Shown: positions 1 through 64,000 of the stretch, in pieces | How positions within the stretch are numbered: position 1 is the stretch's first letter | Layout of the letters: every line of letters starts with the position of its first letter | DNA from: Nitrospira sp. | Lineage (GTDB): Bacteria > Nitrospirota > Nitrospiria > Nitrospirales > Nitrospiraceae | Assembly: GCA_035968315.1 (NCBI GenBank) | Contig: JAVYIN010000005.1 | Coordinates: forward strand, 496,001 to 560,000 | Length of the DNA: 64,000 nt | Reading direction: 5' to 3' | Notes under the pieces: model-generated | Told to the model about the DNA's origin: nothing | The model's database searches: none | The model's input: only the letters and a program-made list of their open reading frames with translations | Position numbers and translations under genes: made by a program

Positions 1-348
1 CCCCTCCAGCGTCATGGCCCAATAGGTATTGCGATCGATGTCCATATAGAGCTTCACCGGTTTTTGGGTGCTCATCGCAATCCCCTGGAGCGCACGCAGG
101 GCTCCGATCAGCTTCCGTCCGGTGGTGGTCAGATTGTCACCCAGATTCACCTGCGGGATGACGATGCCCAGCACGGCCACGAGCAAAAACATGACGAGCA
201 TTATTTCCAGCAGGGTAAACCCCGCTGTGCTCAAGGCACGGGGCGAGGGGCAAGAGGCGAGGGGTGAAGATGTTGTCCCTCCGACTCTATATAAATGGGC
301 AAGAACCTTCTGCCCCGTGCCCCGTGCCTCATGCCTCATGCCTAACAT
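1..348 (-). CDS. gspH: type II secretion minor pseudopilin GspH (partial, runs off left edge)
   Basis: Minor pseudopilin of the type II secretion pseudopilus in the inner membrane and periplasm. Translating the minus strand gives a class III prepilin signature, AG followed by FTLLEIMLVMFLLVAV, at residues 42-58: the GF cleavage site, the conserved Glu at +5 and the hydrophobic helix. A soluble domain follows and is cut by the window edge after 116 codons. The ATG at 348 abuts the gspG stop and has AAGGA a few bases upstream. It would give a 43-residue leader, far longer than the usual 5-10. A TTG at 234 would give a normal 5-residue leader (MSTAG) but has no visible ribosome site. Most of the long leader is encoded by a G-rich inverted repeat. 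The family call is firm; the start is uncertain. Confidence 0.8.
   Translation of the reverse strand, partial: MLGMRHEARGTGQKVLAHLYRVGGTTSSPLASCPSPRALSTAGFTLLEIMLVMFLLVAVLGIVIPQVNLGDNLTTTGRKLIGALRALQGIAMSTQKPVKLYMDIDRNTYWAMTLEG
236..345. repeat. G-rich degenerate inverted repeat (hairpin element) inside the 5' end of gspH
   Basis: The left arm (about 236-267) is built from GGCACGGGG, GCGAGGGGC and AAGAGGCGAGGGG units. The right arm (about 310-342) is built from the complementary CCCCGTGCC and TCATGCC units. About 45 bases of less biased sequence lie between them. The arms could pair into a long imperfect hairpin. Related G-rich units occur in gspG (781-806) and near the 3' end of the chemoreceptor gene (22490-22530). 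Confidence 0.6.
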
Positions 349-873
349 CTAATCCTTATCCAGATTCCAGTTGGTGATGTCGGCATTCACGCCTTCGCCG
401 CCCACTTCGCCGTCTGTGCCAAGGGAGGTGATTTCATAGTCGCCCTTCGGGCTGGGGCTGACATACTTATAGGAATTTCCCCAGGGATCTTCCGGAAGCT
501 TCGGCAGATAGCCGCCAACTTTCCATTTCTTGGGGACCACACCGACCGAGGGTTTCTCGATCAACGCCTTGAGCCCTTGTTCGCTGGAGGGATAGATTCC
601 GTTGTCCAGCTTGTAGAGTTGGAGCGCGCCCTCGATATTTCGGATTTGCACTTTGGCCGCCGTCCGCTTGGCATCATCGGTACGGCCCATGATCCGGGGA
701 ACGACCAGGGCCGCGAGAATGGCGAGAATGGCCACCACCACCATGATTTCGATAAAGGTGAAGCCGGCAGATCCCCCGCTGGCGCGAGGCAGGAGGCGCG
801 AGGCAAGGATCTGCCATGGTGTTCTTCCTCTGCGTGTCATTGGTTTGCTTCTCCACTCCTGACGGTCACTCAT
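349..873 (-). CDS. gspG: type II secretion major pseudopilin GspG
   Basis: Major pseudopilin that polymerises into the type II secretion pseudopilus. The prepilin motif SAG followed by FTFIEIMVVVAILAIL starts at residue 38, with Glu at +5. The C-terminal half carries typical GspG features: YKLDNGIYPSSEQGL, PEDPWGNSYKY and ITSLGTDGEVGGEG, the last resembling the calcium-binding loop. The mature length is normal. The start at 873 is favoured because GGGAGG lies 7 bases upstream. The pre-cleavage leader is then 37 residues, unusually long, and its LASRLLPRASGG stretch comes from a G-rich repeat. The gene lies 53 bases downstream of gspF and its stop abuts the gspH ATG, so it is one operon. Confidence 0.93.
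   Translation of the reverse strand: MSDRQEWRSKPMTRRGRTPWQILASRLLPRASGGSAGFTFIEIMVVVAILAILAALVVPRIMGRTDDAKRTAAKVQIRNIEGALQLYKLDNGIYPSSEQGLKALIEKPSVGVVPKKWKVGGYLPKLPEDPWGNSYKYVSPSPKGDYEITSLGTDGEVGGEGVNADITNWNLDKD
781..806. repeat. G-rich repeat units within the gspG leader
   Basis: On the plus strand GGCGCGAGGC, AGGAGGCGCGAGGC and AAGG units are arranged nearly in tandem. They encode LASRLLPRAS just before the pseudopilin cleavage site. They resemble the units in the gspH leader about 500 bases away. Confidence 0.5.
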
Positions 874-926
874 GCGTAAGCCTCCCTTTCAAACTCATCC
901 CCCCATCACCGATCACGCGTCACGGT

Positions 927-2165
927 TTACCGCACCATCTGGCCCATTTCGAAGATGGGCAACAGAATGGCGACCACGATGAAAAAAACGATCACGCCCA
1001 TGACGAGAATCATGATCGGCTCCAGCAGCGCGGTAAACCGGGTAATGACTCGCTCGACTTCTCCGTCATAGATTTGGCCGATCCGCCGCAGCATTTCTTC
1101 CATTTCGCCGCTGCGCTCGCCGACGGCGATCATGTGTGTGACCAGGGATGGGAATTGGCCGCTGCGCTTCAGCGGGTCGGCGATCGTCTCGCCTTCCCGA
1201 ATGTTCTGCCTGGCTCCTTCGACGGCTTCTTCCAGGATACGGTTGTTCATGACGCGCTTGGATACATCCAGCGCTTCGAGCAGCTGGACTCCGCTCGAGA
1301 GCATTGTCGCCAAGGTTCCCGTGAGCCGTGAAATCGATACCATGCGGGCGACCTCGCCGATCAACGGGATGCGCAAGAGCAGGCGGTCCGCCATGACGTG
1401 TCCCGATTCGGTCTGAATATACCGGCGAATCATCAGCCCGCCGCCAAGTACTGCCAGTACCATGACTGGCCAGTAGGTGGAGCAGAAGTGGCTGATCGAC
1501 ATGAGCACGACAGTCGGGAAGGGGAGCGCCTGCTTCATGCTGGTAAAGACCGCGGTGATTTTCGGCACGACAAAGGTCATGAGGAAAAACAGCACGCCGA
1601 CTCCGACGATCAGCATGAGGGCCGGATAGAGAATGGCGTTGGTCACCTTGTTTCTGAGGGCCTGTTGCTTCTCTAAAAACTCCGCAAGCCGGAAGAGAAT
1701 CTGGTCCAGCGCGCCGCTTGCCTCGCCGGCCCGCACCATGTGCACGTAGATGGGCGAAAAATCCTTCTCGTAGAATCCCAGCGCATGGCTGAGCGCTTTG
1801 CCGCCGCGCACTTGCTCGCGCACATCGGCCAGCAGCGCTTTGGCCTGTTTCTTTTCCATCTGATCGATCAGAACGCCCAATGCATCCACGAGGGGAAGGC
1901 CGGCGACGAGCAGGGTGGCAAACTGCCTGGTCAGCATGGCCAAATCTGTCGCGGAGAGCACGGCGGCATGGCCACGCGGACTCTCGGCTGACACATGATC
2001 CCGTGTGATGTGGCGGCCGCCGGTTTGGTTTTGTTCCACCACGTCGGTCGGAAATACGCCGTCCTTGCGCAGCTTCAGGCGGGCGACCTTGACGCTTTCG
2101 GCATCGATAATGCCAGCGGCCGAACCGCCATCGCTCCGATATCCCCGGTATTGATAGACCGGCAT
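927..2165 (-). CDS. gspF: type II secretion inner-membrane platform protein GspF
   Basis: Polytopic inner-membrane platform protein that couples the GspE ATPase to pseudopilus assembly. The 412 residues match the usual family length. A short N-terminal region (MPVYQYRGYRSDGG) is followed by two T2SSF repeats of about 120 residues, the first near 90-215 and the second near 290-405. Hydrophobic segments lie near residues 185-205, 235-255 and 390-408. The motif GEASGALDQIL in repeat 1 is echoed by GERSGEMEEML in repeat 2, as expected from the internal duplication. The gene begins 2 bases after the gspE stop, so the two are translationally close. Confidence 0.95.
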   Translation of the reverse strand: MPVYQYRGYRSDGGSAAGIIDAESVKVARLKLRKDGVFPTDVVEQNQTGGRHITRDHVSAESPRGHAAVLSATDLAMLTRQFATLLVAGLPLVDALGVLIDQMEKKQAKALLADVREQVRGGKALSHALGFYEKDFSPIYVHMVRAGEASGALDQILFRLAEFLEKQQALRNKVTNAILYPALMLIVGVGVLFFLMTFVVPKITAVFTSMKQALPFPTVVLMSISHFCSTYWPVMVLAVLGGGLMIRRYIQTESGHVMADRLLLRIPLIGEVARMVSISRLTGTLATMLSSGVQLLEALDVSKRVMNNRILEEAVEGARQNIREGETIADPLKRSGQFPSLVTHMIAVGERSGEMEEMLRRIGQIYDGEVERVITRFTALLEPIMILVMGVIVFFIVVAILLPIFEMGQMVR

Positions 2166-2167
2166 GG

Positions 2168-3916
2168 CTAGAGTTCGATCTCCTGCTGGGTAATTCGCAT
2201 CACCTCTTCCATCGTGGTGATGCCTTGGGCCACTTTGGCGGCGCCTTCTTGCTTCAGGGTGATCATGCCTTTGGCCACGGCGGCCTGCTTGATCACCGCG
2301 GCGTCGGCTTTCGTCCCGATCAGCCGGCGAATCTCGTCGTCGAGCACCAGGAGTTCATAGATGCCGGTTCGTCCTCGATAGCCGGTTTGCGAGCAGGCCG
2401 GGCAGCCCGCGCCTCGATAAAAGGTCATCGGTGTTTTGGCGTCCAGGCCGAGCCTGGCCAGTTCATCGAGGCTGGCTTTGTAGGGGCGTTTACAGTCGGG
2501 ACAGATATGCCGGAGCAAGCGTTGTGCGAGCACGGCCACGACGGATGAGGCCACGAGGAACGGCTCGATCCCCATGTCGATCAACCGGGTCGCGGCGCTG
2601 GCCGCGTCGTTCGTGTGCAAGGTTGAAAAGACCAAGTGGCCTGTCAGCGACGCATGGATGGCGATTTCCGCCGTCTCGCGATCGCGGATTTCTCCGATCA
2701 TGATGACATCGGGGTCCTGGCGAAGAATCGACCGCAGTCCCGCGGCAAAGGAGAGATTGATCTTCGGATTCACCTGCATCTGGCCGATGCCGAGGAGCTG
2801 ATACTCGACGGGATCTTCGACCGTGATGATGTTTTTGTCCGGCGAGTTGATCTGACTCAAGGCGGCATACAGGGTCGTAGTCTTCCCGCTGCCGGTGGGG
2901 CCGGTCACCAGAATAATTCCGTGGGCAAGCTGAATCATTTGCTGGATGGCCGCGAGCCGGTCGGCCGAAAATCCCATCTCCGTCAAATTGAGCAGGCGGT
3001 TTTCTTTCTCCAGGAGCCGGAGCACGACGCGCTCGCCGTGCGAGGTGGGGAGGACCGACACGCGGAGGTCCACGTCTTTGCCGGCCGTGCGAATGGCGAA
3101 GCGCCCGTCCTGTGGCAAGCGTTTTTCCGCAATATTCAGCCCGGCCATGATCTTGATTCTGGCGACGATGCTCGCTTGGAGCCGTTTCGGCGGCGTGAGC
3201 ACGGGATAGAGCACCCCGTCGATGCGGTATCGCACCACCAGCCCGCGCTCGAAGGACTCGAAGTGGATGTCGCTGGCGCGCTGGCGGACCGCTTGGAAGA
3301 GCACGGAATTAACCAGGCGGATGATCGGCGCTTCATCCGTGGCATCGAGCAAATCCTGCGGTTCATCGAGTTCATGGGCCAGCTGATCGAGATTTTCCGT
3401 GGCCGCAATATCTTCCATGACTTGTTCGGCGCCGGCAGGGCTGGCCGCCTCATCGTAGACACGATTGAGACAGGCCAAGAGGGCGACTCCGGTCGTCAGG
3501 ACAGGCCGGACCGGCATGCCCAGGAGGAGGCGAAGATCGTCCACCGCGACTGTTTCAAGCGGATCGGTCGTCGCCACGACGATGGCGCCATGTTCCTGCC
3601 TGAGCGGCAGGACACGATAGCGCCGCGCGAATCCGATCGGCACGCGTTTAATCAGGTCATGATCGATTTGTGCGGTATCCAGCCGAGGCACCCACGGCAG
3701 TTCAAATTGCTCGGCCAGCGCCTCCAGCAGCTCTTCTTCACGCAACATGCGCAAATGCAGGAGGGCTTCGCCGAGGCGGCCGCCCTTCTCACGCTGATAG
3801 GCCAGCGCCTCATTCAGTTTGGAGTCGAGCAGATTGAACTTCTGGCCGAGGATTCTGCCGAGAAGCGGTCTGCCGAATCGTACCGGTTGCTCTTCGTCGC
3901 TCACGACTTCTTGCAT
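2168..3916 (-). CDS. gspE: type II secretion / type IV pilus-like assembly ATPase GspE
   Basis: Cytoplasmic hexameric ATPase that powers pseudopilus assembly. The N-terminal T2SSE_N domain (about residues 40-150) is followed by the secretion ATPase domain. That domain has Walker A GPTGSGKTTT, an Asp box (EDPVEYQL), Walker B (DPDVIMIGEIRD) and a His box (LTGHLVFSTLHTND). A four-cysteine zinc module, CPDC...CPAC, lies near residues 470-500. The 582 residues are normal for GspE/PilB. The gene is separated from gspC by 280 bases instead of the usual gspD. A long plus-strand open frame across this gene is its antisense shadow. Confidence 0.95.
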   Translation of the reverse strand: MQEVVSDEEQPVRFGRPLLGRILGQKFNLLDSKLNEALAYQREKGGRLGEALLHLRMLREEELLEALAEQFELPWVPRLDTAQIDHDLIKRVPIGFARRYRVLPLRQEHGAIVVATTDPLETVAVDDLRLLLGMPVRPVLTTGVALLACLNRVYDEAASPAGAEQVMEDIAATENLDQLAHELDEPQDLLDATDEAPIIRLVNSVLFQAVRQRASDIHFESFERGLVVRYRIDGVLYPVLTPPKRLQASIVARIKIMAGLNIAEKRLPQDGRFAIRTAGKDVDLRVSVLPTSHGERVVLRLLEKENRLLNLTEMGFSADRLAAIQQMIQLAHGIILVTGPTGSGKTTTLYAALSQINSPDKNIITVEDPVEYQLLGIGQMQVNPKINLSFAAGLRSILRQDPDVIMIGEIRDRETAEIAIHASLTGHLVFSTLHTNDAASAATRLIDMGIEPFLVASSVVAVLAQRLLRHICPDCKRPYKASLDELARLGLDAKTPMTFYRGAGCPACSQTGYRGRTGIYELLVLDDEIRRLIGTKADAAVIKQAAVAKGMITLKQEGAAKVAQGITTMEEVMRITQQEIEL

Positions 3917-4196
3917 AATCTAATGCTGTTCGACGTGATGATGAAATCCGACATTGGAACAAGTCACTTGTGTGGCATGCCCTGCTGGCTGAATGACGCT
4001 TAACTTATAGAAAAATAAGCATAACTAGATCAAACATACTCTGCATGCCCTCTACGTAGCAAGAAAATGAGCAGAGATCGCCGGCTCCTGTGGATGACGT
4101 GATCGGCGAATCTTTGCCTGAGGGATAATACGAATGGCGGAAGATGCCATATCAGGTGGTTGACAGAGCACTATCGATCAAACGGAGATGGCTCGC
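3917..4196. other. 280-base gap between gspC and gspE
   Basis: No convincing gene is seen. The tract is noticeably AT-richer than its neighbours around 4000-4035. It contains a small inverted repeat, CTTAT (4004-4008) and ATAAG (4015-4019), around an A-rich loop. On the minus strand this gives TTCTATAAGTTAAGC, a possible -10-like region upstream of gspE. The gap sits where gspD is usually encoded; no gspD remnant is recognisable. Confidence 0.4.
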
Positions 4197-5078
4197 TTAT
4201 CGTAAATCGTAGGTGACCGTCACCCGCTGGTTATTCCGCACCATATCCACCTTGACTGTCCGTTCATTCTTCAGCTGTTGAAAGAGGCTGAGCATGGTGG
4301 AGGGGTCGCGCACATCAACTCCGTTGACCCGCTGCAGCACATCGCCGTATTGGATGCCGATCTTTTCATAGAAACTGGCCGGCGCAATATAGTCCATCCG
4401 ATACCCGCTGGGTGCTCCATTGACGAGGTAGGGAACCGCGCGGGCTTGCGAGAGGAGCTTGGGGAGATCGGCCATGGCCTGCTCGACTTCCCGCCGGTCG
4501 ATCACTTTCCGCAATGGAGCTCCGGACGCAGGAGGAGGCGGTGCCGCACCGGCAACTGGCGCAGTGGAGGCCGGTTTATCGGTTGTCGCCAGCTCCAGCA
4601 GCTCTTGAAGCTCACCGCTGCGCACTACGATGCCGTCGCGGCGAATCTCACTCACTTCGCCGACATCCGGAATCTGCGCATGCAATCGATAGAGCATGTG
4701 CCGTTTGCTTGTCAGCTCCTCGACAATGGCAAAGGTGCCCTGCTGGTCGCCGACGACGACGCCGATCAATCGCAGCTTGGCCGCGACGCCCAATGACGCG
4801 CGAGCCGGCACACTCACATTTCCCGTGTCTATGCCCATTACGGATGGGGGAAGGACAAACAGCCCGCTCGACCGAATGTGATCGATCGCTTGTTGATACG
4901 AAGGGACAGAGACTGATGCGGCAGCGCCTCCGGCAGCCGAGCCCGGCACGGTGGTGGCCGGCAGATAGAGTGACTCTGCGACAAAGGCATTGATCGAATG
5001 GGCGACAAGAAACAACCCCACCGACAGGTACATCGCCAACACAACGCGGCGCAGAGAATGACTCGCTTCAAATCCCAT
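4197..5078 (-). CDS. gspC: type II secretion protein GspC (inner membrane, PDZ)
   Basis: Bitopic inner-membrane protein that links the inner-membrane platform to the GspD secretin. One transmembrane helix lies at about residues 13-32. A periplasmic homology-region-like domain (about 95-165, LRLIGVVVGDQQGTFAIVEE) follows, then a Pro/Ala linker, then a C-terminal PDZ domain (about 215-293) with YEKIGIQYGDVLQRVNGVDV and a final VTVTYDLR strand. This architecture and the 293-residue length fit GspC. It is the first gene of the operon seen here; its partner gspD is not in the window. Confidence 0.88.
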   Translation of the reverse strand: MGFEASHSLRRVVLAMYLSVGLFLVAHSINAFVAESLYLPATTVPGSAAGGAAASVSVPSYQQAIDHIRSSGLFVLPPSVMGIDTGNVSVPARASLGVAAKLRLIGVVVGDQQGTFAIVEELTSKRHMLYRLHAQIPDVGEVSEIRRDGIVVRSGELQELLELATTDKPASTAPVAGAAPPPPASGAPLRKVIDRREVEQAMADLPKLLSQARAVPYLVNGAPSGYRMDYIAPASFYEKIGIQYGDVLQRVNGVDVRDPSTMLSLFQQLKNERTVKVDMVRNNQRVTVTYDLR

Positions 5079-5113
5079 AGAATTATTTATCGCCGTACAG
5101 CATGAGGTTCGGG

Positions 5114-5119
5114 ATTATA
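5114..5119 (-). promoter_or_regulatory. putative -10 element upstream of gspC
   Basis: The minus strand has a perfect TATAAT about 35 bases before the gspC start. The best -35 candidate, TTGCCT (5140-5145), would give a 20-base spacer, longer than usual. The -10 is clear but the full promoter is only moderately supported. Confidence 0.4.
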
Positions 5120-5267
5120 CTAACCCGTTATAGGGCATGAGGCAATATTCTTGAGAAGTTACGAAAAAGAATTCAACCTCTGCTCATACGTTCTGCATGC
5201 GAGAGAGGGGTGAAGGTGACCGGCTCTACCATAAGCCTGTGGAGCGGCTGGCTATAGCGGGACAGAG

Positions 5268-6821
5268 TCATTCCTTCTCTGTCTTCCCGGCCACTTCGAT
5301 AAACTGGACGCGCCGCCGAAAGACCTGCTCCATGAGGTCTGTCCGCTGGTTTGCCGTCCACAGTTCCATTTCCGCATCGCCGCTCACGGTGACTGCGATT
5401 GTGAGGGCTTGGCCGATTTTTACCGTCACTGACTGAACGACTGAGAAGTGGGTGCGGTCGAGCGCGTCGGCCACGCGGAGCAACGCGGCCAGCATGCGGA
5501 CGGTGCGCCTCAGCTTCGGAGTGAGCGCATGAAACCCTTCATGCTTGATGGTCGGCAAGGCCCGGCGATGATAGCGGGCCACATTGGCCACAACGTCGAT
5601 CTCGTCCGCCGTCAAGCCGCCGAGGTCGCTATGCTTGATCAGGTAGTAGGCATGTTTATGGTGCTGCCGGGGATTGATGAGGTAGCCAATGTCGTGCAGC
5701 AGCGCGGCGTACTCCAGCCACTGGCGGTCCGGTTCACCCAGCCCATGAAGAGGCGTTGTCTGATCGAACAGCCGCAGAGCCAGATCTGCCACATGCCGGG
5801 AGTGAATTTCCGGCGCGCGGCAGCGCCGGGCCAGCCCCATCACATTGCGGCGGCGCACGTCGGGTATGTCCCGTTCCGCTTTCAGGCCGTCGCGATGGCG
5901 GTCGATATAATCATAGATAAGGCCTTCCCGAATGGCCTTGTCGCAGAGGGTCATCTCAACAGCGCCGGATAGCTCCAGGACGCGGCGCAATACCATGATG
6001 GCGGGAAGGAGTGTATCGACACGTTTCGGATCAAGACCGGGAATGGCCAGACGAGCCTTGATCGAGGACCGGCTGAGTTGAGCCTCCATGGCGCGCACTT
6101 CTTTCAGGCTGACGGTGGCCAGATTCAATTGAGGAAGCGGCCGGCCTGTGCGATGGAGATGAATGATTTCGGCCAGGTTGCCGGCCATTCCGGATGTCGC
6201 GACGACGGCCTCATAGCGTGCCACTTTGAACTCGCCGAGGACCGCTTGCAGCGACGCGGTGATGTTCTCTTCCAGGTTGTTCAGCATCACCGCTGTCGGC
6301 GGTGTTTTTTTCAGGTACTGCTCGGATAGCCTGATGGCTCCCAGCTTGATGCTCTTCGCCTGCTGCAATCCGCGGCCGCTGCCGACGATGAGTTCCACGG
6401 ATCCGCCGCCGACATCGATAACCATCGTCGGGCGCTCGGACAGCGCCATGCTGTGTTTCACGCCGAGAAAGATCAGCCTGGCTTCCTCAGTTCCGCTGAT
6501 GACCCGGATTTTGATCCCGGTCTGCTCTTCAACAAGATCGACGAAATCGCCTCCGTTTTTCGCCTCGCGCACCGCGCTGGTGGCCACCGCCACGATCCGC
6601 TCAACCCCTTTATTGCGGGCCAGCGTCACAAGGGTCTTGAGCACGCCTAACCCGCGTCCCACGGCTTCATCGGAGAGCCGTCCGGCTGTAAAGGCTCCGT
6701 TGCCCAACCGGGTCATATCCTTGAAACGGTCGAGAATTTTATAACTGGCGTCCGGAAGGATCTCGGCCAGCACCATATGAATGGAGTTGGTCCCGATGTC
6801 GATGACGGCGAGTTTGGCCAT
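5268..6821 (-). CDS. ppx: Ppx/GppA-family exopolyphosphatase / guanosine pentaphosphate phosphohydrolase with HD domain
   Basis: Enzyme of polyphosphate or (p)ppGpp metabolism in the cytoplasm. The N-terminal half has the ASKHA phosphatase fold with motifs DIGTNSIHM (residue 7 on), IDVGGGSVELIVG (about 138) and TSGMAGNLAEI (about 210). The C-terminal half (about 320-517) is HD-like: ALLHDIGYLINP followed by QHHKHAYYLIKHSD and VARYHRR. The length of 517 matches the long Ppx form rather than the short 300-residue type. Sequence alone does not separate Ppx from GppA activity. It is flanked by gspC downstream and a lipoprotein upstream, with gaps of 189 and 145 bases, so it is probably transcribed alone. 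Confidence 0.9.
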   Translation of the reverse strand: MAKLAVIDIGTNSIHMVLAEILPDASYKILDRFKDMTRLGNGAFTAGRLSDEAVGRGLGVLKTLVTLARNKGVERIVAVATSAVREAKNGGDFVDLVEEQTGIKIRVISGTEEARLIFLGVKHSMALSERPTMVIDVGGGSVELIVGSGRGLQQAKSIKLGAIRLSEQYLKKTPPTAVMLNNLEENITASLQAVLGEFKVARYEAVVATSGMAGNLAEIIHLHRTGRPLPQLNLATVSLKEVRAMEAQLSRSSIKARLAIPGLDPKRVDTLLPAIMVLRRVLELSGAVEMTLCDKAIREGLIYDYIDRHRDGLKAERDIPDVRRRNVMGLARRCRAPEIHSRHVADLALRLFDQTTPLHGLGEPDRQWLEYAALLHDIGYLINPRQHHKHAYYLIKHSDLGGLTADEIDVVANVARYHRRALPTIKHEGFHALTPKLRRTVRMLAALLRVADALDRTHFSVVQSVTVKIGQALTIAVTVSGDAEMELWTANQRTDLMEQVFRRRVQFIEVAGKTEKE

Positions 6822-6966
6822 GCACTAGCGGCTCCGAGTCAGGAGGAGAGGCGCGGCTCGGACCTTAGCGAAGGGGCATTGTCTTGTCAATGCAGCCGAT
6901 GAGCCGCCAGCAAGATACGAATAGAGGGACGGATGCCGATGAGGAGACGCACTGCCTGCTGCGCCG

Positions 6967-7539
6967 TTACTCTTTCACGACGAAATGAACGCTCCGGTTT
7001 TTTTGCCAGCAGGCTTGGCTGTGATCGAAGCAGAGCGGGCGGTCTTTGCCATAACTGGCCGTGCGCAATTCAACCTGCAACCCGAGTTGATGAAGGTATC
7101 CTTCCACGCTCTTCGCGCGCCGCTCGCCTAACACCAGGTTGTAGGCGGCGGTGCCGATTTCATCTCCCCGTCCTTCGAGGAGAATGCGCTTGGCGCCCTC
7201 GTCTTTCAACCGTTGGGCGTTGGCTTCCAAGACCGGTAACGCGTCGGATCGCAGCGTGGCGCGGTCAAAATCGAAGAGCACGTCCAGAATGGAGCTTTGG
7301 GCCGCTCCGGTCGCATTGCGGGCGGTGAGTTCCGCGCGCATCATCGGACTTGTGCGTGACGCCGGCGTCGCGAAATCGTTCGGGGTCAGATCGCGAATCC
7401 CCGGATCCACAATCCGTTCCTCGTCCGGCACACGGGCTTCCATGCCGGATGTGCCGGATTGCGTGGCGCATCCCTGCGTTCCGAGGGCGGCGATGAGCGA
7501 AAGCAGTCCCAAGATGATCAGGTGTGAGGGGGCTCGCAT
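6967..7539 (-). CDS. OmpA/Pal-like peptidoglycan-associated lipoprotein
   Basis: Outer-membrane lipoprotein predicted to anchor to peptidoglycan. The start at 7539 is chosen because AGGAGG lies just upstream; the open frame extends further but that part is low in credibility. The N-terminus MRAPSHLIILGLLSLI is a signal peptide followed by GTQGC, a loose lipobox. A spacer leads to an OmpA_C domain (about residues 85-190) with VLFDFDRATLRSDALPVLE, LEGRGDEIGTAAYNLVLGERRA and a Pal-like helix. In Pal the third motif reads GHTDERGT; here it is EGRGDEIGT, so the diaminopimelate-binding Asp is shifted. It could serve a Tol-Pal role, but no tol genes are nearby. Confidence 0.8.
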   Translation of the reverse strand: MRAPSHLIILGLLSLIAALGTQGCATQSGTSGMEARVPDEERIVDPGIRDLTPNDFATPASRTSPMMRAELTARNATGAAQSSILDVLFDFDRATLRSDALPVLEANAQRLKDEGAKRILLEGRGDEIGTAAYNLVLGERRAKSVEGYLHQLGLQVELRTASYGKDRPLCFDHSQACWQKNRSVHFVVKE

Positions 7540-7580
7540 AGAGGACCTCCTGGCTTGATGTCCCCAGCCTACTGCAATTG

Positions 7581-10500
7581 TTACGGAAAGGCGATAGCTT
7601 TGAGACTTTTGTAAACAGCTGTCATGGGTGACAGCAATGGCCAGTGCAATACCGCCAGTGAATCCTCGACATAGGCCGGAGTCCGCATTCCGTTCAACAC
7701 CGCCGTCACGCCCGGCGTGCTGGCCAGGACCCAGAGGGCTTTGCGCGACAGCGATTCGGCGCGGCATTCGGCCGGCAGGAGCGGATCGAGTGTGCCGGTG
7801 ACCAGGGCGGTTCGATGCCGGCTGCGCTCGGTCGCTTCCCGGCGCAGCCCGCGCAGCAGCGTCAGCAGCTCGGGCACGTATCGATCGCGCCAGGCTTCCC
7901 ATTGCTCGGCCATGGTCCCGGACAGATGGCGTGACAGGGCTTGGAGGACCTGGTTCACATGCGGCGCGATCATCTGATGTTCGATCTGTTCCCAATGCTC
8001 CAACCCTTGAATCTGCGGATGAATCCGTTCGAGTTCGTGTGCCCAATTGAAGAACTCCGACGGCACCATGCCTTGGCCGCTCTGTTGGACCGATGGAGCA
8101 ATCACCCGGCGATATTCCTCTTCCAATTCCGCGACGCGTTGACGCTGCGCGGGGAAATCCACCGGCTGATCTTCAAGCGGCAAATCGGCCAGACGGAGCA
8201 AGCCGCCCCGTCCGGCCGGCATGGCATTCAAGGGGCGATTCACTAGCACGGCCAGGTTCCTCTGCTGTGCGGCGTCCAGCACGGTCTGGCCGTTGTGTGC
8301 GCCGGTGTTTGCCACGAGGGCGGCGCCGGACTCGAAGAGATTCATGGGACATTGCAAGACTCTGAAATGGTGAGTGGCGTGGCCCGCTTGCTGCGCTGCG
8401 GCCTGTGCCGCCTGGAGCATGCGATCGAGCGAGGTGGCGTCCGGCTCATCCGGAGCGGACGTGACGGTATTGGACGAGACCCCATAGTAGGCAAGGCGCC
8501 TGGCTTGGACCTGGGCCTCAAAATAGCCAAAGGCTCGCTGTAACCGCTCGTAAAAGGCGTCCCGTAGGTGGGCAAGATTCCGCTCGCCGCGATGCGCCGC
8601 CTCCGATAAGAAGTATTCAGGATTGTGGAGGAGACAGACGTCTAGCGTCGCCAGACCCAAGCGATCCAGGGACAAAGCCAGTTGATCCGCGAGAAACTCG
8701 GGATGCAGGCAGTGCCAGATGCCGTCGCCGTATTTGACCATTTCCGGGTAGGCACGGCCGGACCGTTCCCGAGCTTCGGCCAGCTTCAAGTTGTCTCCCT
8801 GCACGTAGCCGATTTTGGAGATGATCACGACTTCCTCGCGCGAGATCCGTCCGGCTTTCACCAGTTCGGCCAGCACGGAGCCTACGAGGCGCTCGCTCTC
8901 GCCGTCCATGTAGTTGGTCGAGGTGTCGATGAGATTGCAGCCGCCAGCGAGGGCCTTCTTCAACGCGTCGCGGTGTTCCGCGGTTCTCGTATCCACCCGA
9001 TAGGTGCCGAAGCCCAGGCGCGAGATCGTCAGCCCGGTCGATCCGAGGGAGGTGAACCCATGCGCCAATGAACCGGATGGTGAAAGCCCGACCATGCGGG
9101 CGGCATAGGCCGCTGTGCCCTGCACGGTCGCGTGGCCGGACAACGGTGTGCCACGCAGGATATGGTGTGTGGTGCTCTGTGAGGCCTGGGTTTGTGGCCG
9201 ATTCGCACGCAGCCTGCCGGCCACAGCCTGAGCGTTGGTGAGAGGCTGCTGGCAACTGAAATTTCGGCACACATACAAAGCCGGTTGACCCGCTACCAGG
9301 GTTTTGCCTTGTAACAAGGGAAGGGTGGAGGTGGCATTCGGCCCAGTCATCGCCAGGATCCGATTCGGCAGATATTCGTCCGCGACCGCCCGTTGCAACG
9401 CCTGGAACTCTGCCTGCTGTTCGTCTCCCACCAGGGCCAATTCGAGGGGGCCTTCCGTCAAGAAATCGACGACGGCCAGGCTTTTGGCAAAGGCGCGGGG
9501 ATAGCGGGTGATCTGCCGCCCATAGGCGCGCACGGCGCCGATTGCGGCGTCACGCCAATCCTGCCGGTCGAAATGACCGGCCAGCCGCGCGAGCGCGGAG
9601 GCGGCGACGGCATTGCCGCTCGGTGTGGCGCCATCGGCTCCTTCGCGGCTGCGGAGGATGAGGGCCTCGTGCCCCTTGGCCGTGGTGAAAAACCCGCCCT
9701 GGTCGGGATCCAGAAAGTCTGTCACCATGTGCGCTGCGAATTGTGCGGCAGTCTGCAGATAGCGTTCGGAGGCGCCGGCTTCGTAGAGATCGATCAATCC
9801 TTCGGCCAAATAGGCGTAGTCTTCGAGATAGGCATCGAGATGCGCGCGCCCGGCCCGTGACGTGCGCAACAGTCGTCCGTCCTCTCGCGCATGGGTCGCC
9901 AGCAGGAAGTCGGCGGTGCGTTGAGCGGCCTCACGATAGCGCGGCTCGTGAAAGACACGGGCGGCCTCGGCCATGGCCGACAGCATCATCCCGTTCCAGG
10001 CAGTAATGACTTTGTCGTCGAGTGCGGGGGGAATGCGGAGCTGCCGTGCCCGATAGAGCAATGGCTTCACGCGGGCCGCGGTGTTCAGCAAGTCGTCTTC
10101 AGTCAAGCCGGTGTCCTTGGCCACCTCGGAGAGCGGGCGCAAGCGATGGGGGATGCTGCGGTGCTCCCAATTGCCTGCCTCGGTGATGTCGTACAACGCG
10201 CACCACCGCCTGGCGTCCTCCTCGTTCCCCACAGCGGCCAGCACCTCGGCCGGTGTCCAGACAAAGAATTTTCCTTCGACCCCTTCGGAGTCCGCGTCGG
10301 TCGCCGAATAAAAACCGCCAGAGGGACCGGTCATCTCTCTCAGTACATAGTCGAGGATGTCGCACGCCACCTGGCGATAGGTTGCGTGTTTCGTCACCTG
10401 ATAGGCCTCGACGTACACGCGGGCCAGGAGCGCATTGTCGTAGAGCATTTTCTCGAAGTGCGGAACCAGCCAACGGGCGTCGGTTGAGTAGCGCGCAAAG

Positions 10501-11270
10501 CCGCCGCCGAGGTGATCGTAGATGCCGCCCGCTGCCATCATGTCGAGGGTTTTGGTGACCATCGCCAGCGTCTGCGCATCGCCGGTTCGTCGATGACAGC
10601 GGAGCAGCAACGAGAGTCCGGCCGCCGGCGGGAATTTCGGCGCGCCGCCGAATCCGCCGAAGGTCTGGTCGAAATCCTCTTTGAATTGCGTGACCGCATC
10701 TTCCAGTGCGGATTCGCTGACTGAGATGGGGGAGGGGATACGGCCTTCGCCCTTCAGGCGCTCCGTCATCGTCCTGGCCTGTGAGCGCACACCGGCTGCG
10801 TCTTGTGTCCAATAGTCGGCAATCTTCTTGAGCAGCGTGGGGAAACCGGGGCGGCCCCAGCGATCTTCCGGCGGGAAGTACGTGCCGGCAAAGAAGGGCT
10901 CTTGATCGGGGGTCAGGAACACCGTCATCGGCCAGCCGCCCTGGCCGTGATTCATCGCCACGGTGGCAGCCATGTAAATTTCGTCCAGATCGGGCCGTTC
11001 TTCGCGGTCGACTTTGATGCAGATGAAGCTGGCGTTCATCAGCGCGGCAATCGTCTCGTTTTCGAACGATTCCCGCTCCATCACATGGCACCAATGGCAG
11101 GAGGAGTAGCCGATCGAGAGGAGAATAGGCTTGTGGGTTGCCTTGGCCGCCTTCAGGGCCTCCTCGCCCCAGGGATACCAGTCGACTGGGTTATAGGCAT
11201 GTTGCAAGAGGTAGGGACTGGTTTCTTGTGCGAGGCGGTTGGGCTGTCGATTGGATCCTGGTGTCTTCAT
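7581..11270 (-). CDS. DUF255/YyaL-type thioredoxin-domain protein fused to an aldo/keto reductase
   Basis: One 1229-residue open frame joins two families that are normally separate. Residues 1 to about 690 form the DUF255/YyaL (SPATA20-like) protein: a thioredoxin-like domain with [15 protein letters not shown] (CxxC) followed by an alpha/alpha-barrel region ([34 protein letters not shown]). From about residue 735 an aldo/keto reductase begins ([19 protein letters not shown]). Its tetrad is visible: Asp and Tyr in [14 protein letters not shown], Lys in IISKIGYVQ and His in [10 protein letters not shown]. No in-frame stop or obvious frameshift separates the parts. The substrate is unknown. A translational fusion is the simplest reading; an assembly artefact cannot be excluded from sequence alone. 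Confidence 0.88.
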
Positions 11271-11353
11271 GGCGTGGACCGTACCATCGCCTGGGAGAAC
11301 GGGTCAACGGCTTGACTGAGCGCCAAAAGACGGTTCGTAGGGGCACACAACAA

Positions 11354-11384
11354 AAAGGCCCGCGATCCGAAGATCGCAGGCCTT
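11354..11384 (-). terminator. intrinsic terminator of the small Lys/Glu repeat gene
   Basis: Inverted repeat AAAGGCC-CG-CGATC / GATCG-CA-GGCCTTT with a CGAA loop. On the minus strand it ends in CCTTTTTG, the U-tract expected for termination of the gene at 11434-11637. It also lies between that gene and the downstream fusion gene. Confidence 0.75.
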
Positions 11385-11407
11385 TCGAAAAACCAGAGGC
11401 ACGCACT

Positions 11408-11430
11408 GAAAACACCTCGAGGGTGTTTTC
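11408..11430 (-). terminator. second hairpin immediately after the repeat-protein stop
   Basis: Perfect inverted repeat GAAAACACC / GGTGTTTTC with a TCGAG loop starting 3 bases after the TAA. It stands in tandem with the intrinsic terminator, and the right arm ends in a T-rich run on either strand. It may stabilise the 3' end or act as an additional terminator. Confidence 0.55.
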
Positions 11431-11433
11431 GGA

Positions 11434-11637
11434 TTAGTGACCCTTCTTCTCTTCCTTCTTCTTCTCTTCGGCAAACACGACGTGGCCGCCCTTCTTCTCT
11501 TCCTTCTTCTTCTCTTCGCCGAACACCACCACGTGGCCGCCCTTCTTCTCTTCCTTCTTCTTCTCTTCGGCGAAGGACGGTGCGGTGAAGCTGATTGCCA
11601 CTGCCACTGCCATGATTGCCATCAACATGCTCTTCAT
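11434..11637 (-). CDS. small exported protein with three EEKKKEEKKG(GHVV) repeats
   Basis: The 67-residue protein is unlike any named family I recognise. Residues 1-23 form a clear signal peptide ending SFA, so the mature part is predicted to be exported. The mature part is three near-identical blocks: residues 24-40, 41-56 and 57-67, each beginning EEKKKEEKKG; the first two continue GHVVxF. The repeats are conserved at DNA level too (CTTCTTCTCTTC tracts spaced 51 and 48 bases), which suggests recent slippage. AAGGGGGAT upstream is a strong ribosome site. A good promoter and two terminator hairpins show it is an independent unit. The charge pattern and His could mean ion or polyanion binding, but that is a guess. 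Confidence 0.75.
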   Translation of the reverse strand: MKSMLMAIMAVAVAISFTAPSFAEEKKKEEKKGGHVVVFGEEKKKEEKKGGHVVFAEEKKKEEKKGH

Positions 11638-11695
11638 AGATCCCCCTTAAAGGTTTAGATTGTGTGCCCGTCAACGCCGGGCAAATTAGCCGTGT

Positions 11696-11724
11696 ACGGT
11701 AGACAAAATTCTTTCGATTGTCAA
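11696..11724 (-). promoter_or_regulatory. sigma-70-like promoter of the small repeat-protein gene
   Basis: Minus strand TTGACA (11719-11724), 17-base spacer, TACCGT (11696-11701). The predicted 5' untranslated region of about 50 bases contains GCCCG...CGGGC, a short hairpin (about 11667-11683), ahead of the ribosome site. Confidence 0.55.
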
Positions 11725-11845
11725 CTGTCAATTCATTGACAACAAGAGGGGGGGACCTCTCCCGCACTGCTTGTGCGGCTGGTTTCCTGGCATACGGTTC
11801 CCATGATCGCAACCTACTTATCCCGTCCGATCGCGCTATGCTAAG

Positions 11846-12502
11846 ATGCGTGGGCCGGCGGCTCGGCACACCATGCCTTTTTCACAAAGCAAATTCATCA
11901 AGTTCCAGGGCGGCATGCGCAAGCGGATCGATTCGCTGCGCACCAAGACCGAAGACAGCCTGGAGATCGCCGTCGATACGATGATGGAAGAACGGGTGGA
12001 TAGTTTTTTCCGTGTGGAAGAAGGGCTGGAGGAAGTCATCAAGTCGTTGCTGGAAATCGAGGAGGAGCTCGGCATCGTCCGGGATCTCTCCGGGGCCATG
12101 CGATTAGAATCCCGGCTGGAATTTGTCGAGGACCGCTGGGACGAGTTCGATAGCGAGATTCGCGAACGGCCGCGCCGCCGCCGCAAAAAAGTCAGCCTCG
12201 CCGACATGCTGAAAGCCGCGAGCGGCAGCGGCGATCTCTCGCAAGGTTCCAGCGGCATCAATAACGCGATGGATGCGTATGCCGTCATGGGGGTGGAATT
12301 CGGCAGCTCCTTGGCCGATGTGACGGCGGCCTTCCGGCAGAAGGCCAAGCAGCTGCATCCGGATGCCAATAACGGGGACCGGAGTTCCGAGCCGGCCTTG
12401 CGGCGGATGCTGGAGGCCTATCAGTTTCTGAAGGAATATTTGAGTCTCAGCAATGTGGAGCCGCCACGGCAGGCGGACGCGTCTTATAACCCGACTGAAT
12501 AA
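11846..12502 (+). CDS. protein with C-terminal J domain
   Basis: Predicted co-chaperone of a DnaK-type Hsp70. The first 120 residues are strongly helical and charged (RTKTEDSLEIAVDTMM, RVEEGLEEVIKSLLEIEEEL, RPRRRRKKVSLADML) and match no family I recognise. Residues about 140-200 form a J domain: AYAVMGVEFGSSLADVTAAF, then KQLHPDAN, which contains the diagnostic HPD tripeptide, then LEAYQFLKEYL. A J domain at the C-terminus is the reverse of classical DnaJ. The start at 11846 and one at 11873 (MPFSQSK) are both possible; neither has a clear ribosome site. The next gene, RNase D, starts 14 bases downstream, suggesting cotranscription. Confidence 0.75.
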   Translation: MRGPAARHTMPFSQSKFIKFQGGMRKRIDSLRTKTEDSLEIAVDTMMEERVDSFFRVEEGLEEVIKSLLEIEEELGIVRDLSGAMRLESRLEFVEDRWDEFDSEIRERPRRRRKKVSLADMLKAASGSGDLSQGSSGINNAMDAYAVMGVEFGSSLADVTAAFRQKAKQLHPDANNGDRSSEPALRRMLEAYQFLKEYLSLSNVEPPRQADASYNPTE

Positions 12503-12516
12503 TCAACAGGAGTGCC

Positions 12517-13695
12517 GTGCATTCAACGAAATATATCAAGACAACGGACGAGCTGGAGCGGTTATGCGACCAGCTGGCTCCGGCATCCCGCCTCGCCCTG
12601 GATACGGAGTTTGTCGGCGAAGACAGCTTCATTCCCCGGCTTGAGCTGATCCAGGTGGCCACGGAAAACCATTCGGCCATCATCGATTTTCCCGCGCTGC
12701 AGGATTCACATGCCTTGGCGCCATTTTGGGACATCGTCCGCAATCCGCAGGTTGAAAAGGTCGTCCACGCCGGGCGGCAGGACTTGGATCTCTTTGCGAC
12801 CCATGCCGGGGCGATTCCCAAGCCGTTTTTCGATACGCAGATCGCGGCCGCCATGGTCGGGTATGGCGCGCAGGTCGCCTATGCCAATCTGGTCTTGCGG
12901 GTGCATGGGAAAAAACTCGCGAAGGCGCATACCTTCACCAATTGGAGCGCCAGGCCGCTCACGCCCGATCAGCTGGCCTACGCGCTGGAAGATGTCGAGT
13001 TTCTGCTCGCGATTCACGACCATTTGCGGGCGCGTCTCCATAAACTCGGCCGGCTGGAATGGGCCGATGAGGAATTTTCCCGGCTGGAAACCGCCGTCGG
13101 CGACACCCGCCGTGAACCGCAGGAACGGTATCAGCGTATTCGCGGATGGGACAGTCTCAAGCCCAAATCGGCTGCGCTGCTCCGTGAACTGGCGGCCTGG
13201 CGTGAGAGCGAAGCCCGGCGCAGGAATGTGCCGCGCGGCCGTGTCATGCGCGACGAAGTGCTCTTGCAGCTTGCCCGGCACCCCCCGCGCTCGCTCGACG
13301 AGCTGCGTGCCGTACGCGGGCTGCATGGCGGAGAAGTCGATCGGCACGGGGAGACGCTGCTCGCCACGATGCAAGCAGCCCTGGCCCTTCCGGCTTCGGC
13401 ATGGCCGGATGTGCCGAAGGAGCGGAAGGTCGAGCCGGAATCGACCGGCATGGTGGAACTCCTTCAGGCGGTCATGAAGGCACAGGCCGCCAGTCATGAA
13501 ATTGCCCCGACACTCCTGGCGACCACGTCCGATCTGCAGGCCCTGGTCGATGCGCGGGCGCAGGGAGCCACGCCGGACTTGCCGGTCTTGCGCGGGTGGC
13601 GGCGGGTGTTGCTCGGAAATCTGTTGCTCCAGGTGTTGAACGGGGAGGTGGCGGTCAAGATCGATCCCGCCTCGGGGAAGCTCGCCTGGTCATAG
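12517..13695 (+). CDS. rnd: ribonuclease D
   Basis: 3'-to-5' exoribonuclease of the DEDD-y group, used in maturation of stable RNAs. Exo I is LALDTEFVGEDSF (residue 28 on), Exo II is VHAGRQDLDLF (about 84) and Exo III is YALEDVEFLLAIHD (about 155) with the Tyr and Asp in place. An HRDC domain follows near 205-285 (LLRELAAWRESEARRRNVPRGRV). The C-terminal part (about 290-392) is less conserved. The start is GTG at 12517 with ACAGGAG 6-12 bases upstream. Length is normal for the family (about 375-390). Confidence 0.92.
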   Translation: MHSTKYIKTTDELERLCDQLAPASRLALDTEFVGEDSFIPRLELIQVATENHSAIIDFPALQDSHALAPFWDIVRNPQVEKVVHAGRQDLDLFATHAGAIPKPFFDTQIAAAMVGYGAQVAYANLVLRVHGKKLAKAHTFTNWSARPLTPDQLAYALEDVEFLLAIHDHLRARLHKLGRLEWADEEFSRLETAVGDTRREPQERYQRIRGWDSLKPKSAALLRELAAWRESEARRRNVPRGRVMRDEVLLQLARHPPRSLDELRAVRGLHGGEVDRHGETLLATMQAALALPASAWPDVPKERKVEPESTGMVELLQAVMKAQAASHEIAPTLLATTSDLQALVDARAQGATPDLPVLRGWRRVLLGNLLLQVLNGEVAVKIDPASGKLAWS

Positions 13696-13734
13696 CCAGG
13701 CAAGCCAATCCCTTGGGGCCCTCGCGGGCGGCGG

Positions 13735-14085
13735 TCAGAGGAGTGATTTGACGGTCTCCGCCGGCCTGGCCAGGATGGCCGTGTCCCCCTTCACCACGAT
13801 CGGCCGTTGAATCAGGTCGGGATATTGCACCATCAGATCGATCAATTCCTCGTCGCTGAGATTCTTCTTCGCCAAGCCCAGCTCCTTGTAGATGTCTTCC
13901 TTCGTGCGGAGGACGTCTTTGGGCGAGAGGCCTGCTTTTTTCAGCAGTCCCTTGAGCACGGTTTTGGTAAATGGCTGTTCATAATAATTGATGGCCGTGA
14001 AGTCCGCGCCGCTGTCACGGACCAATTGAACCGTCTGGCGGCAGGTGGTACAGGTTGGTTTCTGGTAAATCGTGATGTCGGACAT
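13735..14085 (-). CDS. ArsC/Spx-like glutaredoxin-fold protein
   Basis: Cytoplasmic thioredoxin-fold protein of the ArsC family, 116 residues. The N-terminus has ITIYQKPTCTTCRQT, a CxxC motif near residues 12-15 where classic ArsC has CxxxxxSR. The middle contains the family helix LKGLLKKAGLSPKDVLRTKED and the C-terminal half has LIQRPIVVKGDTAILARP, with the cis-Pro/Arg loop. True arsenate reductase activity is possible, but the CxxC arrangement is closer to the redox or regulator-like subgroup. It is alone on the minus strand between convergent and divergent plus genes; no ars genes are nearby. Confidence 0.8.
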   Translation of the reverse strand: MSDITIYQKPTCTTCRQTVQLVRDSGADFTAINYYEQPFTKTVLKGLLKKAGLSPKDVLRTKEDIYKELGLAKKNLSDEELIDLMVQYPDLIQRPIVVKGDTAILARPAETVKSLL

Positions 14086-14179
14086 GATCGCTCCTTTGTT
14101 GAGTCTGCGGCGTCTGTCTTGACGCCATTTTTCCGGCTGTGCTAGACCTCACAGCCATTGTCATTCACCGGGCGCTTGT

Positions 14180-14557
14180 GTGAACGCTATGCCACTTGTT
14201 GGAACCAGTTCGTCGGGCCAATTCTCCTGCGCGACCTCCACGCAACATACCTTGCGCGAACTTCGTACGAAGCGGAAGGGACAGCCGGTATTCGTGCTGG
14301 GCCATCTCCTGGCACGGAAAGGGCAGGAGGCGACCTTCGAAGTCTTTAACGACCGCATCGCGCTGGTGAAGTTTTCCGATGGAGCGGTGGTCGGATACGA
14401 TCCGATTGAACTCTTGCTCCCCACGGAAATCGACGACAAAGGCGTGGCCTATTTTGAAATCCGGCCCTGCGGCCAATGCGAGATGCTGTTTCCGCTCACT
14501 GCCGAAGAACGCGATGCAGAGGTCGAACCGGCCCATTGCCACGAGTGCCGCGGATAA
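14180..14557 (+). CDS. small unknown protein with a C-terminal zinc-ribbon-like CxxC pair
   Basis: I do not recognise a family. The 125-residue product has two features: a beta-rich middle (PVFVLGHLLARKGQEATFE, VVGYDPIELLLP) and a C-terminal zinc-ribbon-like pattern, CGQC at residues 99-102 and CHEC at about 121-124. The four cysteines spaced 20 apart suggest zinc binding. The opposite strand carries an open frame of equal length, but it has no comparable motif. The start is uncertain between 14180 and the ATG at 14189. The gene ends one base before the convergent stop of the next gene. Confidence 0.6.
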   Translation: MNAMPLVGTSSSGQFSCATSTQHTLRELRTKRKGQPVFVLGHLLARKGQEATFEVFNDRIALVKFSDGAVVGYDPIELLLPTEIDDKGVAYFEIRPCGQCEMLFPLTAEERDAEVEPAHCHECRG

Positions 14558-14947
14558 TCAGTCCACCAGCGGCGCGACTTCCAGCGCTTTTTTCAGCAGG
14601 CAATCCCCGGCAAAGCCTTGCAGAATCATGGGCAGGAGCGAGGCGTCGATCGCCCGCACCGAGCTCACATGAAACCCGTCTCCGGCTCGCCGCCCGTCCA
14701 GTTTCAGGGCGTGGCAAATTTCCAATTTCTTCCAGATGGGGTTGCTGAGAATCGTCTCTGAGGCCAGCAGCTTCAGGTCCGAGACGGTTCCGTCGATCGC
14801 GATTTTCGCTGGCACTTTGGCCTTATCTTTGGGGGTCTCGCTGACGACGGCATAGGCCAGTTGCTCGTCCTCGGCCAGGACCATGGTCGTCTTCACGCTT
14901 CCCCATCCGATCAGCAAGCATCCCAGCAAGAGTATCGACGTGCGCAT
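14558..14947 (-). CDS. small exported protein of unknown function
   Basis: The start at 14947 is chosen because MRTSILLLGCLLIGWGSV is a good signal peptide and AAGGGA lies upstream; a longer frame to 15019 adds non-signal sequence. The mature protein is about 105 residues: AIDGTVSDLKLLASETILSN, then IWKKLEICHALKLDG and a C-terminal helical part with one Cys. No domain is recognised. It is convergent with the zinc-ribbon gene and divergent from gltA (158 bases). Confidence 0.6.
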   Translation of the reverse strand: MRTSILLLGCLLIGWGSVKTTMVLAEDEQLAYAVVSETPKDKAKVPAKIAIDGTVSDLKLLASETILSNPIWKKLEICHALKLDGRRAGDGFHVSSVRAIDASLLPMILQGFAGDCLLKKALEVAPLVD

Positions 14948-15105
14948 GGTATGGATTCCCTTCCCGCACTCCGGAAACAACCAACCGGAGAAAACAGTAT
15001 GCCAATCGACCGGGGGCAATTCAAGGACGGCTGATCCCCGACTACGCGTTCATGATACACTCGTCATGAATCGATTCTGGCCGATCACCTCAGGGAGGTT
15101 GCCGC

Positions 15106-16239
15106 ATGCCACACGATTTCATGCCGGGCTTGGCGGGGGTCCCTGCCGCCACCTCTTCGATCAGCGATGTGGACGGCCAGCAGGGGGTGCTGGAATATCG
15201 CGGCATCCGTGTCGAGACGCTCTGCGCGCAATCCTCCTTTCTGGAGACGTCCTATCTTCTCCTGTTCGGTCAGTTGCCGAGCGCCTCGCAACTGGCGCAA
15301 TGGACGAACGATATCTCCCATCATCGCCGCATCAAGTTCCGCATCGTTGATCTGTTGAAATGTCTTCCGGAACACGGTCATCCAATGGATGCGCTGCAAG
15401 CGGCCGTTGCCGCGCTCGGCATGTTTTATCCCGGACGGCAGGTCAAGGATGGGCAAAATAATTATTGGTCCGCCGTGCGGCTGATCGCCAAGCTGCCCAC
15501 TATTGTGGCCGCCTGGGCGAGACTGCGCCACGGCGATGATCCGATCCCGCCGCAGGACGATTTGGAGTTCTCCGAAAACTTTCTCTTTATGCTCACGGAG
15601 CACAGGCCCCATCCGCTCTGGAAAGATTTCTTCGATGACTGCCTGATCCTGCATGCCGAGCACACGATGAACGCGTCAACCTTCACCGGCCTTGTCACGG
15701 CGTCCACGCTCGCCGATCCCTATACGGTTGTGGCCTCGTCGATCGGCGCTTTGAAGGGGCCTCTGCATGGAGGCGCCAACGAAGAAGTCGTTCAGATGCT
15801 CAGGGAGATCGGCAGCCCTGACCGCGCGCGCCCTTATGTGGAGGAACAGCTGAGAGGCAAGCGAAAACTCATGGGCTTCGGCCATCGGGTGTATAAAGTG
15901 AAAGATCCCCGAGCCACCGTGTTGCAACGACTCTGCGAGCGGCTGTTTCAAGAGTGCGGCCCGTCGCCCCTTTATGCTACGGCGCTGGAAGTGGAGCGTG
16001 CGGCGGGAGAGGCGCTCAACGGGAAAGGAATTTATCCGAACGTCGATTTCTACTCCGGCATCATCTACGACAAGATGGGGATCGACGTAGATCTCTTTAC
16101 CCCGCTCTTTGCGATGGCGCGCGTGTCCGGTTGGCTGGCGCACTGGCTGGAGCAGCTCCGCGAGAACAAATTATTCCGTCCCGATCAGATTTATTCAGGG
16201 GAACACAACCGCCCCTATGTGCCTCTAGCGCAACGCTAG
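15106..16239 (+). CDS. gltA: citrate synthase
   Basis: Condenses acetyl-CoA with oxaloacetate at the entry to the TCA cycle. The 377-residue length fits the short, non-allosteric citrate synthase form. N-terminal QGVLEYRGIRVETLC is characteristic. Active-site regions are visible: LHGGANEEV with the first His (about residue 222), GFGHRVYKVKDPRA with the second (about 260) and a later VDFYSGIIYDKMGI with the catalytic Asp region (about 310). GGGAGG upstream supports the ATG. Fumarase lies in the same direction 740 bases on, so two TCA genes cluster here. Confidence 0.94.
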   Translation: MPHDFMPGLAGVPAATSSISDVDGQQGVLEYRGIRVETLCAQSSFLETSYLLLFGQLPSASQLAQWTNDISHHRRIKFRIVDLLKCLPEHGHPMDALQAAVAALGMFYPGRQVKDGQNNYWSAVRLIAKLPTIVAAWARLRHGDDPIPPQDDLEFSENFLFMLTEHRPHPLWKDFFDDCLILHAEHTMNASTFTGLVTASTLADPYTVVASSIGALKGPLHGGANEEVVQMLREIGSPDRARPYVEEQLRGKRKLMGFGHRVYKVKDPRATVLQRLCERLFQECGPSPLYATALEVERAAGEALNGKGIYPNVDFYSGIIYDKMGIDVDLFTPLFAMARVSGWLAHWLEQLRENKLFRPDQIYSGEHNRPYVPLAQR

Positions 16240-16261
16240 CGACTGATCATCAGACACCCCC

Positions 16262-16289
16262 TTGACTCTTTACCGTGCGAAATTATCTT
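16262..16289 (+). promoter_or_regulatory. putative promoter of the hsp20 gene
   Basis: TTGACT (16262-16267), 16-base spacer, TATCTT (16284-16289). It lies about 75 bases before the Hsp20 start and just after the citrate synthase stop. No CIRCE inverted repeat and no good sigma-32 pattern is visible here. Confidence 0.45.
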
Positions 16290-16362
16290 TCGACCAGACA
16301 GAACAACAGGCGCGGCGCCGACGCGAACCATTTAAACATCGTCATAGTTCAGGAGGTGTGCC

Positions 16363-16812
16363 ATGAGTGCTCTTATGCGCTGGGATCCGTTTCGTGAACT
16401 GGAAGATATGTCGGACCGGTTGAATCGCATGTTTGCCCGGCCTGCGCTGCGGACGAACGGGAAGGAAACGCTGACGGTGGCCGACTGGGTGCCGACGGTG
16501 GATATCAGTGAAACAGAGGGTGAGTACGTGATTAAGGCGGAATTGCCTGAAGTGAAAAAGGACGACGTGAAAGTAACGCTGGAAGACGGCGTCCTGACCA
16601 TCCAGGGACAGCGCCGTCAGGAAAAAGAAGAGAAGACCACGAAATATCACCGGATCGAACGGTCGTACGGGACGTTCGTCCGCAGCTTCTCACTGCCGGA
16701 TCAGGTCAACGAGAGCGGGGTGAAGGCCGAATTCAAAGAGGGAATGCTGAACCTGCATATTCCGAAATCCGAGAAGGCTAAGCCGCGCGCGATCGAAGTG
16801 AAAGTCGGGTAA
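16363..16812 (+). CDS. small heat-shock protein, Hsp20/alpha-crystallin family
   Basis: ATP-independent holdase chaperone. The N-terminus MSALMRWDPFRELEDMSDRL is the typical bacterial class A start. The alpha-crystallin domain (about residues 45-140) has WVPTVDISETEGEYVIKAEL, GVLTIQGQR and the conserved C-terminal GMLNLHIPKSE. The I-x-I/V tail is IEVKV, allowing oligomer formation. AGGAGG upstream is a strong ribosome site. It is flanked by its own promoter and a strong terminator, so it is monocistronic. Confidence 0.93.
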   Translation: MSALMRWDPFRELEDMSDRLNRMFARPALRTNGKETLTVADWVPTVDISETEGEYVIKAELPEVKKDDVKVTLEDGVLTIQGQRRQEKEEKTTKYHRIERSYGTFVRSFSLPDQVNESGVKAEFKEGMLNLHIPKSEKAKPRAIEVKVG

Positions 16813-16838
16813 GCCGTTCCGATACCAGTGGTCTGAGG

Positions 16839-16866
16839 AAAGGCCCGCTCCGGCGGGCCTTTCGTT
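16839..16866 (+). terminator. intrinsic terminator after hsp20
   Basis: Perfect inverted repeat AAAGGCCCGC / GCGGGCCTTT around a TCCG loop, followed by CGTTTTC. It lies 26 bases after the hsp20 stop. Confidence 0.85.
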
Positions 16867-16905
16867 TTCTGCGGATCAGTCTCCGCAATCTTCCCCCCTG
16901 GACTC

Positions 16906-16934
16906 TTGAGCTTCCAGCCGGCAACCGTTTAAGA
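16906..16934 (+). promoter_or_regulatory. weak putative promoter of fumC
   Basis: TTGAGC (16906-16911), 17-base spacer, TTAAGA (16929-16934), about 48 bases before the ATG. Moderate match only. Confidence 0.35.
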
Positions 16935-16981
16935 TGCGCCCTCCGTTTGTCCACACGTCTATTTAGCGAGGAGACCAGGTT

Positions 16982-18427
16982 ATGAAGAAGTCGTCAGGAG
17001 TGACCCCCTCGGCTGCCACCGGCACCCGCATCGAACGCGATACCATGGGCGAATTGGCCGTCCCTTCCGATGCCTATTATGGGGTGCAGACCGCCCGGGC
17101 CATCGAAAACTTTCCGATCAGTTCGTTGCGCATGCCGCGTTCCGTGATTCGGGCCATGGGGCTCATCAAGCGGGCGGCGGCCTCCGTCAACCATTCGCTG
17201 GGACTTCTCGACAAGAAACCGGCCGACGCGATCAAGCAGGCGGCGACCGAAGTGGTGGAAGGCAAGCTCGACGCCGAATTTCCGGTCGATATTTTCCAGA
17301 CCGGCTCCGGCACTTCCACGAACATGAACACCAACGAAGTCATTTCCAACCGGGCTACCGAACTGTTGGGCGGCTTGCGGGGCAGCAAGCTGGTGCACCC
17401 GAACGACCATGTGAACCTGGGGCAGTCGAGCAATGATGTCATTCCCACGGCCATTCATATCGCCGCCGGGGAAATGATGCAGCGGGAACTTCTGCCGGCA
17501 CTGACCCGCCTGCACAAGGCCCTGGATCGCAAGGCCAAAGAGTTCGACAAGATCGTGAAAATCGGCCGCACCCATTTGCAGGATGCGACACCGGTGCGGT
17601 TGGGGCAAGAGTTTGGCGGGTATGCCCGCCAGATTGAGCTGGGTATTCAACGGGTGAAGCGCGCTCAGGAAGCCCTGAGCGAAGTGGCGCTCGGCGGCAC
17701 CGCCGTCGGCACCGGGTTGAATTGCCATCCCAAGTTTGCCTCCAAAGTCATGGCGATTATTTCCAAGGAAACCGGCTGCACCTTCAAGGAGGCCAAGAAT
17801 CACTTCGAGGCCCAGTCGGCCCAGGATTCTCTGGTCGAGGCGAGCGGGGAGTTGCGGACGATTGCCGTGAGCCTCATGAAGATCGCCAACGACATTCGCT
17901 GGCTCGGCTCAGGCCCGCGCTGCGGACTGGGAGAAATCAATCTGCCGGAGACGCAGCCCGGTTCCTCCATTATGCCGGGAAAGGTGAATCCCGTGATTGC
18001 CGAATCCGTGACGATGGTCTGCGCGCAGGTGATCGGCAACGATGTGACCGTGACTGTCGGCGGACAGGCCGCCAACTTCGAATTGATCGTCATGCTGCCG
18101 GTCATGGCCTACAACCTGCTCCAATCGATCGAGTTGCTGGCGACGGTGTCCAATAACTTTGCGGCGAAGTGCGTCGAGGGCATCAAGGCTAACGAGGAAC
18201 GTTGCAAGAGCCTGATCGAGGAAAGCCTGGCCATGTGCACCGCCCTGGCGCCGGAGATCGGCTATGAGGCCGCCGCCAAATTGGCGAAGGATGCCTATAA
18301 GTCCGGCAAGACCGTGCGTGAAGTGGCGAAGGAGCAAAAAGTGCTGTCCGATAAACGCCTCACTGAACTGCTCGATCCCTGGCGCATGACCATGCCCGGC
18401 GGACCGGTTGGCAGCGCGGGTGGCTAA
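16982..18427 (+). CDS. fumC: class II fumarate hydratase
   Basis: Interconverts fumarate and malate in the TCA cycle, without an iron-sulfur cluster. The 481 residues match the class II fumarase/aspartase superfamily. Visible markers are the N-terminal RDTMGELAVPSDAYYG, the substrate-binding TGSGTSTNMNTNEV (about residue 106), GRTHLQDATPVRLGQE (about 193) and the superfamily signature GSSIMPGKVNPV (about 325). A short N-terminal extension before RIERDTMGE is not unusual. The aspartase alternative is less likely given the overall similarity to FumC. The region after the stop carries a large inverted repeat. Confidence 0.92.
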   Translation: MKKSSGVTPSAATGTRIERDTMGELAVPSDAYYGVQTARAIENFPISSLRMPRSVIRAMGLIKRAAASVNHSLGLLDKKPADAIKQAATEVVEGKLDAEFPVDIFQTGSGTSTNMNTNEVISNRATELLGGLRGSKLVHPNDHVNLGQSSNDVIPTAIHIAAGEMMQRELLPALTRLHKALDRKAKEFDKIVKIGRTHLQDATPVRLGQEFGGYARQIELGIQRVKRAQEALSEVALGGTAVGTGLNCHPKFASKVMAIISKETGCTFKEAKNHFEAQSAQDSLVEASGELRTIAVSLMKIANDIRWLGSGPRCGLGEINLPETQPGSSIMPGKVNPVIAESVTMVCAQVIGNDVTVTVGGQAANFELIVMLPVMAYNLLQSIELLATVSNNFAAKCVEGIKANEERCKSLIEESLAMCTALAPEIGYEAAAKLAKDAYKSGKTVREVAKEQKVLSDKRLTELLDPWRMTMPGGPVGSAGG

Positions 18428-18466
18428 GGGGCCACGATACGTCATATCGAAGAGATCTACATCCCC

Positions 18467-18506
18467 GGAGGGCTGTGCTATCAGGAATAGACCAGCACGG
18501 CCCTCC
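18467..18506 (+). terminator. inverted repeat downstream of fumC
   Basis: Arms GGAGGGCTGTGCT (18467-18479) and AGCACGGCCCTCC (18494-18506), 13 bases with one mismatch and a 14-base loop. No U-tract follows, so it is a likely 3'-end structure rather than a canonical terminator. Confidence 0.45.
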
Positions 18507-18660
18507 ACTGGCTACATTCTTCCCGGGTAAACACGTCACAGCATCCGCTGAGTCTCTCCTAATTTTCTTGCGACTCCTCTGAGATCAGTTCAATCGGCGG
18601 TGTCATAGCCTGACAGTTCCGACAGGGAATACATCCGCTGGTAGGGCTAAACGCCCTTAT

Positions 18661-18687
18661 CAAGCTGTATTTTCAATCCGCCGATAA
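18661..18687 (+). promoter_or_regulatory. sigma-28 (FliA)-like promoter upstream of cheW
   Basis: GCCGATAA at 18680-18687 matches the flagellar sigma-28 -10 consensus in all eight positions. Exactly 11 bases upstream is CAAGCTGT (18661-18668), which matches about half of the -35 consensus TAAAGTTT. It lies 81 bases before cheW. A sigma-28 promoter would place this chemotaxis pair under flagellar-class control. Confidence 0.55.
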
Positions 18688-18768
18688 ATAGGTGTGCCAC
18701 ATTTTTGTGTGAGATTTCTGTCCTAAGATTTCAATGTGGACGTGGACTTATGAAGGGAGGCGCCGCCA

Positions 18769-19281
18769 ATGGCCGCAGTACTGGAGAACACAATCACAGG
18801 GAGCAATCAGCAAATCGGACTCACCACTGATGGCAGCCAGTTTTTGACGTTCAGCCTGGGTGAGGAGCTGTATGGGGTAGACATTCTCCGCGTACAGGAG
18901 ATCAAAGGCTACACGGCCGTGACGAAAATTCCCAACACTCCGCCGCACATCAAGGGGGTGCTGAACCTCCGGGGTACCATCGTGCCGATCGTGGAATTGC
19001 GGACGAAGTTTGGCTTGCCGACGATCGATTACACCATGTTTACTGTCATTGTCGTGGTGGTGGTGAGAGACAAAGTGATGGGTCTGGTCGTGGATGCGGT
19101 TTCTGATGTACTCAACATTGACAGGAAAGATATTCAGGCGGCGCCTGAGTTCGGGGCCAAGGTGAATGTGACCTTCCTCAACGGCATCGGCAAGTCCGGC
19201 GACAAGCTGATCTCACTGCTGGACATCGACCGGCTGCTCATCGAGCAGGAGGTCAAGGACGCGATTTCCGCCGCGGACTGA
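18769..19281 (+). CDS. cheW: chemotaxis adaptor CheW
   Basis: Scaffold that couples chemoreceptors to the CheA kinase. The 170 residues contain one CheW domain: FLTFSLGEELYGVDILRVQE (about residues 25-45), the signature IKGVLNLRGTIVPIVELR (about 63-80) and VVDAVSDVLNI (about 105). The C-terminus ends LLDIDRLL. The ATG follows GGGAGG. The next gene, a chemoreceptor, starts 92 bases later in the same direction, so receptor and adaptor are probably dedicated partners. No cheA, cheY or cheB is in the window. Confidence 0.94.
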   Translation: MAAVLENTITGSNQQIGLTTDGSQFLTFSLGEELYGVDILRVQEIKGYTAVTKIPNTPPHIKGVLNLRGTIVPIVELRTKFGLPTIDYTMFTVIVVVVVRDKVMGLVVDAVSDVLNIDRKDIQAAPEFGAKVNVTFLNGIGKSGDKLISLLDIDRLLIEQEVKDAISAAD

Positions 19282-19373
19282 CTGTGAAACGAGTGACGTG
19301 CGATCTGTGACGGGTGTGTGATGAGGAACAGGCCGGATTGGACTGAGGTGCGCATACAGGGGATGGAGACATC

Positions 19374-22300
19374 ATGGGATTGAATGTCGAACTGTTGGAG
19401 GAGAGTTTCAAGCTGGTGGCGCCAAAGGGCGAAGCGCTGGTGAGCCGGTTTTACGAACGGTTGTTTCAGAAATATCCCGCCGTCAAGCCACTCTTCAAAG
19501 ACACCTCGTTGGCGGAGCAGAAGAAGAAGCTGCTGGCTTCGCTGGTGCTGGTCATCCAGAATCTCCGGCATCCGGATAAACTATCGCATGCGCTGCAGAC
19601 GCTGGGGGCTCGCCATGTGGAGTATGGCGCGCAGCCGGCGCATTACGAGGCGGTTGGAGAGAACTTATTGGCGGTGCTGGCGGAGTTCGCCGGCCCGGCT
19701 TGGACGCCGGCAGTCAAACAGGCCTGGACTGACGCCTACGGGGCCATTACTACAATTATGCTGCAAGGAGCAGCCTCCCAGCGCAGTCAGGCCAGGCCGT
19801 CACCCATTTCTCCGCCGCCAACGTCTCTGCCCGCACAATCGGATCACAAGGGAGGCTTCATCTTGAACTGGTTCGGCAATCTGAAAACCATGTGGAAGCT
19901 GATGGTGGGGTTCGTGCTGGTCGGTGCGGTCACGGCGCTGGCGGGGGTCGCCATCAACGCCGGCATTGCACAGCTTCAGGAAAATCTACGCATCGTCTAT
20001 GAGGATTATACTGTGGCCGGGACGGATCTGGCCCGCACCGCCAATAATGTCATGCGGTATCGTAATAACGTCATTCTTGGCATCGGCACGAGCAGCCACG
20101 ATGAGTTCCAGCGTTTCTATTCACTGCAGGGGCCGCTGAAAGAAAATATACTCAAGCCGCTGGAGGCCTATGCCTCCACCGTGCTGCGCGTGTCGAAATC
20201 CGGCCGTGATGAGCGGCGTGATCTTGACACCTTCCGGAAGGCGTTAGATGAGTATTTTGTGGCCGCAGAACTGACGATGAGCATGGCGAAAAACGGATGG
20301 GACGGGGCGGGCAAAGAGGATGTGGCTCTATGGCGGGAGCGGGCTAAAACCAACGCCGTCACCAATGCCGGACCGAAGCTGAATGCCGCCATGAAAGCCA
20401 TGGATGAGTTGCTGGACACCGTCACCGAAGTTGCCAAAGACATGAATGAGGAGGGCAAAGCCACCGGCGCCAGCGCGCGGGGGACGCTGCTGGTCAGCAC
20501 GGCGGCTGCCATTCTAATGGGATTGCTCTTCGGATATGTGATCGCCAGGTTTTTGGGAACGCGCCTGGCCAATGTGCTGGCGGCGGCCCAGGCCTTGGGG
20601 GGTGGTGATTTAACGGCGCGGTCGAGCGTGGCGACGCGGGATGAAGTGGGCGCGCTGGCGTCGGCGTTCAACCGGATGGGCGAGTCTCTGGAAGCGGCCT
20701 CGGCGAAACAGGAAGAGATGGTCGCCACACTGAACAACGCGCAGGCCAATCTCCTGATGTGCGATCGGAATCTGGTCATCACCTATGTGAATGAAGGAGC
20801 CCTGAAGACGTTCCGTGAGATCGAAGCGGAGATCCGTAAGGTCCTGCCCGCGTTCGACAGCACCAAGCTGGTGGGGACCTGCATCGACGAGTTTCACAAG
20901 GATGCCGCGCGCATCCGGCGGATCTTGGAGAATCCGAGGAACTTGCCGCATCGCGCCGACATCCAGCTGGGGCCGCTGACGCTGGACCTGAACGTCAAGG
21001 CGATCACCAATCGCAAGGGCGAATATGTGGGTAATTCACTCGAATGGCTGAACGTGACGGAGAAGCGGGTGGCAGACAAAGTCATTCTGCAAATGCAATC
21101 GGCGCTGGAGCATGCAGGCACCAACTTCATGATCGCGGATGCAGATGAGAAAGTAACCTTCGTCAACAAGGCGGCCTACAACTATCTGAAGCGGTTGGAA
21201 CCGGAACTGCGGAAGTATTTGCCGGCTTTGGAGGTCGATAAGGTCGTGGGTGGATCGATCCATCGCTATCACAAGGACCCGCAGGCGATTAAGAATATTC
21301 TTGCTGGCCTGAAGCCGGGGGATGTCCGGCGCGGGGAGATCAAGCCGGGACCATTCGTGTTTGAGCATCAAACCCGCGCGGTGTTCGACCAGGCGGGAAA
21401 CAAGCTCGCCTATGTTGTTGAATGGCGCGATGTGACCTCGGAGCGCCACGCGCAGCGTGAAATCGATCAACTGATCGCACACGCTTCCGAAGGCCGCCTG
21501 TCCGATCGCATCGTACTCGATCAGCTCGAAGGCGGATACAAGGTCATTGCCACCAATGTAAATAAGCTGATGGATGCCGTGTCCGTGCCCTTGGCTGAGG
21601 CTCAAAAGGCCCTCACGTCCCTGGCGGCCAACGACCTGACTCAGGAAATGAGCGGGAATTACCAGGGCGAGTTTGAACAGATGAAGAGCAGCTTGAACGG
21701 CGCCATTGGGAACCTGACCAGGACCATCACCTCCGTGCGCGAGGCGGTGGAAGCCGTGACGGCGGGAGCGGAGCAGATCAGCAAAGGGAGCGAAGACCTC
21801 TCGCAGCGGACGAGCGAACAGGCCAGTTCGCTGGAAGAGACTAGCGCGTCCATGGAAGAAATGACGAGCACCGTGAAGCAGAATGCGGACAACGCGAAGC
21901 AGGCCAATCAATTGGCGAGCGCCGCGCGGGAGACCGCCGACAAGGGCGGGGCGGTGACCACGAAAGCCATTGAGGCCATGGGGGCGATCAACCAGAGCAG
22001 CAAGAAGATCGCCGACATCATCACGGTGATCGATGAAATCGCCTTCCAGACGAATCTCTTGGCCTTGAATGCCGCGGTCGAAGCGGCGCGGGCCGGGGAG
22101 CACGGCCGCGGCTTTGCCGTGGTGGCGGCGGAAGTGCGCAATCTGGCCCAGCGGTCGGCGACGGCGGCGAAGGAGATTAAGGGGCTCATCAACGAGTCCA
22201 TCCAGCGGGTGAATGACGGGAGCGAACTGGTGGACCAGTCCGGCAAGACGCTGGAAGAGATCGTGAGCTCGGTGAAACGGGTGACCGACATCATCGCGGA

Positions 22301-22640
22301 GATCACGGCGGCCTCGCAGGAGCAGGCGAGCGGGATCGACCAGGTGAACAAGGCGATCATGCAGATGGACGAAGCGACGCAGCAGAACGCGGCGCTGGTG
22401 GAAGAGACGACGAGCGCCAGCCAGTCCATGAAAGTGCAGGCCCAGGAGCTGATGCGCCAGGTGGCCACCTTTAAGGTGAACAACGGGCCAGGGCCGAGTG
22501 GCCAGGGGCCAGGGGCACGGGTGAAGACGGTGGCCAAGCCCGTGGCTCAGAAGCCGGTACCACGGGAGACCCCGACGCCCGCTGGGGTCGCGTCAGGCAA
22601 TGGGCACAGTACCAAGAAGGATGAGTATGAGGAGTTCTAG
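19374..22640 (+). CDS. globin-coupled methyl-accepting chemotaxis protein with two PAS-like domains
   Basis: Very long receptor (1088 residues). Residues 1-133 are a flavohaemoglobin-type globin: RFYERLF with Tyr27 (B10), PLF with Phe41 (CD1), Gln49 near E7, and RHVEYG with His81, the proximal haem ligand. A transmembrane helix (about 168-190) opens a periplasmic four-helix-like segment to the second helix (about 365-385), followed by a HAMP domain. Two PAS-like domains follow (about 450-570 and 575-690), then a further HAMP-like region. The MCP signalling domain is at about 780-1040 and contains the hairpin tip [22 protein letters not shown]. The C-terminus ends DEYEEF, resembling a CheR/CheB tether. 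The likely input is oxygen or NO. cheW lies directly upstream. Confidence 0.9.
22490..22530. repeat. G-rich repeat in the linker-coding part of the chemoreceptor gene
   Basis: Tandem GGGCCAGGGCC, GTGGCCAGGGGCC and AGGGGCACGGG units encode the [12 protein letters not shown] linker before the C-terminal pentapeptide. Their composition resembles the G-rich units in gspH and gspG. Confidence 0.4.
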
Positions 22641-22653
22641 AACAATCTGATGA

Positions 22654-22716
22654 GTGACGAGTGATGGATGGTAAGGTAAGAGGCTTCTCTCAACCTTATC
22701 ACCCATCACTGCTCAC
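22654..22716. repeat. imperfect inverted repeat of TGACGAGTGATGG-type units after the chemoreceptor gene
   Basis: The left arm (22654-22677) and the reverse complement of the right arm (22693-22716) match at about 18 of 24 bases: GTGACGAGTGATGGATGG against GTGAGCAGTGATGGGTGA, both then ending AAGGT. A 15-base loop separates them. It starts 14 bases after the stop and could act in termination. Similar GTGACG/GTGATG units occur at 19282-19325 and 895-925. Confidence 0.5.
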
Positions 22717-22777
22717 ATTCGGTCTCGCTTCCCTCCTGCAATCCTTGCCAACACTCGCCTGCATCGAGACTCCGGCT

Positions 22778-22807
22778 TTGACAGCCGAAATTCCTCTATG
22801 CTAATGT
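22778..22807 (+). promoter_or_regulatory. sigma-70-like promoter of the oxidoreductase gene
   Basis: TTGACA (22778-22783), 18-base spacer, TAATGT (22802-22807), about 57 bases upstream of the ATG at 22864. Confidence 0.5.
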
Positions 22808-22863
22808 CCGCGAAACTGTTGGGGTTCTAGTCTTTTCTAATCACTTTTCCCAGGGAACAACGC

Positions 22864-24222
22864 ATGAGCGCACAGAGCAAGCACGTGATCATTGTGGCCG
22901 GAGCCGGACCTGCCGGGATGGCTGCTGCCAATATGCTGGCAAAAGCCGGCCATGACATCATCATTCTCAATCGTGACATCAAGTTCGGTGGGCTGGCCGA
23001 GTACGGCATTTTCCCCGCGAAGCTCAAGCTGCGCGGCGGATTGAAGAAACAATATTGGGAGATGCTCGAACAGCCGAACGTCCACTACTTCGGCAACGTG
23101 TCGATCGGCAACGGGAAAGATCTGACGGTCGAAGACGTTCGTGCGCTCGGCGCCAGTGCGGTGGTATTCGCCATCGGCGCGCAGGGCACGAAAGCGATCG
23201 GCGTGGAAGGCGATTCCGCGCAGGGGGTGTTTCACGCGAAGGATGTCGTCTATCACTTCAATCGCTTGCCAGGGTTTGGCGATCGCCCCTTCGAGATGGG
23301 GAAGCATGTCGCGGTGATAGGCGCCGGCGACGTGATGGTGGACATCGCCCATTGGCTGATTCGCTATAAGAAGGTGGAGCGCGTCACGGCCATTGTCCGG
23401 CGCGGCCCGGCGGAGCGGAAGTACAACCCGAAAGAAATTCGGGCGGTCTGCTCGAATATGGATGTGGAAGGGATTACGAAAGAAGTCGCGCGGATCAAGG
23501 ATCGCTTGGCCGCAGTCGGTCAGAACGCAGACGAGATCCTGAAAGGCTTGACCGACGAATTTACGAAATGCGAACCGACGGGCAGCGACACAAAGATGGG
23601 CTTTAAGTTCCTGGCTTCACCCAAGCGCATTTTGGTGGACGGCAATAATCGTGTGCGCGGGCTGGAGATGGAAGACAATAAGCTGGAGCCCAAGGGCAGC
23701 GATACGGCGGCGGTCGGGCTGAAGCAATATTATGAGTTTCCCTGCGATGCGGTGGTCTTTGCCGTGGGCGATCGAGTCGATGACACCGTTGGATTGCCTT
23801 ATAAGGGCGGTGTCTATGTGACCAATCCCAATAAGACCAACAACGATCCTGACGACGCGCTGTTTCAGGCCTACGATGAGGCGGCGGGGAAGGTTGTGGA
23901 TGGCGTGTTCCTGACTGGCTGGGCCAGGAAGGCGAGCGACGGATTGGTCGGCATCGCCAAGCGGGACGGGGAGTGGTGCGCGGAAGTGGTCACTCGGTAT
24001 CTGGGCACCAAAACATCCGGGCAGCCGCTTTCGGCGAAGTCGGTGTTGGACAAATTACAGGGGCTTCTCAAGGAACGGAAGAGCCGCCCGGTCGATCTCG
24101 CTGGTTTGAAAACGCTTGATGCAGCCGAAAAAGCCCACACGGGAGCGGCCGATTGCATCGGCGAGTTCAAGTTTGCGGCGAATCAGGAGATGCTGAGTGT
24201 GATCGAGCGCGGCACGAAATAG
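22864..24222 (+). CDS. FAD/NAD(P)-dependent oxidoreductase (ferredoxin-NADP reductase / glutamate synthase beta-like)
   Basis: Cytoplasmic flavoprotein of 452 residues. The N-terminal Rossmann motif VAGAGPAGMAAANMLAKAGH binds FAD. GGLAEYGIFPAKLK resembles the GGLLRYGIP motif of glutamate synthase small subunits and adrenodoxin-type reductases. A second dinucleotide site, VAVIGAGDVMVDIAHWL (about residue 145), binds NAD(P)H. The C-terminal FLTGWARKASDGLVGIAKRDG matches the ferredoxin-NADP reductase (FprA) ending GWIKRGPTGVIGTNK. No Fe-S cluster motif is seen, so FprA-like electron transfer is favoured over full GltD. NAD kinase is convergent next door, 21 bases away. Confidence 0.82.
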   Translation: MSAQSKHVIIVAGAGPAGMAAANMLAKAGHDIIILNRDIKFGGLAEYGIFPAKLKLRGGLKKQYWEMLEQPNVHYFGNVSIGNGKDLTVEDVRALGASAVVFAIGAQGTKAIGVEGDSAQGVFHAKDVVYHFNRLPGFGDRPFEMGKHVAVIGAGDVMVDIAHWLIRYKKVERVTAIVRRGPAERKYNPKEIRAVCSNMDVEGITKEVARIKDRLAAVGQNADEILKGLTDEFTKCEPTGSDTKMGFKFLASPKRILVDGNNRVRGLEMEDNKLEPKGSDTAAVGLKQYYEFPCDAVVFAVGDRVDDTVGLPYKGGVYVTNPNKTNNDPDDALFQAYDEAAGKVVDGVFLTGWARKASDGLVGIAKRDGEWCAEVVTRYLGTKTSGQPLSAKSVLDKLQGLLKERKSRPVDLAGLKTLDAAEKAHTGAADCIGEFKFAANQEMLSVIERGTK

Positions 24223-24243
24223 GTTGGAGAAACCGGCCGGTCT

Positions 24244-25113
24244 TCAACCGTCTCCCCATTTCAGCTTTTCGCGCAAGACTTCGTAGTAGCGTGTTTCCGG
24301 AAAACGGATCAGTCTCGTCCGATGGTCCGACATCTTGATCTCGATCGTATCTCCTTGCGAGATCGAGACGCCCACTTGCCCATCCATCGTCGCCATCGCG
24401 CCATCATCCTTGCTCGTGAGCGTGACTTCGAGTTCCGCCTGCGCCGGCACAATCAGCGGCCGATGCGTCAGCGTGTGCGGACAGATGGGGGTCAGGATCA
24501 GTGCCTGCACGGCCGGATCGATGATGGGACCGCCGGCCGATAAGGAGTAAGCCGTCGATCCGGTAGGCGTGCTCACGATCAACCCGTCGCCGCGCAGGTT
24601 GGTGACGAACTCTCCTTGAATCGCAATCTTCAATTCGATCATGCGGGCCAGCGTGCCTTTGCTGATCACCACATCGTTCAGCACGCCCCCTTGTGCGACG
24701 GTTTCGCCGTGGCGGTGGATATGCGTCTTGAGCATGAGCCGTTCGTCCAGCACAAAGTCGTTGGCAAACACCCGCTCCAGCGACGGATAGAGATTCTCCA
24801 GCCGCACTTCCGTGAGAAAGCCCAGCCCTCCCATGTTGACGCCGAGGATGGGGATGCTGCGTTCGCCGGCGAGCCGCGCGGCATTGAGCATGGTGCCATC
24901 GCCGCCGAGCACGAGCAGCACGTCGGCTTTTCCCGCCAACTGGGTTTTCTGGATGCCGCCCGATTCGCCAAGCAGAGTGGCGCAGGTCGTATCCAAGAGG
25001 ACATTAATGCTTCTTGCCCGCAGCCAGGCCACGACGTTCTGCAGAGTGGCCTTGATCTCCGGAAATTTGGGCTTGACCAGAATGCCGATGCTTTTACTTT
25101 TCATAGGAGGCAT
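24244..25113 (-). CDS. nadK: NAD kinase
   Basis: ATP- or polyphosphate-dependent phosphorylation of NAD to NADP. The 289-residue length is standard. The GGDG motif is in LVLGGDGTMLNAARL (about residue 66), followed by ILGVNMGGLGFLTEV, the NE/D motif in VLNDVVISKG, and LRGDGLIVSTPTGSTAYSL with the second conserved site. The start at 25113 is uncertain; MKSKSIGILVK at 25104 is equally plausible and neither has a strong ribosome site. A divergent promoter pair with clpC lies upstream. Confidence 0.93.
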   Translation of the reverse strand: MPPMKSKSIGILVKPKFPEIKATLQNVVAWLRARSINVLLDTTCATLLGESGGIQKTQLAGKADVLLVLGGDGTMLNAARLAGERSIPILGVNMGGLGFLTEVRLENLYPSLERVFANDFVLDERLMLKTHIHRHGETVAQGGVLNDVVISKGTLARMIELKIAIQGEFVTNLRGDGLIVSTPTGSTAYSLSAGGPIIDPAVQALILTPICPHTLTHRPLIVPAQAELEVTLTSKDDGAMATMDGQVGVSISQGDTIEIKMSDHRTRLIRFPETRYYEVLREKLKWGDG

Positions 25114-25154
25114 CCAACGAGGCCGTGAATATGGGGCTGCGTGAAAGGTGCGGG

Positions 25155-25184
25155 ATTGTATAGGGAGGATTCTTTTTCTGTCAA
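25155..25184 (-). promoter_or_regulatory. sigma-70-like promoter of nadK
   Basis: Minus strand TTGACA (25179-25184), 18-base spacer, TACAAT (25155-25160), ending about 42 bases before the nadK start. Confidence 0.6.
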
Positions 25185-25274
25185 CGCGAGAGAGCCCAGT
25201 CGGCGGGCTGTCGAATAAGAGAAATCCTGCATGGCCAGCGGCGTTTCACGGCGGCGTTCGAATCGTGCGTAACC

Positions 25275-25303
25275 TTGACACTCGAAAGACCGCTAGTTAC
25301 AAT
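25275..25303 (+). promoter_or_regulatory. sigma-70-like promoter of clpC
   Basis: TTGACA (25275-25280), exactly 17 bases, TACAAT (25298-25303). It lies 69 bases before the clpC ATG, which has AAGGAGGCAGG as ribosome site. Confidence 0.7.
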
Positions 25304-25371
25304 CAGATCAAGATTTTCCATAGGTTTGCGCGACACACACCCTTTACGAGCGTATACCACAAGGAGGCAGG

Positions 25372-27798
25372 ATGTTCGAACGATTCACGGACAAGGGTCG
25401 GAAGATCATCATCCTCGCACGCGAGGAAGCCGAGCGACACCAGAACGATTACCTCGGAACGGAGCATCTTGTTTTAGCGATACTCCGTGAGTCCGACGGG
25501 ATCGCTCTTATGATCCTGAAAAAGATGGGGCTCTCGACGGAACAGATCCGGCTGGAAATCGAGCGGAATCTGCCCGGCGGCGGGACGACCATGACCTTTG
25601 GAGAAATCCCCTTCAGCCCCCGCGTGAAAAAAGTCATTGAATATGGGGTGGAGGAAGCCCGGCTTCTTGGACACAATCATATCGGCAGCGAACATCTTCT
25701 CCTCGGCCTGCTTCGTGAGGAAGAGGGCATCGGCGGGAAGATTCTGCGCAGCTTGGGAGCCAATCTCCTGACGGCAAGACAGTTGACCGTCACCTTCCTC
25801 AGGAAATCCGCGCCGCGTGAACGCGACCGAAAGAGCAACACGCCGGCACTCGATGAGTTCGGGCGCGACCTGACCCAAATGGCCCAAGAGGGGCAGCTGG
25901 ATCCGGTCATCGGCCGGGCCGATGAAATCGAACGGGTCCTTCAGATCCTCAGCCGGAGGACGAAGAACAATCCGGTGCTGATCGGCGAATCCGGCGTCGG
26001 CAAGACCGCCATCGTCGAAGGCTTGGCGCAACGCATCGTCCAGTCTGAAGTGCCGGACAATCTGCTGTCCCGCCGGGTCATCGCGTTGGATCTCGGTTCC
26101 CTCGTGGCCGGGACGAAATATCGCGGCCAGTTTGAAGAGCGGCTCAAGGTCGTGATGAAGGAAATCGTTCAGGCCGGGAATATCATCATTTTCATCGATG
26201 AGCTGCACACCCTTGTGGGCGCCGGCGCCGCCGAAGGTTCGATCGACGCCTCCAATATGCTGAAGCCCGCGTTGTCTCGTGGTGAAATTCAGTGCATCGG
26301 CGCCACGACGCTGGATGAATACCGCAAGCACATTGAAAAGGACGGCGCGCTCAAGCGGCGGTTCCAGCCGATTCATGTGCAGCCGCCAAGCTTGGACGAA
26401 GCGGTGAGCATCATCCAGGGCTTGCGGGACCGTTACGAAGAACATCACGGTGTGGAAATCACCGAAGACGCAATCGTCGAGGCCGTGAAGCTGTCCGACC
26501 GATATATTACCGACCGGTTCCTGCCGGATAAGGCGATCGATTTGATCGATGAAACCGGTTCGCGCGCCAAGCTTCAGACCTACGCGTTGCCCTCAGAGTT
26601 GAAGGCGATGGAGCAGGAATTGAAGAAAGTGTCCCGTGACAAGGAATTGGCGATCTCGATGCAGAACTTCGAGGAAGCTGTGCGCCACCGGGAAGAAGAG
26701 GAACGGTTGCGGAAGCTGCTCGAAGAGTCGAAGCGCGAATGGAAGAAGAGCCAGGAAAAGAATAAACCGACGATTACGAAAGAAGATGTCGCCTACGTCG
26801 TCTCGAAGATGACGGGCATTCCGCTCTTTAAGTTGGAAGAAGAAGAGTCCAACAAACTGCTGCGGATGGAAGAATTTCTTCACAAGCGCGTCATTGGCCA
26901 GAACGAGGCCATTTCGGCGATTTCCCGTGCCATCCGCCGCTCGCGTGCCGGGCTCAAGGAAGCCAAGAAGCCGATCGGCTCCTTTATCTTCCTCGGTCCG
27001 ACTGGCGTCGGGAAAACGGAACTGGCGCGAACTTTGGCGGAATTCCTCTTTAACAGCGAAGACGCCTTGATCCGGGTCGATATGTCCGAGTATCAGGAGA
27101 AGTTCACCAGCTCACGGCTGTTCGGAGCCCCTCCCGGATACGTGGGATATGAAGAAGGCGGCCAGCTGACTGAAAAGGTCCGCAGGCGGCCCTATTCGGT
27201 GGTGCTGTTCGACGAAATCGAGAAGGCCCATCCGGATGTGTTCAACGTCTTGCTCCAAGTGTTGGATGACGGGGTGTTGACTGACAGCTTGGGCCGAAAG
27301 GTCGATTTCAAGAATACCGTGGTCATCATGACCTCGAACATCGGCACGAAGATGATCCAGAAGGGTGTTTCGCTCGGCTTCCAGAGCACGGACGGGGAAC
27401 AGGCTCGCAAGAAGAAGGAAGAAGTGTTCGGCGAATTGCGCCGCTCCTTCAGCCCCGAGTTCCTCAACCGGATCGACGAGATCGTCATCTTCCATCAGCT
27501 GGACAAGGAGCATCTCAACAGCATTCTCGATATCCTGCTCCGCGAGCTGAACGGCCGCCTCGTCGAAAAGGGTGTCGAGATCGAGGTCGACGACGAAGTG
27601 AAACAGTGGCTTATTAAAGAGGGCTATGAGCCGTTGTATGGTGCCCGTCCGATGCGGCGCACGATTCAGCGGGCGATCGGGGATCCGCTCTCCGACGAGC
27701 TCATCAAAGGCCGTTTTAAGGACAGCCGCAAGATCAAGGTGGTGCTCCGTGATGGTGCACCGGCCTTTATCGAGCAGGAGGCGATGGCCGGCGTCTAA
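25372..27798 (+). CDS. clpC: ATP-dependent Clp protease ATPase subunit ClpC
   Basis: AAA+ unfoldase that feeds substrates to ClpP and can act as a disaggregase. The 808 residues show the full ClpC layout: Clp_N double repeat (residues 1-145, [20 protein letters not shown]), AAA-1 with Walker [14 protein letters not shown] (about 208), a short middle region with a UVR-like motif ([13 protein letters not shown], about 440), AAA-2 with [16 protein letters not shown] (about 543), then the D2-small domain. The UVR motif and short middle domain separate ClpC from ClpB. It is monocistronic: its own promoter upstream and a strong terminator downstream. Confidence 0.95.
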
Positions 27799-27841
27799 AC
27801 CGCAGTCTGTGAATGCAGGCTCACTCCACAGTACGTGCCTT

Positions 27842-27876
27842 GACACCCCCTGCGGCCACAAGCCGCAGGGGGTGTC
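27842..27876 (+). terminator. intrinsic terminator after clpC
   Basis: Perfect 15-bp inverted repeat, GACACCCCCTGCGGC / GCCGCAGGGGGTGTC, with a CACAA loop, starting 44 bases after the stop. The following tail TGCTTTC is weakly T-rich. Confidence 0.8.
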
Positions 27877-27917
27877 TGCTTTCATCCCGGTATGTGAAAG
27901 TGTTATGAATAACCCGT

Positions 27918-29009
27918 ATGACTACTAGACTTACGGGAGAGACCATCCGCTACGAATCCTGGCATCCTCACCCCATTCTCGGCATCGAATCCTCATGTGA
28001 TGAGACATCTGCCGCCGTCCTTGATGAGCGAGGACAGGTGCTCTCCAATATCATTGCGTCACAAGATGCGGTTCACCGGAAGTATGGCGGGGTGGTCCCT
28101 GAACTGGCGGCCCGCGCCCATCTGGGGACAATCGATCGCGTGGTCAAGTCGGCGCTGATCCAGGCCGGGCTGACAAGGCGCGATCTTGGGGCGATTGCCG
28201 TGACTCAGGGGCCTGGTTTGGCCGGAGCCTTGTTGGTGGGAGTCAACTACGCCAAATCGTTTGCCTATGCCTTGAAGCTCCCTCTCATCGGAGTGAATCA
28301 TCTCGATGGCCACATCGCATCGGCCTGGCTGGCCGATCCGGAATTCCCCCATCCCTGCGTCGTGCTGGTAGTGTCAGGCGGACACACGCATTTGTATCGT
28401 CGAGAGGCAGATGGCAGCAATGGGCTTCTTGGGTGTACGCGCGACGACGCGGCGGGTGAAGCCTTCGACAAGGGTGCGCAGATGCTGGGGCTGGATTATC
28501 CGGGCGGTCCCGCTATCGACCGTTTGGCCAAGCAGGGCAATTCACGCGCTATTCGATTTCCGTTGTCGCGTTTGCGGAAAAGTAGTTTGGAGTTCAGTTT
28601 TAGCGGCCTGAAAACCGCGTTGTTGTACAAGCTGCGGGACATGGAGGCCTCGGCGCGCACGGCTCAGGCGGCTGATTTGGCCGCCGGCTATCAGGAAGCC
28701 ATTGTGCGAGTCCTCGTCGATCGCGCCTTTATCGCGGTTCAATTGTCCGGCACAAAGGCGCTTGCCGTGGTCGGCGGCGTGTCGGCCAATTCGCGTCTGC
28801 GGACGCTTCTCGCGGAACGGGCGGCGCTGGATGGCGTCAGGCTCGCCTTGCCGCCGATGACCTATTGCACGGATAATGCGGCGATGATCGCCTCAGCCGG
28901 ACGGCAATTGCTGCTTAGCGGGCGCCCCATCAATCGTGAGATCGATATCATTCCCACACTCAGGCTTGGGACTCAGGCGAACATTGCCCTGGTTCAGGCC
29001 GGATCATAA
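27918..29009 (+). CDS. tsaD: tRNA N6-adenosine threonylcarbamoyltransferase TsaD
   Basis: Catalytic subunit for t6A37 formation on tRNAs reading ANN codons. ASKHA fold with ILGIESSCDETSAAV (about residue 20), the metal-binding VNHLDGHIAS with HxxxH (about 126), VVSGGHTHLY (about 152) and the C-terminal VVGGVSANSRLR. A family signature, GPGLAGALLVGVNYAKSFA, is present. The 363-residue length is slightly longer than average owing to the N-terminal TTRLTGETIRYESW stretch, so a later start is possible. The downstream hflX follows within 11-90 bases depending on the true start. Confidence 0.95.
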   Translation: MTTRLTGETIRYESWHPHPILGIESSCDETSAAVLDERGQVLSNIIASQDAVHRKYGGVVPELAARAHLGTIDRVVKSALIQAGLTRRDLGAIAVTQGPGLAGALLVGVNYAKSFAYALKLPLIGVNHLDGHIASAWLADPEFPHPCVVLVVSGGHTHLYRREADGSNGLLGCTRDDAAGEAFDKGAQMLGLDYPGGPAIDRLAKQGNSRAIRFPLSRLRKSSLEFSFSGLKTALLYKLRDMEASARTAQAADLAAGYQEAIVRVLVDRAFIAVQLSGTKALAVVGGVSANSRLRTLLAERAALDGVRLALPPMTYCTDNAAMIASAGRQLLLSGRPINREIDIIPTLRLGTQANIALVQAGS

Positions 29010-29098
29010 CGAGGCCCTGTATTTCAGACATTCATGGACAGACGACGGGACTTCGCGCCAGCCATGTAGCGGCTCTTGAACGGCTCTATCGCCGCCGT

Positions 29099-30712
29099 GT
29101 GCCCGCCGATGAAGTGCTGTCTCTGGATTTGGCCAAAGCGGCCGCACAGCTTGCGCTCGAAATCCGTCGCCCGCTCTCGCTGCTGTTAACGAGGCGTGGA
29201 GTCGTACAGGAAATTATTGTGGGAACGGAGATGGTGCTGTCTCCGACCACGCAGGCGAAATTCAGGACCGGTCCGCGCTCGCTTCGTGGACTCAGGCTCA
29301 TTCGGACCCAACTGCATGACCGGCCATTGAGCCAGGAAGATCTGACGGACCTCGCTTATCTGCGCCTCGACCTCATGGGGGTCTTATCTGTCAGTCCTGA
29401 TGGCACTCCCGGCACTGTCTATCTCGCGCACCTCCTTCCGCCGGATGGCAGCGGCGAACTCTGTAAGATTTTAAAGCCGACGCCCTTGCCGCAATGTCCG
29501 ATCGTCTTTGATCGGTTTATCGAAGAGCTGGAGGCGGACATCCAGCAGGCGTTGAAGCACCATGCTGTCGGGGGGAAGCAGGAGTCGGCGATGTTGGTGA
29601 GTGCCTCGTCACGTGGCCGCGCCGAACAGGAGGACCGTCTGGCCGAGCTGGCCGAACTGGCAGACTCCGCGGAAGTGGCGGTCGTGGATAAGATGGTTCA
29701 GCGGATTCCAGCTGGTCATCAGCGCTATCTGTTAGGGAGCGGAAAACTGAAAGAAGTGCTGATACAAACCCTGCATAAGGGCGCGGATATGCTCATCTTT
29801 GACCAAACGCTTACACCGGCCCAGGCACGAGCGATTTCAGAGATGACCGATATTAAAGTTATCGACCGGACTCAGTTGATTTTGGATATCTTTGCCAGAC
29901 GGGCGCACAGCCGGGAAGGGAAAGTGCAAGTCGAACTGGCCCAACTCCGGTACCTGTTGCCACGGCTCTCCGGGCATGGCACGCAGCTCTCCCGGCTGGG
30001 AGGCGGGATTGGCAGCAGAGGCCCCGGTGAAACAAAGCTCGAAACGGATCGCCGGCGCATTCACGATCGGATTACACATTTGGAAGGGGAGATTAAAGAC
30101 TTTGCCCGCCATCAGGGGCAGCGCCGGGCTCGCCGTGAGCGCCATGGGCTGCCAGTGCTTTCGCTGGTCGGGTATACCAACGCGGGAAAATCGACGCTCC
30201 TCAATGTGCTGACCAAGAGTCACGTTTCGACGTTAAACCGGGTCTTTGAAACGCTGGATACGACGAGCCGGCGTCTGCGCTTTCCGGAAGATCGGGAAGT
30301 GATTGTGACCGATACCGTGGGGTTCATCCGGGACCTGCCGCAAGAACTCGTCGGGGCCTTCCGCACCACGCTGGAGGAGCTGCGGGAAGCCGATCTGTTG
30401 CTGCATGTGGTCGATGCGAGCGCGCCCGATATCGACGCGCAAATAAAGGCGGTCCTGGACATTCTTCTGGAGCTGGGGCTTGACCAGATTCCCCAAGTGC
30501 TCATTTTCAATAAATGCGACCGGCTGCCGGCGCAGCAAGCCGAGGTGCTGTGCTTGCGCTACCAGGCCATCGGAATTTCTGCGCTGAATCCGGACACCGT
30601 GAAACCGTTGATCGACCATCTTGCGACCCGTGTCTATGCGATCACCAGCGGGCACGGGACTGCCTCTCCACACGTGAAGGCCCCCGATCCGGTGCTTGCA
30701 TCTCCCGTCTAA
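29099..30712 (+). CDS. hflX: ribosome-associated GTPase HflX (long form)
   Basis: GTPase that splits stalled ribosomes. The N-terminal HflX domain (LILDIFARRAHSREGKVQVELAQL, about residues 260-283) is followed by the G domain: GYTNAGKSTLLN (G1), DTVGFIRDLP (G3) and NKCD (G4). The first canonical start is GTG at 29099. The same frame is open 26 codons further upstream and reads ISDIHGQTTGLRASHV then AALERLYRRR, which matches the conserved N-terminus of long HflX proteins (compare iHGNTxGLKpsQ...LerLYRRR). An ATT at 29021 with GAGG 6 bases upstream (29011-29014) would start this conserved form. The frame given is therefore probably N-terminally short. Confidence 0.93.
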   Translation: MPADEVLSLDLAKAAAQLALEIRRPLSLLLTRRGVVQEIIVGTEMVLSPTTQAKFRTGPRSLRGLRLIRTQLHDRPLSQEDLTDLAYLRLDLMGVLSVSPDGTPGTVYLAHLLPPDGSGELCKILKPTPLPQCPIVFDRFIEELEADIQQALKHHAVGGKQESAMLVSASSRGRAEQEDRLAELAELADSAEVAVVDKMVQRIPAGHQRYLLGSGKLKEVLIQTLHKGADMLIFDQTLTPAQARAISEMTDIKVIDRTQLILDIFARRAHSREGKVQVELAQLRYLLPRLSGHGTQLSRLGGGIGSRGPGETKLETDRRRIHDRITHLEGEIKDFARHQGQRRARRERHGLPVLSLVGYTNAGKSTLLNVLTKSHVSTLNRVFETLDTTSRRLRFPEDREVIVTDTVGFIRDLPQELVGAFRTTLEELREADLLLHVVDASAPDIDAQIKAVLDILLELGLDQIPQVLIFNKCDRLPAQQAEVLCLRYQAIGISALNPDTVKPLIDHLATRVYAITSGHGTASPHVKAPDPVLASPV

Positions 30713-30738
30713 CCGCTGCACAATTGACTGCATTATCC

Positions 30739-31401
30739 ATGGATGCCAGACCAGCCCGCACCAAATCTTTGCCTGATCGACCTGCCGGAATCGCCCGTAT
30801 ACTGATGCGACAGATTCCCGTGGCTCGGATGGAATTGACGCATCGTTCTCCCTGGGAACTGTTGGTGGCAACTATTCTGTCGGCGCAATGTACGGATCAG
30901 CGGGTGAATCAAGTGACTCCGGCCTTGTTCAAGCGATTCCGGGAACCCCGCGAATTCGCCGCCGCGCCGCAGGCTGAGCTTGAAACGCTAATCAAATCCA
31001 CCGGATTTTACAAAAATAAGGCGAAGCATCTGATTGGCTGTGGACGGGCGGTGGCGGAACAATTCGGCGGCACCGTGCCGCAACGCATGGAGGAGCTGAC
31101 GACGATTCCCGGAGTGGGGCGCAAGACGGCCAATGTGATCCTGGGAACGGCGTTCGGAAAGCCCGCTATCGTGGTCGATACGCATGTGAAACGGGTCGCC
31201 AATCGGTTAGGCCTCACGGCGTCGGACGATCCCGAAACGATTGAAGAGGATCTGCAAAGACAGTTCCCTCAAGCACAGTGGACCGATGTCTCCCAGCGCC
31301 TGCTCTTGCATGGACGCTATGTCTGTCTGGCCCGGAAACCGCAATGCGCTGAATGCTGCTTGTATGCCGAGTGCCATTGGAAAGGAAAAGCTCCACGATG
31401 A
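30739..31401 (+). CDS. nth: endonuclease III (DNA glycosylase/AP lyase)
   Basis: Base-excision-repair enzyme that removes oxidised pyrimidines. The start at 30739 gives 220 residues, the usual size; an open frame extending further upstream overlaps hflX and is ignored. The HhH motif is MEELTTIPGVGRKTANVIL, with the catalytic Lys in GVGRKTA, and VDTHVKRVANRLGL carries the catalytic Asp. The C-terminal 4Fe-4S motif is C-x6-C-x2-C-x5-C (CLARKPQC to CLYAEC). The stop overlaps the start of yicC as ATGA, so the operon is translationally coupled. Confidence 0.93.
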   Translation: MDARPARTKSLPDRPAGIARILMRQIPVARMELTHRSPWELLVATILSAQCTDQRVNQVTPALFKRFREPREFAAAPQAELETLIKSTGFYKNKAKHLIGCGRAVAEQFGGTVPQRMEELTTIPGVGRKTANVILGTAFGKPAIVVDTHVKRVANRLGLTASDDPETIEEDLQRQFPQAQWTDVSQRLLLHGRYVCLARKPQCAECCLYAECHWKGKAPR

Positions 31402-32276
31402 TTACCAGCATGACAGGATTTGGACGACGGCAAGGTACTTGGGAAGACAGTCACGTCACGGTTGAAATCCGGTCGGTGAACCACCGGTTTCTGGAAACGG
31501 GAATTCGCCTGCCGAAATCGATGAACCAGCTTGAGGATGTGTTCAAAAAAGCCATTCAAGGCCATTGCCGGCGAGGGCGGGTCGATCTCACGGTGCTCGT
31601 GCAAGGCGGGCGGGGAGGAACACGGTCCCTCCAGGTGGATGCGGTCCTGGCGAAAGAGTACCATCAGGCACTCCGCACGCTCCAACGCACGCTGAAGCTC
31701 AAAGGGTCTATCGATGTCGGGTTGCTGGCCGGCCTTCGGGATGTCATCACGATGTCCGATCAGCCTGCCGACGATCCGCAGCTCGCCAAGCTGGTCACCA
31801 AGCTCACCACCCAGGCCATCCAAGACCTGGCTAAAATGCGCAAGAAGGAGGGCGCCCTCCTGGCCAATGATATTCAGGCCCGCCTCGACATTTTGCGCGG
31901 CTTGAAATCCCAGGTGGCGGCCAAAGCCCCGCATGTCGCACAAGAGGCCTTTGACCGGATGAAAGGGCGGGTTGAGAGGCTTTTGTCGGGCGAAGCGCCG
32001 GATCAGGCCAAACTGCATCAGGAATTAGCGGTCTTTGCCGATCGCAGTGACATTACAGAAGAATTGGTCAGACTGGATGCACATATGATACAGTTCGAGC
32101 AGACGCTTCAGAGTACGGAGTCCGTTGGGAAAACATTGGATTTTCTCATTCAGGAAATGGGGCGGGAGATCAACACCATTGGCTCCAAAGCCAACGACCT
32201 CACCATCACTGCTTCGGTCGTCCAGATGAAGGCCGAACTCGAACGGATCAGAGAACAGATCCAGAACGTGGAATGA
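31398..32276 (+). CDS. yicC: YicC-family endoribonuclease
   Basis: Stress-related protein of the YicC family, now considered an endoribonuclease. The N-terminus MITSMTGFGRRQG and EIRSVNHRFLE are diagnostic. The C-terminal DUF1732 region is present: ITEELVRLDAHMIQFEQTL then GKTLDFLIQEMGREINTIGSKA, ending MKAELERIREQIQNVE. Its 292 residues are the usual size. Its stop overlaps gmk as ATGA; the order yicC-gmk-rpoZ-coaBC is a conserved bacterial neighbourhood. Confidence 0.95.
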   Translation: MITSMTGFGRRQGTWEDSHVTVEIRSVNHRFLETGIRLPKSMNQLEDVFKKAIQGHCRRGRVDLTVLVQGGRGGTRSLQVDAVLAKEYHQALRTLQRTLKLKGSIDVGLLAGLRDVITMSDQPADDPQLAKLVTKLTTQAIQDLAKMRKKEGALLANDIQARLDILRGLKSQVAAKAPHVAQEAFDRMKGRVERLLSGEAPDQAKLHQELAVFADRSDITEELVRLDAHMIQFEQTLQSTESVGKTLDFLIQEMGREINTIGSKANDLTITASVVQMKAELERIREQIQNVE

Positions 32277-33013
32277 CAACCGCAATGAGCAGCAATGGCG
32301 TGACCGCAACTTCCGAGCAGGGGTACCATACCCCGGAACGCCGGGGTATTCTGTTTATCATTTCCGCTCCATCAGGAACGGGCAAGACCACGCTCTGCAA
32401 GCAAATCGCGGCAACCGTTCCAGGGATTTGGCATTCCGTCTCCTACACCACCCGCCAGCCGCGTCCCGGAGAAGAGAACGGGCGGGAGTACTTTTTCATC
32501 GAAGAAAAAGTGTTTCAGGACATGGTCGAGAAAAACGAGTTCATGGAATACGCCCATGTCTACGGCAACTGGTATGGCACCCCTCGAAAGTCGTTGATGG
32601 ACAAAATGGAGCGGGGCATCGACGTGCTCCTGGAGATCGATGTGCAGGGCGCCCTCCAGATCAAGAAGAAGTTTCAAGATGCCGTGTATATTTTTATCCT
32701 GCCCCCGTCCATGGAGACGCTGCGCACCAGGCTGCAGAGCCGGGCGTCGGACACGCCGGAAGAAATCATGCGCCGGCTCCAAAAGGTCAAAGAAGAAGTC
32801 TGGAGCTATCGGGAGTATTACTATATCGTCCGAAACGACGATCTCGCGCAGTCCTTGCGTGAGCTGCAAAGCATTTTCCTGGCCGAGCGCTTGAAAACCA
32901 AGCGGCTCGATATGAATTGGCTGGAGCAAAATTTTATTCTGGAGCGAGAGTCTAAATCGGGAGAGCGCGACGCGCCTTCCACCACCAAAGGGAGTACTGT
33001 TCACCATGATTGA
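32273..33013 (+). CDS. gmk: guanylate kinase
   Basis: Phosphorylates GMP to GDP. The P-loop is SAPSGTGKTTLCKQI (about residue 31). The GMP-binding motifs SYTTRQPRPGEENGREYFF (about 58) and EYAHVYGNWYGTP (about 92), the ENVDVQG-type motif LLEIDVQGALQIKK and the lid RLQSRASDT are all visible. About 25 extra residues precede the family core, so translation might start at a later site, but ATGA coupling to yicC favours 32273. The C-terminal tail is longer and charged. It overlaps rpoZ by 8 bases. Confidence 0.94.
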   Translation: MTTAMSSNGVTATSEQGYHTPERRGILFIISAPSGTGKTTLCKQIAATVPGIWHSVSYTTRQPRPGEENGREYFFIEEKVFQDMVEKNEFMEYAHVYGNWYGTPRKSLMDKMERGIDVLLEIDVQGALQIKKKFQDAVYIFILPPSMETLRTRLQSRASDTPEEIMRRLQKVKEEVWSYREYYYIVRNDDLAQSLRELQSIFLAERLKTKRLDMNWLEQNFILERESKSGERDAPSTTKGSTVHHD

Positions 33014-33365
33014 CATGCTTAATTTGCTGCCGCAGTACAAGGCCGGCCAGTTCGATTCCCGCCACCGGCTGGTCATCATCGCCGCTCAGCGCGCCAAGCA
33101 CCTGATCCAGGGGGCCAAACCGGCGGGGCCCTTGCGGTTCGCCAAGGAAACCACCTCAGCCTTGGATGAGGTCTTGCGCGACCAAGTGAAATATCTGATC
33201 GGGAAAGACGCGCGCGATGCCATGAAGGAAGCGAAGCGCGGCAAAGAAGGGGAAAGCGAACGGCTGGCCATGATGACCGGCGAAGACGCCCGCGAAATCA
33301 AGAAAGAGCTGAGCGTCTATGTCGATGACACGGTGGCGCCGGCCGTGAAGGAAGCCGAGGAGTAG
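33006..33365 (+). CDS. rpoZ: RNA polymerase omega subunit
   Basis: Small subunit that aids RNA polymerase assembly and ppGpp response. Only part of the classical motif is visible: SRHRLVIIAAQRAKHLIQGA with the conserved arginines, then KETTSALDEVLRD. The rest is a Lys/Glu-rich tail (about residues 70-119) that is longer than in E. coli omega. The identity is supported more by position between gmk and coaBC than by sequence alone. The start overlaps the gmk 3' end. Confidence 0.85.
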   Translation: MIDMLNLLPQYKAGQFDSRHRLVIIAAQRAKHLIQGAKPAGPLRFAKETTSALDEVLRDQVKYLIGKDARDAMKEAKRGKEGESERLAMMTGEDAREIKKELSVYVDDTVAPAVKEAEE

Positions 33366-33374
33366 GAGTACTCG

Positions 33375-34625
33375 TTGGACGCCGATACGCACACACGCCC
33401 ATTGACCGGCAAGCGGGTGGCGCTCGGCGTCACGGGGAGCATCGCCGCCTATAAGGCCGTGAGCCTGCTCCGCGCGCTCACGAAGGCCGGGGCATCGGTG
33501 TCGGTCGTCATGACCAAGGCGGCGGCCAAGTTCGTGACGCCGATGACGTTTGAAGTCCTTTCGGGCCAATCGGTCACCACCGATCTCTTTGAAGCCCATC
33601 AGGAAATGAAGCATTTGTCGATTCCGGAGCAGGCCGACGTCATCGTCGTGGCTCCGGCGACCGCCAACTTTCTCGCGAAGGCGGCAGTGGGCCTGGCCGA
33701 CGATGTGCTCTCGACCATGCTGCTCACCACGCGCAGTCCGTTGATTGTCGCGCCGGCGATGGATGGCGATATGTGGACGCATCCCACCGTGCAGGACCAT
33801 GTCCGCACGCTTCGATCCCGAGGGGTGCTCGTACTGGATCCGGAAGAAGGGCCGTTGGCATCAGGGCAGGTGGCCCAAGGCCGGCTGGCCGCCGAATCCC
33901 GCATCCTTGAGGCCGTTGAGCGGACCCTGCTGCCGCAACTCGACTTCAGGGGACAGCGGGTGCTGATCTCCGCCGGCCCGACGCAGGAACCCATCGATCC
34001 GGTGCGGTATATCTCTAATCGTTCATCGGGGAAAATGGGGTATGCGCTGGCGGAGGCGGCGAGAAACCGTGGCGCCGAGGTGACGCTCGTCACAGGACCC
34101 ACCGCATTGACTCCGCCCGCAGGAGTTCGGATGATTCCGGTCACCACTGCCCAAGACATGGCTGCCGCGATGACGGCACATTTCGAATGGTCTACCGTCG
34201 TGATCATGGCCGCCGCCGTCGCCGATTTCCGCCCCAAGGAAGTAGCATCGCACAAGTTGAAAAAGAGCGGGCAGGCCGTGCCGACGCTCGAACTGGAACA
34301 AGCCCCTGATATTCTAGCCATGCTGTCGGCCAAACGAACCTCGCAAATCCTGGTGGGTTTTGCGGCGGAAACCCAGCATCTCCTGGCCCATGCCCAGACC
34401 AAATTGGCCGCCAAAGGGCTGGATTTGATCGTAGCCAACGACGTGACCCAGGAAGGGTCTGGTTTTGGCAGCGACCGGAATGCCGCCGTCATCCTCTCCC
34501 GCACCGGCCAGCAATGGCCATTGAGCCTCAGAGCAAAATCACAAATGGCTCACGATATTCTCTCCGTTATAGTAGACTTTCCCAAGAGTATGCAGGGGAC
34601 CCACGCGCCGACAGTCATATCCTAA
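33375..34625 (+). CDS. coaBC: bifunctional phosphopantothenoylcysteine decarboxylase / phosphopantothenate-cysteine ligase
   Basis: Two consecutive steps of coenzyme A synthesis. The N-terminal CoaC flavoprotein domain (1 to about 195) has ALGVTGSIAAYKAVSLLRAL, APATANFLAKAAVG and the clamp PAMDGDMW. The CoaB domain (about 195-416) has ISAGPTQEPIDPVRYISNRSSGKMGYALAEAA, here cited as the two parts ISAGPTQEPIDPVR and SNRSSGKMG, then VIMAAAVADFRP and VANDVTQEGSGFGSD. The start is TTG at 33375 with TAGGAG 6 bases upstream, and the gene lies 9 bases after rpoZ. Confidence 0.95.
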   Translation: MDADTHTRPLTGKRVALGVTGSIAAYKAVSLLRALTKAGASVSVVMTKAAAKFVTPMTFEVLSGQSVTTDLFEAHQEMKHLSIPEQADVIVVAPATANFLAKAAVGLADDVLSTMLLTTRSPLIVAPAMDGDMWTHPTVQDHVRTLRSRGVLVLDPEEGPLASGQVAQGRLAAESRILEAVERTLLPQLDFRGQRVLISAGPTQEPIDPVRYISNRSSGKMGYALAEAARNRGAEVTLVTGPTALTPPAGVRMIPVTTAQDMAAAMTAHFEWSTVVIMAAAVADFRPKEVASHKLKKSGQAVPTLELEQAPDILAMLSAKRTSQILVGFAAETQHLLAHAQTKLAAKGLDLIVANDVTQEGSGFGSDRNAAVILSRTGQQWPLSLRAKSQMAHDILSVIVDFPKSMQGTHAPTVIS

Positions 34626-34635
34626 GGGGACGACG

Positions 34636-35484
34636 ATGGCTTCAGGATCACAGGCCGGTAATGCCGCCGAAATCGATCGCCATGCCCTGGCCCTGGCAAA
34701 AGATCCAGGCTCAAAAGCTTTTATTCCTCTCGCAGAAGAGTACGGCAAAGCCGGCATGTGGGCGGAAGCCGCAGGTGTCCTTGAAGACGGACTCAAGCAG
34801 TATCCCGGCTTCATTACGGCGATGGTGGCTCTTGGCCGGGCCTACGATCAGATGGGGCAGCCCACCAAAGCCAAGGCCATTCTGGAAGAAGCCATCAAGA
34901 TCAGCCCGGAAAATCTTCGGGCCCATCGAACACTCGCGAAAATTTACGCCGCCGAAGGGGCCACAGAAGCCGCGCTCCGTTCCTGTACGGTCATCCTTGC
35001 CGCCAATCCGTCCGATCAGGAATCGCTGTCAATTCGTGCCTCGTTAGGGATTCCGCCGCCGCCGGCTCCAGCAGCAAAATCGATCAAGCCGGTCACACCT
35101 CCTGCCATGGATGCTTCTCGGAAGACCCCGCCGCCTCATGATGCGGCAGTTTCCGTTGCCACGGTTGAGGCCCCGGAATCCGCGCCACTCATTGAGCCTG
35201 CCGAACCGGATGCCAAGGTGGAAGAGCCCTCCGTGGTCACGTCAGGTTCCATTGAGTGCGAGTCCGTTGTTATAGGGAACGCCGAACAGGCAGACAGCAG
35301 CCCGGCCCTGCAACCCGATGACGCCCGTTCGGTATCTGAGCCTGAACTCACGCCAGCCGCAACGGTACCTCCGGCTCGTCATCAGGCGGCGGTCGAGAAA
35401 CTGGAGCAATGGCTGCGCTTCATTCAGACCCGCCGTCGCGACCGGCCGTCCGCCGAAACCGTCGCGCCAACTTCCTACGATTGA
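34636..35484 (+). CDS. tetratricopeptide-repeat protein with Pro-rich linker
   Basis: Protein-interaction scaffold, function unknown. Residues about 20-130 hold three TPR units: FIPLAEEYGKAGMWAEAAGV, ITAMVALGRAYDQMGQPTKA and LRAHRTLAKIYAAEGATEAA. A Pro/Ala/Glu-rich low-complexity linker (about 140-250) follows and a short helix, AAVEKLEQWLRFIQTRRRDR, sits at the C-terminus. A similar helix near the end of other TPR proteins can act as a docking element. There is no signal peptide. The gene follows coaBC by 10 bases, with AAGGGGAC as ribosome site, so it closes the tsaD-to-coaBC run. Confidence 0.8.
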   Translation: MASGSQAGNAAEIDRHALALAKDPGSKAFIPLAEEYGKAGMWAEAAGVLEDGLKQYPGFITAMVALGRAYDQMGQPTKAKAILEEAIKISPENLRAHRTLAKIYAAEGATEAALRSCTVILAANPSDQESLSIRASLGIPPPPAPAAKSIKPVTPPAMDASRKTPPPHDAAVSVATVEAPESAPLIEPAEPDAKVEEPSVVTSGSIECESVVIGNAEQADSSPALQPDDARSVSEPELTPAATVPPARHQAAVEKLEQWLRFIQTRRRDRPSAETVAPTSYD

Positions 35485-35492
35485 TCAAAGGT

Positions 35493-35521
35493 TTGACCCT
35501 CCTTTGCAGGGCTGCTAGAAT
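35493..35521 (+). promoter_or_regulatory. sigma-70-like promoter of the aroQ-efp-accBC operon
   Basis: TTGACC (35493-35498), exactly 17 bases, TAGAAT (35516-35521), starting 8 bases after the TPR gene stop. It leaves a 5' leader of about 60 bases before aroQ. Confidence 0.65.
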
Positions 35522-35589
35522 GCCCCCGCTGCTCGCTGACTACAAGCTTGCAACCTTCTTGTTCACGTCGGAGGCGGTTCGTACCTGAC

Positions 35590-36090
35590 ATGGTTCGTGT
35601 CCTTGTCTTGCATGGTCCTAATCTCAACTTGCTAGGGACCAGAGAACAATCGATTTATGGCTCGACGACGCTCGACGCCATCGACGCCGCTATTTCGGAA
35701 TTAGCCGATGAGCTGGGCGTGGCCGTGGATATTCGCCAGTCCAATATCGAAGGGGAACTGGTCACCTGGATCCAGGACGCGCGCACCGGTTATCAGGGGA
35801 TCATTATCAATCCAGCCGCCTACACACATACCAGCATCGCGATTCGGGATGCGATTGCTGCAGTGAACCTGCCGACGGTGGAAGTGCATCTCTCCAATAT
35901 CCATCAGCGGGAAGAGTTTCGGCACCGGTCTTATGTTGCCGGTGTGGCGCTGGCACAGATTGCAGGATTCGGTCCTACAGGGTATACCTTGGCGTTGCGC
36001 GGCCTGTCCGAGCATATCGCCGCACAGGGGACCAAAGCGGGAACAGCAAGATTGAAGCAGGCGCGCCGCCCTCGGCGGCGTGCCTCATAA
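35590..36090 (+). CDS. aroQ: type II 3-dehydroquinate dehydratase
   Basis: Third step of the shikimate pathway. The start at 35590 ([16 protein letters not shown]) is chosen over an upstream in-frame ATG because it begins at the family N-terminus. Active-site motifs are visible: [17 protein letters not shown] with the catalytic Tyr in [31 protein letters not shown] and the His in [18 protein letters not shown]. The 166-residue length includes a basic C-terminal tail ([11 protein letters not shown]) that is longer than usual. Confidence 0.94.
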
Positions 36091-36133
36091 CCGATGAATT
36101 TGATTCACCGTGCCGGGATGAAGGGGGTCTGGA

Positions 36134-36694
36134 GTGATTTCGACTGTTGATTTTCGCAGTGGGGTTCGTCTGATGGTGGAAGGCGAACCGTATTACATCG
36201 TTGATTTTCAGCATGTGAAGCCGGGCAAAGGCGGCGCGTTCGTGCGGACGAAATTGAAGAGCTATCTGTCCAGGAACCTGGTGGAACGCACGTTTCGCTC
36301 CGGTGAACGGTTTGAAGAGCCGGATCTTGAAGAACGGGAAATGCAGTTCCTCTATGCCACGGGCGACGACTATACCTTTATGGATACCGAGGCCTACGAC
36401 CAGCTGACCTTTCCCAAGAATCAGCTGGGCGAGAATGCCGATCTGATCAAAGAAAACATGATCGTGAAGATCCTGGTGTATGAACACCGGCCGATCGATG
36501 TGGAATTGCCGAATTTCATCGAACTCAAAGTCGTCGACGGCGAACCGGGCGTGCGCGGCGATACCGCGTCCGGCGGAACCAAGCCCGTCGTGGTCGAAAC
36601 AGGGGCCACCATCAAAGTTCCCCTCTACCTGGAGGTAGGCACCGTGATTAAAATCGATACCCGCACCCGATCCTATGTGGAGCGTGTCCGGTGA
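36134..36694 (+). CDS. efp: elongation factor P
   Basis: Relieves ribosome stalling at proline runs. The 186 residues have the N-terminal KOW-like domain with VKPGKGGAF, where Lys32 sits at the modification-loop tip, followed by two OB domains ([19 protein letters not shown] and [23 protein letters not shown]). No EpmA-type modification genes are in the window. The start is GTG at 36134 with AAGGGGG upstream. The stop overlaps accB as GTGA. Confidence 0.95.
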
Positions 36695-37260
36695 GCACGC
36701 GGCGGCCAACACGTGCAAAAAAACAGGGCCGTCCGATCGTGCTGCCACAGACCTTTCCCGGCGGGCAGGCGCCGTCCGATGCCTTGCTCACGGGGAATCA
36801 GACCAAGCAGATCCAGGATCTCATCGATCTCCTGCGCCGGAATAACCTGACCGAACTGGAACTCGAGCGGCAAGGCGTCCGCATCCGGGTCCGGCACGAA
36901 GTCGGTGTCAAAACCGTCACGACGTCGGTGCAGGAATCGGCGCCGGCCTCATCGCAACCAGCTCCCCAGTCTGGCTCCTCTGCAGGGCCGTCGGCGGAAG
37001 AGACCGCCGGGATGATGACGATCACCTCGCCGATCGTCGGCACCTTCTACCGATCTCCGTCTCCCGACGCCGATCCCTATGTCGAAGAGGGGGACTACGT
37101 GAAGAAGGGGCAGGTGCTCTGCATCGTCGAAGCGATGAAGCTCATGAACGAGATCGAGTCCGAAACGGACGGGCGCATCGTCAAGATCCTGGGAGAAAGC
37201 ACCAAGTCGGTCGAATACGGCCAGGCGCTCTTTCTGATCGATCCGAAAGCCACCCCGTAG
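36691..37260 (+). CDS. accB: biotin carboxyl carrier protein of acetyl-CoA carboxylase
   Basis: Carries biotin between the biotin carboxylase and carboxyltransferase. N-terminal part contains a helical interaction region ([19 protein letters not shown], about residues 41-59), then a Ser/Ala/Pro-rich linker (about 80-105). The biotinyl domain (about 110-189) has the biotin-attachment VEAMKLMNE with Lys150. A GTG start overlaps the efp stop. accC follows after 33 bases; the carboxyltransferase genes are not here. Confidence 0.95.
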
Positions 37261-37293
37261 TCCGCCTCAGCCAATCCACATCGGAGCTACTGC

Positions 37294-38634
37294 GTGTTCA
37301 AGAAAGTTCTCATCGCCAATCGTGGAGAGATCGCCCTGCGGGTGATCCGCGCCTGCAAGGAACTGGGCATCAAGACCGTCGCCATCCACTCGGAGGCGGA
37401 TGCCGCGAGTTTGCACGTGCGTGCCGCCGACGAAAAGGTCTGCGTGGGCCCGGCGGAGGCCGCCCTCAGCTATCGCAATATTCCCAATGTCCTGAGTGCC
37501 GCTGAAATCACCGGCGCCGATGCGATCCATCCCGGGTACGGATTCCTGTCCGAGAATGCCCACTTCGCCGAAGTGTGCGAATCCATCGGCATCAAATTTA
37601 TCGGGCCCTCGTCCGAGAATATCGCCATGCTGGGCGACAAAGCCAAAGCGCGTGAAATCGTAATGAAGCGCGGCCTTCCGGTCACACCCGGCAGCCCCGG
37701 CCAATTGAAGAGCGAAGAAGAGGCCCTGCAAGCCGCGCAGAAGATCGGCTTTCCCGTCATCATCAAGGCTACGGCTGGCGGAGGCGGGCGCGGCATGCGC
37801 GTCGTCAACAAGGCCGAAGACCTGGCCCGCGCGTTTCAGGCCGCCCAGGCCGAAGCCAAATCCACGTTCGGCAACGAAAGCGTCTACCTCGAACGGTATT
37901 TCCTCGAACCGCGCCATATCGAAGTGCAGGTCATGGCCGACCATCGCGGCCACGTGATCCATCTCGGTGAGCGGGATTGTTCCATCCAGCGGCGGCATCA
38001 GAAGCTGCTGGAAGAAACGCCGTCGCCCGCCGTGGACGAAAAGCTGCGAAAAGAAATTGGGCGTGTCGCAGTCGAAGCTGTCAAGGCGGCCCATTACCGG
38101 AACGTGGGCACCGTCGAATTTCTCCTCGACAAAGACCGCAATTTCTTTTTCATGGAAGTGAACACCCGCATTCAGGTCGAACATCCCATCACCGAAATGG
38201 TGACGGGCATCGATTTGATCAAGGAGCAGATTCGCCTGGCCGCAGGCCTGCCCTTGACCATCCGGCAGCAAGATGTCGTTATGAACGGCCACAGCATGGA
38301 ATGCCGCATCAACGCCGAGGATCCGGAGAAGTTCACCCCCTCGCCGGGGACGATCACGAGATACTGCCCGCCGGGCGGGTTCGGCGTGCGGGTCGATTCC
38401 GTGATGCAAACCGGCGCCGTCGTGGCGCCGCATTATGACTCCATGATCGCCAAGCTCATCACCCACGGCCGAGACCGGCAGGAATGCATGGCCCGCATGC
38501 GCCGAGCCCTCGATGAATTCGTCATCGAAGGCATCAAGACGACCATCCCGCTCCACCGCCGCATCCTCGACGACCCCGACTTCCAAAAAGGCCACGTCTC
38601 CACCACGTTCCTGGAACGGTTTCTGGCGAGCTAG
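37294..38634 (+). CDS. accC: biotin carboxylase subunit of acetyl-CoA carboxylase
   Basis: ATP-grasp enzyme that carboxylates the biotin of AccB. Start GTG at 37294 with CGGAG upstream. The N-terminal pre-ATP-grasp motif is [19 protein letters not shown], the glycine-rich loop is [14 protein letters not shown] (about residue 157), and the catalytic region is [20 protein letters not shown], here cited as [17 protein letters not shown], with Glu and Arg in place. The 446-residue length is standard. A long antisense open frame covers this gene but shows no independent motif. Confidence 0.96.
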
Positions 38635-38744
38635 GGCTCTCCTCTGAAGCTCTGTCTCTTGGCTTAAATCAAGATATTCTCGTCTAGGCGAACCAGCTAC
38701 CGGTAGAGAGATGCGAGGTCAAGCAACGATCCCAACTCTCCCTC

Positions 38745-39419
38745 TTAATAGATACGCCAAATTGGAGCGCTGGGATCACGTAGAGGGCCGTCGGCATTCC
38801 GACAGCGAAGTTGTCCCTTGTAAATGAAGGGAATCTTCATGAAAACGGGAATGCAGGAATCAGTGAGGGTGGCTTCAACAATCAACGTCTCTTTGCGGAC
38901 TTGAATAATCCCGCCATCCTTCAAATACAGCATGACAAGTCTACAGACAATGCTGGGGGTGGCTCCCTGGGAAGTAGACTCTTTCACAGTACCGTCGAAG
39001 CAAGCCAGGCTGGGAGCGATGGTGATGCGCCTCTTGCCGCCGACAGCCATACCATTCAATCCCAAGCTGATTCCTTGCTGTTCCAGGGACAGGATGCCGC
39101 TCTCGTCCACGTTATTGTGAATAAGCACGGATCCTTCCATTTCGAAATAGTCGATGGCGGGGCCGCGATAGATCGGCTTACCATCCCCGGAGGCATAGCG
39201 GACTTCAATATCCGCAGTGACTTTGCGGCCCAAAGCAGCGAGGGGGCCATTACCAATCATGAGGTCCTCGATCTGGAGATGCTCTCTCTTCAGTCGTTCC
39301 AGGCTCTCCCTTTGTTTTTGGGTGAGGGCGATGGGTGTATAAGGCCCCGTCTCTTCGCTGACGGAGCAACCAAATTGGGCCAGAACGAGAATCAATAGTA
39401 CCAAGATTCGCTTCGGCAT
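38745..39419 (-). CDS. FKBP-like lipoprotein, paralogue 1 of 3
   Basis: Exported protein of 224 residues. The internal ATG at 39419 is preferred over one at 39440, since GAAGGAGAG sits just ahead of it in all three paralogues. MPKRILVLLILVLAQFGC is a signal peptide ending in a candidate lipidation Cys. The core resembles FKBP: DLMIGNGPLAALGRKVTADIEVRY... and GISLGLNGMAVGGKRRITIAP, cited as the parts LGRKVTADIEVRY and LNGMAVGGKRRITI. The FDSS and Tyr residues of active FKBP prolyl isomerases are missing. Cys in SLAC and in TDSC are shared with both paralogues, suggesting a disulphide. The substrate is unknown. Confidence 0.7.
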   Translation of the reverse strand: MPKRILVLLILVLAQFGCSVSEETGPYTPIALTQKQRESLERLKREHLQIEDLMIGNGPLAALGRKVTADIEVRYASGDGKPIYRGPAIDYFEMEGSVLIHNNVDESGILSLEQQGISLGLNGMAVGGKRRITIAPSLACFDGTVKESTSQGATPSIVCRLVMLYLKDGGIIQVRKETLIVEATLTDSCIPVFMKIPFIYKGQLRCRNADGPLRDPSAPIWRIY

Positions 39420-39440
39420 TGTCTCTCCTTCGGTAGCCAA

Positions 39441-39469
39441 ACTGTACCGCTGGATCTGAGTATGGTCAA
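39441..39469 (-). promoter_or_regulatory. promoter of FKBP-like paralogue 1
   Basis: Minus strand TTGACC (39464-39469), 17-base spacer, TACAGT (39441-39446). The spacer and surrounding bases match those at the other two paralogues. Confidence 0.7.
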
Positions 39470-39579
39470 CGAAAGATGCTCAGAGCGCGCAATGCAACAG
39501 AGCTGTATCGTGACTGACGTCTCGCTTGGGAATGTGTCGCAAGCTGAAAGTAGTCGCCCGATGCGTTTGTTGGCGAGGG

Positions 39580-40008
39580 CTACTCCAGCGGGTGGCGGAC
39601 TCGAAGGCCGGGAAACCGGTGGTAGTCGCGGTCGGCGGTGACCCATTCACTGCCGTGTTCGATTGCCAAGGCCGCGAAGAAGGCATCGGGCACGAGATTA
39701 CCCTTGACGTCGGTGGTGGCGCAGAGACGAGTGAAGATTTCCCAGTGTCGCGGACCGGGATTGATGATGGTGCAGTTGGGCTGATCGCGAAGTTCTCGGG
39801 CAAAGGCCAGCGCTTTCGCCATCGTGCTAGGGGGATTAAAGACCTGTGGATGGGTCACGACGCGAAGAAAACCGCTCAACACGAGGTCGGACACACCGTA
39901 GGCCTGCTCGGAGTTAATCAGCGCTTCAAGCCAACGGCGATACGGATCATGGTGCGGTGTATCCTGGCGGTGGGCATAGACGAGCACATTGACGTCAAGA
40001 AGAACCAT
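39580..40008 (-). CDS. vapC: VapC-type PIN-domain toxin
   Basis: Predicted PIN RNase that cleaves RNA, neutralised by the upstream antitoxin. The start at 40008 (MVLLDVNVLVYAHR) is chosen since it begins with the first acidic residue of the PIN active site; the frame extends 22 codons further upstream. Residues include D6 in LLDVNVL, the central E in the FLRVVTHP region, D in PDAFFAALAIEH and a late D in WVTADRDYHRFP. The 142-residue length is normal. It overlaps the antitoxin gene by 14 bases, as usual for vapBC. Confidence 0.85.
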   Translation of the reverse strand: MVLLDVNVLVYAHRQDTPHHDPYRRWLEALINSEQAYGVSDLVLSGFLRVVTHPQVFNPPSTMAKALAFARELRDQPNCTIINPGPRHWEIFTRLCATTDVKGNLVPDAFFAALAIEHGSEWVTADRDYHRFPGLRVRHPLE

Positions 40009-40246
40009 GGGGCCGTTCCATAAAGGCGAGGAGGGCAGCCGAATCGTCCACATCCACGCCGGGTCGGACTCCATGCCCAGACACTGTGGTGAGCTTCACC
40101 GGCTTTCTGCTTTGCTGGACAGCTCGGCGAGACAGGACTTGGCGGAGGGCATCTTCAATGACCGCCGTCAATGACTTGCCGGTGTCATGGGCGAATCGTT
40201 TCGCCGACTTGAGCAACTGATCGTCGAGCCGAATTGTCGTTCGCAT
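39995..40246 (-). CDS. vapB: VapB-type ribbon-helix-helix antitoxin
   Basis: Antitoxin and probable autorepressor of the pair. MRTTIRLDDQLLKSAKRFAHDTGKSLTAVIEDALRQ, cited as the parts MRTTIRLDDQLLKSAKRF and GKSLTAVIEDALRQVL, is a typical ribbon-helix-helix N-terminus (strand RTTIRLDD, then two helices). The C-terminal half (about residues 40-83) would wrap the toxin. The 3' end overlaps vapC by 14 bases. No operator palindrome is obvious upstream. Confidence 0.85.
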   Translation of the reverse strand: MRTTIRLDDQLLKSAKRFAHDTGKSLTAVIEDALRQVLSRRAVQQSRKPVKLTTVSGHGVRPGVDVDDSAALLAFMERPHGSS

Positions 40247-40413
40247 GCATCAGAGCATACCCATGAAGCATCAATATGTCAACGTGGACTCAACCTGAAC
40301 CGCTGTATTCATGCGATCTAATCCAATCATTGCTCGGTGAGAAATACCATGGCAATCAACGCCCCCAGCGTTGCCCGTTTTCAGTAAATTGGCAATCGCT
40401 TAGCGGCTTCTCG

Positions 40414-41062
40414 TCAGTAGTAATGCCAGATGGGATTGCCGGGAGTAATTTGGGGGAAGGGTTCTTCTCGGCAGGCCTGCAACTTAATCATGTAATCGCC
40501 GAACATGTAGAGAGCTTGCCAAGTGATCACAGGATTGCAGGATTCGGTCAGGGTCGCTTCGACAATCAAAGTTTGCTTATGGAGTTCGATGCGATTCTTC
40601 GAGGCGTCAGTCAGGTAACAGAAAGCACGGGGGGGCATCCTCGGCGATGTCAGTGCAGACGAGTTTCCGATCGATGGTCATGCGTCGGCGTCCTCCGACA
40701 GCCATGCCATTCAAGCCGAGGTCGATTCCGTTCTGCGTCGTACTGAGGACCCTGCTGTCACGGATGTTGCCAGCAAGCCTGCTGAATCCTGGGAAGCTAA
40801 TAATCGTGCCACTATAGACAACGGTCCCATCGGTATATCGGACCTCAATGTTGGCAGTCAGGCGACGACCTCGAGCAGCGACGGGACCGGTTCCAACTTG
40901 GATATCTTCGAGCCGCAAGTAGTCACGTTTTTCGGCCTCACGCAGCAACCGGCCTTCCTCGGGCAGGGAAGAGATATCGTAGGGGCCGATATTTTGGCCA
41001 CTTTGGCTGCACCCGGAGTTGGCGAGAACGAGAATCAACAGAATCAAAGCTTTCTTCAGCAT
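40414..41062 (-). pseudogene. FKBP-like lipoprotein, paralogue 2 of 3, frameshifted in a 7-base homopolymer
   Basis: The 5' part (41062 to about 40607) encodes MLKKALILLILVLANSGC (signal peptide and candidate lipid Cys), then DIQVGTGPVAARGRRLTAN and LNGMAVGGRRRMTI, ending early after EDAPPC in the wrong frame. The 3' part (about 40638-40414) encodes the missing tail, including TLIVEATLTESCNP and a WHYY end, which aligns with both paralogues. The frames join at a run of seven G on the plus strand (40629-40635); six would give continuous EDAPRAFCYLTD. It may be a broken gene, a phase-variable gene or a sequencing error. Confidence 0.65.
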
Positions 41063-41083
41063 AGTCTCTCCTTCGGTAACCAA

Positions 41084-41112
41084 ACTGTACCGCCGGATCG
41101 GGATGTGGTCAA
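41084..41112 (-). promoter_or_regulatory. promoter of FKBP-like paralogue 2
   Basis: Minus strand TTGACC (41107-41112), 17-base spacer, TACAGT (41084-41089). The match to the promoters of paralogues 1 and 3 extends over about 60 bases. Confidence 0.7.
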
Positions 41113-41370
41113 CGAAAGTTGCGTCTGCGGCGCCACCTCGCAGCCTAAGTGGTAGCTGCTCGGCTGCGGCCTGGGTGGGAGGTGTGGCTCGATCGATTCA
41201 CGTCGTCACTGGGGAAGGCACCGACAGCGGGGGCGAGGTCAAGCACAAGTCAATAATCAGGCTGACCCCATTTCATTCATAGATCTAGCTAGACCAGCGA
41301 TCGGCGGGGATGTGCGAGGTCAAACAACGACCCCCATCTCTTACTCTCTGCTCAGGCTGCATGGACGAGC
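41113..41370. other. intergenic tract between paralogues 2 and 3
   Basis: No gene is seen. At 41314-41342 it holds TGCGAGGTCAAACAACGAC, a close copy of a sequence downstream of paralogue 1 (38712-38739), so the duplicated unit includes 3' flanking DNA. At 41250-41275 it contains AATAATCAGG then CTGACCCCATTT, a motif resembling the ends of REP/Y1-transposase-associated elements; no transposase is present. Confidence 0.45.
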
Positions 41371-42012
41371 TTAGTAAATGTGCCAGTCGGATCCACCAAC
41401 TTTGGGTTCACTCTTGGTGCGACAACCGGCACTGATGTCAATCAGCGTGAAACTACTACCGGCACGCCAGCGAAACCGGATGGGAGCGCAGGATTCAGTC
41501 AAGGTAGCCTCGACAATCAGATTCGATTTGCGAACCTTGATTTCATTGACAAAATGTCGCTCAGGTCTGAGCAAGTGGCACCAAGCATCTGGGCCATCGC
41601 AAACCAAGGTTTGATCGACCACGACACGGCGTTTGCCGCCGACAGCCATCCCATTCAGTCCCAATTGGATTCCGTGTTGGCTGTCACTCAACATGAAGCG
41701 GTCGGGCAGGTAAGAGGCGAGCAAGCCCTCGAACCCAACATAGGTGACGAGGGGACCCTTGAAAATGGTGGTTCCATCGTCGGCATACCGAACCTCGATC
41801 TCGGCCTTCAGCCGACGTCCCCAGGAGGCAATGGCTCCGTTTCCGACTTGGATCTCTTCGATCTTCAGAAACTCTCGCTTCTCTCGCTCCAACCTGGAGC
41901 GAACTTCCTCCAGATTCCAAGTGTTGAAGGGGGACAGGTTCTCCCCATAGTTAATGTCACAGCCCCATTGGGCCAGAGCGAGAACCAACAAGGTCAACGT
42001 GCGCTTCAGCAT
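41371..42012 (-). CDS. FKBP-like lipoprotein, paralogue 3 of 3
   Basis: A 213-residue paralogue of the two genes downstream. MLKRTLTLLVLALAQWGC is a signal peptide with a candidate lipid Cys. The FKBP-like core has LGRRLKAEIEVRYADDG-type sequence and LGLNGMAVGGKRRVVVDQTL. Both shared cysteines (LVC, TESC) are present. It ends WHIY, close to WRIY and WHYY in the others. The start at 42012 is preferred over 42033 because GGAGAAAC lies just upstream. It is divergent from thiE. Confidence 0.7.
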   Translation of the reverse strand: MLKRTLTLLVLALAQWGCDINYGENLSPFNTWNLEEVRSRLEREKREFLKIEEIQVGNGAIASWGRRLKAEIEVRYADDGTTIFKGPLVTYVGFEGLLASYLPDRFMLSDSQHGIQLGLNGMAVGGKRRVVVDQTLVCDGPDAWCHLLRPERHFVNEIKVRKSNLIVEATLTESCAPIRFRWRAGSSFTLIDISAGCRTKSEPKVGGSDWHIY

Positions 42013-42033
42013 AGTTTCTCCTTCGGTAGCCAA

Positions 42034-42062
42034 ACTGTACCGCCGGATCGGAAGATGGTCAA
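42034..42062 (-). promoter_or_regulatory. promoter of FKBP-like paralogue 3
   Basis: Minus strand TTGACC (42057-42062), 17-base spacer, TACAGT (42034-42039). Same pattern and spacing as at the other two copies. Confidence 0.7.
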
Positions 42063-42138
42063 CGAAACGCGTCTAAGACGCCATCTCGCCACCTGAGTGG
42101 TAGCCGCTTGGCTGTGGCCTCCTGTACAATGCGGCCCC

Positions 42139-43510
<1,372 letters not shown>

Positions 43511-44269
43511 TCACAAGTCCCGGCTATCGCAATTCCACACCTGGCCAGACATATCGTTGAGCTGAGCCACATAGACAATCGTGCGTGCCACTTCCTCAAG
43601 GGCCGGTGGCCGGCGGAGCGCATGGTCTTGCCAGTCTCGCTGGTCGAGCGTGGCATCCTCGGCCATACTGGTCTGCTGCCAGCCGGGCAAGACGAGATTG
43701 ACGCGCACGTTCTGCGGTCCCCATTCGCGTGCCGCCGTTTTGACGAGTCCAATCAGGCCGGCTTTCGACGTGGCATAGGCGGCTTGTCCGGTCGATCCGT
43801 GGAATCCCGCATGCGAGCCGATGACGACAATCGAGCCGCCGCCGTGCGCCAGCAGGGGAGGAGCCATGGCCTGCAAACAGTGGAAGGTGCCGGTCAGATT
43901 CGTCTGCATCACGTCGGCCCACTGTTCTTCCGATTGGCGTACCAGAAGGCTGCTCGCCGCGACCCCCGCATTGCAGATGAACGCATAGGGGGGTGGCGTC
44001 TGCTGGCAGAATGTCTCGACCATGCGGCGAACTGCGTCAGCCTCACGAACGTCAGCCTCATAGAGCGCGCCGGTTCCCCCCGTGATCTGGACCGCTCGCA
44101 AGGTCTTCTCTGCTTCGGCCTTGCGGCGATGGTAATGTACGCCGATATGCCAGCCGGCTGCGGCAAAGGCCAGGCAGACCGCCCGCCCGATGCCACCTGA
44201 GGCTCCGGTCACCAAGACCGATGGGCGAGTCGTGTGTTTCGCTCGGACTGTTCGTGGGGGAGAAGCCAT
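43511..44269 (-). CDS. SDR-family reductase (FabG-like) upstream of bioD
   Basis: NAD(P)-dependent short-chain dehydrogenase/reductase. The start at 44269 (MASPPRTVRAKHTTRPSV) is the first ATG; a TTG at 44308 extends the frame. The Rossmann motif is VLVTGASGGIGRAVCLAFA, the NAG motif is FICNAGVAAS, and the active site is SHAGFHGSTGQAAYATSKAG with Ser, Tyr and Lys (YxxxK) present. The sequence is close to 3-oxoacyl-ACP reductase FabG, which would suit the fatty-acyl route to pimeloyl groups next to bioD. That role is inferred from position only; substrate specificity is unknown. Confidence 0.82.
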   Translation of the reverse strand: MASPPRTVRAKHTTRPSVLVTGASGGIGRAVCLAFAAAGWHIGVHYHRRKAEAEKTLRAVQITGGTGALYEADVREADAVRRMVETFCQQTPPPYAFICNAGVAASSLLVRQSEEQWADVMQTNLTGTFHCLQAMAPPLLAHGGGSIVVIGSHAGFHGSTGQAAYATSKAGLIGLVKTAAREWGPQNVRVNLVLPGWQQTSMAEDATLDQRDWQDHALRRPPALEEVARTIVYVAQLNDMSGQVWNCDSRDL

Positions 44270-44390
44270 AGAGAAAGGGATTATGAAAGCAGCCCATCCG
44301 CAACGCAAGTCTCTGCCGTCTGATACCAGGCTCTTCTTGCTGCCTCTGCAAGTCCTATGATACGGTCCTTTTCAACAGAGGAGGGGATGC

Positions 44391-45287
44391 ATGCGGCACA
44401 GATCAAGGACATTCTTCGCATGGGCTCTTACGGGGCTGCTCGTGGCGACGGCGGCATTCGATCACCGTGTCTGCGTGGCGGCTGAAGAGGCCCTGCCGAT
44501 TGCCCAATCCGCCGACTACTTTCCCGACCAGATCGGCAACCGCTGGCAGTATCGCGGGCAGATTTCCGAAGGCCCGATCCAAACTATCGACCTCAAATAC
44601 TTTTCGAATGTGTCCGAGGTCACCGGCACGAAGAACCTGAACGGCATCACCGTCACTGTCTTTCACGACAGCAATCCCGGCAACCATGGCGAATCGGAGA
44701 GCTACTATCGGCGCGATGTCGTCGGCATTGTGTATTATGGCTCCGATCCCGGCACGCCGCTCGAAAAACAAATCACGCCCTATCAGATCGTCCGGTTTCC
44801 GATGAAGGCCCCGTCCTCCTTCCAGCAGTTCGACCGTGCGGGACTGGACTTCGGCGCCGATATGGATCGCGATGGCACCGATGAAACGGTGGATGTGAAG
44901 GGCTGGTCCAGTGTGGTGGGCCGTGAAAGCGTCACGGTGCCGGCCGGCACGTTTCACGATACCGTCAAGGTGGAAGCGCGCATGATCATGCAGATTCACC
45001 TGTCGGGAGGGGAGAAGTCCGCTCGCGGGACCGATGTGATGACGGCCTGGTTTGCCAAAGGGGTCGGGCTGGTGAAGTATGTCGAGCGGCAGGAACTCTC
45101 GACCGTGAAGGAAGACCGGGGCGTGGTGACCGAAATTATGGAAGAACTGGAAGAATACCGCATCGCGCCGGCGCGCGGGTCAGTCAGCCGCCTCGAACCC
45201 GCGGCGGAGGGTATTCTCACTGATGACCCGGCTGATCATGAATTGCGCCAGGTAGTCCTCTCCTCCCGCCTTCGCCCCCACTCCTGA
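44391..45287 (+). CDS. exported protein of unknown function
   Basis: A signal peptide at about residues 8-30 (FFAWALTGLLVATAAF) predicts export to the periplasm or outer membrane. The rest is beta-rich with repeats of polar residues: NRWQYRGQISEGPIQTIDLKY, VTVPAGTFHDTVKVEARM, GVGLVKYVERQEL. These resemble the DUF3108-like group of exported proteins, but the match is weak. GAGGAGGGG upstream is a strong ribosome site. The last 36 codons overlap the 3' end of putA on the opposite strand. Confidence 0.7.
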   Translation: MRHRSRTFFAWALTGLLVATAAFDHRVCVAAEEALPIAQSADYFPDQIGNRWQYRGQISEGPIQTIDLKYFSNVSEVTGTKNLNGITVTVFHDSNPGNHGESESYYRRDVVGIVYYGSDPGTPLEKQITPYQIVRFPMKAPSSFQQFDRAGLDFGADMDRDGTDETVDVKGWSSVVGRESVTVPAGTFHDTVKVEARMIMQIHLSGGEKSARGTDVMTAWFAKGVGLVKYVERQELSTVKEDRGVVTEIMEELEEYRIAPARGSVSRLEPAAEGILTDDPADHELRQVVLSSRLRPHS

Positions 45288-48122
45288 CAGCCGATGTCCG
45301 CCGAACGGCTGGCGGCCCACCAAGGCGCCGGTGATCGGCCGGTTGACATAGAGATTCCCCACGTCGAACCGCGCTCGCGCCAGCGCCAGATTGGCCGGGC
45401 TGCGCGAATAGATGCCGCCGGTGAGGGCATAGGCCGTCCCATTCGCGATCTCGAGCGCCTCCTCCATATCGGCAGCTTTCATCACCGCCAGCACCGGGCC
45501 GAATATTTCCTCTTGCGCGAGACGATGATGGGGCTTCACCTCCGCCACCACGGTTGGTCCGACGAAGAAGCCGGGCCCTTCGGACGAGCGGCGAACCAGC
45601 AGGCGGCCCTCTCGTGCGCCTGCCGCAATGCACTCCTCGATGCGCTGTTTCGCTCTGGCATCGATGACCGGGCCGACCTGCGTGCCGGGATCACGCGGAT
45701 CGCCGATCGTGAGACTCATGACGGCGTCGTTCAAACGAGAGAGAAATGGCTCGTACACCGACTCATGCACAATGGCGCGCGAACAGGCCGAGCACTTCTG
45801 GCCGGCGTATCCGGTGAAAGAGGCCACCACGCCAAGAATGGCTTCATCGAGATCCGCTGAGTCATCGACGATGATCGCGTTCTTCCCGCCCATCTCCGCG
45901 ATGACCCGCTTGACGTGCCGTTGGCCTGGTTGGACGGCCGCCGCACCGGCGAGAATCTGCAGCCCCACAGCTTTTGAGCCGGTGAAGGCAATCGTTGAGA
46001 CTTCCGGACGACCCACCAACGCTCGCCCGATCTCCGGTCCACCAGGAAGGCACATCAGCGCCTCTGGCGGGACGCCGGCCTCAAGAAGAATATCGGTCAG
46101 CAACCGGCCCATCAGCGGCGCCCGTTCCGACGGTTTGAACAGGACCGTATTTCCGGTCACCAGCGCCGCCGCCACCATGCCGGTGGGAATGGCGAGGGGA
46201 AAATTCCAGGGCGCGATGACTGCCGCCACGCCACGCGGCCCATACACCCGGTGGTTGAGCTCGCCTGGCCGGTCTCCAAGCTTAAGCGGCTGTGCCAACC
46301 GTTCCATGTGGCTCGCGTAGTATTCGAGGAAGTCGATGGCTTCGGCGACATCCGCATCCGCTTCCCGCCAAGGTTTGCCCACCTCGACGATCTCCCAGGC
46401 CGCCAGTTCATACCGCCGTGTGCGCATCAGCGCCGCCGCGTGCTTCATGACGGCCACCCGCTCGTCGGCAGGGCGGCGATGCCAGGTCTCGGCATGGGAC
46501 TGGGCCAGACGCACGGCCGATTCGATATCTGCCTCCGATGCCGTTCGCACCGTGGCAACGATGTCGTCCGGCTGTGCCGGATTGTGCGACTCCATCAGCG
46601 GCCCGTTCAGACGGAGAGCGTTCGTGGCCGGCTCCAGAATATTTCCTTTGCGCGCCCGCACTGACGTGATCGCATCCTGCATCGCAGTCCGCAGAGGCAG
46701 GCGTGAGAAATCGCTGTGCGGCTCATTCCGGAACCCATCCGATGATGCGGGAGCACTCGGTTGGCTGAGCACCGCCGGCGGCGCCAAGAGCGTCGCGAGC
46801 GACTGGGACTCGACATATTCTTTGCGGAGAAAGGATTCGTTGGATGTGTTTTCGAGCAAGCGGCGAACCAAATAGGCCATGCCCGGCAACAAGCGCCCCA
46901 CCGGTGTGTAGAGCCGCACCCGGCGGCCGAGTGTGACCATCGCATGTTGAAACGGTTCGGCCATGCCGTAGATCATCTGATATTCAACCGTCTCCGGTGC
47001 GAGCCTGAGCGACTCCGCGACCGCCTCAATGACCGCCAGCGTGCGCAGGTTATGGGTGCCGAAGGCGGGACGGATGAGCGGTGAGTGCTGGAGGATCGTA
47101 TGGGCCAGCGATTCATAGTGGGCATCTGTCTCGGCTTTCTGTTCGAACAGCGGTACCGGCCATCCGGCTTGGCGATACCGGACGGTGTCCGAATCCCAAT
47201 AGGCGCCTTTGACCAGGCGAATCGTGATGGGCGTCCCGCGTGCGCGCACCCAGGACAGGAGATCATGAATGTCCTGCTCGGTCTCGCGATGATAGGCTTG
47301 CAGCGCGAGGCCGGCATGGGGATAAGACCGATAGGCCGGTTCGGCGAACAATCGCGTGAAGATCGAGCGCAGCAGGTCTTTCGTGTCGGCTTGCTCCATG
47401 TCGAAGATCAATCCGCAAGCGGTCGCTGCCGCGAGATCCACGATGGGCCGAAGCCTGGCTGCCACGGCGCGATAGCAGCCCTCCGGGTCGATCGCATCCA
47501 GCCGCGAGGTCAGCGCAGAAATTTTGAGCGAGAGCTGGACTCGCGGCAAGGGGCCAAGATGATCCCGCTCCAGCCGCGGGGAGGGCGCCCAGGAAGCTGC
47601 TGCCTGGCTCAGGGTGGTCAATGCCTCCAGGCAGCGATCGCGGTACTGATCTGCCTCGGTCTCGCTGATCGTCGCTTCCCCCAGAAGGTCAACGGACCAG
47701 GTCCGCCCCTCTGTCCACAAGCGCGCGAAGACAGGCGCTGCTTCCGCAACCGTGGCTCCGGCGATAAAGAGGCGCGCCATTTGCTCGACGTGGTGACGGA
47801 TGGCTTTGCCGGTCATTCGCGCGCCGATCCCGGTCGATGCGAGCGTCTTCAATCCCCACTGAAGGCCAAAGAGTTCAGTATCGACTTGGCCGAAATACTC
47901 CTCTGCCAGTGAGACGACACGGGCATCGTCGGCCACCGCCGGCAGGACATCGATGAAGCGGAAGAGGCGCGTTTTGAACGCCGGATCCTTCATGGCCAGA
48001 TTGATCGCCGCGTGGGACCACCAACGGCGCTCGAAGAGAGTCGGAGAGAGGCCGGCGGAGAGTTGAGCCAAGTGCGCTCCGATACGGAGAATCGCCGGTT
48101 CGAGTGAGTGGGAATTTGCCAT
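45180..48122 (-). CDS. putA: bifunctional proline dehydrogenase / delta-1-pyrroline-5-carboxylate dehydrogenase
   Basis: Oxidises proline to glutamate in two steps. The start at 48122 (MANSHS) has AGGAGCGCAGG upstream and is preferred over 48167; this gives 980 residues. The PRODH barrel (about 80-420) has SLKISALTSRLDA and VKGAYWDSDTVRYRQAGWP with FAD-binding residues. The ALDH domain (about 490-975) has VIAEMGGKNAIIVDDSAD with the catalytic Glu and AGQKCSACSRAIVHE with the catalytic Cys. No N-terminal ribbon-helix-helix is present, so it is not an autoregulator. Its 3' end overlaps the exported-protein gene on the plus strand by 108 bases. Confidence 0.95.
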   Translation of the reverse strand: MANSHSLEPAILRIGAHLAQLSAGLSPTLFERRWWSHAAINLAMKDPAFKTRLFRFIDVLPAVADDARVVSLAEEYFGQVDTELFGLQWGLKTLASTGIGARMTGKAIRHHVEQMARLFIAGATVAEAAPVFARLWTEGRTWSVDLLGEATISETEADQYRDRCLEALTTLSQAAASWAPSPRLERDHLGPLPRVQLSLKISALTSRLDAIDPEGCYRAVAARLRPIVDLAAATACGLIFDMEQADTKDLLRSIFTRLFAEPAYRSYPHAGLALQAYHRETEQDIHDLLSWVRARGTPITIRLVKGAYWDSDTVRYRQAGWPVPLFEQKAETDAHYESLAHTILQHSPLIRPAFGTHNLRTLAVIEAVAESLRLAPETVEYQMIYGMAEPFQHAMVTLGRRVRLYTPVGRLLPGMAYLVRRLLENTSNESFLRKEYVESQSLATLLAPPAVLSQPSAPASSDGFRNEPHSDFSRLPLRTAMQDAITSVRARKGNILEPATNALRLNGPLMESHNPAQPDDIVATVRTASEADIESAVRLAQSHAETWHRRPADERVAVMKHAAALMRTRRYELAAWEIVEVGKPWREADADVAEAIDFLEYYASHMERLAQPLKLGDRPGELNHRVYGPRGVAAVIAPWNFPLAIPTGMVAAALVTGNTVLFKPSERAPLMGRLLTDILLEAGVPPEALMCLPGGPEIGRALVGRPEVSTIAFTGSKAVGLQILAGAAAVQPGQRHVKRVIAEMGGKNAIIVDDSADLDEAILGVVASFTGYAGQKCSACSRAIVHESVYEPFLSRLNDAVMSLTIGDPRDPGTQVGPVIDARAKQRIEECIAAGAREGRLLVRRSSEGPGFFVGPTVVAEVKPHHRLAQEEIFGPVLAVMKAADMEEALEIANGTAYALTGGIYSRSPANLALARARFDVGNLYVNRPITGALVGRQPFGGHRLSGVGAKAGGEDYLAQFMISRVISENTLRRGFEAAD

Positions 48123-48336
48123 CCTGCGCTCCTCTCGTTGCCATGAGGTGGTTGCAGTATACTCCATCCGATTCGTATCAGCGCTCGATTCCCTCAGCGG
48201 GACCTCTCATGGTGAAGGCTCTGTGCAGTGTGCCGGTTGAACAATTCCATCCATTTCGTTTAACATGCGAAAGATAAGCTTGTTCACCGGAGACCGGCTA
48301 GGGTGGACCGTATGAATTTTATCTTCAGGAGGAAGA

Positions 48337-49200
48337 ATGACCGCGACCGACCAGCCTGTCTCGACAGATCGGACTGCCTTCTCGTACACGAATTTCACGC
48401 TCTTTTGTGTCGTGGTCGCCGCCACGTTGATCGGCATTCCGCTCTACGGCTACTACGTCGGGTTTGCCCTCTTTGATTGGATTCTCTTCTTCGTCATGTA
48501 CATTGTGACCGGGCTGGGTATTACGGTGGGGTACCATCGGTTGGTCTCACACCGGAGTTTCGAGTGTCCCGACTGGGTGAAGCGCATCATTTTGATCGTG
48601 GGCGGATGGGCGCTGCAGAACTCCGCCTTGATCTGGTGCGCCGACCACATTCGCCATCATGCCAAGACCGACACGGACGAGGACCCCTACAATGCCAGCA
48701 AGGGATTTTGGCATAGCCACTGCGGCTGGCTTTTTTACGAAACACCTCATCGCACCGACAAATATGAAATCCGCCTCCGCCGCGATCCGGTAATTCTCTG
48801 GCAGCATCGCTATTACTGGCTGATCGTCCTCTCCGGGCTGGTGTTGCCGTTTGCCCTCGGCCTCTGGTGGCATGGCAATTTGATGGGTGGGATCAGCGCG
48901 CTCTTGATGGGCGGACTCTTGCGCATGTTTCTGGTGCTGAACTCGACATTTACGATCAATTCGCTCTGCCACATGATCGGCAGCCAGCCGCATGGCACGC
49001 AAGACAGCAGCCGGGATAGCTGGCTCATCTCCTTCGTGAGCTTCGGGGAGGGGTATCACAACTACCACCACACCTATGCCCGCGATTACCGGAACGGTCC
49101 TGAATGGTATAATTTCGACCCCTCGAAGTGGATCATTTATACCCTCTCGCTATTCGGACTGGCGACCAATCTGCGCCGCCTCGACCCCACGGTATTCTAG
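48337..49200 (+). CDS. acyl-CoA or acyl-lipid fatty acid desaturase (delta-9 type)
   Basis: Integral membrane di-iron desaturase that inserts a double bond in fatty acids. The three His boxes are visible: HRLVSH (HxxxxH, about residue 68), HIRHH (HxxHH, about 106) and HNYHH (HxxHH, about 243). About four hydrophobic helices flank them, near 25-48, 50-65, 150-175 and 180-200. The 287-residue length matches acyl-CoA delta-9 desaturases rather than longer acyl-lipid types. AGGAGG is 7 bases before the ATG. No partner reductase is adjacent; it stands alone between putA and the Mrp cluster. Confidence 0.92.
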   Translation: MTATDQPVSTDRTAFSYTNFTLFCVVVAATLIGIPLYGYYVGFALFDWILFFVMYIVTGLGITVGYHRLVSHRSFECPDWVKRIILIVGGWALQNSALIWCADHIRHHAKTDTDEDPYNASKGFWHSHCGWLFYETPHRTDKYEIRLRRDPVILWQHRYYWLIVLSGLVLPFALGLWWHGNLMGGISALLMGGLLRMFLVLNSTFTINSLCHMIGSQPHGTQDSSRDSWLISFVSFGEGYHNYHHTYARDYRNGPEWYNFDPSKWIIYTLSLFGLATNLRRLDPTVF

Positions 49201-49367
49201 CTTCCAGGCGAGTCTTCCCCGGTCGGGCCATACCACACGATGGTCCGACCGGCCCATTTCATTTCACGTACGCCATCGCTTATGATGACCGGACAGAGGA
49301 TCGTATCCTGACGGCCAGCGGCCAGATTGCTGGTCGCGGCACACACATAGAGCGGGAGGAACACAGT

Positions 49368-50249
49368 ATGGCTGACGAACATTCGGGAGGCGCTCCGCAG
49401 GCGCAACCGAAAGATGCGCTCATCGCCGGCGTAAAACATATTATTGCGGTCAGCAGCGGCAAGGGCGGCGTGGGCAAGTCCACCGTCTCGGCTAATTTGG
49501 CCTGCGCCTTGGCGCTCACTGGCGCCAAAGTCGGTCTCTTGGACGCGGACCTCTATGGTCCCAACATCCCGATGATGATGGGGAGCACCTCAGGCCCCGG
49601 GCAAAAAGACGGGAAGATCGTTCCCGTCGAAAGCCATGGCGTGAAACTGATCTCCATGGCCTTCCTCGTTCCGGAAGAAGCGCCGCTTGTCTGGCGCGGC
49701 CCGATGGTCCATCAATACCTCCAGGCCTTTTTCCGAGATGTGCTCTGGGGCGAACTGGACTATCTGTTGATCGACTTGCCGCCCGGCACCGGCGACGTCC
49801 AGTTGTCGCTGTCGCAAATGGTTCCGCTGGCCGGCGCCATCACCGTCACCACGCCGCAGGAAGTGGCCCTGTACGATGTGCGCAAGGGCATGGCGATGTT
49901 TCAGAAGGTGAATGTGCCGCTGCTGGGCATCGTCGAAAACATGAGCCACTTCGTGTGCGGCCATTGCGGCGAACGCACGGAGATTTTTTCCTACGGCGGT
50001 GGCGAGCGCGCGGCGGAGAAGCTGGGCATTCCGTTCCTCGGCCGCATTCCCATCGATCCGGCGATTCGCGACGGCGGAGACACCGGCCATCCCATCGTAA
50101 CGGCCAATCCGGCTTCGCCCCAGGCCGCCGCGTTTCGTGAGATTGCGCAGAAAATCATCGCCGCGGTCGGCGGCCCTGCCGACCAGGGCAAGCCCTCCAT
50201 CGGGAACTTGCTCGATAAACTGAAACAGCCCTTTACTAAAAGCTCATAA
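49368..50249 (+). CDS. apbC: Mrp/NBP35-family iron-sulfur carrier P-loop ATPase
   Basis: Scaffold or carrier that transfers Fe-S clusters to apo-proteins. The start at 49368 (MADEHSGG) has GGGAGGAACA upstream; the open frame upstream of it is unlikely. The deviant Walker A is VSSGKGGVGKSTVSANLA, followed by LLDADLYGPNIPMM and LLIDLPPGTGDV. The CxxC cluster site is FVCGHCGERTE (about residue 190). The 293-residue length lacks the N-terminal DUF59 domain, matching the short form. It heads a same-strand run with a Rieske protein and lipA. Confidence 0.92.
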   Translation: MADEHSGGAPQAQPKDALIAGVKHIIAVSSGKGGVGKSTVSANLACALALTGAKVGLLDADLYGPNIPMMMGSTSGPGQKDGKIVPVESHGVKLISMAFLVPEEAPLVWRGPMVHQYLQAFFRDVLWGELDYLLIDLPPGTGDVQLSLSQMVPLAGAITVTTPQEVALYDVRKGMAMFQKVNVPLLGIVENMSHFVCGHCGERTEIFSYGGGERAAEKLGIPFLGRIPIDPAIRDGGDTGHPIVTANPASPQAAAFREIAQKIIAAVGGPADQGKPSIGNLLDKLKQPFTKSS

Positions 50250-50266
50250 CTCGACGGAGGCGTCAG

Positions 50267-50572
50267 ATGGGAGAATTCGTACGTGTGGCCGGCACAGCTG
50301 ATGTGCAACCGGGCCATGGCATTGTGGCGGAAGTGGGCGGCAAGACCCTCGCGGTATTCAATGTGGACGGCACCTTTCACGCGATCGATAACACCTGCGT
50401 GCATCGGGGCGGGCCGCTCGGCGAAGGCGACGTGGAGGGCCATGTCGTGGCCTGTCCCTGGCACGGCTGGCAGTTCAACATCGCCACGGGCGAATGCGTG
50501 AAGAATCCATCGGCCAAAGTTGATGTCTACCAAGTGAAGGTCGAAGGGGCTGACATCAAAGTCTTGCTCTAA
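50267..50572 (+). CDS. Rieske-type [2Fe-2S] ferredoxin
   Basis: Small electron carrier of 101 residues. The Rieske motif is CVHRGGPLGEGD...VACPWHGWQF: C-x-H at about residues 44-46 and C-x2-H at about 63-66, with the standard 16-base gap between pairs. The family resembles NirD/biphenyl-dioxygenase ferredoxins without other domains. It lies 17 bases after apbC with CGGAGGCG as ribosome site. In this cluster it could supply electrons for Fe-S work or for LipA, but that is inferred from order only. Confidence 0.9.
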   Translation: MGEFVRVAGTADVQPGHGIVAEVGGKTLAVFNVDGTFHAIDNTCVHRGGPLGEGDVEGHVVACPWHGWQFNIATGECVKNPSAKVDVYQVKVEGADIKVLL

Positions 50573-50594
50573 CCGATCGACAGAAAGAGGGCTC

Positions 50595-50960
50595 ATGGCC
50601 ACCTCAGCAACAGAACAAGTCGATATCGCGGCCGCACTCGTTCGCCTGTACGTGTTTCTGGCCCAATACCTCGACCGCTGCTTCGATGAGGTGGCTCGCA
50701 AGAGCTACCCGGACTCAGAACTCCAAGGTCACCTGACCGAGACCAGACGGCAGCTCATGGAGATTCTTGCGGTGAATCCCGTGGTGAAGAAAAAGCTCGG
50801 GGAAGAGTGCGACCGCATCTTGGCGCTCGGCGCGGCCTGTTTGAAGTCTGGCGCCGCCGATGCCAAGACCCGCGAGTCTATCCAGGCAGAACGCGCGATC
50901 CTCAGGCACAAGACCTTGGCGCTGAGCGACCTGGTCGCAGTGTTCCGCGCCTTAGAGTAG
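50595..50960 (+). CDS. small helical protein of unknown function
   Basis: The 121 residues contain no recognised family. The sequence is nearly all alpha-helical, with regularly spaced Leu and charged residues: LVRLYVFLAQYLDRCFDEVA, TETRRQLMEILAVNPVVKKK and AERAILRHKTLALSDLVAVF. It is cytoplasmic (no signal peptide or membrane helix). It lies 22 bases after the Rieske gene and 7 bases before the next gene, so it belongs to the apbC-lipA run. Confidence 0.65.
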   Translation: MATSATEQVDIAAALVRLYVFLAQYLDRCFDEVARKSYPDSELQGHLTETRRQLMEILAVNPVVKKKLGEECDRILALGAACLKSGAADAKTRESIQAERAILRHKTLALSDLVAVFRALE

Positions 50961-50967
50961 CCATCCT

Positions 50968-51330
50968 ATGGGCCAGCCCGGACTTGATAAACATCAATTG
51001 GCCGGCTTTGATGTTCGGCTGCGTGGGTTCAGCCGCCCGATCGAATTTGAGCAGAGGGAAGAGGGCTACTGCGCCGTCTTTCGGTATGAAACGACTCGCG
51101 TCGAAAGCCCGTTCCAGGCGACGCAGGACGCGGCGCTCAGGCTGCTGATCCAGACGCTCCACGCGCATGGGTACCGGCAATTACGCACGCAAATGAGCTT
51201 TCGCGGCGGGGTGTATCTGGGCTCGCAAGAGGCCTGGGTCGAATACCAGGATCCGCAGCCGGACCCGGAGCCGGAAGGGCTCATGACAAGACTCCTCAGT
51301 TGGTTCCGTCCACGTGCCGCGAAAGAGTAA
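50968..51330 (+). CDS. small unknown protein in the apbC-lipA run
   Basis: The 120 residues match no family I recognise. The N-terminal half has alternating hydrophobic strands (FDVRLRGFSRPIEFEQREEG, CAVFRYETTRV), the middle a helix (FQATQDAALRLLIQTLHAHGY), and the C-terminus a Pro/Asp/Glu-rich tract then a short basic end (LMTRLLSWFRPRAAKE). The pattern suggests a small alpha/beta domain. The gene ends 9 bases before lipA. Confidence 0.65.
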   Translation: MGQPGLDKHQLAGFDVRLRGFSRPIEFEQREEGYCAVFRYETTRVESPFQATQDAALRLLIQTLHAHGYRQLRTQMSFRGGVYLGSQEAWVEYQDPQPDPEPEGLMTRLLSWFRPRAAKE

Positions 51331-51339
51331 CCATCGGCC

Positions 51340-52233
51340 ATGAGTTTTATCTCGCTGGAGCAGCTTCGGTCCTCGTCGGCGATCAGCCGCCCGCGACTGC
51401 CTTCCTGGTTCAAGGTCGAGGCCAAAACCGGCCAGGACTATCTCGACATCAAGCAGACGATGGACCGGCTCAAGCTCCACACGATCTGCGAAGAAGCCCG
51501 CTGCCCCAATCGCTGGGAATGCTGGAATGCGCGCACGGCCACCTTCCTCATCCTTGGCGACATCTGTACTAGACGCTGCCACTACTGTTCGGTCGAAACG
51601 GGGCGGCCCGTGGCGGTCGATCATGGAGAGCCTCAGCGAGTCGCCGAAGCAATCCAGGCGCTTGGCCTGCGCCATGCGGTCATCACATCGGTGAACCGGG
51701 ATGAGTTGGAAGACGGCGGCGCCGCGATCTTTGCCGAGACGATTCGGCAAGCCAGGCAGCTGAGTCCCGCATGCACCATTGAAGTCTTGATCCCGGACTT
51801 TGAAGGAAATGAGGCGGCCCTTGCGGCTGTCTGCGCCGAGCAGCCGGAGATTCTGAATCACAATATTGAAACGGTGAGACGGTTATTCCCTTCGCTGAGG
51901 CCGCAAGGGAAATATCAACGATCGCTTGAACTTCTTAGACTGGCCAAGCAGCTGGGCATGACGACCAAGTCTGGACTGATTCTCGGGATGGGCGAAACGC
52001 TGGATGAAGCCCGTGAAGTCATGCAGGCCTTGCGATCGGTCCATTGCGACATCTTCACCATCGGACAATATCTCCAGCCGACGAGAGACCATCTGCCCGT
52101 TGCAAAATATTATGACCCTTCCGAATTCGCGGCACTCAAAGAGGAGGGATTGGCGATGGGATTTACTCACGTCGAGTCCGGCCCCCTCGTGCGCAGTTCG
52201 TACCATGCCGAGCAGCAGGTGGCGTCGACCTAG
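51340..52233 (+). CDS. lipA: lipoyl synthase
   Basis: Radical SAM enzyme that inserts two sulfurs into octanoyl groups to form lipoate. The auxiliary 4Fe-4S motif is CEEARCPNRWEC (C-x4-C-x5-C, about residues 49-60) and the radical SAM motif is CTRRCHYCSV (CxxxCxxC, about 76-83). The GDICTRRC context, the DGG-type VNRDELEDGGA and the C-terminal RSSY in VRSSYHAEQ are all family marks. The 297-residue length fits. It closes the apbC-Rieske-unknown-unknown-lipA run and its stop overlaps the convergent methyltransferase by 4 bases. Confidence 0.95.
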   Translation: MSFISLEQLRSSSAISRPRLPSWFKVEAKTGQDYLDIKQTMDRLKLHTICEEARCPNRWECWNARTATFLILGDICTRRCHYCSVETGRPVAVDHGEPQRVAEAIQALGLRHAVITSVNRDELEDGGAAIFAETIRQARQLSPACTIEVLIPDFEGNEAALAAVCAEQPEILNHNIETVRRLFPSLRPQGKYQRSLELLRLAKQLGMTTKSGLILGMGETLDEAREVMQALRSVHCDIFTIGQYLQPTRDHLPVAKYYDPSEFAALKEEGLAMGFTHVESGPLVRSSYHAEQQVAST

Positions 52234-53021
52234 ATTCTCTTCCATCCCGAGATCACGCAGCGCTGTGCGATCAGTGGAACAAATTGAGGCACCTGCTCTG
52301 CGATCCCGTTCATAAACTGGTCTGCCAGAGACTGATTCTCAAAGCATTCGTACACGTCATCAAGAAATCCGCCTCGGAGCAGGGGATGGTGCAGAAACTC
52401 ACGGCCTGGGCCTGTGGCAATCTCAAGTGGGTACTCCACCGCTTCGATTCGTTCTAGCCCTAGCCACTCCAGCCAGCCACGTGCCTCCTTCACAGATGGA
52501 CGCTCGGCAAGATACTCCTGAAATCGCACGCGTTCCCTTGCCAAGCTCTGCCGTACCATGTCCTGCTCAACGCGTTGCCAGAGCGAATCAAACGTTCCCA
52601 GCGAAGGGAATGTCAGCACGATTTGACCACCGGGTGCGAGGTGCTCACTCAAGCCTCGTATTGCCTCCAAGCGGTTGGGACGGAAGAACATGACCGAGAG
52701 ATTGCCGGTGATGCGATCAAACTTGGGAAGGCCGCCAGGCAGCGCGCGCATGTCGGCGCAGTCGAAGCGCAGCCAGGGGAGCTGTGAGCCTTGAATGGCT
52801 CTGGCGCGAGCGACTTGATGCTGACTCAAATCGACGGCCAGAACCTGTCCCGTCGGGCCAACCTGTTCAGCCAGATACAATGCGGGAATGCCGTGGCCGG
52901 ATGCGATGTCGAGGATTCGCAACCCTGGACGGAGATCAAGATGGCGAAGCAACGATTCCGCAAACGGCGTGGACCAATAGTCGTGTGCTGGAAGAGGCCA
53001 ACGGACTGTATGCTCGGTCAT
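52230..53021 (-). CDS. class I SAM-dependent methyltransferase
   Basis: A 263-residue methyltransferase with motif I ILDIASGHGIPALYLAEQVG (about residue 36), the acidic end of strand 2 VLAVDLSQHQVARAR, motif II region FDCADMRALPGG, and ITGNLSVMFFRPNRLEAI with LSEHLAPGGQIVLTF (post-II). It resembles the UbiE/MenG-type group but the substrate is not decidable from sequence. It is convergent with lipA (4-base overlap) and lies 54 bases upstream, in the same direction, of pgm. Confidence 0.85.
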   Translation of the reverse strand: MTEHTVRWPLPAHDYWSTPFAESLLRHLDLRPGLRILDIASGHGIPALYLAEQVGPTGQVLAVDLSQHQVARARAIQGSQLPWLRFDCADMRALPGGLPKFDRITGNLSVMFFRPNRLEAIRGLSEHLAPGGQIVLTFPSLGTFDSLWQRVEQDMVRQSLARERVRFQEYLAERPSVKEARGWLEWLGLERIEAVEYPLEIATGPGREFLHHPLLRGGFLDDVYECFENQSLADQFMNGIAEQVPQFVPLIAQRCVISGWKRI

Positions 53022-53075
53022 CCGCTCACGTCCATTTCTTCGTTCTATTGTCAGAATGCGTGAGCTATACGACGT

Positions 53076-54740
53076 CTATGTTGCCAGGGCCAAGGCCTTG
53101 GCGATGAGGGTCTGGGCTTCGTCCTGAATTTGCTTGAGGTGATCTCTTCCGCGGAAACTTTCGGCATACAGCTTGTACACATCTTCGGTCCCTGACGGAC
53201 GGGCGGCGAACCAGCCGTGCGCGGTGACGACTTTCAATCCGCCGATCGCCGCGCCGTTGCCGGGGGCCGCGGTCATCATGGCGACGATCTGATCACCGGC
53301 CAATTCGGTGGCCTTCACCTGCTCAGGGGAGAGCTTGGAGAGAATAGCTTTTTGTTCCGGTGTGGCCGAGGCATCGATTCGCTCGTAGACCGGTTCGCCT
53401 AATTCATCGGTGAGCTCGCGGTAGAGTTGTGAGGGGTCTTTCCCGGTCTTTGCCATCATCTCGGCGGCCAAGAGATCCATAATGATGCCGTCTTTGTCGG
53501 TTGCCCAGACGGTGCCATCGTGGCGCAGGAAGGAGGCGCCCGCGCTTTCTTCGCCACCAAATCCGAGGGAGCCGTCCAGCAATCCGCTGACAAACCATTT
53601 GAAGCCGACCGGCACCTCGACCAGCGTCCGTTTGAGCTTTGCGGCCACGCGATCGATGAGGCTGCTGCTCACCAGTGTTTTGCCGATCCCGGCGCCAGCA
53701 TTCCATCCAGGGCGATGGGCAAAGAGATAGGCGATGGAGACGGCTAGGTAGTGATTCGGATTCATCAAGCCGGCGGTCCTGGTGACAATGCCGTGGCGGT
53801 CGTTGTCCGCGTCATTCCCAAATGCCACATCGAAGCGATCTTTCAGGGCAATCAAGTTCGCCATCGCATAGGGAGAGGAGCAATCCATCCTGATCTTGCC
53901 GTCCCAATCCAGCGGCATGAAGCGAAAGGTGGGATCGACGGTCGGGTTCACATTCTCGATATGCAAGCCATAGCGGTCGGCAATCGGTTGCCAGTAGGCA
54001 ATGCCTGAGCCTCCGAGCGGGTCGATGCCCAGCTTGAGCGTGGAGGCTTTGATTGCCTCCATGTCGATCACAGACTTGAGATCGCCCACATAGGCGCTGA
54101 TATAGTCGTGCCGGTGTGTCGTGCTCGCACGGCGTGCCGCGGCGATGGGCATGCGTTTGACGCCTTGCAGGCTTGCTTCGAGTAACGCATTGGCCCGTTC
54201 TTCGATCCACTTGGTGACGTGCGTGTCGGCCGGTCCGCCCTGCGGTGGGTTGTACTTGATGCCGCCGTCTTCCGGTGGATTGTGTGATGGGGTGATGACG
54301 ATGCCATCGGCCAGCCCGTCCGTCCTTCCTTTGTTGTACGAGAGGATCGCATGGGAGATGACCGGGGTCGGAGTAAACCCGCCGTCCTTATCGATCATGA
54401 CCTCCACGCCATTGGCTGCCAACACCTCCATGGCCGTCGTCCAGGCTGGCTCTGAGAGGGCATGAGTATCCTTGCCGAGATAGAGTGGACCGGACGTGTG
54501 TTGTCCGAGCCGGTATTCACAAACGGCTTGAGTCACAGCCAAAATATGCGATTCATTAAAGGATCCCTTGAGGGATGATCCACGGTGGCCAGAGGTGCCG
54601 AAGGCGACCCGCTGCTCACGGCAGGCCGGATCAGGCCTCAAGCTGTGGTAGCGATCCACAAGCGCGGGAATATCAGCCAGCATGTCTGTGGGAGCGGGTT
54701 TTCCAGCAAGCGGATGATGCCTCATTGCGTCCTCACACAT
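53076..54740 (-). CDS. pgm: alpha-D-glucose phosphate phosphoglucomutase
   Basis: Interconverts glucose 1-phosphate and glucose 6-phosphate for glycogen and sugar-nucleotide use. The substrate loop [18 protein letters not shown], the phosphoserine loop [13 protein letters not shown] (Ser in TPSHNP), the metal loop [12 protein letters not shown] (DxDxDR form) and the sugar loop [11 protein letters not shown] are present in the right order. The C-terminal domain ends with [16 protein letters not shown], the phosphate-binding site. The 554-residue length matches the Pgm subfamily. Two in-frame ATG (54740, 54725) are possible starts. Confidence 0.95.
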
Positions 54741-55030
54741 TTCCTCATCCAGGAAGCAGTGCCTCCTCGACAGGGTCTAAATACAGGGAATTATCATCGA
54801 CGGACGAACTCAGCGGGATGACTTTACGATACGAATAGGATATGGTTTTCCGGCCTGTTTGTCGAGAGCGCGGTGAGGGATCCGAGAGAGTACGCATGAG
54901 CCCGCACGACAGTTCCAGCCAGCCTGCGCTTCATCCTGAGGCGAGACGCCACCTCGCCCATGTCCGCCGGAACGACGACGGATCGTTCGCCATCCATGAG
55001 TATGAAACACATCTGCGGGCCGTTGAATAA
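54741..55030. other. gap upstream of cas3, AT-richer
   Basis: A 290-base tract with an AT-rich core (54778-54850) that includes TCTAAATACAGGG, AATTATCATCG and GATACGAATAGGATATGG; these give only partial -35/-10 matches. It is the likely promoter region of the cas operon. The only coding signal is the small open frame ending at 55030. Confidence 0.35.
54896..55030 (+). pseudogene. possible fragment of a Cas3 HD-domain N-terminus
   Basis: A 44-codon open frame (longer from 54842) ends in TAA just before the cas3 GTG. It reads HLAHVRRNDDGSFAIHEYET then HLRAVE, which resembles the N-terminus of Cas3-type HD domains outside type I-E (compare yyAHvr...dG....LeeHLraVa). The intact cas3 that follows has its own complete HD domain. 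The fragment could be a remnant of an earlier or replaced Cas3. Similarity is short and made from memory, so it could equally be a chance small gene. Confidence 0.3.
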
Positions 55031-57682
55031 GTGATGACCCAGGCGGCAGTAAACCTTTGGGCGAAAACTTCTCGGGATAATGATGGCCGGTGGCATCCGC
55101 TTATCCTCCACATGCTGGATGTGGCTGCAAGTGCAGAGGCTATTCTGGTTCGCGAACCGGAATCGACTCGCACGAGAATAGCAGCGATCTTGGGGCTGGA
55201 GTGGGAGCAAGCCAGACCGTGGTTGTTGTTTTTGATCGCCTGCCATGACTTAGGGAAGGCTTGTCCTGGATTTCAATGTAAGTGGATGAATTTATCCAGC
55301 CTGGATGGAGGAAGAAGTCCAAACACCGACATCAACCACGCCTTTGTTAGCCAGATTGCATTGTCAGCTTGGTTGCTGGGACAGGGATGGTTAGACGACT
55401 TGGCGGAGTTAGCGGGCGATGCAGTTGGGTGCCATCATGGAGAACGGGCATCCCCGACCGCCCTTGACCTTTTGAGTGGTGATAGACGGGCCATCGGAAA
55501 AGATGAGTGGTCGGCGGTACGGCATGACATTCTAGATGCGCTCGTGGAGGTTCTGAAACCAACAATTACCCCAACCAAAGAGAAACTATCTGGTCCCGAT
55601 TTTATGCTGCTAGCGGGACTCACGAGTTTTGCCGATTGGATTGGTTCGAACGAAGCGTGGTTTAAGTTCGGGAATCCCGCAGACTGTCGCGATTTGAAAT
55701 CGTGGTTTGAAGCGCGAAGAGCTTGTGCCGAGCAAGCTCTGAATGCAATCGGATGGGAACCCAGAATTCCGCTGGCTAAAAAAACGAAGTCATTTTCGGA
55801 GGTATTTGGATCTGGCTTTGTTCCTCGTCCATTGCAGCAGACTGTTGCCGAAGCACTCACTGAGTTGAAGGGGCCCGCTATTCTGCTTCTTGAGGCGCCA
55901 ATGGGGGAGGGCAAGACAGAGGCAGCCTTTTTTGCCCATCTGGAGCTGCAGCGACGATTCGGACATCGTGGCTTGTACATCGCATTGCCGACCAAGGCGA
56001 CTGGTAACGCAATGTTCAAACGGACTCTGAAGTTCTTGTGCGATCAAGGGTTGAATAGAAGTCTTGATCTCCAACTCGTGCATGGCGGGGCATTACTCAA
56101 CGACGCATTCCAGCAATTGAAGCCAACCGGTATATGGGATGAGAAAGAGGGGCAGGTTCGAGCCGGAGAATGGTTTACAAACAAGAAGCGGGCGCTGCTT
56201 TCTGAATACGGCGTGGGAACGGTAGATCAAGCGCTACTGCCCATTCTGCCGGTGCGACACAATTTCGTTCGCCTCTGGGGGCTCGCGAATCGGGTGGTCG
56301 TCTTTGATGAAATCCATGCCTATGACGCCTATACAGGCACCCTTCTCATTCACTTGCTACGCTGGCTTCTGGCACTTGGATCATCAGTAGTTCTTCTTTC
56401 GGCAACGCTGCCGCCATCGATTCGTCGGAAGTTGGCCACGGTCGTAACCAACACATTGCCCGAGCAAGAGGCTGAATATCCGCGCCTGTCTGTCTTTCAG
56501 CATGGGGAAAAAGTACGCCAAAAACATTTTCAGGCTGATCCGGCTCGTCGCCAGACAGTGCGGCTGCAAGCCCTTACTCCAGACTTGTCCGATATGCGTG
56601 CGGCCCTAGAGACATGTCTTGCCCAGGGAGGAATGGGCTTGGCGTTGCTCAATACGGTGCAGCGGGCGCAGGACCTATACCGATTATTTTCAGACGGCGA
56701 GCCTCTTGAGCGCGACGGACAACGTGTCGGCAAACGTTTGGCAAATGGAACGTACGTGTTCTTGTTCCATGCGCGCTTTCCAGCAGACCAGCGGCAACAA
56801 CGGGAAGAGCTGGCAATCGAGACCTTTGGGAAGGACTCGCATCGGACAGACCGAAAGATTCTCATTGCAACTCAAGTGGCGGAGCAAAGCCTGGATGTGG
56901 ATTTCGATGTGATCGCGACAGACCTTGCGCCAATCGATCTTGTACTTCAACGTGCAGGGCGTTTGTGGAGGCACGCACGACCATCTCGGCCCGTATCCGA
57001 ACCGCTGCTTCTGGTCGCGGGACTTAGCGATGACCTGCCTCCTTCGTTCGGAAAACCGCTCTGGTGGGGCGCGGTCTATCGTGAAGACATCCTGCTGCGT
57101 ACGTGGAACCTCTTGCGAGGGAAGCAGCAAGTCACGCTTCCGGACGAGATCGATGCGCTCGTGCAGGCGGTGTACGAGGAGCAGGTCGGTGTGCCTGAGT
57201 TCGTACAGGAGCGATTGGACAAAGCCTTGATGGCCAGTGATGGAAAGTCCATTGCTCATACAGGGCAGGCGAACCAGGCCATCATAGGCTTTCCTGATGA
57301 TGCGTCTTGGAACGATCCAGCGAGATTTGTGCTCTACGACGAGGATGAGCCTGGTGTGCATCGAACACTCATGGCCCAGACCAGACTGGGCGAGGATTCG
57401 GTGGTAGCGGTCCCCTTATGGCCGGAAGACACCTTCGATTCAAGGAATATTCCAGAATTTGCTCAATCTAAGGATTGGTTTCTGCGAGCCATCAGTCTCA
57501 CGCGCAAGGGGGTAGTCCAGCAACTCAGAAAGTTGGGAGTGCCAGAAGGTTGGAAAGAGTCGTCGCTTCTGCGCAACTGTTTCCCACTGCGACTGGATGC
57601 GGATGGGCGCTGGGTCGAAGACACCACAGTGCGCCTTGATGAGGATCTGGGGTTGGTGTACGAGGCAAAGGAGAGCGAATGA
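55031..57682 (+). CDS. cas3: type I-E CRISPR helicase-nuclease Cas3
   Basis: Effector that unwinds and degrades DNA marked by Cascade. The HD nuclease domain has H22 and H27 (RWHPLILHMLDVA), the HD pair H72-D73 in ACHDLGKACPGF, and CHHGE near residue 140. The helicase domain has Walker A EAPMGEGKTEAAFF (about 287), the DExH box VVFDEIHAYDAYTG (about 425) and motif VI VLQRAGRLWRHAR (about 640). The 883 residues match the I-E Cas3 length. The start is GTG at 55031 directly followed by ATG. Its stop overlaps cse1 by ATGA, so the operon is coupled. Confidence 0.96.
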   Translation: MMTQAAVNLWAKTSRDNDGRWHPLILHMLDVAASAEAILVREPESTRTRIAAILGLEWEQARPWLLFLIACHDLGKACPGFQCKWMNLSSLDGGRSPNTDINHAFVSQIALSAWLLGQGWLDDLAELAGDAVGCHHGERASPTALDLLSGDRRAIGKDEWSAVRHDILDALVEVLKPTITPTKEKLSGPDFMLLAGLTSFADWIGSNEAWFKFGNPADCRDLKSWFEARRACAEQALNAIGWEPRIPLAKKTKSFSEVFGSGFVPRPLQQTVAEALTELKGPAILLLEAPMGEGKTEAAFFAHLELQRRFGHRGLYIALPTKATGNAMFKRTLKFLCDQGLNRSLDLQLVHGGALLNDAFQQLKPTGIWDEKEGQVRAGEWFTNKKRALLSEYGVGTVDQALLPILPVRHNFVRLWGLANRVVVFDEIHAYDAYTGTLLIHLLRWLLALGSSVVLLSATLPPSIRRKLATVVTNTLPEQEAEYPRLSVFQHGEKVRQKHFQADPARRQTVRLQALTPDLSDMRAALETCLAQGGMGLALLNTVQRAQDLYRLFSDGEPLERDGQRVGKRLANGTYVFLFHARFPADQRQQREELAIETFGKDSHRTDRKILIATQVAEQSLDVDFDVIATDLAPIDLVLQRAGRLWRHARPSRPVSEPLLLVAGLSDDLPPSFGKPLWWGAVYREDILLRTWNLLRGKQQVTLPDEIDALVQAVYEEQVGVPEFVQERLDKALMASDGKSIAHTGQANQAIIGFPDDASWNDPARFVLYDEDEPGVHRTLMAQTRLGEDSVVAVPLWPEDTFDSRNIPEFAQSKDWFLRAISLTRKGVVQQLRKLGVPEGWKESSLLRNCFPLRLDADGRWVEDTTVRLDEDLGLVYEAKESE

Positions 57683-59196
57683 GCCGATTCAACCTGATTG
57701 ATGAGAAGTGGATTCCGGTTCGATTCCTCAATGGAAGCCGAGAGGAACTGGGGATTCAAGACACCCTGTTGCAGGCCAAGGAGATCGCGGCAATCGAAGA
57801 CCCGTCGCCATTGGTCGTGGCTTCCTTGCACAGGTTCTTACTCGCCGTCCTGTACCGCGCTCTGGAGGGTCCGACTGACATCGACCAAGCCAAGAAATTG
57901 TTTAGAGATGGGCTGCCTCGTGAAAAGATCAGAGCCTATCTCGAAAAGTGGAGAGATCGGTTCTGGCTGTTTCACGAGAAGTTTCCGTTTGGTCAAAATC
58001 CACATGTGCCGAAGAATGAAATTGAGCCTTGGACCAAGCTGACAGCAGAATTCAATGCGACATCCAATAAGGTCCTTTTTGATCACACGGACACGACGCG
58101 TCCCGGTACAAGAGAGCCAATGGAGTGCGCTCGCTGGTTGATTGCCACCATGAGTTTTTCAATCGCCGGGGGGCGAGGGTACTACCCATCACCATCGCCA
58201 AACGCCATAATGTGCATCCCTTTGGGAGCGAACCTCCATAACACCTTCTGTCATGCCCTTATTCCCTATCCGAATCGAGAGGTTCTGCAAGGGGATTTGG
58301 CGCTTTGGGAACGTAATCCCGAGGTCCTGCCACTGGCTGAACCAAAACGGATGGCTGCCGGGTATGCAGATCTCTATTCATGGCAGCCTCGGATGATTCA
58401 CCTCGAAGAACTGCTATCAGGTGCGGTGGCGTCGGTGAGGTTTGTTGCCGGACTGGGCTTTGATAACTCATCCAAACAGCCTGATCCGATGCAACCCTAT
58501 AAGGTTGATCCGACATATGGGAAGTTACCGGTTCAATTCAGGGAGGAGCGCGGAACCTGGCGTGACTTGGATTCGTTACTCCCCGATGACACAGGTTTGG
58601 CACCCCAGACAATTCAGCATGCCCTTCGCCTGGCAGGGAGAAACCCGACCTTACTCCCGAAGTCGGTGCTGGTTCTTGGTCTGCGGTACTCCCCGCCAAG
58701 TGCAAATGTAGATTTCTGGCGAATGGAACAATTTGTCTTCCCCGTGTCTTTGGCAACCAAGGACGGTATCCGGTCAGAAGTCACAACATTGCTTACTTGT
58801 GCAGAAGAGTCGCAGAAGTCTCTGTGGATGTCGTCAAATGCCTTTGCCCGCGCTCTACTGAGCCGGGGTGACAGACCACCAGACAAGAAAGATATTAGAA
58901 GCGTGGTGCAACAAATGCCCGTGCATTCCTGGTACTGGTCTGCATTAGAGGGTCGATTCCAAGAAGTTCTTCACGCGTATACGCTTGACCGTGATTCGGA
59001 AGACATTCGCTGCCAGTGGCTTATCTCAGTCCGGGCTGTTCTCAAACAGGCATGGGAACAGCATCGCAATTCGGTTTCAATGGGCGACGCCTGGGCCATC
59101 AGAGCGCTGGTGAAAGCTGAAGGGCCTGTGCGGGCCAAGTTGAAAGAACTCGACGAGGAAATCCTAAGACTCACACCGGCGAGGGAGGAAGCATGA
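57679..59196 (+). CDS. cse1: Cascade large subunit Cse1 (CasA/Cas8e)
   Basis: Recognises the PAM and helps recruit Cas3. The N-terminus MSRFNLIDEKWIPVRF is diagnostic of the I-E large subunit, followed by LLQAKEIAAIEDPSPLVVAS and the zinc-free middle region. The C-terminal four-helix bundle is at about residues 370-505. The 505 residues match the family (about 500). It starts within the cas3 stop (ATGA) and ends in an ATGA overlap with cse2. Confidence 0.95.
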   Translation: MSRFNLIDEKWIPVRFLNGSREELGIQDTLLQAKEIAAIEDPSPLVVASLHRFLLAVLYRALEGPTDIDQAKKLFRDGLPREKIRAYLEKWRDRFWLFHEKFPFGQNPHVPKNEIEPWTKLTAEFNATSNKVLFDHTDTTRPGTREPMECARWLIATMSFSIAGGRGYYPSPSPNAIMCIPLGANLHNTFCHALIPYPNREVLQGDLALWERNPEVLPLAEPKRMAAGYADLYSWQPRMIHLEELLSGAVASVRFVAGLGFDNSSKQPDPMQPYKVDPTYGKLPVQFREERGTWRDLDSLLPDDTGLAPQTIQHALRLAGRNPTLLPKSVLVLGLRYSPPSANVDFWRMEQFVFPVSLATKDGIRSEVTTLLTCAEESQKSLWMSSNAFARALLSRGDRPPDKKDIRSVVQQMPVHSWYWSALEGRFQEVLHAYTLDRDSEDIRCQWLISVRAVLKQAWEQHRNSVSMGDAWAIRALVKAEGPVRAKLKELDEEILRLTPAREEA

Positions 59197-59711
59197 GGAG
59201 ATTTATTGAATGGCTGGAAGGCCTCAATCAGAAAGATACCAAGGTGCGCGCGGTGCTGCGGCGTAGTTTGGCGTTTGATCCGGGAGCCTTTGTGCCCGCG
59301 TATCCGTATGTTGAACCATTCGTGAAGGACGAGGGCAATTCATGGCGGCGGGAGATGCACTACCTGGTGGCCGGCCTTTGGGCTGCTCACTGGCGGGAGG
59401 AACGTCTAGGTGGCCTGATGACTATCGGAAAGGCATGTGCGGTTTATCAGGTGGCAAGTGGCTCCACCAGTACCGAACGTCGATTCATCACACTGCTTGA
59501 TTCCGACAGCGATCAGCTGCCTCACCATCTGCGTCAGATGGTTGCCCTGCTCAAAGAGCAACCCATAGATTTTGATGCGCTCCTAACAGGTCTTCTGTAT
59601 TGGAACGACGATCGGAAGTGCACTCAGAACGGGTGGGCGCAAGATTTCTACAGAAACATCTCAGATGACATGGAAATAGAATCCATTTCCCAGGAGGAGA
59701 AAACCGCATGA
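59193..59711 (+). CDS. cse2: Cascade small subunit Cse2 (CasB)
   Basis: Forms a dimer along the Cascade belly and stabilises the R-loop. The 172 residues are all-helical, the usual size. The N-terminal half includes VRAVLRRSLAFDPGAFVPAYP and the C-terminal half FDALLTGLLYWNDDRKCTQNGWAQDFY. The basic patch residues lie in the first helices. ATGA overlaps both neighbours. Confidence 0.93.
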   Translation: MRRFIEWLEGLNQKDTKVRAVLRRSLAFDPGAFVPAYPYVEPFVKDEGNSWRREMHYLVAGLWAAHWREERLGGLMTIGKACAVYQVASGSTSTERRFITLLDSDSDQLPHHLRQMVALLKEQPIDFDALLTGLLYWNDDRKCTQNGWAQDFYRNISDDMEIESISQEEKTA

Positions 59712-60862
59712 AGACCTTGATCGAAATCCATGCCCTGCAACATTTTGCTCCATCGAACCTGAATCGAGACGACACTGGCGCTCCAAAAGATGCTTGGTTC
59801 GGCGGCACTCGCCGTGCTCGCGTCTCCAGTCAGTGCCTCAAGCGGGCAGTCCGCAGTTATTTTGGTGAAAAGAAAGGCGAGGGGTTTTTCAGTCCAGATG
59901 AACTCGCCGTGCGGACCAAGAGGGTGTATCAGGCCATTGCCGATCGGCTGGATGGCAAGCGCCCACATGCCGAAACGTTGGCCAAGGCGGAGATTGCCTT
60001 GTCATACGTCAAACTTAAAGCCGCTGAAGGAGGCAAGACTCAATACCTGCTCTTTCTTGGCCAGAATGAAATAGCTGCTTTGGCTGAAGCGATTCATCAG
60101 TTCTGGGACCAGATTATTCCCGAGGCCAAGGAGGCTGGTGAAAAGACCAAAGGGAAAGGGAAAAAGGCTGCTGCTGGCAGTGCGCCGAAGGAGATTCAAG
60201 AGCGTATAGATTCTATCTTCAATGGCGGCAAGGCTGTGGATGTGGCGCTCTTTGGACGCATGCTGGCCGATATGCCAGAGAAGAATCAACACGCTGCCTG
60301 TCAGGTGGCCCACGCCATCTCGACCCATGCGGTTGAGCGTGAGTTTGATTTCTACACTGCGGTCGATGACTTGAAGCCAGAGGATACGGCTGGTGCGGAC
60401 ATGATGGGAACGGTGGAGTTCAACTCGGCCTGTTTCTACCGGTATGCTGTGGTCGATTGGGAGAAACTGGTGGATAATCTCCAAAAGGATACGGACCTTG
60501 CGGTCAAGGGGCTGCGGGCGTTTCTAGAGGGCTTTGTCGTTGCAGAGCCGACCGGCAAGCAGAACACCTTTGCGGCACACAACCAACCGGAATTTGTGGC
60601 GGTATCTGTTCGTCGCAATACTGCGCCGTCTAATCTTGCCAATGCCTTTGAAACAGCGCTTCGTGTTCGCAAGGATGAATCGCTCACCAAGGTGTCTGCA
60701 GAGAAGCTTGTCGAAAAAGCAAAGAAGCTAAGAACTGTATATGGCGGTGACGGACAGACCTTCGTGTTGAATCTCACAGAGACCAAGCTTGACGGATTCG
60801 GAACCTCGGTGAGCACCTTGAGGGAATTGCTGGAGAAAAGTCTTGCTGCTGTGAAGGAGTAA
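59708..60862 (+). CDS. cas7: Cascade backbone subunit Cas7e (CasC/Cse4)
   Basis: Six copies form the Cascade backbone that binds crRNA. The N-terminus IHALQHFAPSNLNRDDTGAPK and FGGTRRARVSSQCLKRAVR carry the diagnostic NLNRDD and SSQclKR motifs. A Lys/Gly-rich insertion, KTKGKGKKAAAGSAPKE (about residue 150), corresponds to the thumb or flexible loop region. The 384 residues are slightly longer than E. coli CasC (363). It begins within the cse2 stop; cas5 starts 4 bases after its stop. Confidence 0.95.
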   Translation: MKTLIEIHALQHFAPSNLNRDDTGAPKDAWFGGTRRARVSSQCLKRAVRSYFGEKKGEGFFSPDELAVRTKRVYQAIADRLDGKRPHAETLAKAEIALSYVKLKAAEGGKTQYLLFLGQNEIAALAEAIHQFWDQIIPEAKEAGEKTKGKGKKAAAGSAPKEIQERIDSIFNGGKAVDVALFGRMLADMPEKNQHAACQVAHAISTHAVEREFDFYTAVDDLKPEDTAGADMMGTVEFNSACFYRYAVVDWEKLVDNLQKDTDLAVKGLRAFLEGFVVAEPTGKQNTFAAHNQPEFVAVSVRRNTAPSNLANAFETALRVRKDESLTKVSAEKLVEKAKKLRTVYGGDGQTFVLNLTETKLDGFGTSVSTLRELLEKSLAAVKE

Positions 60863-60865
60863 AGC

Positions 60866-61546
60866 ATGCCCACACTGTTGCTACGACTTGTTGGTCCCAT
60901 GCAGTCGTGGGGGGCGACCAGTCGTTTTGACCAACGCGATACTGGGAAGGAGCCCAGCAAATCAGGCGTCGTGGGCTTGGTTGCCGCCGCGATGGGAATC
61001 GATCGCGAGAGCTGGGTTGATTTGGAGCCGCTGACGCGTCTCTCGATAGGCATTCGTCACGACCGGCCTGGAGTTCCTAAGCGAGATTACCAGACTGCAC
61101 AACATATCATTTCGGCGGACAGGTCGAAGATCCACGATACGGCCGTGACGACGCGAGACTATCTGGCCGATGCCGCATTCCTGGTTGGGTTAGCAGGCAA
61201 CAACCGTGCATTTCTAGAGAGAATTCACGCTGCTCTGCGCGATCCTGTCTGGCCTTTGGCACTCGGCCGGAAATCCTACGTTCCCTCTGAACCGATCTGG
61301 ATGGAGAATGCTCTACAGGACGTGCCTTTGCGTGAGGCCCTGGAGCGATATCCATGGATTGCCACGCAGCGGAGATGGGAAGCGCTTCCCGAAAAACTAC
61401 TGATATCCCTGGAGTCCGATGACGGTTCCGGCGTGCTCAAAATGGACCAGCCTTTGTCATCATTTGCCGAACGGCGCTTCGGCGCTCGGTTTGTGCACTC
61501 GGAATGTATTCCTTTCCCTCAAGGGGTGACGCATGCTTCTGCATAG
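60866..61546 (+). CDS. cas5: Cascade subunit Cas5e (CasD)
   Basis: Caps the 5' handle of the crRNA in Cascade. The N-terminus LLLRLVGPMQSWGATSRFDQR and TGKEPSKSGVVGLVAAAMG are the diagnostic Cas5e motifs. The DYLADAAFLVGL region and the C-terminal RRFGARFVHSECIPFP match the family. The 226 residues are normal. Its 3' end overlaps cas6e by 14 bases. Confidence 0.95.
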   Translation: MPTLLLRLVGPMQSWGATSRFDQRDTGKEPSKSGVVGLVAAAMGIDRESWVDLEPLTRLSIGIRHDRPGVPKRDYQTAQHIISADRSKIHDTAVTTRDYLADAAFLVGLAGNNRAFLERIHAALRDPVWPLALGRKSYVPSEPIWMENALQDVPLREALERYPWIATQRRWEALPEKLLISLESDDGSGVLKMDQPLSSFAERRFGARFVHSECIPFPQGVTHASA

Positions 61547-62207
61547 ACTCCATCTTGACCCACGCTGCCGTGAGGCTAGGCGTGATTTGGCCGATCCGTA
61601 TCAGCTCCATGCAACCTTGTGTCGAGCGTTCAGTCCACCAGACCAAAAATGTCCTGAAGGGGAAATCCTGTGGCGACTTGAGCCGGAAACCAGGTCCGAT
61701 GGATTTCCGCGCGTGCTCGTTCAAAGCCGCACGATTCCCGACTGGGATGGCATTGGCGTGAAAAGTTGGCTGGCGGAGGTGGATTCGCCAATCGATCTGA
61801 AGAGTCGTCTGAAGCTTGGCGCACTCACCGCTGGTCAGCGATTTCGGTTTCGGTTACGGGCCAATCCGTGTGTCACCCGCAATGGTAAACGGTTAGGACT
61901 GCTTCAGCTCGTCGAACAGGAGCAGTGGATCAAACGAAAGGGGCTCATGCACGGGTTTCTACTTCCAGAGCTTCCTTCGCTCGATCTATCGGAGGAAGGG
62001 GGGGCGCGAATTGATGTGCGGGTCTCTCAAGAACAGATGCTGACCGGAAGACAACATCACGGAAATAGTATCCGCATCTTCTCGGTGTTATACGATGGCG
62101 TGTTGACAGTGACTGATGTGTCCGCGTTTGTGAAGGTGTTGCAGACGGGGATTGGCCATGGCAAGTCTCTGGGCCTTGGGCTCTTGTCTGTGGCGCCAAT
62201 AGCATGA
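61533..62207 (+). CDS. cas6e: CRISPR RNA endonuclease Cas6e (CasE/Cse3)
   Basis: Cuts the array transcript within each repeat hairpin and stays on the crRNA 3' end. His26 in DPYQLHATLCRAF matches the catalytic histidine position of Cas6e proteins. The C-terminal glycine-rich loop GIGHGKSLGLGLL is the RNA-binding signature. The 224 residues fit. The start overlaps cas5 by 14 bases and cas1 follows after 24 bases. Confidence 0.95.
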   Translation: MLLHRLHLDPRCREARRDLADPYQLHATLCRAFSPPDQKCPEGEILWRLEPETRSDGFPRVLVQSRTIPDWDGIGVKSWLAEVDSPIDLKSRLKLGALTAGQRFRFRLRANPCVTRNGKRLGLLQLVEQEQWIKRKGLMHGFLLPELPSLDLSEEGGARIDVRVSQEQMLTGRQHHGNSIRIFSVLYDGVLTVTDVSAFVKVLQTGIGHGKSLGLGLLSVAPIA

Positions 62208-62231
62208 TGCACATACCGTTGAGGCTATTAT

Positions 62232-63435
<1,204 letters not shown>

Positions 63436-63523
63436 CCTTCGTAACGGGCGTTACGACTCAGGGGTAATTGGTAGATTTTGAGAGCAATGAATTTGCCTGG
63501 TAGATCAATGTGATGAAAGAAGT
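63436..63523 (+). promoter_or_regulatory. CRISPR leader
   Basis: The 88-base tract between cas2 and the first repeat has AT-rich segments (63470-63523) and a perfect inverted repeat, CGTAACG (63440-63446) and CGTTACG (63449-63455), four bases after the cas2 stop. The leader is where new spacers are added and transcription starts; no exact IHF consensus is seen. Confidence 0.7.
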
Positions 63524-64000
63524 GTGTTCCCCGCGCGAGTGGGGATGAACCGGGAGACGGGAACTTCTCGCCGCTCTTAAACGCGTGTTCCCCGCGCGAG
63601 TGGGGATGAACCGCCCGCGTCACGATCACCGACAGCGGCGGGAATGTGTTCCCCGCGCGAGTGGGGATGAACCGCATCTGGCGTTGCCTCGTGGTCATGG
63701 TGACTCTGTGTTCCCCGCGCGAGTGGGGATGAACCGGTATAGATGCCGGCGGCATAGCTGTACTGGCCCGTGTTCCCCGCGCGAGTGGGGATGAACCGGT
63801 CATGAACCGCATGGTGGCCACGGAGGCGGAGTGTTCCCCGCGCGAGTGGGGATGAACCGGCGCGACTGCGGGAGCAGCACAGCCGGCTGGTGTGTTCCCC
63901 GCGCGAGTGGGGATGAACCGAAACCCTGCGCGGTGGATGGACTGCCGCTGATGTGTTCCCCGCGCGAGTGGGGATGAACCGTACACATTGCTTTTTTGCC
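63524..64000 (+). CRISPR. type I-E CRISPR array, eight identical 29-bp repeats visible (continues past right edge)
   Basis: Repeats begin GTGTTCCCCGCG and end GTGGGGATGAACCG, with CCCC/GGGG arms around an eight-base GCGCGAGT loop as in E. coli-type I-E repeats. Copies are at 63524-63552, 63585-63613, 63646-63674, 63708-63736, 63770-63798, 63831-63859, 63892-63920 and 63953-63981; all are identical. Seven complete spacers are 32, 32, 33, 33, 32, 32 and 32 bases; an eighth is cut by the edge. All are unique. The array is downstream of cas2 with the leader on the left, so the newest spacer is the first. Open frames on either strand of the array are artefacts. Confidence 0.98.

Follow-up and report, generated by a model that had tools for sequence, protein, structure and literature searches.

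A family of small exported lysine/glutamate-repeat proteins in Nitrospira: genes, control, and candidate function

In soils, waters, and treatment plants, nitrite is oxidised mainly by Nitrospira. The window, a 64,000-nucleotide stretch of Nitrospira DNA analysed here as a whole, contains a short and highly repetitive open reading frame, raising the question of whether such a frame encodes a real product and, if so, what that product does. Low-complexity proteins escape domain libraries, and the conservation of promoters and leaders can reveal such families. Four features of the locus matter most: the family has multiple paralogs, its sister copies carry sigma-54 promoter motifs, the leader hairpin covaries, and one paralog lies near nxrAB.

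The gene and its expression signals

The features of the locus, all on the minus strand, are as follows.

11434-11637, minus: coding sequence of the exported KE-repeat protein, 67 aa, the group A copy (from the open reading frame list and family conservation)
11569-11637, minus: signal-peptide codons 1-23, of which codons 2-18 are almost invariant family-wide at most synonymous sites
11437-11568, minus: mature part with three KE blocks, the units lying at about 11518-11568, 11470-11517, and 11437-11469
11640-11649, minus: ribosome binding site TAAGGGGGAT, read from the sequence; AGGGGG is similar in many relatives
11665-11683, minus: 5′ leader hairpin TGCCCG-gcgttga-CGGGCA, beginning ~6 nt past the inferred transcription start
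11696-11701, minus: -10-like TACCGT, found by eye and kept in most group A orthologs
11719-11724, minus: -35-like TTGACA, found by eye and kept in group A orthologs
11409-11429, minus: inverted repeat AAAACACC-tcgag-GGTGTTTT between the stop codon and the terminator, read from the sequence
11353-11386, minus: intrinsic terminator, a 15-pair stem followed by a T-rich tail (terminator scan and fold)

The translation of 11434-11637 consists of MKSMLMAIMAVAVAISFTAPSFA followed by EEKKKEEKKGGHVVVFG, EEKKKEEKKGGHVVFA, and EEKKKEEKKGH, i.e., a Sec-type signal peptide ending in APSFA and three EEKKKEEKK(GGHVVVFG) units. This confirms the exported 67-residue protein of three KE blocks described in the initial annotation. 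The repetition claimed for both protein and DNA is likewise borne out, as Tandem Repeats Finder reports a repeat at 11441-11574 with a period of 51, 2.7 copies, a 93% match, and a score of 233. The gene stands alone between a divergent DnaJ-domain gene upstream and a gene for a DUF255-thioredoxin/aldo-keto reductase fusion downstream. The latter (7581-11270, minus) encodes a 1229-aa protein in which a DUF255/thioredoxin domain is joined to an aldo/keto reductase domain (Pfam).

Among the expression signals claimed earlier, the ribosome site is present at 11640-11649. A simple scan upstream of the gene reported no promoter; by eye, however, TTGACA (11724-11719) and TACCGT (11701-11696), separated by a 17 nt spacer, form a candidate promoter, and most group A orthologs keep both motifs, in the form GTTGACTTT...TACCGT or GTTGAC(TTT)...TACCGT. 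A promoter of the gene's own is therefore plausible. The proposal of two tandem 3′ hairpins holds for one half. The terminator at 11386-11353 is very strong, with a z-score of -5.45 for the 88-nt fold, and a similar sequence also follows the N. moscoviensis copy. In contrast, the 11409-11429 inverted repeat does not appear as a hairpin in the predicted minimum-energy fold, which pairs its letters otherwise.

The family, its paralogs, and their control

The genome from which the window derives carries a second copy, on contig C9, that is 91% identical to the window copy. Matches occur in 41 of 59 relatives (own genome counted), including 33 of the 34 other genomes of the same genus. A 40-sequence profile finds the family, at E 1e-4 or better, in 76 of 79 Nitrospira-genus genomes and in 48 of the 49 high-quality ones; across the order, 155 of 235 genomes match at E 1e-3. 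N. moscoviensis NSP M-1 is among the genomes with family members. The repetitive frame is thus more than a chance occurrence, since its product is kept throughout the genus, and the earlier view that it is a real gene is upheld by this conservation in close relatives.

A filter on signal peptide and K/E content gathered 65 distinct proteins, all of which keep the signal peptide and the K/E repeats; proteins that failed the filter were read separately. The family signature is MK(S/R/H)xLMAxMAVAVA..AP(S/A)FA followed by KE blocks with GG(H/K), and the window protein carries it. Clustering of the 65 by neighbouring genes yields groups A (n = 11, the place of the window gene), B (n = 26), and C (n = 24), with four genes unplaced. 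Together with group D, in which KE/GGHVVVF units stand behind a different signal peptide, there are at least four paralog groups, three of them with a syntenic place of their own. Group B adjoins NUDIX and gcvT genes, and group C lies between tRNA-nucleotidyltransferase/galT genes on one side and, on the other, a downstream same-strand gene read as fibronectin-type (in both groups, names were read by eye from the sequences). The family genes look monocistronic in the loci examined. One locus (L085) shows a tandem duplication of the family gene (7662-7880 and 8001-8210), the second copy of which has no sigma-54 element. A neighbouring family, f2, has a Lys-rich exported relative that diverges further; upstream of it, too, a GG-N10-GC element was read by eye.

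The composition of the mature chain was compiled from 70 mature parts (the 65 filtered proteins and five of group D). Their residue fractions are K 0.30, E 0.18, G 0.16, D 0.09, and R 0.001. None contains Cys or Trp, and four have no histidine. Although more than half of the residues are charged, net charge lies between -3 and +4. This near-neutrality is not universal, because the f2 homologs are more basic. The expected variation in repeat number holds between species: mature length ranges from 29 to 58 residues, and unit counts differ. GGH recurs in most units, but related units can have Lys, Asn, or Tyr in place of His, and many units have ADTF or AETF instead of VVVF. An AlphaFold2 prediction based on 27 sequences has a mean pLDDT of 55, with the signal helix as the sole element, which fits an apparently disordered mature chain. 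Lysine is encoded by AAG at 93% in the mature parts, compared with 57% in five large open reading frames of the window. That group D keeps the KE/GGHVVVF units despite its different signal peptide points to selection on the mature part.

The groups differ in their upstream elements. A sigma-54 (-24/-12) element of the form GGCAY-N4..6-TTGCW precedes 23 of 24 genes in group B, 22 of 24 in group C, and three of the four unplaced genes, so that groups B and C together carry it in 45 of 48 testable genes. The test covered the 52 of 54 non-A genes with at least 100 nt upstream; the two omitted, both of group B, have less than 100 nt. Dinucleotide shuffles gave the element in a mean of 0.18 genes or fewer per group. 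It was found neither in the window copy nor in any of the 11 group A genes (0/11). Since group A lacks this element and instead conserves GTTGAC(TTT)...TACCGT, the window copy appears, from these motifs, to be a sigma-70-type sister of sigma-54 genes.

Groups B and C also share a dyad, TGAGGCRGTTTAG-N12-CYATTCYGCYACAG, located roughly 80-130 nt further upstream than the sigma-54 element. A pattern search of 59 genomes returned 21 matches in 19 genomes, all of the same genus, and none for the reversed control. Twenty of these lie directly upstream of a family gene; the remaining one sits at the end of a contig, so that any such gene would lie beyond it. The strict pattern misses the group B copy of the own genome, and degenerate sites elsewhere would escape it too. 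The dyad is read here as a putative enhancer-binding-protein site that may be private to the KE-repeat family. At one locus (L063, G021:C12, about 88071-88139), the dyad lies only ~31 nt ahead of the start codon; neither the sigma-54 element nor the leader hairpin is present, which looks like a deletion of the stretch that would hold the promoter. The upstream regions of group D (L049, L053, L057, L062, and L152) show no sigma-54 element by eye and share an inverted repeat like TTGGACAAA...TTTTGTCCATTG, possibly the site of another regulator.

A leader stem just past the inferred transcription start is common to groups A, B, and C. It is mostly TGCCTG/CAGGCA in the other members of group A and GTGCCA/TGGCAC, GTGCCG/CGGCAC, or GTACCGA/TCGGTAC in groups B and C. 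The best-stem score exceeds the shuffle mean in 58 of 60 leaders, and 53 of the 60 leader segments pass a core-stem test. For covariation, 38 of the 60 leaders were retained, after removal of the seven without a core stem, duplicates, and row L040. In these 38 distinct leaders, chosen for having the core stem, there are 15 double-sided changes vs 5.0 in shuffled sets (0/500), and pairing drops from 82% to 23-29% when slid by one position. Stem length and spacing vary while pairing stays, which favours RNA over a protein-binding palindrome. The z-scores of single-sequence leader folds are modest, at -1.4 for the window and -1.9 and -0.1 for two others. mRNAs of the ompA type carry a 5′-terminal stabilising stem-loop, likewise within about 6 nt of the 5′ end (a putative end in the KE-repeat genes) and likewise on the message of an exported protein. 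By this analogy, the hairpin, which starts near +4 to +6 whichever promoter type is present, may be a stem-loop that stabilises the 5′ end.

The signal-peptide DNA keeps rare GCA alanine codons and TTG leucine across the genus. GCA is used at Ala codons 7, 10, 12, and 14 in 56, 57, 58, and 53 of 65 genes, respectively; its share of Ala codons in five large open reading frames of the window is 8%. Codons 19-21 (Ala, Pro) vary freely. Gene conversion was considered as the source of this conservation. Within-genome paralogs are 87.1% identical over 66 nt, compared with 85.2% for A-B pairs from different genomes and 87.8 and 89.9% for orthologs (six genomes), giving no strong sign of it. As paralogs within a genome are not clearly more alike than orthologs, what acts on signal-peptide codons 2-18 looks like a constraint at the nucleotide level. 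Shared unit variants, e.g., PKEEKK in both G026 copies, suggest, for the repeat part alone, that conversion may occur now and then. The GGCA repeats of the signal-peptide codons complement the TGCC conserved in the leader stem, so an alternative pairing is possible.

Likeness to known families and the nitrite oxidoreductase neighbourhood

No Pfam, NCBIfam, or PADLOC family covers the window protein, and a PDB profile search returned no family (best E 0.47). Asr is an acid-shock envelope protein made under a stress regulator. Like the window protein, it is small, Sec-exported, lysine-rich, and repetitive, and it is disordered, as the window protein is predicted to be; unlike the window protein, a K/E polyampholyte, it is a basic repeat protein. 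The Asr model (NF033636) does not match the window protein at E up to 1 and gives a weak score with an f2-family homolog (18.2 bits, cut-off 50). The penta_MxKDx repeat proteins (TIGR02953) are also short with charged repeats, although the repeat differs, and only the f2 homolog matches them (14.9 bits vs 41). Among NCBIfam models, ExtJ (NF040942), a selenite/tellurite operon protein, comes closest to the window protein and aligns along the full length of the latter, at 20.1 bits vs a cut-off of 52.5; no selenite/tellurite operon is seen around the window gene. CopK (NF033793) scores 15.5 vs 123 bits.

At the RNA level, Rfam sX6 (RF02225) matches weakly but at full length across 11337-11659, the whole transcript, with 23.6 bits vs a gathering score of 40. 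In Xanthomonas, sX6, at first described as an sRNA, codes for a small protein (PMC5559785). The likeness is mostly one of layout, namely signal-peptide codons, K/E codons, and a terminator. The exact repeat strings are absent from the literature searched. The literature on Nitrospira sigma-54, proteomes, and small proteins, taken at the level of search results, gave no account of a KE-repeat family. The family is accordingly filed as an undescribed family of small exported low-complexity proteins.

The N. moscoviensis NxrB protein served as the marker for nitrite oxidoreductase (NXR), TIGR03478 having given 0 of 235 genomes above its cut-off. NxrB matches occur in 138 of the 235 order genomes. 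Among 66 genomes with compared positions, a group B gene lies 9.6-22.2 kb (about 12 kb) from nxrB on the same contig in 31; in three, a family gene and nxrB share a contig at a distance of more than 25 kb, and in 32 the nxrB contig carries no family gene. The distance between group B and nxrAB spans about ten other genes and may reflect plain synteny. The own genome has no NxrB match despite a completeness rating of 99.97%. Its contig C9, which holds the own group B copy, ends less than 1 kb past the gene that abuts nxrB in N. moscoviensis, and the own nxrAB was probably lost at an assembly break, with a multi-copy nxr operon breaking the assembly at the end of C9. Family f3 of the same order has NxrB and no KE-repeat family member at the thresholds used, and the same is true of genome G009. 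The KE-repeat protein is therefore not required for nitrite oxidation.

Many highly expressed Nitrospira genes have no functional category, according to one study (PMC6606698). The tag NITMOv2_2496 falls near 2338 kb of the N. moscoviensis genome by interpolation between bacterioferritin genes. The family genes of this genome (NZ_CP011801.1) lie at 1963.0 kb (group A), 231.7 kb (group B), and 2324.1 kb (group D); the group D position corresponds to a tag of ~2500 by ORF count (38 called and about two missed before tag 2541) or ~2481 by linear interpolation. Other exported ORFs are just as close and compete for the tag: one at 2319.9 kb for a protein of 135 aa, and some around 2337 kb that look lipoprotein-like. 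A literature search on neighbouring tags found nothing further. The identity of NITMOv2_2496 with the group D gene is possible, with the balance tilting against it.

Candidate functions

The family and the control signals of its genes are solidly established from sequence; function, promoter use, abundance, and location we infer. The reading favoured here, tentatively and at somewhat below an even chance, is that the gene product is a disordered polyampholyte, exported through Sec to the Nitrospira envelope, where it acts as an Asr-like or hydrophilin-like protectant. The window copy would be constitutively promoted, while the other main copies would be activated through sigma-54 together with an enhancer-binding protein. 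The polyampholyte would be made in quantity and exported to the periplasm or surface. There, the near-neutral K/E/G/D chain would work by physics, i.e., through hydration, the shielding of charge, and loose contacts with proteins or polymers, and, by analogy with hydrophilins or Asr, it could protect or organise envelope proteins. The conserved GGH(V/A)xxF motifs suggest something more than bulk charge. A near-universal, multi-copy exported family with a sigma-54 switch, a leader hairpin, and nxrAB synteny may be a component of the nitrifier envelope that has been overlooked, and this can be put to the test.

A periplasmic buffer for Cu, Fe, or Zn is an unlikely alternative, in which the His and Glu/Asp of the GGH units would bind metals for nitrifier enzymes. 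The presence of GGH in most units and the weak, below-cut-off likenesses to CopK and ExtJ speak for it; yet four of the 70 members have no His, none has Cys, Lys, Asn, or Tyr stands in for His in related units, and no metal gene is prominent among the recurrent neighbours (65-place table). The position of group B, which in 31 of 66 genomes is 9.6-22.2 kb from nxrB, would suit a periplasmic scaffold or companion of NXR, co-regulated with nitrite oxidation via the sigma-54 regulator. Such a role has a rather small chance of being correct: the window copy belongs to group A, which is elsewhere in the genome and has no sigma-54 element; f3 genomes carry NxrB without the protein; the dyad pattern is found at family genes only, and so not at nxr; and NITMOv2_2496 is not tied with certainty to a family gene.

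The short hydrophobic segments repeated between KE blocks, along with the export signal, could instead indicate an assembling surface or matrix protein (adhesin or amyloid-like) whose HVVVF strands polymerise between charged spacers. However, the replacement of VVVF by ADTF or AETF in many units, the lack of any strand in the predicted structure, and the lack of a prominent secretion partner gene nearby make this quite improbable. Least probable of all is a multi-copy precursor cut into short repeated peptides of a signal or bacteriocin-like kind. Near-identical units with dibasic stretches and a varying unit number are what such a precursor would have, but no peptidase, transporter, or immunity gene is prominent nearby, and PADLOC gives no match.

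A bolder extension of the envelope-protectant reading, and one with little likelihood, is that exported K/E polyampholytes are a hallmark of Nitrospira with a dedicated sigma-54 regulator of which they would be the sole targets. An abundant charged periplasmic phase would then support nitrite oxidation, and one member would be the exported protein whose transcript is, alongside those of nxrABC, one of the highest-ranking in N. moscoviensis.

At the end of the window, 63524-63981 holds a CRISPR-like array whose repeats (GTGTTCCCCGCGCGAGTGGGGATGAACCG) are about 29 bp long and recur at a period of roughly 61.
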